Below are positions 1 through 21,250 of a stretch of 21,250 nt of DNA, one piece after another. The DNA is from a virus. Positions within the stretch are counted from its first letter, which is position 1; each line of letters starts with the position of its first letter. The notes under the pieces were generated by a model. It was not told where the DNA came from. It did no database searches and saw only the letters and a program-made list of their open reading frames with translations. A program made the position numbers and the translations under genes. The DNA lies in the IMG/VR virus record IMGVR_UViG_3300017991_003184, positions 1 through 21,250 of that record; one strand, 5' to 3'.

Positions 1-126
1 CCGTTTGCCAGCCCGAAGTACCGGCCGGCGACGTTCGGCGAAATTGGAGACCCGATGTCGTCCGCAGACGATTCCGTAGACGGCACGGTTACGCCATACT
101 ACTACCGCATTCTGATGCAGAGGTGA
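1..126 (+). CDS. C-terminal end of an unknown protein (partial)
   Basis: The reading frame is open from the first base and stops at TGA 124-126, giving the last 41 residues of a protein whose start lies outside the window. The fragment is polar and ends in a tyrosine-rich stretch (TPYYYRILMQR). Such an ending would suit a beta-rich structural protein, but no family can be assigned from 41 residues. The next gene starts 4 nt later, and its ribosome binding site (GAGGTG) overlaps this stop codon, so the two are probably translated from one message. Confidence 0.6.
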   Translation, partial: PFASPKYRPATFGEIGDPMSSADDSVDGTVTPYYYRILMQR

Positions 127-130
127 CACG

Positions 131-1318
131 ATGGGACTGACGCGCAACAGCCCGAACCAGAAGTGGGTCGTCTATGCGTTCGACCGGCGCACGAATAGGC
201 CGAAAATTGGCGACGCGGCGAACATCACGGCCAATTTGCGGCTGGACGGTGGAGCTGCACAGGCGACCGACGATACGAACCCGACAGAGATGGAAGACGG
301 GTACTATTACTTCAACCTGACGCAGGCCGAGACGCAATCCGGGCATGCACTGATTAATCCGGAGAGTGCGACGCCGAACATCCAGGTGATTGGCGTGCCG
401 GCAGTGGAGCGGACCGACGCCACGGTGGTCGTAGAGGGAACGGCTCAGGGAGGCGCCAACAATACGATCACGTTGGCTGATTCGTCGAGCGACGAGGACG
501 ATATTTACAACGGCGATTTGATCCACGTAGCGGTCGGCACGGGAGCGGGCCAAGCGAGGATGATTGTCGATTACAACGGCACCACGAAGGTCGCGACGGT
601 AGACGCGAATTGGGAAGTCAACCCGGACAACACCTCGGTATACGTGACGTACGCACACCCGGGACTGGTCCACATCGCGGCTACGGCGGACGGCACGAGC
701 AACGTGCTGGCACGTGACGTGGTGGGCAACAAAACAGATCAATCCGCCAGGACCGCGGACACGGCGTCGATCATGGCGGTACTGCGCAAGGTGCTCGACG
801 AAGCAACCGAAGCGGCACACCACGTCCACGCCGGCGAGCGATGGTTCGGAACAGCGGCGAGCCCATCGGCAACACATAAGGCCGACCGGACCGGAGCGGG
901 AGCGGCAGGATCGGAATCCGGGCCGATTGTAGTCGACGCAGGAAACGACGATTGGGGTGCGTGGACGCAAATCCTGGGTTCGGACGACACGCCAGTAGAC
1001 GGCGGCAGCAACGTGAAATTTGATCTGCACAAGATTCGTTTAGCCACTTCTGAGCACACGGATCAGCGGTATATGTTGCAGTTTGCTTTGCAAGAGAGCG
1101 CTCCGGCCGATGACCCGGGAGATTCGGACACCTACACGGAAACGGAGTTCTACGTTCCATCGTCGATCGGAGCGGCGACGAGCGACCAAACTCCGGGGGA
1201 CATTTCCAACGAGCGAGTATTGACGGGCACGAACGTATGGTGCCGAGCGAGAGCACCGGGCCAAAACACGAGCGAGATTGGGTTCTATATGGGCCTGCAC
1301 GAATACCAGTATAACTGA
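131..1318 (+). CDS. Phage fibre- or decoration-like structural protein
   Basis: 395 residues, starting at ATG 131 behind GAGGTGA. Three parts can be seen. Residues 1-100 (with GDAANITA and DGYYYFNLTQAE) resemble the N-terminal beta domain I recall from fibre-like or baseplate-associated proteins of environmental phages. Residues 100-180 form a second beta-rich unit (GTGAGQARMIVDYNGTTKVA, then PDNTSVYV). After a short helical linker around 210-225, residues 225-395 form a C-terminal domain with DAGNDDWGAWTQILGS and an ending FYMGLHEYQYN. No enzyme motif, signal peptide or membrane segment is visible. The gene sits just upstream of the portal region, where an appendage gene is unusual but possible. 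Family resemblance is from memory, so the role (appendage, decoration or receptor binding) is inferred. Confidence 0.6.
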   Translation: MGLTRNSPNQKWVVYAFDRRTNRPKIGDAANITANLRLDGGAAQATDDTNPTEMEDGYYYFNLTQAETQSGHALINPESATPNIQVIGVPAVERTDATVVVEGTAQGGANNTITLADSSSDEDDIYNGDLIHVAVGTGAGQARMIVDYNGTTKVATVDANWEVNPDNTSVYVTYAHPGLVHIAATADGTSNVLARDVVGNKTDQSARTADTASIMAVLRKVLDEATEAAHHVHAGERWFGTAASPSATHKADRTGAGAAGSESGPIVVDAGNDDWGAWTQILGSDDTPVDGGSNVKFDLHKIRLATSEHTDQRYMLQFALQESAPADDPGDSDTYTETEFYVPSSIGAATSDQTPGDISNERVLTGTNVWCRARAPGQNTSEIGFYMGLHEYQYN

Positions 1319-1339
1319 CCTCGGAGCGAAGGGCGAAAC

Positions 1340-1744
1340 ATGATAGGGCGAATCAGGAGCCTGCTGGCGCTGGCAGGCGGCGATGCGGAAGCCGTGGGCA
1401 GAAAGAAGGCCGAGCGAACGTGCAAGGCGTTGCGGCGAGAGCTGAGAGCCGCTAGAACGGAGGCTGCGAACGAGAAAGACGTGTTGGAGACCGAGCGGAG
1501 GGCATGGAAACGCCGGCAAGCGGAACTGGAAGCGGACGCAGCAGCGTTGACCAAAGAGCTGGAGGCGGCCCAGGCGCAAAACACGTTGCACGAAATGGAG
1601 ATCGACGGGCTGACGCAGATCATCACCAAGAACCAAGCGATTACGCAGCGAGACACGGAGATCGCCGCGATTGAGGGCGAAGTGGCGAGGAAGTATAGGA
1701 TCACGAATCATGGCTCAAACATACCTCGAACGGGCGCGAGATAG
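1340..1744 (+). CDS. Small coiled-coil protein, function unknown
   Basis: 134 residues. ATG 1340 is preceded by AGGGCGAA, a pattern shared with four other starts in the window. After a short N-terminal segment, residues 20-115 are almost entirely charged and alanine-rich helix (Arg, Lys, Glu, Ala) with heptad-like spacing, typical of a long coiled coil. There are no cysteines and no membrane segment. The 3' end overlaps the portal gene start by 35 nt, so translation is probably coupled. A small helical protein beside the portal could be a scaffold-like or packaging accessory, but that rests only on position and composition. Confidence 0.7.
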   Translation: MIGRIRSLLALAGGDAEAVGRKKAERTCKALRRELRAARTEAANEKDVLETERRAWKRRQAELEADAAALTKELEAAQAQNTLHEMEIDGLTQIITKNQAITQRDTEIAAIEGEVARKYRITNHGSNIPRTGAR

Positions 1745-4103
1745 TCACCGTGGCCGGTTGAATTCTTTGCGTGATCGCACGGCGCTGGCGTTGCGCCAAA
1801 CCGGCGGCGGTTCGCTGCCGCACCCGTACCTCGGTCGGCACTCGTCTATAGCGTCGCTGGCGGCTCGGTTCGACGACACGGCGAAGCAAGAAGAGCAGTA
1901 CAAACATTTCGTCAGTTGGGTGTACGTGGCGATTACGCGGATTGCGACCCGGGCGGCCGGCCAGCCGATGCGGGCTGGGCGAGTGAACGTGTCGCCGCAG
2001 AAAGCACGGCGGCTGAGCACGCAGCAGAAGTCGCACGCGCCAGGGTACGTGAAGGCCGTGGCGGACGACATCGAGCCGATCCCGACGCACGCGCTGCTGG
2101 ACGCGATTTCCAACCCGAACCACGCGATGGTAACGTGGAGTTTGATGTACGCGCTGCTGAGCGGGCTGGAGCTGACGGGCGTTGCGTACTGGTGGATGCC
2201 GAGGACCAGTAGTGGTCTGCAAATCTGGCCGCTGCCGAGTAGTTGGGTGACGCCGGTACACGCCAAAGGCAGGCTGTTCGACAGTTTCGAGGTGCGAAGC
2301 ACGAGCAGTATGGGCAAGCCGGTGCCGGTCGAGCATCAGGATATGGCGATGTTCCTGTTGCCGGACCCGGAGGACCCGACGCGACCGAAAAGCCCGGTGC
2401 AGGCACAGGCGCCGGCCGTGAGTACGGACGAACAGATTCAGGTGGCACAACACCGGTTCTTCCAGAACGGGATTTTCCCGCAGGTGATTTTGCACGCCGG
2501 CCGGCTACCGGACGCAATGGGCGTGCCGGGAGAGCGGCCGTCGGTGACACCCGAACAGCGGGTGGAGCTGATGAACGCCATCGCGGCAGTGTACGACGGA
2601 GTTGTGAATTACAACGAACCGTTGATCCTAGACGGGTTGATTGAGAACGTCTCGAAGTTCTCGCAGACGGCCCAGGAGATGGACTTCCTGCAAAGCAGCG
2701 AGCAGGTAAAGGGCCGGATATTCCAAGCGTTCGGCGTGAACCCGATCATCGCCGGCGAAATCGCGGGCGTGAACCGGGCCCAGGCCGCTGTGGCGGAGAC
2801 GTTGTTTACCACCAACGTCGTGAACCCGCTGCTGACGATGGTCGGGCAGGTGCTGACGCAGTGGGCACGGAAACACGAAGAGGGCACGGTGATCTGGCTG
2901 GACATGGCCCGAGCGAACGACGAAGAGCTGAATCTGCGCGAGTGGGACAAGGCGATGGTGCATCGAGTCGCGACGAAAAACGAGTTCCGGGTACATATTC
3001 TCGGCCTGCCGGAGATCGACCGAGAGGACTTTAACGAGCCACCGGAGCCGCAGTCGCAAGTTGCTCAGGGCCAAAGTGTCCAGGAAGAATCCGCTTTGCC
3101 CAGCATCCGAGGCGCGAAAAACACGGCGGAGCCCAGCGTGAGCCGAAAGTGGGACAAGTTCGTGGGCGGGCTGTGGGAGAAAAACGCGGCCAAAAGCGAA
3201 CGGCGGTTGCAGGAGGCAATGCACGGTTTGTTCCGAGAACAGGCGAAAACGGCGACGAGCGAGCTGCTGGAGATCGCGAAGCGGAGCCCGGGCCTGTTCG
3301 TCGAGGGCAACGCGGCCGAGCTGGCCCGGCAGGCGTTCAATCCGCGGGATTGGGACGCACCGCTGACAATGGCGGCGGCCCAGCCAATGGTGCTGGCGAT
3401 GGCCACCGGATACGTAACCGAGCGGGCGATTTTGAAGTCTCGGACCCGCAACGGGCGTTTGACGAGTCTGAAACGGCTTCGGCAGCCGGACCCGGTATTC
3501 GACCGGCTGGTTGAGGAAATCCAGGCGAATTTGCCGCGGTTCATTGCGGAAGACGTGCCCGAGGCGGTGATGGCGAACATCGTGTCGGAAGTCGCGGCAA
3601 TCATCCAGGAGCCGTGGTGGAAGGAGATCAACGACACGCAGTTGAGGTACCTGGAGTCGTCGCTGCGAACCGGGATTGACGGCGGATGGAGCGTGTCGAA
3701 GATCGCGAAGGACATTGAACGGTTCATGGGCGACGGCAGCCGGAGCCGCAGTATGCTGATCGCGAGAACCGAAACCCCAGGACTGTTGAACGGCGGGCAC
3801 GTATTGCAGATGAAGGAGCTGGAAGAGACCGGGCTGACGGTCGTGAAAGAGTGGCTGACGGTCGGCGACGCCGACGTCCGGGACCAGCACATTGCGATGC
3901 AGGGCGAACGAACACAACCCGCCGACGCGGTTTTCACACTGCCGAACGGAGAGACGACGCCACACCCGGCCCACTACTCGCTGTCGCCGGCGAACCGGTG
4001 CAATTGCCGCTGCACGGTGATGAGCGACGTGGACCTTGACCAACTGGACGAACTGGAAGCGGCCGAGGACTCGGCGTTGGCAGCAGCCGACAGAACACCG
4101 TAA
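1710..4103 (+). CDS. Portal protein fused to Mu F-like head morphogenesis domain
   Basis: 797 residues from ATG 1710, with AGGA at 1697-1700. An in-frame TTG at 1671 is possible but lacks a good binding site. Residues 30-440 match HK97-type portals: early helices with WVYVAITRIATRAAGQPM, then HALLDAISNPNHAM, then FGVNPIIAGEIAG from about residue 341 followed by a long helix. Portals form the dodecameric ring through which DNA enters and leaves the head. Residues about 590-780 are a Mu F/SPP1 gp7-type domain: IARTETPGLLNGG near 686, then EWLTVGDADVRDQHIAMQGE, then NRCNCRC near 765. MuF domains are minor head proteins, often separate genes just after the portal. No frameshift or stop separates the two parts, so this is a true fusion. 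Confidence 0.92.
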   Translation: MAQTYLERARDSHRGRLNSLRDRTALALRQTGGGSLPHPYLGRHSSIASLAARFDDTAKQEEQYKHFVSWVYVAITRIATRAAGQPMRAGRVNVSPQKARRLSTQQKSHAPGYVKAVADDIEPIPTHALLDAISNPNHAMVTWSLMYALLSGLELTGVAYWWMPRTSSGLQIWPLPSSWVTPVHAKGRLFDSFEVRSTSSMGKPVPVEHQDMAMFLLPDPEDPTRPKSPVQAQAPAVSTDEQIQVAQHRFFQNGIFPQVILHAGRLPDAMGVPGERPSVTPEQRVELMNAIAAVYDGVVNYNEPLILDGLIENVSKFSQTAQEMDFLQSSEQVKGRIFQAFGVNPIIAGEIAGVNRAQAAVAETLFTTNVVNPLLTMVGQVLTQWARKHEEGTVIWLDMARANDEELNLREWDKAMVHRVATKNEFRVHILGLPEIDREDFNEPPEPQSQVAQGQSVQEESALPSIRGAKNTAEPSVSRKWDKFVGGLWEKNAAKSERRLQEAMHGLFREQAKTATSELLEIAKRSPGLFVEGNAAELARQAFNPRDWDAPLTMAAAQPMVLAMATGYVTERAILKSRTRNGRLTSLKRLRQPDPVFDRLVEEIQANLPRFIAEDVPEAVMANIVSEVAAIIQEPWWKEINDTQLRYLESSLRTGIDGGWSVSKIAKDIERFMGDGSRSRSMLIARTETPGLLNGGHVLQMKELEETGLTVVKEWLTVGDADVRDQHIAMQGERTQPADAVFTLPNGETTPHPAHYSLSPANRCNCRCTVMSDVDLDQLDELEAAEDSALAAADRTP

Positions 4104-4173
4104 CGCACCACCCAAAAGTATGGCCCGCACCCCAAGGTTGGAGTGGCGGCTAGGCGTTGACACAGAGGGCGAA

Positions 4174-4401
4174 ATGGCGCAAGATACAAAGCGGAGCTTG
4201 CTGGCACCCTTGCCATCGCGATGCCAGAGGCTGGCTCGGCTGGCTATGGAGCACATTGCGAATCAGGTGGAAAGCAAGTTCCGCAACAAGACGTGGGGCG
4301 AAGCAAGAGTGCATCTGCGGTTTCGCAAGGGCGAACTACACGAAGTCGAGGTGCTGGACTCGACGACGGTGCGAGCCGCGGATATGAATGGTGGCGAATA
4401 G
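4174..4401 (+). CDS. Small hypothetical protein
   Basis: 75 residues from ATG 4174, chosen because AGGGCGAA directly precedes it. An in-frame ATG at 4120 would add 18 residues but has no binding site. The N-terminal half is basic and helical (RLARLAMEHIANQVESKF). The C-terminal half looks like two beta strands (ARVHLRFRKGELHEVEVLD). The compact alpha-beta layout could be a small nucleic-acid- or protein-binding domain. I do not recognise a family. It is the last gene before a strong terminator hairpin. Confidence 0.6.
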   Translation: MAQDTKRSLLAPLPSRCQRLARLAMEHIANQVESKFRNKTWGEARVHLRFRKGELHEVEVLDSTTVRAADMNGGE

Positions 4402-4429
4402 TTAGCCGACTTGGGTATCACCATTAGGG

Positions 4430-4465
4430 AACCCGGCGGGAGAAATCCCGGCGGGTTTTCTTTTT
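4430..4465 (+). terminator. Rho-independent terminator before the serine-rich gene
   Basis: The arms at 4430-4441 (AACCCGGCGGGA) and 4446-4457 (TCCCGGCGGGTT) form a 12-bp stem with a single G-G mismatch, closing a GAAA loop at 4442-4445. The tract TTTTCTTTTT at 4456-4465 follows at once. This is a textbook intrinsic terminator on the + strand. It ends only 14 nt before the ATG of the next gene and runs into that gene's GGAGGA ribosome binding site, leaving no room for a promoter between them. Confidence 0.85.
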
Positions 4466-4479
4466 GGGAGGAACGAGCG

Positions 4480-5658
4480 ATGTCAGATCGAGTGATTGTC
4501 ACGGTGCGGTTTCCAGCCGCCGATACCACTGTCATCGCCTCCCGATCTCTTCAGATATACGACGCCAACGAGCGGATTGCGGACCCGGAGGCATCGCCGC
4601 TGAAAACGGCGGCATTGGCCGCAGCCACGACCAAGTACGAATACGAGACGGACGAGGGCAAGCTGCTTGAGTACGTGCTAGTCGATACGGCACGCGACGG
4701 CACGCCGAGCGGAAAGGCGATCTTGCGAGTTGCGGCAGTGTCGGGCGCGCCGATTACGCCGGAGCCGATCCAACTGGTGATGGTCGAAGACCTGAGCGAA
4801 AGCAGCAGCGGCTCGGCAACCAGCGATTCGAGCGGCGGAAGCAGTACCAGTGCCAGCACGAGCAGCAGCAGCAGCGTGTCGGCATCGTCGGCCAGCAGCA
4901 GCAGCGAATCGAGCAGCAGCAGCAGCAGCGAATCGAGCAGCAGCAGTAGCAGTGAAAGCTCGCCGTCGTGGTCGTCTGCTTCGACGATCAGCGTGAGCCT
5001 GAGCAGCAGCACGGAGCAGGCCAGTAGCTTCAGCTCGATCAATAGCAGCAGCAGCAGCACGAACAGCTCCAGCAACACGAGCTCTAGCACGTCAAGTGCC
5101 AGCAGCGCCAGTACAACCAGCGTAAGCGGAAGCAGCGCAAGCAGTGAAAGCAGTAGCAGCCAAAGCCCGAGTAGCATATCGATCAGCCTGAGCAGCAGCA
5201 GTTCTAGCAGTGAAAGTAGCAGCAGCGAGAGCACGAGCAGCAGCACAAGTGCGACGGTGACGAGCAGCTCGCCGAGTAGCCAAAGCACGAGCAGCAGCGC
5301 AAGTGAAAGCAGCGGAAGCTCTGCAAGTAGCAGCACATCCAGTGCAAGCACCTTCAGTTCGATCAACAGTTCGTCGAGTAGCGGAAGCAGTGCGAGCACA
5401 TCGTCGAGCAGTTCCAGCAGCAGCAGCAGCCAAAGCAGCAGCTCCAGCAGCAGTTCGAGCAGCAGCTCGTCAAGCAGCAATAGCAGCAGTAGCTCCGCAA
5501 GCAGCATGAGCGAGAGCAGCGAGTCGCCGTCATCGAATACGAGTAGTTCGAGCAGCGTGACGGAGAGCTTTAGCAGTACCAGCTCGGAAAGCACTGAGTC
5601 AAGTTCGAGCCAAAGCCAGGAAAGTAGCCTGAGTGCCAGTAGTGCGAGCGGAGTGTAA
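4480..5658 (+). CDS. Phage protein with long serine-rich C-terminal tail
   Basis: 392 residues from ATG 4480, with GGAGGA at 4467-4472. Residues 1-105 form a normal-composition domain with alternating hydrophobic strands (VIVTVRFPAADTTVIA, LLEYVLVDTARDG, KAILRVAAVSG), probably beta-rich. From residue 106 to the end the chain is mostly serine, with scattered Ala, Thr, Glu, Gln, Asn and Gly. This region must be disordered or extended. No LPXTG-like anchor, signal peptide or membrane helix is seen, so it is not an ordinary cell-surface serine-rich repeat adhesin. It lies between portal and protease, a common place for head accessory proteins. A decoration or surface-exposed virion role is plausible but unproven. 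A second, unrelated N-terminal domain with a serine-rich tail occurs at 12038-12898. Confidence 0.75.
   Translation: MSDRVIVTVRFPAADTTVIASRSLQIYDANERIADPEASPLKTAALAAATTKYEYETDEGKLLEYVLVDTARDGTPSGKAILRVAAVSGAPITPEPIQLVMVEDLSESSSGSATSDSSGGSSTSASTSSSSSVSASSASSSSESSSSSSSESSSSSSSESSPSWSSASTISVSLSSSTEQASSFSSINSSSSSTNSSSNTSSSTSSASSASTTSVSGSSASSESSSSQSPSSISISLSSSSSSSESSSSESTSSSTSATVTSSSPSSQSTSSSASESSGSSASSSTSSASTFSSINSSSSSGSSASTSSSSSSSSSSQSSSSSSSSSSSSSSSNSSSSSASSMSESSESPSSNTSSSSSVTESFSSTSSESTESSSSQSQESSLSASSASGV
4795..5655 (+). repeat. Low-complexity serine-codon tract
   Basis: About 860 bp of in-frame serine codons (AGC, AGT, TCG and others), including pure AGC runs near 4861-4930 and 5411-5480. 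There is no long exact tandem unit. The codons are mixed, so the DNA is less repetitive than the protein. The antisense strand reads as leucine-rich or alanine-rich open frames, which are by-products of this composition. Confidence 0.9.
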
Positions 5659-5710
5659 CGCCAGTACCAAGAGGCGGGATGAACCGCCGAAGCGTTGGGA
5701 GACCGAAGTG

Positions 5711-7231
5711 ATGGCCGACAAGCGATACATGGACGCGGACGTGCTGGAGGCACTGGCGACGCGAGAAGCCAGGAAAACAGCATTCGGCTACGGCATCCGT
5801 ACGGCTGCTTGCCACGTCGGGCCCGTCTTGGAGTGCATGGACGACGCCATGTGTTCGGCGTTGAAAATGGGCGGGCTGACATTCGACCCGAGCGTTACCA
5901 TCAAGCAAGCCGAGCAGCGGCTGGTCTACTCGAACGAGGAGATGCTGTACGACAAGGAGACGATCCAAACGTCGGCTGACGAAATCGACAAGATGTGCAA
6001 GGCGGCGGGCGTGGAACCGCCACCGCGGACCATCATGGTGTTCGAGAACCTGATCACCACGCCGAAGAAGGACCGCGACGGCGACATTCTGCGAACTGAG
6101 GGCGCGAAGCCCGACCCGGCGATGCCGCTGTTGTGGCAGCACATGCCGGCGATGCCGATCGGCAAGATGCTGAAGGTGCTGAACCATACGAAGAAGGAGC
6201 TGCGGGTATTGTCGGCGGTGATCGACACCGAGCTGGGCAACGACACGGCGGCACTGATCGAGTTCGGCGCCTTGCGGATCAGCCACGGGTTCCGGGCATT
6301 GAAAATCGAACGGTTGCCGGAAGACGACGACGGCTACGCCGGCCTGGACGTGCTGGAGTTCGAGGTGATGGAGGAAAGCACGGTCAGCGTGCCGAGCAAT
6401 ACGGAGGCGGTGATCACGGCATTTTCGCGAGGGAAGCTGGCGAGCCCGCTGGCGAAGCGCTGGGCCAAAGGTATCGCCGACCAGAGGCCGACGCAAGTGC
6501 CAGGCGCGGACCTGGGCGAACAGGACAAGGGAGCCGCAGGCGAGGGCGACGACGCAGCAGACGGCGACTCAGGCGATCAGAAGGCACCCTGCGAAGTCGA
6601 AGACTGCGACGGGCCGTTGCAGACGCTGGGAGCCGTGACGCTCGCGCTGAATGCTTATTGCGAGAACACGGGCGAGGACAGCGTGTTGCGAGCCTGTGAA
6701 AAGGCCATACTGGAAGTGCTCGACAAGCATGCAAGGCCGTTTATCCTTTGCGACGAACGGGAGCCGGGCGACGTGTTTGTCCGGTACCGAGAAGGCGCCG
6801 AGCTTGACGGGTTCGCTGTCTGCAACGACGGCGGCTGTGTCAAGCAGTCGCCCGAGCTGCTGAAGGGCGTGTTGGAAGACGCCGGGTTGCTGGGCGAGAC
6901 GAAGCGAGGGCGGGTACTGAGCAAGTCGAATGAAGACGCGATCCGAGCCGCCTGCGACGACATCGAGAAAGCGGACGGACGGCTGCGAGCCGTGCTCGAA
7001 TCGATGGGCGAAGAGGAAGAAGAAGACGACGAACGAACGGCGACGGTCGACGCCAAGCAGGCGCTCGTGCTGGGTTTGCTGCGGGACGACATTACGCCCG
7101 GCGACCTGGAGTTCATTGCGGCGACGGCGGCGCGGGCGATAGCGGATCGGCAAAAGGAACGCGATCGCAAGCGACGGAAACAGCGACAACGCCAGTTGCG
7201 GAAACTGGCTTCACGACGTAAACGGAAGTAG
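5711..7231 (+). CDS. HK97-type prohead protease (S78) with long C-terminal extension
   Basis: 506 residues from ATG 5711, preceded by GGGAG and GACCGAAGTG. Residues 35-235 fit the prohead serine protease family that matures the capsid: the candidate catalytic His144 is in LLWQHMPAMPIG, the candidate Ser191 is in ALRISHGFRAL, and the block VMEESTVSVPSNTEA (Glu222, Asn230) corresponds to the family's conserved strand after the serine. Family members are often about 180-250 residues, so the remaining 270 residues are an extension. That extension holds a cysteine-containing domain (CEVEDCDGPLQTLG, CDEREPGDVFVRY), an acidic run (EEEEEDDE, about 435-443) and a very basic end (RKRRKQRQRQLRKL). It may act as a fused scaffold or packing element. 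This is inferred from position before the capsid gene and from charge pattern. Confidence 0.85.
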   Translation: MADKRYMDADVLEALATREARKTAFGYGIRTAACHVGPVLECMDDAMCSALKMGGLTFDPSVTIKQAEQRLVYSNEEMLYDKETIQTSADEIDKMCKAAGVEPPPRTIMVFENLITTPKKDRDGDILRTEGAKPDPAMPLLWQHMPAMPIGKMLKVLNHTKKELRVLSAVIDTELGNDTAALIEFGALRISHGFRALKIERLPEDDDGYAGLDVLEFEVMEESTVSVPSNTEAVITAFSRGKLASPLAKRWAKGIADQRPTQVPGADLGEQDKGAAGEGDDAADGDSGDQKAPCEVEDCDGPLQTLGAVTLALNAYCENTGEDSVLRACEKAILEVLDKHARPFILCDEREPGDVFVRYREGAELDGFAVCNDGGCVKQSPELLKGVLEDAGLLGETKRGRVLSKSNEDAIRAACDDIEKADGRLRAVLESMGEEEEEDDERTATVDAKQALVLGLLRDDITPGDLEFIAATAARAIADRQKERDRKRRKQRQRQLRKLASRRKRK

Positions 7232-7273
7232 AATTACGCCCAGGCGGGCGACCCGAAACGAGGACACGTAACC

Positions 7274-8872
7274 ATGAAGATGACCGAAATGCTGAAAACG
7301 TGGCTGGCGGAAAACTGCGACGTAGCGGCCGACGCGAGCGACGAAGACATGAAGGCGGCAGCCACCGGCGCGATTGCCGACGGCACGCTGACGCCGGAGA
7401 AGTTGGTCGAGTTGACCACGGAGAAGGCCGTCGAGGACGACGAAGACGACTTGTCGAAGATGATCCAGGACACGGTGGCGAAGGCCGTGGCGGATCAGAT
7501 GGCCAAGCAGACGCCTGGCCTGACGACGGACGACGTTGCCGGAGCGATCGACAAGGCGTTGGAAAACGCGAAGACGAAGGCGCAGGACGACACGGACGCG
7601 AAGGCTGCGGCGTTGTTCGGCGGTGACGGCGACGAAGACAAGGGCACGCGAGTGCGTGTGAAAGCGGCGGCCGAACAGTACAGCACGACGAAGTCGGCGC
7701 TGTTCCACGCTGAGGACGCCAAGCACTTTCCCGGCGAGCCGGCCATGTACGCCAACCGCCAGTTGGAGACGACCAGCCAGCTCGAAAAGGCGGTGATCGG
7801 AGCTACGTTCAAGAGCCATCTGGCGGCCAGCGGGCGACCGTTGCCGCGAGGGCTGCGAATGACGGACCACGACCGTGACCTGATGGCGTATGCCATGCGG
7901 GAAATGCCCTGGTCTGGTATCATCCACGGCGAGGGGACCGAGGACCTTGGCGCGATCAAGGTCGATGGCCGGAAGCTGAGCGACTTCGAGATCAAGGCGT
8001 TGCTGGACGACAGCGACAGCGGCGGCCAGGAAGCGGTGCCGGAGGTGTTCGACACGGCGATCATCACGACACCCGTGTTGCACGGCGAGTTGTTCCCGCT
8101 AGTCAACACGGTGCCGATCGGACGCGGCAGCTCGGTGGACGGGTTCTCGATCGGCAACCCGACGTTCGCCAACACGGCTGAAGGATCGGCCATTACGCCG
8201 TTCACCACGGACGGCATGATCGAGGGATTCGATACGACGATCTATCCGGCGGTCGGAGCCCTGGAAATCGGTAATGATTTCGAGGAAGACTCGACGGTGA
8301 GCATCGGAGCGACGATCATCGAGCGGTACGGCGAGAAGGCAATGGAGTGGCTGGACAACCAGATCGCCAACGGCGACGGAACGACGGAACCGAAGGGCGT
8401 GCTGAACGCTCCGGCCGGCCAGAGCTTCACCGCGATCACACGGGCTGCGGCCGGTGCGGCGCCGACGGTGGACGACTACGAGAGCCTGTTGTTCAGCATC
8501 GCCAAGCAGTTCCGGCCCGCGTCGGACCGGGCACGGACGGTGTTCCTGTCGAACGACACGACGTACCAGCGGGCGCGATCGATCCAGGTCGGAGCGGCCG
8601 ACGAGCGTCGCGTGTTCAACATGACGCACACGGACTACATGCTGTTCGGATACCCGTACAAGGTCCAGAACGACATCGGCAACCAGAGCTGCGGGTTCTT
8701 CAACTTGAAGCACTACCGCATGTATCGCCGGTTGGGCTTGTCGGTCCGGATCGAGACCGGCGGCCGGGCGTTGGCGTTGGCCAACAAATCGCTGATCGTC
8801 GTGCGGATGCGATTCGGCGGCAAGATCGAGCAAAGCGGAGCCGGGTCGTACTCGACTGAGATGCAAGCGTAA
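7274..8872 (+). CDS. Major capsid protein, HK97 fold
   Basis: 532 residues. ATG 7274 follows GAGGACACGTAACC; an in-frame ATG at 7280 is an alternative. Residues 1-200 are acidic, alanine-rich and helical (KMIQDTVAKAVADQMAKQ), as expected of a delta domain that works as internal scaffold and is removed by the prohead protease. Residues about 215-532 carry the HK97-fold shell domain: VPEVFDTAIITTPVLHGELF, the E-loop region, DNQIANGDGTTEPKGVLN at about 361-378 (a hallmark of this family), and the last strands ALANKSLIVVRMRFGG. It directly follows the protease, and a strong terminator comes after it, the usual arrangement for the most abundant virion protein. The exact protease cut site cannot be read from sequence alone. 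Confidence 0.94.
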   Translation: MKMTEMLKTWLAENCDVAADASDEDMKAAATGAIADGTLTPEKLVELTTEKAVEDDEDDLSKMIQDTVAKAVADQMAKQTPGLTTDDVAGAIDKALENAKTKAQDDTDAKAAALFGGDGDEDKGTRVRVKAAAEQYSTTKSALFHAEDAKHFPGEPAMYANRQLETTSQLEKAVIGATFKSHLAASGRPLPRGLRMTDHDRDLMAYAMREMPWSGIIHGEGTEDLGAIKVDGRKLSDFEIKALLDDSDSGGQEAVPEVFDTAIITTPVLHGELFPLVNTVPIGRGSSVDGFSIGNPTFANTAEGSAITPFTTDGMIEGFDTTIYPAVGALEIGNDFEEDSTVSIGATIIERYGEKAMEWLDNQIANGDGTTEPKGVLNAPAGQSFTAITRAAAGAAPTVDDYESLLFSIAKQFRPASDRARTVFLSNDTTYQRARSIQVGAADERRVFNMTHTDYMLFGYPYKVQNDIGNQSCGFFNLKHYRMYRRLGLSVRIETGGRALALANKSLIVVRMRFGGKIEQSGAGSYSTEMQA

Positions 8873-8909
8873 GCGTAAGCAGAAGCGCCAGGAGCGACGC
8901 TGCACAGTG

Positions 8910-8946
8910 CCGGGCCGTCGGAAACAACCGGCGGCCCGGTTTTTCT
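8910..8946 (+). terminator. Rho-independent terminator after the major capsid gene
   Basis: Arms 8910-8921 (CCGGGCCGTCGG) and 8928-8939 (CCGGCGGCCCGG) form a 12-bp stem with one T-G wobble, closing an AAACAA loop. TTTTTC follows from 8940. It lies 37 nt after the capsid stop codon. The next gene's start is at 8971, with no recognisable promoter in between, so the hairpin probably allows read-through and sets expression levels or protects the capsid message. Confidence 0.85.
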
Positions 8947-8970
8947 TAACCTTAGATGAAGGGCGAAGCG

Positions 8971-9528
8971 ATGAAACACAACTGGAAAGCACAGGAACTG
9001 GTCCTGGAAATCGACGCGGAAAATGCGATGGTTCAATTCACGCCATTGGCACAGCGGCTGAGGGGGAGCTGGAGCGCGCGATATGCGCCTTCGCAGTCGA
9101 GGAAGGCTCGGTATCACCAGATGCCGGACGTGCCGGGCCAGATGATCGTGCTGAACGCGAAGGAGCGGTACCTGAAGATCGTCGACCCGCTGGGCTTCCA
9201 AACGGAGGAGATGTCGCGGTTGCTCGACGAGATCAACGCGATCAAAGAGTCGTGGCAGGGCAAGAGCGGCGCACACCCGACGCAGGTTCACAAGGACCTG
9301 ACGGACACGCAGATCAAGACGTTCCTGTGGTACATGCACCAGATTCACGAGACCGGGCGAGGCAAGTTGCATAACGGGCGAATGCCAAACGCTCGGACGA
9401 TCCTGTCGATGCCGGGCAAGCTACAAACGAAGTTCTACAGCTCGATGCAGGACGACCGGAAATACGCCACGGACGAAGAGATCGAAAGTATGGGAGGACC
9501 GCCTGCCGTCGTCGCCGAGTCCAGTTGA
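8971..9528 (+). CDS. Hypothetical protein downstream of capsid
   Basis: 185 residues from ATG 8971, chosen because AGGGCGAA (8960-8967) sits at binding-site distance. The in-frame ATG at 8956 overlaps that site. The N-terminal 80 residues look beta-rich and basic (GSWSARYAPSQSRKARYHQM, MIVLNAKERYLKIVDPLGF). The middle is helical (MSRLLDEINAIKESW, TQIKTFLWYMHQIHETG), and the tail is polar and probably flexible. No cysteines, membrane segment or known catalytic motif are visible. I do not recognise the family. Position suggests a head accessory protein. Confidence 0.7.
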   Translation: MKHNWKAQELVLEIDAENAMVQFTPLAQRLRGSWSARYAPSQSRKARYHQMPDVPGQMIVLNAKERYLKIVDPLGFQTEEMSRLLDEINAIKESWQGKSGAHPTQVHKDLTDTQIKTFLWYMHQIHETGRGKLHNGRMPNARTILSMPGKLQTKFYSSMQDDRKYATDEEIESMGGPPAVVAESS

Positions 9529-9618
9529 CGCTGTTGTTTCGCCCCAGCAGCCAGCCGGGGCCGCGGCAGCTTGGCGTTGTCGCGGTTCCCGGCTATTTAA
9601 CACGCGGAGGACCGAGCG

Positions 9619-9732
9619 ATGAAACCGGAGGAAAAGTGCAGGGCGTGCAAGGGTACGGGCAAGACCGAGAAGGGCAGGACGTGTAAGGCTTGCAGGGGCA
9701 CCGGGCGAGGTACACGATATGCAACCAAGTAA
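9619..9732 (+). CDS. 37-residue DnaJ-type zinc-knuckle miniprotein
   Basis: ATG 9619 to TAA 9730-9732, preceded by GGAGGACCGAGCG (GGAGG at 9606-9610). The short product contains two copies of the CxxCxGxG motif of the DnaJ central domain: CRACKGTG (Cys7, Cys10) and CKACRGTG (Cys22, Cys25). A four-cysteine set like this binds one zinc ion in DnaJ. Nothing else of DnaJ is present, in particular no J domain with HPD. The remainder is basic. The next gene starts 11 nt later. It may act as a small zinc-stabilised protein- or nucleic-acid-binding module. The coding call rests on the motif pair and the good binding site. Confidence 0.75.
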   Translation: MKPEEKCRACKGTGKTEKGRTCKACRGTGRGTRYATK

Positions 9733-9743
9733 AGGGGAGACCG

Positions 9744-10124
9744 ATGACCGTGACCCTCGAACAAGTACGCGACGAGATCAAGAGATGCGCCGACCAGTGT
9801 GCAATTAAGCGCAAGACAACGAACATGGAGCGGGTGCTGCAATACGGGCCGCTGGTAGCCGTGTTGGGGTTGTTGATAACGGTGTTTTCGAGCGGGATGA
9901 CGACCGCGAGCGGCAAGGCTGACGATGCCAAGGAAGAGGCGAAACAGGCCGCGGAGGTATCGAAGCAGTGCCAGGAAAAACTCTATGCCGCGCAGATCGA
10001 CATCGCCACGATTAAAACGGATTCGCGGCACACGAAAGACGCGGTAGCCGACATGCGGACGCGGCAGATTGAGACGACGCGGATGATCCAGGAGCTCTAC
10101 AAGTACCAGACCAGGGACAACTGA
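9744..10124 (+). CDS. Single-helix membrane protein with coiled coil
   Basis: 126 residues from ATG 9744, with GGGGAGACCG upstream. Residues 1-30 are charged. Residues about 34-50 form one hydrophobic helix (YGPLVAVLGLLITVFSS). Residues 55-120 are a polar helix with heptad features (KADDAKEEAKQAAEVSKQCQ). The layout of a short cytoplasmic start, one membrane helix and a coiled coil resembles small holin- or spanin-associated phage proteins in general shape, but no signal-anchor or lipobox motif assigns it. Its place between the capsid and the head-tail adaptor genes (adaptor start 1 nt after this stop) is unusual for a lysis gene. Function is left open. Confidence 0.7.
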   Translation: MTVTLEQVRDEIKRCADQCAIKRKTTNMERVLQYGPLVAVLGLLITVFSSGMTTASGKADDAKEEAKQAAEVSKQCQEKLYAAQIDIATIKTDSRHTKDAVADMRTRQIETTRMIQELYKYQTRDN

Positions 10125-10125
10125 T

Positions 10126-10863
10126 ATGGCTATCCTGTCAGCGGCGGACGCTGCCGCGCTGCTGAGTGTCGAGGCAACCGACGCGACGCTATTGGCGTTG
10201 CTCGGACCGGCACAGCGTGCGCTGGAGTCGTTTATCGGCTGGGAAGTCGAGCAGGCGAGCTATATACGGTTCTACCCGAAGGTCGAGCGTGGCGGTGCGT
10301 CGTCGCCGTTCGTTCACGATTGGGGAGGCCGGACAAACTCGAATCGTAGCCGGACGTTAGGGCTGGATCACAAGTGGGTTCGGCCATCGGGCCTGGAAGT
10401 ACGCGAGAAGACCGCTGCATACGCCGGGCAGGCGGAGGACTTCGACGGAGACACGGTGTTGACGTTGGGTTCGGACTACGTGTTGGACTTGGACCAGCCG
10501 GACTTCAGCCGTAGCGGGCAGTTGATCCGGTTGAATAGCAACTGGCCCAGGCAGCGGCACAGCGTGAAGGCGACGTATACTGCCGGGTTCACGGCAGCGG
10601 AACTGGCCGGCACGGATAGCACGTACGATGCCAGCGACATACGCGGCGCGATGATCCAGACGATTACGCTGTGGTACCAACAGGCGAAGGCGAACGAGAA
10701 AAGCCGCGGCACCGTGGGGCCGATTATCTCAGAAAACATCCAGGGGTACAGCTACGTGAAGGGCATGACGCTGGTTCGGGATATGGCCGGGCTGCGAAAT
10801 TCACTGCCGCCAATCGCGATGCAGATGGTGGCCAAGTACCGGAGGTATACGATTCCGGTATGA
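10126..10863 (+). CDS. Head-tail adaptor (HK97 gp6-like connector)
   Basis: 245 residues. The ATG comes 1 nt after the upstream stop. The N-terminal helices (LLALLGPAQRALESFIGWEV) and the C-terminal helical region (IRGAMIQTITLWYQQAKANE) frame a middle beta insertion (about 45-155), the outline of HK97 gp6/SPP1 gp15-type adaptors that bind beneath the portal. It is longer than the compact family members because of the insertion. It is the first of four consecutive genes in the standard adaptor, stopper, gp10, terminator order, which supports the call more than any single motif does. Confidence 0.75.
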   Translation: MAILSAADAAALLSVEATDATLLALLGPAQRALESFIGWEVEQASYIRFYPKVERGGASSPFVHDWGGRTNSNRSRTLGLDHKWVRPSGLEVREKTAAYAGQAEDFDGDTVLTLGSDYVLDLDQPDFSRSGQLIRLNSNWPRQRHSVKATYTAGFTAAELAGTDSTYDASDIRGAMIQTITLWYQQAKANEKSRGTVGPIISENIQGYSYVKGMTLVRDMAGLRNSLPPIAMQMVAKYRRYTIPV

Positions 10864-11204
10864 GCATTACCAGTTTGATGATCCACACGGCGACCATACA
10901 CGCGATCACGGACAACGTGGACCTGATGGGCGACGTGCGGGAGTCGAAGGGAGCAGAAGGCGACACGGTGGACTGCCGGTTCACGCCGATGACGCACAAG
11001 GAGGTGGCGGACTTTGCGGCGGACGGGTTCGATGTGAGCCACTGGGTCAACTTTGACGCGGACCCGAGCCTGACGAACAAGCACCTGCTGGTGTACGGCG
11101 GAGCGAAGTACCGGGTAGTTGACGTGTTCAACAGCAACGAGATGGACCTGATGTGGACGGCCATTGCGAAGCGGCACACGGGCGAGGCGATCAAGGACAG
11201 CTAA
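10860..11204 (+). CDS. Head closure / stopper-like protein
   Basis: 114 residues. The ATG overlaps the upstream stop (ATGA at 10860-10863), indicating translational coupling. The protein is mostly beta: VDCRFTPMTHKEVADFAADG, then HLLVYGGAKYRVVDVFNSN, ending in a short polar tail. This pattern of a small beta barrel with a central loop fits head-completion (stopper) proteins of the SPP1 gp16/head-tail joining type, which sit between adaptor and tail. Sequence identity in this family is low, so gene order carries much of the assignment. Confidence 0.65.
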   Translation: MSITSLMIHTATIHAITDNVDLMGDVRESKGAEGDTVDCRFTPMTHKEVADFAADGFDVSHWVNFDADPSLTNKHLLVYGGAKYRVVDVFNSNEMDLMWTAIAKRHTGEAIKDS

Positions 11205-11205
11205 G

Positions 11206-11592
11206 ATGGCGAGGATCGTATTGTATCGCGGGAGGCGGAGCCTGGACCACATTACGCGCCGACGGATGGCACGGAGGGTGGCAGCGGCAACGAACGAGGT
11301 GTACAAGACGGCGGTGCTGCTGGTGAATACGCCGACGCGGTCGGCAGGGCCCAGCAAGGTGGGCGAGCCACCGCACAAGGACACGGGCGACTTGCAGCGG
11401 CGGATATTCGCACAGCCGGTACGGATGACCCCGAAGGGCGCCAGCGCGAAGGTCGCGACGAACCTGGACTACGGCGTGTTTTGGGAGACGACGGTGCGGC
11501 CTTACATTCGGCCGGCACTGCTGAAAGCGTGGCCGAGGGTGAAGCGGGTACTGACGCGAAGAGACACGGGACTGACAGCACGGATACAGTAG
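11206..11592 (+). CDS. HK97 gp10-like neck / tail-completion protein
   Basis: 128 residues from ATG 11206, 1 nt after the upstream stop. The start is basic and helical (RRSLDHITRRRMARRVAAAT). It is followed by the motif block expected of the HK97 gp10 family: PTRSAGPSKVGEPPHKDTGDL, then VATNLDYGVFWE, then RPYIRPALLKAWPRVKRVL. The P-H-x-x-T-G-x-L segment and the Y-G-x-x-x-E segment followed by R-P-x-x-x-P-A are the recognisable family signatures. These proteins act at the head-tail junction. Confidence 0.82.
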   Translation: MARIVLYRGRRSLDHITRRRMARRVAAATNEVYKTAVLLVNTPTRSAGPSKVGEPPHKDTGDLQRRIFAQPVRMTPKGASAKVATNLDYGVFWETTVRPYIRPALLKAWPRVKRVLTRRDTGLTARIQ

Positions 11593-11593
11593 C

Positions 11594-12025
11594 ATGTCGA
11601 TCGGTACGGTAGCACGAGCGGTGCGGGTACGGTGGCGGGACGACGATTCCGCGATCAGCGGCACGCCCGGACCGTACCTGGACAAGGCTCCGGCCGGGCT
11701 GGCGATGCCGCATGTGATTATGCGGATCACCGGGTCGCCGGTCGATGGGCGGGCGAACAGCGGCAGCGGCACGACGCGACGGGAGCGGACGGCACTGGAG
11801 TTTGAGATATGGAGCGACGACGGAGCGAACGCGCTGGACGTGCTGGCGCGGAAGCTGCACACGACGTTCGACAATGCACCGCTGGTGCTGGACGAGGGCA
11901 ATTTGCTGTACTGCCGATTCGAGAACGAGTTCACGGCCAAAGACGCAAAGTGGCGCAACGTACGGGTCCATACGATAGCGTATGAGGTGTTCCGGTCGAC
12001 GACCGAGACGACAAACCCGGAATAA
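11594..12025 (+). CDS. Tail terminator / tail-completion protein (DUF3168-like)
   Basis: 143 residues; the ATG is 1 nt after the previous stop. The layout fits tail terminator proteins that cap the tail tube: an N-terminal helix-turn region, YLDKAPAGLAMPHVIMRITG (matching the 'aP.g..fPyv' pattern of DUF3168-type proteins), a central strand LEFEIWSDDGANALDVLARK and a C-terminal strand VRVHTIAYEVFRS. It follows a gp10-like gene and precedes the tail proteins, the usual place for this function. Confidence is moderate because the family is divergent. Confidence 0.72.
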   Translation: MSIGTVARAVRVRWRDDDSAISGTPGPYLDKAPAGLAMPHVIMRITGSPVDGRANSGSGTTRRERTALEFEIWSDDGANALDVLARKLHTTFDNAPLVLDEGNLLYCRFENEFTAKDAKWRNVRVHTIAYEVFRSTTETTNPE

Positions 12026-12037
12026 GGAAAAGGGATA

Positions 12038-12898
12038 ATGGCTGCTGTAAAGACGCTGGACGCAACATTGAAGGCCGTGGCGACGTGGCAGTATTGGAAC
12101 ACGGACGCCATCGGATCGACCAAGGACGAGGACACCGTAACGGCGGCGGCCGTGTTGACCAGCGGGCAGGGCGTGAACGAATCGAACAATATGTATCGGG
12201 CCCGGTACACGATCGAGCAGGGCTCGCCGACGGACATCGACTTGCGAGATTTGACGGACGCATTCGGGCTGGACAAGCCGTTTGACAATATCAGCGGCGT
12301 GCTGATCCAGAACAGGACGACGACCAGCGGGCAGCACCTGCTGGTCGGGCCGCAAGGCGTGGCCAACGGCTGGAGCGCTCCGTTCGACGGAGACGCGGAC
12401 GGGAAACTGGTCTGCCGGGCCGGCGGGCACGTCAGCTTGGCGAGCCCGGTGAACCGGGTGAGCGTGGGCGATGCGAACAAGGTGCTGCGGATTACGCACG
12501 ACGGTGCAGCGGCGGCCGACATATCGGCGGAGGTCGTGCTGTTTGGCGTATGGGAGGAGACCAGCAGCAGCGGCAGCAGCTCGACCAGCAGCAGCTCGTC
12601 GAGTTCCAGCAGCAGTTCAAGTTCTAGCCAGAGCGTGAGCAGCAGTTCGAGTAGCAGCCAGAGCACGAGCAGCACGAGCAGCTACAGCAGTTCGAGCAGT
12701 AGCTCGGTAAGCTCGGTGGTGGAGACCAGCGGCAGCGAGTCGAGCAAGAGCGAATCGAGCGAGAGCTTTAGCCTGAGCAGCAAGTCGAGCATGAGCGAAT
12801 CGGACCGGAGCGAATCGAGCGAGAGCTTTAGCCTGAGCAGCAAGTCGAGCATGAGCGAATCGGACCGGAGCGAATCGAGCGCTAGCGAATCAACGTAA
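12038..12898 (+). CDS. Tail-region protein with serine-rich C-terminal tail
   Basis: 286 residues from ATG 12038, with GGAAAAGGGATA upstream. Residues 1-175 form a folded, probably beta-rich domain: RARYTIEQGSPTDIDLRDLT, DAFGLDKPFDNISGVLIQNR, then strands ending in AEVVLFGVWEE. I recall similar domains as unassigned proteins in environmental phages, but cannot name the family. Residues 176-286 are serine-rich, first almost pure serine, then mixed with Glu, Lys, Met and Asp. The last part contains two exact 20-residue repeats (SESSESFSLSSKSSMSESDR). The gene lies between the tail terminator-like gene and the tail-tube-like genes, so a tail surface or minor tail role is likely. Its folded domain is different from that of the other serine-rich protein at 4480. 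Confidence 0.7.
   Translation: MAAVKTLDATLKAVATWQYWNTDAIGSTKDEDTVTAAAVLTSGQGVNESNNMYRARYTIEQGSPTDIDLRDLTDAFGLDKPFDNISGVLIQNRTTTSGQHLLVGPQGVANGWSAPFDGDADGKLVCRAGGHVSLASPVNRVSVGDANKVLRITHDGAAAADISAEVVLFGVWEETSSSGSSSTSSSSSSSSSSSSSSQSVSSSSSSSQSTSSTSSYSSSSSSSVSSVVETSGSESSKSESSESFSLSSKSSMSESDRSESSESFSLSSKSSMSESDRSESSASEST
12748..12881 (+). repeat. Exact 60-bp tandem repeat, 2.2 copies, in frame
   Basis: The sequence at 12748-12821 is identical to that at 12808-12881, a period of exactly 60 bp, so the coding frame is kept and each unit adds 20 residues. The copies start near AGCGAATCGAGCGAGAGC (12749 and 12809), and a partial third copy begins at 12869. Complete nucleotide identity, in contrast to the mixed codons of the other serine tracts, suggests a recent duplication by slippage or unequal recombination. 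Confidence 0.95.
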
Positions 12899-12900
12899 TC

Positions 12901-12913
12901 AAGGAGATATACG
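12901..12913 (+). promoter_or_regulatory. Strong Shine-Dalgarno site before first tail-tube-like gene
   Basis: AAGGAGATATACG directly precedes ATG 12914. The first 12 bases are the same as the well-known phage T7 gene 10 leader core (AAGGAGATATAC). It is the most complete anti-Shine-Dalgarno match in the window and implies heavy translation of the gene behind it. Confidence 0.8.
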
Positions 12914-13294
12914 ATGTCCGTAGTCAGCGGCAAAGACGGCAAGATAATGATCGGCGAAACATCGCTGGCCGAGATCACCAAGTGGACGTTCAATCCGACC
13001 GCCAACGTCGGCGCGTGGCACGGCAGCGGAGGCGGAGGGTATAAGAAGCGGGTGGCCGGCGTGAAGGACGGCAGCGGCGACATCGAGTTCAAGGTCGACG
13101 AATCCGACATGATCTACGATACGATCCCGGAAGGGACCAGCGTGACGCTGTTGCTGTACCGGGATGGCACCAACTACTTTAGCGTGCCGGCGATCATCAC
13201 CGGTATCGATTTTGAGGTCGACATCGACGACGGCGAGCCGAACAGCGGCAGTGCATCGTTCGAGACGAACGGAGCCTGGACCGACAACCCGTAA
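12914..13294 (+). CDS. Tail tube-like protein, paralogue 1 (probable major tail protein)
   Basis: 126 residues. It opens with SVVSGKDGKIMIGETSLAEI and KWTFNPTANVG, has a central G-S-G-D-I-E strand, and ends in FEVDIDDGEPNSGSASFETN. The small beta-sandwich pattern, with WTF near the start and the V-D-I-D-D-G turn before the last strand, fits short tail tube proteins that stack as hexameric rings around the tape measure. Its position before the tail chaperones and tape measure is canonical. The strongest ribosome binding site in the window precedes it, so it is the best candidate for the main tube subunit. Three related genes follow in tandem. Confidence 0.78.
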   Translation: MSVVSGKDGKIMIGETSLAEITKWTFNPTANVGAWHGSGGGGYKKRVAGVKDGSGDIEFKVDESDMIYDTIPEGTSVTLLLYRDGTNYFSVPAIITGIDFEVDIDDGEPNSGSASFETNGAWTDNP

Positions 13295-13308
13295 GAGAGG
13301 GAGCGGCG

Positions 13309-13686
13309 ATGGCAACGGTAAGCGGCAAAGACGGTAAGGTGCTGAACGGCTCGATACAGATCGCCGAGATCACCAAGTGGACGTTCAATCCGACCGCGAA
13401 CGTGGGCTCGTGGCATAGCAGCAGCGGCGACGGGTCGAAGGCTCGCGTTGCCGGCACAAAGAGCGGCAGCGGAGACATTGAGGGCAAAATCGACGAGGAC
13501 TCCAGCCTGTACGACGATATGCAGGAGGGGTCGACCGTCCAACTGTACCTGTACCGCGACGGGTCGGACTACTTTGAGTTCGATGCAGTGATCACCGGCA
13601 TCGACTTCGAGGTGGACATCGACGACGGCGAGGTGAATAGCTTTACCGCATCGTACGAGACGAACGGCGAGTGGTCCGATAACTGA
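13309..13686 (+). CDS. Tail tube-like protein, paralogue 2
   Basis: 125 residues, with GAGAGGGAG upstream of ATG 13309. It is the closest relative of paralogue 1: the same SGKDGK opening, the identical EITKWTFNPTANVG block, and ITGIDFEVDIDDGE near the end. At DNA level the two share an exact 35-nt run (12968-13002 versus 13363-13397) within otherwise diverged sequence, pointing to duplication or gene conversion. It differs in the loop after residue 35 and in surface charges. It may be a second tube subunit, a minor tail protein or a decoration protein. Confidence 0.75.
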   Translation: MATVSGKDGKVLNGSIQIAEITKWTFNPTANVGSWHSSSGDGSKARVAGTKSGSGDIEGKIDEDSSLYDDMQEGSTVQLYLYRDGSDYFEFDAVITGIDFEVDIDDGEVNSFTASYETNGEWSDN

Positions 13687-13700
13687 CCGAGGCGGGACCG

Positions 13701-14081
13701 ATGACCGTAATATCAGGACAAGGAGGGAGCGTCGCGAGCGACGACGTGCTCGTGGCGGAGGTTACGCGGTGGACGTTTTCGCGCCGGAGCAACAACCCGC
13801 AGCATCACGGCAGCGGAGACGGAGGATTTGCGACGAGCGTGCCCGGAGTACGGCGCGGCAGCGGCACGATCGAGGGCAAGGTAGACGACGATAATTGGGT
13901 GCTCGATCAACTGGAAGAAGGGAGCGAAGTCTCGCTGACGCTGAACCGGTTTGGCACAACGGGATGGGTGTTCCCGGCGATTATCGACAGCATTGATTTT
14001 GACGTGGACATTGACGACGGAGCGCCGACGAGCTTTGCAGCATCGTTCTCGACGCAAGGCGACTACACGGGATCGGATTAG
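13701..14081 (+). CDS. Tail tube-like protein, paralogue 3
   Basis: 126 residues from ATG 13701, with GAGGCGGGACCG upstream. It keeps the family frame: TVISGQGGSVASDDVLVAEV, RWTFSRRSNN, GSGTIEGKVDDDN, then FDVDIDDGAPTSFAASFSTQ. The segment after WTF is basic (SRRSNN), a trait shared with paralogue 4 and absent from copies 1 and 2, so the four genes fall into two pairs. The Trp in NWVLDQ and in GWVFPA distinguishes it from the others. Function is inferred from relatedness to the tube-like set. Confidence 0.72.
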   Translation: MTVISGQGGSVASDDVLVAEVTRWTFSRRSNNPQHHGSGDGGFATSVPGVRRGSGTIEGKVDDDNWVLDQLEEGSEVSLTLNRFGTTGWVFPAIIDSIDFDVDIDDGAPTSFAASFSTQGDYTGSD

Positions 14082-14097
14082 CCGGGAATGAGGCGAA

Positions 14098-14469
14098 ATG
14101 TCGGTAGTATCAGGAAAAGGCGGCGGCGTGACGATGGAAGGCGCCGTCGTATTGAAAATACTGCATTGGACGTTCCGGCGTCGCTCGAAGAACAAAGCGT
14201 ACTCGACGGGCGACGAGCCGGGGTACCTGCGACGCGATGCGGGAGTGAAAGACGGCAACGGCACGATCGCCGGGCTGATGGACGAAGACGACAGTATCTT
14301 GGACAAGATCACGGAGGGCACTGAGGTATCGTTGCAGTTGAAGCGAACGGCAACCGAGTCATTCACGGTGGAGGCGATCATAGACGAGATTACGTTCGAC
14401 GTGGACATCGACGGCGGGAGGCCGAACAGCTACGTCGCATCGTTTTCCACGAACGGCACATTCACATAG
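14098..14469 (+). CDS. Tail tube-like protein, paralogue 4
   Basis: 123 residues from ATG 14098, with GAATGAGGCGAA upstream. It retains SVVSGKGGGV at the start, HWTFRRRSKN, GNGTIAGLMDEDDS, and FDVDIDGGRPNSYVASFSTN near the end. It is the most diverged member: it replaces the acidic patch after the central strand, has more basic residues and lacks the charged C-terminal tail of the others. It lies 12 nt upstream of the tail chaperone gene. It may be a terminal or minor ring protein of the tube, an inference from its place at the end of the array. Confidence 0.72.
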   Translation: MSVVSGKGGGVTMEGAVVLKILHWTFRRRSKNKAYSTGDEPGYLRRDAGVKDGNGTIAGLMDEDDSILDKITEGTEVSLQLKRTATESFTVEAIIDEITFDVDIDGGRPNSYVASFSTNGTFT

Positions 14470-14481
14470 CGGAGGGCGAAT

Positions 14482-14973
14482 ATGGAGGCATTGGCACGAG
14501 TGACCGCCGCACCGGTCACGCTTTCGATCAACGGCCGGGACGTGATCCTGGACGGGTTGGGAGCGAAGGACTTTGGCGCGATCGAACAGGAGATATTGCG
14601 GCTGCGGAAAGACCCACTGGCCGTGGTGGCCCCGCACTTGGCGGCAATACCGGAGGCGCTGGCCGAGAAGCTGTTGAACCGAGCGTACAAGGACGCGAAG
14701 GCGGAGAACAGGGTAACGCCGGAAGAGGCGAGAGAGTGGATCGACGGCCTGACCGGGCTGTCGTTTTGTTTTTGGTACTGCCTGGAAAAACGGTACCCGG
14801 GCGAGTTCTCGAAGGCCGCTATTTTCGAGTGGCTGGAGGGCGTGGACGAGGAGGAGCTGGAGCGGCTGAAGGCATTGCGGGACCAAGCGGCCGCAATTGA
14901 TACGGCGGGAAATTCGACTGGCCCGGCGCAGCGTCGACGGCGTCGGGCGAAAAGACGACGTCGGCGAAAATGA
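14482..14973 (+). CDS. Tail assembly chaperone, gpG-like
   Basis: 163 residues from ATG 14482, with GGAGGGCGAAT upstream. It begins with a beta element (PVTLSINGRDVILDGLGAKD) followed by helices (IEQEILRLRKDP, IPEALAEKLLNRAYKDAKAE, EEAREWIDGLTG), the usual form of siphophage tail chaperones that coat the tape measure before tube assembly. The frame ends in an arginine-rich tail (QRRRRRAKRRRRRK). A -1 frameshift signal at 14907-14948 would divert some ribosomes after residue 144 into the next frame, giving a fused G-GT product of 240 residues. The overlap of this gene's stop with the next ATG (ATGA at 14970-14973) would also allow reinitiation. Confidence 0.85.
   Translation: MEALARVTAAPVTLSINGRDVILDGLGAKDFGAIEQEILRLRKDPLAVVAPHLAAIPEALAEKLLNRAYKDAKAENRVTPEEAREWIDGLTGLSFCFWYCLEKRYPGEFSKAAIFEWLEGVDEEELERLKALRDQAAAIDTAGNSTGPAQRRRRRAKRRRRRK
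14907..14948 (+). other. Programmed -1 ribosomal frameshift signal (G to GT)
   Basis: The heptamer G GGA AAT at 14907-14913 is in the zero frame of the upstream gene, as X XXY YYZ requires, and differs only in the last base from lambda's G GGA AAG. After a 7-nt spacer, 14921-14929 (GCCCGGCGC) pairs with 14940-14948 (GCGTCGGGC) in a 9-bp stem with one G-T wobble and a 10-nt loop. The -1 frame is open from 14901 (stop TGA at 14898-14900) through 15200. A slip here therefore joins residue 144 of the G-like protein to FDWPGAAST and then to the downstream frame. Confidence 0.88.
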
Positions 14974-15203
14974 ACTGGGTGTACTTTGCGTGGCAGTTGC
15001 TGGCCCACGGCCAGATACCGTTCCAGGACTGGGAGAACTGGACGCTGTACCAGTGCCGGCTGGCGTGTTTGACCGAGAAGCAGGCGAAGGGCGGCGGGCT
15101 GTCGGCGGCTGAGGCGAAGGCGGCGACGCGGCTAAAGAAGGAGCGGCGGAAACGGACGTTGCAAGATTTGGAGATGACGGACGATGGCCTCGAAAGTAGC
15201 TGA
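14970..15203 (+). CDS. T region of tail assembly chaperone (GT extension)
   Basis: 77 residues from ATG 14970, although the main product is probably the -1 frameshift fusion, which adds 96 residues starting at base 14913. The region starts with NWVYFAWQLLAHGQIPFQDW, a short aromatic-rich helical segment fitting the compact T domain, and continues as a basic helix (KAATRLKKERRKRTLQDLEM). In lambda-type phages the T domain of gpGT contacts the tail tube protein. No good Shine-Dalgarno site precedes ATG 14970, so independent initiation is less likely than frameshifting. The 3' end overlaps the tape measure start by 20 nt. Confidence 0.75.
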   Translation: MNWVYFAWQLLAHGQIPFQDWENWTLYQCRLACLTEKQAKGGGLSAAEAKAATRLKKERRKRTLQDLEMTDDGLESS

Positions 15204-16590
15204 AGCGTACGTGGAGGTGCGGGCCGATACGAGACGGGTTGGCAAGGACCTCGTACGCGCAAAGCCGGTGATGATGCGGGCTATGCAGGGCCTGAGTCGG
15301 TCGTTCGGAAGCAGCTTTGGGCAGATAGTGATCGGCGGTATGCTGATCGGGGCGGCACGCGCTTCCGTGAAAGCGGCCGGCATACAGCAAGCGGCCGAAG
15401 CCCAGTTGCAGCAGACGCTGAAGAGCACAGGAAACGCTGTCGGCCTGAGCTTGGATCAACTGAAAAAGCACGCCACGTTCCTCCAGAAGAACGGGATATT
15501 CGGCGACGAAGAGACGTTGAGGATGATGAGCCAGCTGGCGACGTTTACGAACATTACCGGCCAGGAGTTCTTGGATGCGTCGACGATCATTGAAGACTTG
15601 GCAGTGAAGATGGGAGGCGACCTGAAAGGCTCGATGTTGCTGGTAGCCAAGGCGATGGACGAGCCGATTACCGGGTTGACGATGATGCGGCGAGTCGGCG
15701 TATCGTTCAGCGAGCAGGAGAAGGCGGTGATCAAGAGGCTGGCCGAAACCGGGCACATGGCGGAAGCACAACGGAAAATACTCAGCTTGCTGGCAAGACA
15801 GATGGGAGGCGCGAATGCGGCTGAGGCGCAGACGTTCAATGGGCAAATGGTACAGGCGAAAAACGCCCTGGGCGACGTGATGGAAGTGATCGGCGTCCAG
15901 TTGATGCCGGTGATTATCGACTTCGCGAAGATGCTGAAGGTCGGCGCGGAGATGTTTCAAGAAATCGACAAGGCAACGGGCGGAGCCGCATCGAAAATAC
16001 TCCTGGCGGCAGCGGCGGTAGGCGTGTTGACAATCGCGTTCCGGGCGATGGCCGGCGCGCTGGCCAGCACCGGGTTCGGAGCGATCATCGTGCTGGTCGG
16101 TGTGTTGATCGGGCTGGCGATCCAGTTCCAGGACGCATGGCTGCCGGTGGTGAAGAAGTGGTGGAAGCACTTGAAGATCGTTATCGGGATTTTGAACCCG
16201 ATCATCGGCGCCATCATGCTGATCAACAAGCTGTTCGGCACGCAGGCGGACGTGGCGAAAGCCGAAGAGGTGCAAGCGGGCTTGAAAGCCGCGGAGGAAG
16301 GCAAGGCGGCGTCGGCAGCTCCGACGATGGGAGCCAAGCCTATCGAGCCTGCCGGACAACAGGCGGCATCGGGCGAAGCCCACGCCATTAAAGCGACGTT
16401 TGTGGGCCTGGAAGAACTGTCGAAGACGATCCAGGAGAAGATGCTGGGCGATGACGACAAGACGATGGCCAAGCAGCAGGCGGGCGACATTGCGGACCTG
16501 AAAGAGCTGACGCAGGAACAGTTGGACGTGATGAAGCAGAATATGAACCCGGCGATGACCCAGGGACTAAGCGCAGTGGGAGTAAGCTGA
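15184..16590 (+). CDS. Tape measure protein
   Basis: 468 residues from ATG 15184, with GGAG 13 to 10 nt upstream. The N-terminal region is helical and repetitive (YVEVRADTRRVGKDLVRAK, then GIQQAAEAQLQQTLKSTGNA), typical of tape measure proteins, and includes MDEPITGLTMMRRVGVSFSE and AQTFNGQMVQAKNALGDVME. Hydrophobic stretches at about 45-60, 270-318 and 328-350 (VGVLTIAFRAMAGAL; IIVLVGVLIGLAIQF) are the membrane-penetrating helices of this family. The C-terminal region is polar and disordered. It follows the G/GT chaperones, as expected. At roughly 0.15 nm of tail per residue this predicts a tail near 70 nm, short for a siphovirus. Confidence 0.9.
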   Translation: MASKVAEAYVEVRADTRRVGKDLVRAKPVMMRAMQGLSRSFGSSFGQIVIGGMLIGAARASVKAAGIQQAAEAQLQQTLKSTGNAVGLSLDQLKKHATFLQKNGIFGDEETLRMMSQLATFTNITGQEFLDASTIIEDLAVKMGGDLKGSMLLVAKAMDEPITGLTMMRRVGVSFSEQEKAVIKRLAETGHMAEAQRKILSLLARQMGGANAAEAQTFNGQMVQAKNALGDVMEVIGVQLMPVIIDFAKMLKVGAEMFQEIDKATGGAASKILLAAAAVGVLTIAFRAMAGALASTGFGAIIVLVGVLIGLAIQFQDAWLPVVKKWWKHLKIVIGILNPIIGAIMLINKLFGTQADVAKAEEVQAGLKAAEEGKAASAAPTMGAKPIEPAGQQAASGEAHAIKATFVGLEELSKTIQEKMLGDDDKTMAKQQAGDIADLKELTQEQLDVMKQNMNPAMTQGLSAVGVS

Positions 16591-16591
16591 T

Positions 16592-17554
16592 ATGCCGACT
16601 ACAACCGGAGCAAAGAACCCGGGCACTGACGAGATCGAGCAAATCTCGTACGAAGAGATCGGCGGTAGCCCGACGTTCGCGGCGTCGAATAACGGCATTA
16701 CAGCCCGGCAGATTTACAAGATGCCGTGGACTTCTATCGATCAGTTCATCCGGGAGAGCTTCCCGCCGGCAGTTGAAGCTAACTGCGAGTACATCCACGA
16801 AAACAACAGGCCGTTTCCCGGAAAGCCAAAACTGATAACGGACAAGATCACGGTCGAGCCGTGGTTGCCGGACAAACAAACTGGGTCGCAGGAACACACG
16901 TACGACGGAGTCAATACGTACTCGCACGCCAGAGTGACTATCGACTACGCGACGCTGCCACGGCAGGGAACCGTACCGTACGGGACACACCGGATAACGA
17001 TGGGGGCCGAGTTCATCGTATTGCCGAAGTTGAAAACGCAGTTTGTCGAAGACGGCAACACCGTGGCCGACACGCCGACGGACGCCGACAAGACGATGGA
17101 CGACGACGAGGTGCAGATCACGAAGGTGATCCCGACGATCGAGCATACACTGAACTTCGTGTCGATGCCGAACCCGCCGTTCGACAAAATCCGCGAGCAG
17201 CTTGGCACGGTAAACAAGGACGAAGGCGACAGCAACCTGTTTAGCGCCGAGCCGGGTACGTTGCTGTTCCTGGGCATCGAGGGCGAGGAGGGCTTCAACA
17301 CCGAGGGCGAAACCGCATGGGATATCAGCTACCGGTTCTCTGAAAAGCGAATCCACGGGTACAACCCGGGGGAGGGCGAGACGATATTCGGGTGGAATCA
17401 CTTCTACAATAAGCAGACGGGCACCTGGGAGGTCGTGATCCGTCCGAAGGACGGCGGCAACGGAACTGTGTACGACGAGTCGCTGTTTACGAAGCTGTTT
17501 ACCGTGTTCGGTTGCGTGCATGAAGACGAGCAAGGCTATGACCATACCGCGTAG
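16592..17554 (+). CDS. Tail protein downstream of tape measure, family unknown
   Basis: 320 residues; the ATG is 1 nt after the tape measure stop. Largely beta with conserved-looking aromatic blocks: VTIDYATLPRQGTVPYGTHR, AEFIVLPKLKTQF, PTIEHTLNFVSMPNPPFDKI, TAWDISYRFSEKRI and GWNHFYNKQTGTWEVVIRPK near the end. No signal peptide, membrane segment or catalytic motif is seen. The slot just after the tape measure is where distal tail proteins are encoded in many siphophages, so a distal tail or tip role is the leading guess, without clear sequence proof. Confidence 0.65.
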   Translation: MPTTTGAKNPGTDEIEQISYEEIGGSPTFAASNNGITARQIYKMPWTSIDQFIRESFPPAVEANCEYIHENNRPFPGKPKLITDKITVEPWLPDKQTGSQEHTYDGVNTYSHARVTIDYATLPRQGTVPYGTHRITMGAEFIVLPKLKTQFVEDGNTVADTPTDADKTMDDDEVQITKVIPTIEHTLNFVSMPNPPFDKIREQLGTVNKDEGDSNLFSAEPGTLLFLGIEGEEGFNTEGETAWDISYRFSEKRIHGYNPGEGETIFGWNHFYNKQTGTWEVVIRPKDGGNGTVYDESLFTKLFTVFGCVHEDEQGYDHTA

Positions 17555-18638
17555 AATACGCCGGATGCCGCAGCAGCAGGACGTGGTGCGAGGACTGCGA
17601 GAGCTGACGAAGACGGTGCAGGGTATCGACGGGCTGAGCGGTCAAGGGCTGTTTGCCCAGGGAGTTGTCGCGGCGAAGCCGGTGGATCCGCCGAAGTTCA
17701 TGGTCGTCGAAATGGACGAGGCGTTGGGGCCGAGCGTCGACGACGACGAGTATAGCGAGCGGAACGCCACGCGGCTGGTGTGGGACAGCGCGACGGATAG
17801 TTTCCAGCGTCCGACCGTCGAGGAACAGGTGCGGGTGGTGCGAGACATCACGCACTACACGTACGAAGGCAACACATACGACGGTATCGTGATCCCGCAG
17901 CGGGCCCGGCTGATCGTCCATTACCACGAGCAGAGCGGCGGCTACGTGCCGGTGGGAGCCCACAACACGGCGATCTGCGTGACGAACGCGGGAGCCGGAG
18001 CGTACCCGGCAGTGGGGGCGATCGTGTTCCCGATCCAGTTCATCGAGATTTCCCAGGAAGGCGACATCTCACCGATCGGCGATATGGCCGCACCGCACGC
18101 ATGGGCGATCAACGTGAGCCTGGAGGACATCGAGGAGGGCACAGTATTGGTGGCATGGAACGTGGCGGGCCAGTGGTACGTGCAGTTTGGCGGTGGCGGC
18201 GGGAGCAGCACGAGTGCGTATGTGCCGTTCCAGGCTACCGCTAGAATCGACCCGACGGACACCGTGCCCGACTCGCCGAACGCCTACGAGCTGGAATACA
18301 GCGGCGGCAGCTACGAGACGGGCGATGAAATCATCGTATTCCCGTGGGACAATAACGCGTTCATGCTCCCCGGAGAACGCGGCGAGGCGGTGCTGGAAAG
18401 CGGCAACGTACACCGGATCAGCAACGAGGTCGGGCTGGTGCGACGCGGTACACCGGACGCCGATATTGCCGACAGCGGCAGCGGCACGGTTTCGTTGTAT
18501 GACGACACGAGCCAGAAGATCAGCGGGCATCTGGATTGGGGCAACGGCGCGACGAAGGTGAGCCAGGGAAAGGAAAGCTGGTGGCGATGGGACCGGCAGC
18601 AGCAGTTGTGGCTATGGGCCGGAGGCGAATGTGAATGA
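17538..18638 (+). CDS. Putative tail tip or fibre protein
   Basis: 366 residues from ATG 17538, preceded by GACGAGCAAGG; an in-frame ATG at 17520 would add six residues and overlaps the upstream gene further. The N-terminus is basic (RRIRRMPQQQ), followed by helix and then mostly strands: YEGNTYDGIVIPQRARLIVH, VGAIVFPIQFIEIS, GTVLVAWNVAGQWYVQFGGG. A flexible glycine- and serine-rich hinge (GGGGGSSTSA, about 215-225) separates two halves. The C-terminal half has YELEYSGGSYETGDEIIVFP and ends in tryptophan-rich ESWWRWDRQQQLWLWAGG. A two-part beta protein with a glycine hinge suits a tail tip or fibre component. No known family is recognised. Confidence 0.6.
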   Translation: MTIPRRIRRMPQQQDVVRGLRELTKTVQGIDGLSGQGLFAQGVVAAKPVDPPKFMVVEMDEALGPSVDDDEYSERNATRLVWDSATDSFQRPTVEEQVRVVRDITHYTYEGNTYDGIVIPQRARLIVHYHEQSGGYVPVGAHNTAICVTNAGAGAYPAVGAIVFPIQFIEISQEGDISPIGDMAAPHAWAINVSLEDIEEGTVLVAWNVAGQWYVQFGGGGGSSTSAYVPFQATARIDPTDTVPDSPNAYELEYSGGSYETGDEIIVFPWDNNAFMLPGERGEAVLESGNVHRISNEVGLVRRGTPDADIADSGSGTVSLYDDTSQKISGHLDWGNGATKVSQGKESWWRWDRQQQLWLWAGGECE

Positions 18639-19867
18639 CGGGCGAACGACTAAGCGGGTGCTGCGGGTGCCCGAGCTTTACCGATAACTTTCGGTGGGCC
18701 ACGAAAGACGACCCGATCACGCCACGGCACGGTTGGGAGGCCGTCAATGGCGATCTCGACAACTGGACGGCGCCGGCGACCGGCACACTGCGGACGGCAG
18801 AGGCCGGGCAGTATCTTGGCCGACGCACGGACGTCTACCTGGACGAGCAGTGCAAAGGGATGAAGGTGTTTGCCCGGGTGACGGGAACGCCGGGCGACAA
18901 CCGGGTCCGGGTGTGGGCCGGAGCCGTTGCAAGCAACGAAGCGGCCGACAAGCTGATCGAGGTCGAGTTGAAGTTCGGCGCCGAAGACGCCGGGCGATTG
19001 ACGCTGTACGTCGACGGCGTGATGAAACGACAGGCGAAGGTCGATGCCCGGTGGTGGCGAAAAACACCGTTCGGATTTGCGTTGATGACCAACGACGAAG
19101 GCGTGTTGGTGTCGCTGATTTACTCTGCGACCGACCAGAACAACCCGGACACCGTAGTGGCATCGACGTACATCGCGTTCACTTTCGGCGTGAACTACGA
19201 GATGCGATGGGCCGGCATAGCCTCCGGGCCGACGGTGACAAACAACGTCAGCATCGAGCAGTACAACGTCGAGCGGCTGGAAACGCCGGACGACCAGTGC
19301 GAGGCCGATGACTACAAGCTGTGGCCGGCGGAGCCGTGGGAGCAGGCCAGCGTGCTGTCGGTGTTCATCCGGTATCTGGTCGATGACCCACTGGCACCGA
19401 GACTGCAATGCAGCGCACTAAACGGGCGTAGCTTTCTACTGTCGGCCAACCCAAGTTGGGACCGACCGGGTGCATCAGACGACTACGATGAGCCCTGCAC
19501 CGGCCGGGCGGCGTGGACCGCGGTTATCAGTTTGCCGCCACTGGAAGACAACGGAGGGAATCCGCTGACCGGCGATATTGTCTTGGCGGCTGCCTGGGTC
19601 GATAATCAACTCGGGTTGCAGTTTGCGCTGTACGACGACGCCGACGACGTGGTGATGGGCGGACGGGTGGCGGTGAACGCGAGCACGCAAAACGGGGCGG
19701 ACCCGGACGAGCCGGGCGAGGACCCGGGCGAGCCGCGATACGCTACGCATCGAGACCCGGCGATCTGGCACGATACGATCGGAGTGGCGTCACCGCCGGA
19801 GGACATCGGTTGCGGGGGAACCGGACATTTTCACCCGAACGGAGAGATCGAGGTGAGACCGCTGTGA
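18635..19867 (+). CDS. Beta-sandwich tail protein, possible carbohydrate-binding fold
   Basis: 410 residues; ATGA overlap with the previous gene. It starts with a cysteine cluster (GCCGCPSF, Cys9, 10, 12), then FTDNFRW, GWEAVNGDLDNW, TLRTAEAGQYLG and long alternating strands (NRVRVWAGAVASNEA, GRLTLYVDGVMKRQAKVD, ALMTNDEGVLVSLIYSAT). This sequence layout, with an early F-x-D-x-F/W-x-x-x-x-G pattern, resembles concanavalin- or laminin-G-like sandwiches that bind glycans, but I cannot prove the match. Residues 260-330 have a second beta region, and a proline- and acid-rich linker (DPDEPGEDPGEPRY, about 353-370) leads to the C-terminal tail. Likely a receptor-binding or side-fibre component. Confidence 0.6.
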   Translation: MTGERLSGCCGCPSFTDNFRWATKDDPITPRHGWEAVNGDLDNWTAPATGTLRTAEAGQYLGRRTDVYLDEQCKGMKVFARVTGTPGDNRVRVWAGAVASNEAADKLIEVELKFGAEDAGRLTLYVDGVMKRQAKVDARWWRKTPFGFALMTNDEGVLVSLIYSATDQNNPDTVVASTYIAFTFGVNYEMRWAGIASGPTVTNNVSIEQYNVERLETPDDQCEADDYKLWPAEPWEQASVLSVFIRYLVDDPLAPRLQCSALNGRSFLLSANPSWDRPGASDDYDEPCTGRAAWTAVISLPPLEDNGGNPLTGDIVLAAAWVDNQLGLQFALYDDADDVVMGGRVAVNASTQNGADPDEPGEDPGEPRYATHRDPAIWHDTIGVASPPEDIGCGGTGHFHPNGEIEVRPL

Positions 19868-20382
19868 ACTGCGACTATCAGGTGCCGACGACCGACAAGC
19901 GATGGAAGTTCTGCCGGCACCCGTACGTTCATGCGAGCGGCAGCATTGTGCCGGTGGCAATGTGCGAGAGCTGCCGGTACGGCGGCGAGTTGCGAGCCGG
20001 ATACATACCCAGGCCGATGCCCGACCGAGTGCCGGTGCAGTTGAGCGTGGCGACGACGACGCAACAGGTGAAGCGGTACTCGCAGGCCGTTGTCAGGTGG
20101 GTGGCGGCCGGGTGCCCGACGCGAAGCGATCAGGAGACGCTGGCAATTTACCAGTTGTGCCGGAACGGGCGTTGCGGGAAATACGTCGACACCGGCAAGA
20201 TCGAGAAGTGCGGCAGTTGCGGGTGCAGAATCTCGCAGGACGGGACCGCGCTGCTGAACAAAATCCGGATGGCGACTGAGTGGTGCCCGGAGGGACTGTG
20301 GGACGCGACGGCGACCGCAGACGAAGACCGGCTGAAGCGAATCAGGCGGAGCGAGGTTGACGAAGCAATGCAACGGCCGTAA
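19864..20382 (+). CDS. Cysteine-rich zinc-ribbon-like phage protein
   Basis: 172 residues from GTG 19864, which overlaps the previous stop (GTGA); GAGG lies about 9 nt upstream. An earlier in-frame ATG at 19810 lies inside the neighbouring gene. Cys3, Cys17, Cys34 and Cys37 (MCESCRYGG) form one cluster. A second cluster is LCRNGRCGKY (Cys99, Cys104), then KCGSCGC (Cys116, 119, 121) and WCPEGLW (Cys141). The order C-x(4)-C, C-x-x-C-G-C, then C-P-x-G-x-W resembles zinc-ribbon proteins I recall from the ends of phage tail modules, often near sugar-related genes. Zinc binding is likely, its role is unknown. Confidence 0.75.
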   Translation: MNCDYQVPTTDKRWKFCRHPYVHASGSIVPVAMCESCRYGGELRAGYIPRPMPDRVPVQLSVATTTQQVKRYSQAVVRWVAAGCPTRSDQETLAIYQLCRNGRCGKYVDTGKIEKCGSCGCRISQDGTALLNKIRMATEWCPEGLWDATATADEDRLKRIRRSEVDEAMQRP

Positions 20383-20427
20383 ACTGAAACGCGATGGTTA
20401 CATGCCTCTCATGGAAAGGGCGAAACG

Positions 20428-21147
20428 ATGGGAGAGCTTTCTGATACGCTGGTTGTGATACCGGCGAGGTTGGCGTCTACGCGGCTGCCGCGCAAGGTAC
20501 TGATGGACGTCGGCGGCAAACCGCTGATGCAGTACGCATGGGAGAATGCGTGCGACGCTGTTGGCGACAAGAACGTGGTGATAGCGTCGAGCGACGACGA
20601 GGTGCTGGACCGAGCCCGGATATTTGGAGCCATTGGCCAGCGGACGGAACCGGCGAGAAACGGCACGCTGCGGGCTTACGACGCTGCCAGCAGGCTGGGC
20701 CGATCGTACGACGTGATCGTGAACCTACAGGCCGACGAGCCGGAAGTGCCGGCACAGGCGATCCGCGACGTGGCAGCGTTGGCGAGGTCGTTGGCCGATA
20801 ACGGAGGGGTCGCCACGTTGGTGTTCGACGGCGACCCGGCCGACGCCAACCCGCAGCAAACGAAAGTGGTTCTTGGCAGAGACAATCGCTGCCTGTTCTT
20901 TTCCCGCCGACCGCTGCCGTGCTGCAAGATGCACGCCGGAGTCTACGGTTACGGCTGGCGAACACTGTGCAACGTCGCGGACGCAGATGCGGACAGCGGC
21001 CAGTCGGACATCGGGCGGGCCGAAAGTCTGGAACAGCTCGACTGGCTTTGGGATGGCATCCCGATCTACGCAACGCGATGGAGCCGACCGTTGCTGAGCG
21101 TGAACACGATCGACGATCTGCTGACGTTCGAGGCCACGTTGAGCTAG
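20428..21147 (+). CDS. kdsB-like: KdsB-like CMP-sugar synthetase (3-deoxy-manno-octulosonate cytidylyltransferase family)
   Basis: 239 residues from ATG 20428, with AGGGCGAA upstream. It carries the nucleotide-binding opening VVIPARLASTRLPRKVL (Arg14, Lys23), the metal site VNLQADEP (Asp103), FFSRRPLP, HAGVYGYGW (His169) and ESLEQLDWLW. These correspond to E. coli KdsB blocks PARYASTRLPGKPL, VNVQGDEP, FSRATIP, HLGIYGYR and LEQLRVLW. KdsB makes CMP-Kdo from CTP and Kdo for lipopolysaccharide. Two departures stand out: the loop between the P and H motifs is about 15 residues shorter, and the usual DTPEDL reads NTIDDL, so Asn226 replaces a usual Asp. Activity may be altered, or another CMP-sugar may be made. 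It stands in the same run of + strand genes as the tail proteins. Confidence 0.85.
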   Translation: MGELSDTLVVIPARLASTRLPRKVLMDVGGKPLMQYAWENACDAVGDKNVVIASSDDEVLDRARIFGAIGQRTEPARNGTLRAYDAASRLGRSYDVIVNLQADEPEVPAQAIRDVAALARSLADNGGVATLVFDGDPADANPQQTKVVLGRDNRCLFFSRRPLPCCKMHAGVYGYGWRTLCNVADADADSGQSDIGRAESLEQLDWLWDGIPIYATRWSRPLLSVNTIDDLLTFEATLS

Positions 21148-21155
21148 GAGCCGAC

Positions 21156-21250
21156 ATGACAAGCGTTGACTGCGTGTACTTCGGGCAACCGCACGGACCG
21201 GTGCGAGCGGCGGACGGAAGCCACTGGGAGTTGGAGTTTGAGTGCCGGCA
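21156..21250 (+). CDS. Start of unknown protein (partial, runs off the window)
   Basis: ATG 21156 with GGAG at 21147-21150, 9 nt after the previous stop. The 31 visible codons begin MTSVDCVYFGQPHGPVR and then ADGSHWELEFEC, with no stop before the edge. The fragment is too short to name a family. It directly follows the cytidylyltransferase gene, so it is worth checking whether it encodes a glycosyltransferase or another sugar-related enzyme. Confidence 0.55.
   Translation, partial: MTSVDCVYFGQPHGPVRAADGSHWELEFECR

Follow-up and report, generated by a model that had tools for sequence, protein, structure and literature searches.

Four tandem tail-tube paralogues in a virus genome fragment and a possible division of roles among them

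The tail tubes of siphophages are generally described as polymers of a single protein. In phage T5, a duplicate of the tube protein, p140, makes up a single ring located between tube and Dit, and gp54 of T4 offers another precedent of this kind (PMC10038345). Several tube paralogues are also known from Bacteroidales T6SS loci of two architectures, which carry about five Hcp genes whose role was left unexplained (PMC4714493). As for the way in which successive rings hold on to each other, the tube protein of the siphophage vB_DshS-R4C (hereafter R4C) makes its ring-to-ring contacts through a long loop, in which W36 lies between discs and F46 and V33 pack onto the following disc at a hydrophobic surface (PMC10276861). 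Here, the stretch of DNA that we analyzed (the window) is an entire virus record of 21,250 bases, and it carries four adjacent genes, called c1 to c4 (table 1), which we compare with these systems.

Table 1. Tail-module features of the window and what they were named from
Feature	Position	Strand	Remarks
Tail terminator/completion protein (gp17-like)	11594..12025	+	PF11367, E=1.2e-5, above the Pfam cut-off
phrog_22694-family protein, function unknown	12038..12898	+	C-terminal Ser-rich tail
Tube copy 1 (c1)	12914..13294	+	126 aa; phrog_1407, E=2e-6; tube fold
Tube copy 2 (c2)	13309..13686	+	125 aa; phrog_1407, E=2e-6; 66% identical to c1
Tube copy 3 (c3)	13701..14081	+	126 aa; phrog_1407 weakly, E=0.05; tube fold
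Tube copy 4 (c4)	14098..14469	+	123 aa; phrog_1407 weakly, E=0.017
Probable tail assembly chaperone	14482..14973	+	From its place after the tube genes and before the tape measure
Small ORF, second chaperone-like by position	14970..15203	+	Overlaps the chaperone gene by 4 bases
Tape measure protein	15184..16590	+	468 aa; phrog_27166, E=1e-36
Conserved gene after the tape measure	16592..17554	+	Homologues in L018 and L005

The array and its place in the tail module

The first-pass annotation of this DNA had singled out four consecutive genes of 123–126 residues with a common SG(K/Q)xG opening, a WTF motif, and a basic block after WTF in the last two, all of which is borne out: the four frames are intact, both motifs are present in c1–c4, and the basic block reads SRRS and RRRS in c3 and c4. 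The late acidic motif that it described is likewise found in all four copies, but its spelling is (E/D)VDID(D/G)G and not (V/D)VDID. Spacers of 14, 14, and 16 bases separate the genes, a purine-rich stretch lies 5' of each ATG, and the ribosome-binding energies are -8.5, -8.8, -7.8, and -5.6 for c1 to c4; c1 is therefore not separable from c2 and c3 on this measure, and we make no claim about dosage. When c1 is used as query against the record, it retrieves c2, c3, and c4 with E-values of 4e-55, 2e-33, and 2e-29, a similarity far above chance which, judged on the sequences, places the homology of the four copies beyond doubt. The pairwise identities are 66% for c1/c2, about 47–48% for c1/c3, 49% for c1/c4, 43% for c2/c3, 39% for c2/c4, and 46% for c3/c4. 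An assembly artefact is ruled out by these values, the copies being merely 39–66% identical. As for the proposed split into two pairs, that of c1 with c2 is plain from their identity, whereas that of c3 with c4 does not appear in the raw values, their 46% not exceeding the identity of either to c1, and emerges instead from a maximum-likelihood (ML) tree (99/99).

The identity of c1–c4 as tail-tube proteins, also proposed at first pass, is well supported by sequence profiles, predicted folds, and synteny. Indeed, c1 and c2 match phrog_1407 (PHROG 1407, major tail protein), and c3 and c4, without strong family matches of their own, are joined to the tube family through c1; a Pfam search of c1–c4 returned no match. 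Furthermore, a profile built on 13 members of the family retrieved from the PDB a single phage protein, namely the R4C tail tube protein (8gtb, E=3e-4). Structure prediction, which had been put forward as a check, gave a tail-tube fold for the two copies modeled: the AlphaFold monomers of c1 and c3, of moderate confidence (mean pLDDT of 75 and 73), both display the tube topology of a beta-sandwich, a long beta2–beta3 loop, and a short helix, the loop being undefined at about residues 31–50 in each. Foldseek ranks tail-tube/Hcp proteins first for c1 and c3, with a probability of 1.00, the top matches including the R4C tube protein and that of the gene transfer agent, and a structural aligner gives Z-scores of 8.6 and 8.9 against R4C. 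PilZ barrels score equally high in this aligner, and a PilZ identity was set aside as a reflection of shared barrel topology; the identification hence draws jointly on sequence, fold, and synteny. By homology to the modeled c1 and c3, c2 and c4 are predicted to adopt the same fold. The net charge of the copies (-5 to -15) is compatible with an acidic lumen. None of the four proteins has any domain beyond the minimal tube domain, which does not favor the decorated tube that had been suggested as one possible outcome of the array.

Tube genes usually lie before the chaperone and the tape measure. In the window, the order is terminator, phrog_22694 gene, four tube genes, chaperone, and tape measure, such that the array falls between the PF11367 terminator and the phrog_27166 tape measure, and the genes further upstream encode a portal–MuF fusion, a protease, an HK97-type capsid protein, and connector proteins. 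In 46 of the 56 other loci that we collected, the tube gene likewise has the phrog_22694 gene immediately before it. The chaperone gene has no PHROG or Pfam name, and homologues of it occupy the same place in the related loci L009, L010, and L018. No sheath was found among the window genes scanned against Pfam and PHROG, the window being a 21-kb fragment in which several genes have no family. The tape measure is truly short, as had been remarked, and those of single-copy relatives are similar (531 aa in L009 and 527 aa in L018). The extra copies are thus not explained by a long tail, the tape measure being no longer than in these relatives, and a role in replacing a missing terminator is unneeded, given the separate PF11367 terminator.

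Beyond the tail module, the gene at 20428–21147 of the window encodes a cytidylyltransferase (PF02348, E=2e-23) that looks KdsB-like by eye; such a cargo is unusual and possibly serves surface sugars. In addition, two of the virus proteins have long Ser-rich, low-complexity tails (window 4411–5658 and about 12570–12898), the length of which varies among relatives (L009, L010).

Copy number, duplication, and divergence of the stacking loop

Relatives of the tube family are found mostly in Pirellulales genomes and in viral contigs. In a sample of 397 genomes from the order to which a Pirellulales MAG belongs, 38 have the family, and in a sample of 398 from the class of that MAG, 25 do, the two samples overlapping. 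Across the 56 loci examined outside the window, which include the apparently near-identical L020 and L021, one tube copy is found in 54, among them all of the 41 loci from cellular genomes, two in 2, and four in none. The array is unique in this set, in agreement with the initial remark that most siphophages have one tube gene and some have two. Most of the fetched stretches span about 1.5 kb on each side of the match, which is enough to show a tandem neighbor. The two-copy loci are L006, where the count is a minimum because the contig ends there, and the distant L023. No close relative of the array came up when c4 or the post-tape-measure protein served as query, the tape measure retrieved distant relatives only, and no earlier description of such an array was found in the open-access literature.

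Some of these loci have peculiarities of their own. The two adjacent tube genes of L023 (5927–6703) are 17% identical in the loop versus 41% elsewhere, and the tube ORF of L020 (3424–4149) and L021 bears a C-terminal extension of ~117 residues that is absent from other members. In L005 (6393–6650), the tube gene is directly followed by the post-tape-measure gene, the intervening chaperone and tape measure being missing, which suggests an element that has decayed or been rearranged.

In the ML tree (44 sequences), c1–c4 form one clade (support 96/89), implying that the duplications happened in this phage lineage, and this clade neighbors the single-copy genes of L009 and L010 (91/88). Within it, c3 and c4 form the subclade mentioned above, and the grouping of c1 with c2 is weaker (90/68). 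Branch lengths are 0.09 for c1, 0.44 for c2, and about 0.6 each for c3 and c4, on top of a shared 0.5. With L009 as outgroup, relative-rate comparisons count 4 unique changes in c1 against 28 in c3, and 3 in c1 against 29 in c4, other outgroups giving the same direction with weaker or no significance. Family-conserved columns are broken 6 times in c1, 9 in c2, and 10 in each of c3 and c4, when the 37 relatives show at most 7 such breaks. From these comparisons, c1 is evidently the slow copy, closest to the single-copy relatives, and c3 and c4 are the fast ones. Moreover, dN is lower than dS in every pair (ratios of 0.3–0.7, which are rough, dS being high), and together with the intact frames, this indicates that all four copies have been kept as proteins. 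The two neighboring loci of the tree present the reverse configuration of the window, namely a phrog_22694 gene in three copies in L009 (16296–18630) and in two copies in L010 (7831–10773), both next to a single tube gene, when the window has one phrog_22694 gene and four tube genes. The locus is prone to tandem duplication.

When the sequences of 37 relatives are taken as reference, the copies resemble each other least in columns 28–52, that is, in the loop, and most near the C-terminus. Among the 123 circular placements of a 25-column segment, the loop has the lowest value for paralogue identity relative to that of the relatives, and a column shuffle gives p=0.002 for this placement. Identity in the loop falls to 24% for c2/c3, 20% for c2/c4, and 28% for c3/c4, versus about 47% in relatives of similar identity elsewhere, and values that low are reached by 2/192, 1/252, and 2/128 of the corresponding pairs of relatives, pairs that are not independent of each other. 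The profile alignment places R4C W36 at column 35 and R4C F46 at column 47, a residue match that is approximate, as a full MAFFT alignment moves W36 by one column. All 37 relatives have an aromatic residue at column 35, where c3 has His; at column 47, 33/37 have a hydrophobic residue and c4 has Asp; and at column 44, 32/37 have a basic residue, replaced by Ala in c3 and by Leu in c4. The nearly invariant T40 is lost in all four copies, and since c1 is among them, the change in the loop is not confined to c2–c4. A salt bridge between columns 44 and 117 with its charges swapped (E43–R118 in R4C; K/E in c1 and c2) was considered and dropped, for relatives usually have R/K with S at these columns. 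At the other end of the protein, synonymous codons near the C-terminus are also more alike among the copies, and the likeness of this region may come in part from gene conversion, which is why we do not use it as proof of co-assembly.

Possible roles of the four copies

As a reasoned hypothesis, we propose a functional division of the copies. A single ancestral tube gene would have given rise, through successive duplications in the phage lineage, to four tail-tube (major tail) proteins, which are probably co-transcribed from one late operon and made together. In such a scheme, c1 would have kept the ancestral role, polymerizing around the tape measure and forming most of the hexameric rings, and c2–c4, diverged mainly in the loop by which rings grip each other, would most likely supply a few specialized rings in one composite tube, on the model of T5 p140 and of the multi-Hcp tubes of Bacteroidales. 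Because the loops of c3 and c4 have lost canonical contacts, these two copies would hardly suit the repeating body of the tube and would be better suited to rings that touch another partner, probably at one of its ends, beside the tip or the terminator; c2, which is nearer to c1, might serve either as another subunit of the body or in a junction ring. Rings that differ in composition and specialized end rings, both envisaged at first pass, would also fit the site of divergence, an inter-ring loop. This attribution of the main tube to c1 and of specialized rings to c2–c4, in which expression, presence in the virion, and ring position are what we infer from the genes, is tentative, and we hold its chances to be nearly even. 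A bolder form of it, in which a siphophage tube would consist of up to four kinds of rings, stacked in an order set by paralogue-specific loops, appears doubtful to us. Four diverged subunits encoded together, set beside their single-copy relatives, would let one ask how rings acquire their identity and order.

Several other explanations deserve to be weighed against this division of labor. As the main rival, several copies might share one hexamer (for example, as three c1/c2 plus three c3/c4 heterodimers) and build a heteropolymer throughout the tube. We regard such mixed rings as somewhat unlikely, albeit with real arguments in their favor, as a Hcp2–Hcp3 heterohexamer of the Bacteroides fragilis T6SS has been solved (9vne) and stands among our structural matches, as T5 pb6 builds three-fold rings from two tube domains per chain (PMC9022992), and as the copies themselves fall into two pairs. 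Columns 91–126 also differ little between copies, which would permit shared neighbors, but this likeness is the one to which gene conversion may have contributed. However, the divergence is concentrated in the loop between rings, and c1 and c2 have the same residues (K/E) at columns 44 and 117, which are intra-ring in R4C, such that nothing demands alternation.

The dispensability of the extra copies is a further possibility: c1 alone would matter, and the others would be leftovers or the transient amplification of a duplication-prone stretch. The recurrence of tandem duplication in the two nearest relatives, through the three and two phrog_22694 genes of L009 and L010, speaks in this sense, as do the faster evolution of c2–c4 compared with c1 and their larger number of broken family-conserved columns. 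Yet copies that are 34–61% different, open, free of frameshifts, preceded by sequences resembling ribosome-binding sites, and with dN below dS are neither recent nor decaying, and a benefit of dosage would favor identical copies, which makes this redundancy or neutral drift improbable. It is even less probable that the copies are interchangeable main subunits used for different hosts or conditions rather than in one virion: the full minimal tube domain is kept in all four, as such alternative tubes would need, but separate promoters or terminators could hardly be accommodated in gaps of 14–16 bases, and co-transcription is therefore expected. Lastly, the extra proteins could act as decoys that occupy a host sensor of tubes such as DSR2, as DSAD1 does by mimicry. 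DSR2 recognizes the tube protein, whose stacking hairpin plugs into the sensor (PMC10973363), and the stacking loop is precisely the diverged part here; decoys would nonetheless have no need to keep a position in the tail operon or all the elements of a ring, and we consider them the most remote of these explanations.

Comparison with known tail tubes

The R4C tube protein (8gtb, vBDshSR4C_010) resembles the array members in its length of 130 aa, its minimal tube domain, its profile match, and the position of its gene before the chaperone and the tape measure; in contrast to the array, R4C has one such gene, and its tube is made of 120 identical subunits in 20 rings (PMC10276861). Within the same family as c1–c4, gp41 of Pelagibacter phage HTVC026P lies beside the chaperone (or second tail gene) and the tape measure in the same order, and the Pirellulales tube genes lie beside the phrog_22694 gene in most loci, but the HTVC026P and Pirellulales loci are single-copy in every case examined. 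From the viewpoint of paralogy, the Bacteroidales T6SS, with the Hcp2–Hcp3 structure cited above, also unite several diverged tube paralogues in one system, although this system is a contractile secretion apparatus of cells and not a phage tail operon; the array would nevertheless bear on why these T6SS carry several tube paralogues, a question left open by those who described them (PMC4714493). Likewise, T5 pb6 contains a duplicated tube domain, fused in one chain, when the window has four ORFs with their own starts and stops. Finally, T5 p140 and T4 gp54 share with c2–c4 the nature of a tube-gene duplicate that has diverged and kept the tube domain, the duplication being seen here in a clade supported at 96/89. 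Nevertheless, p140 is only 9% identical to pb6, when the array copies are 39–66% identical to each other, and it is encoded in the baseplate module, whereas c2–c4 stand in tandem with c1, upstream of the chaperone and the tape measure.
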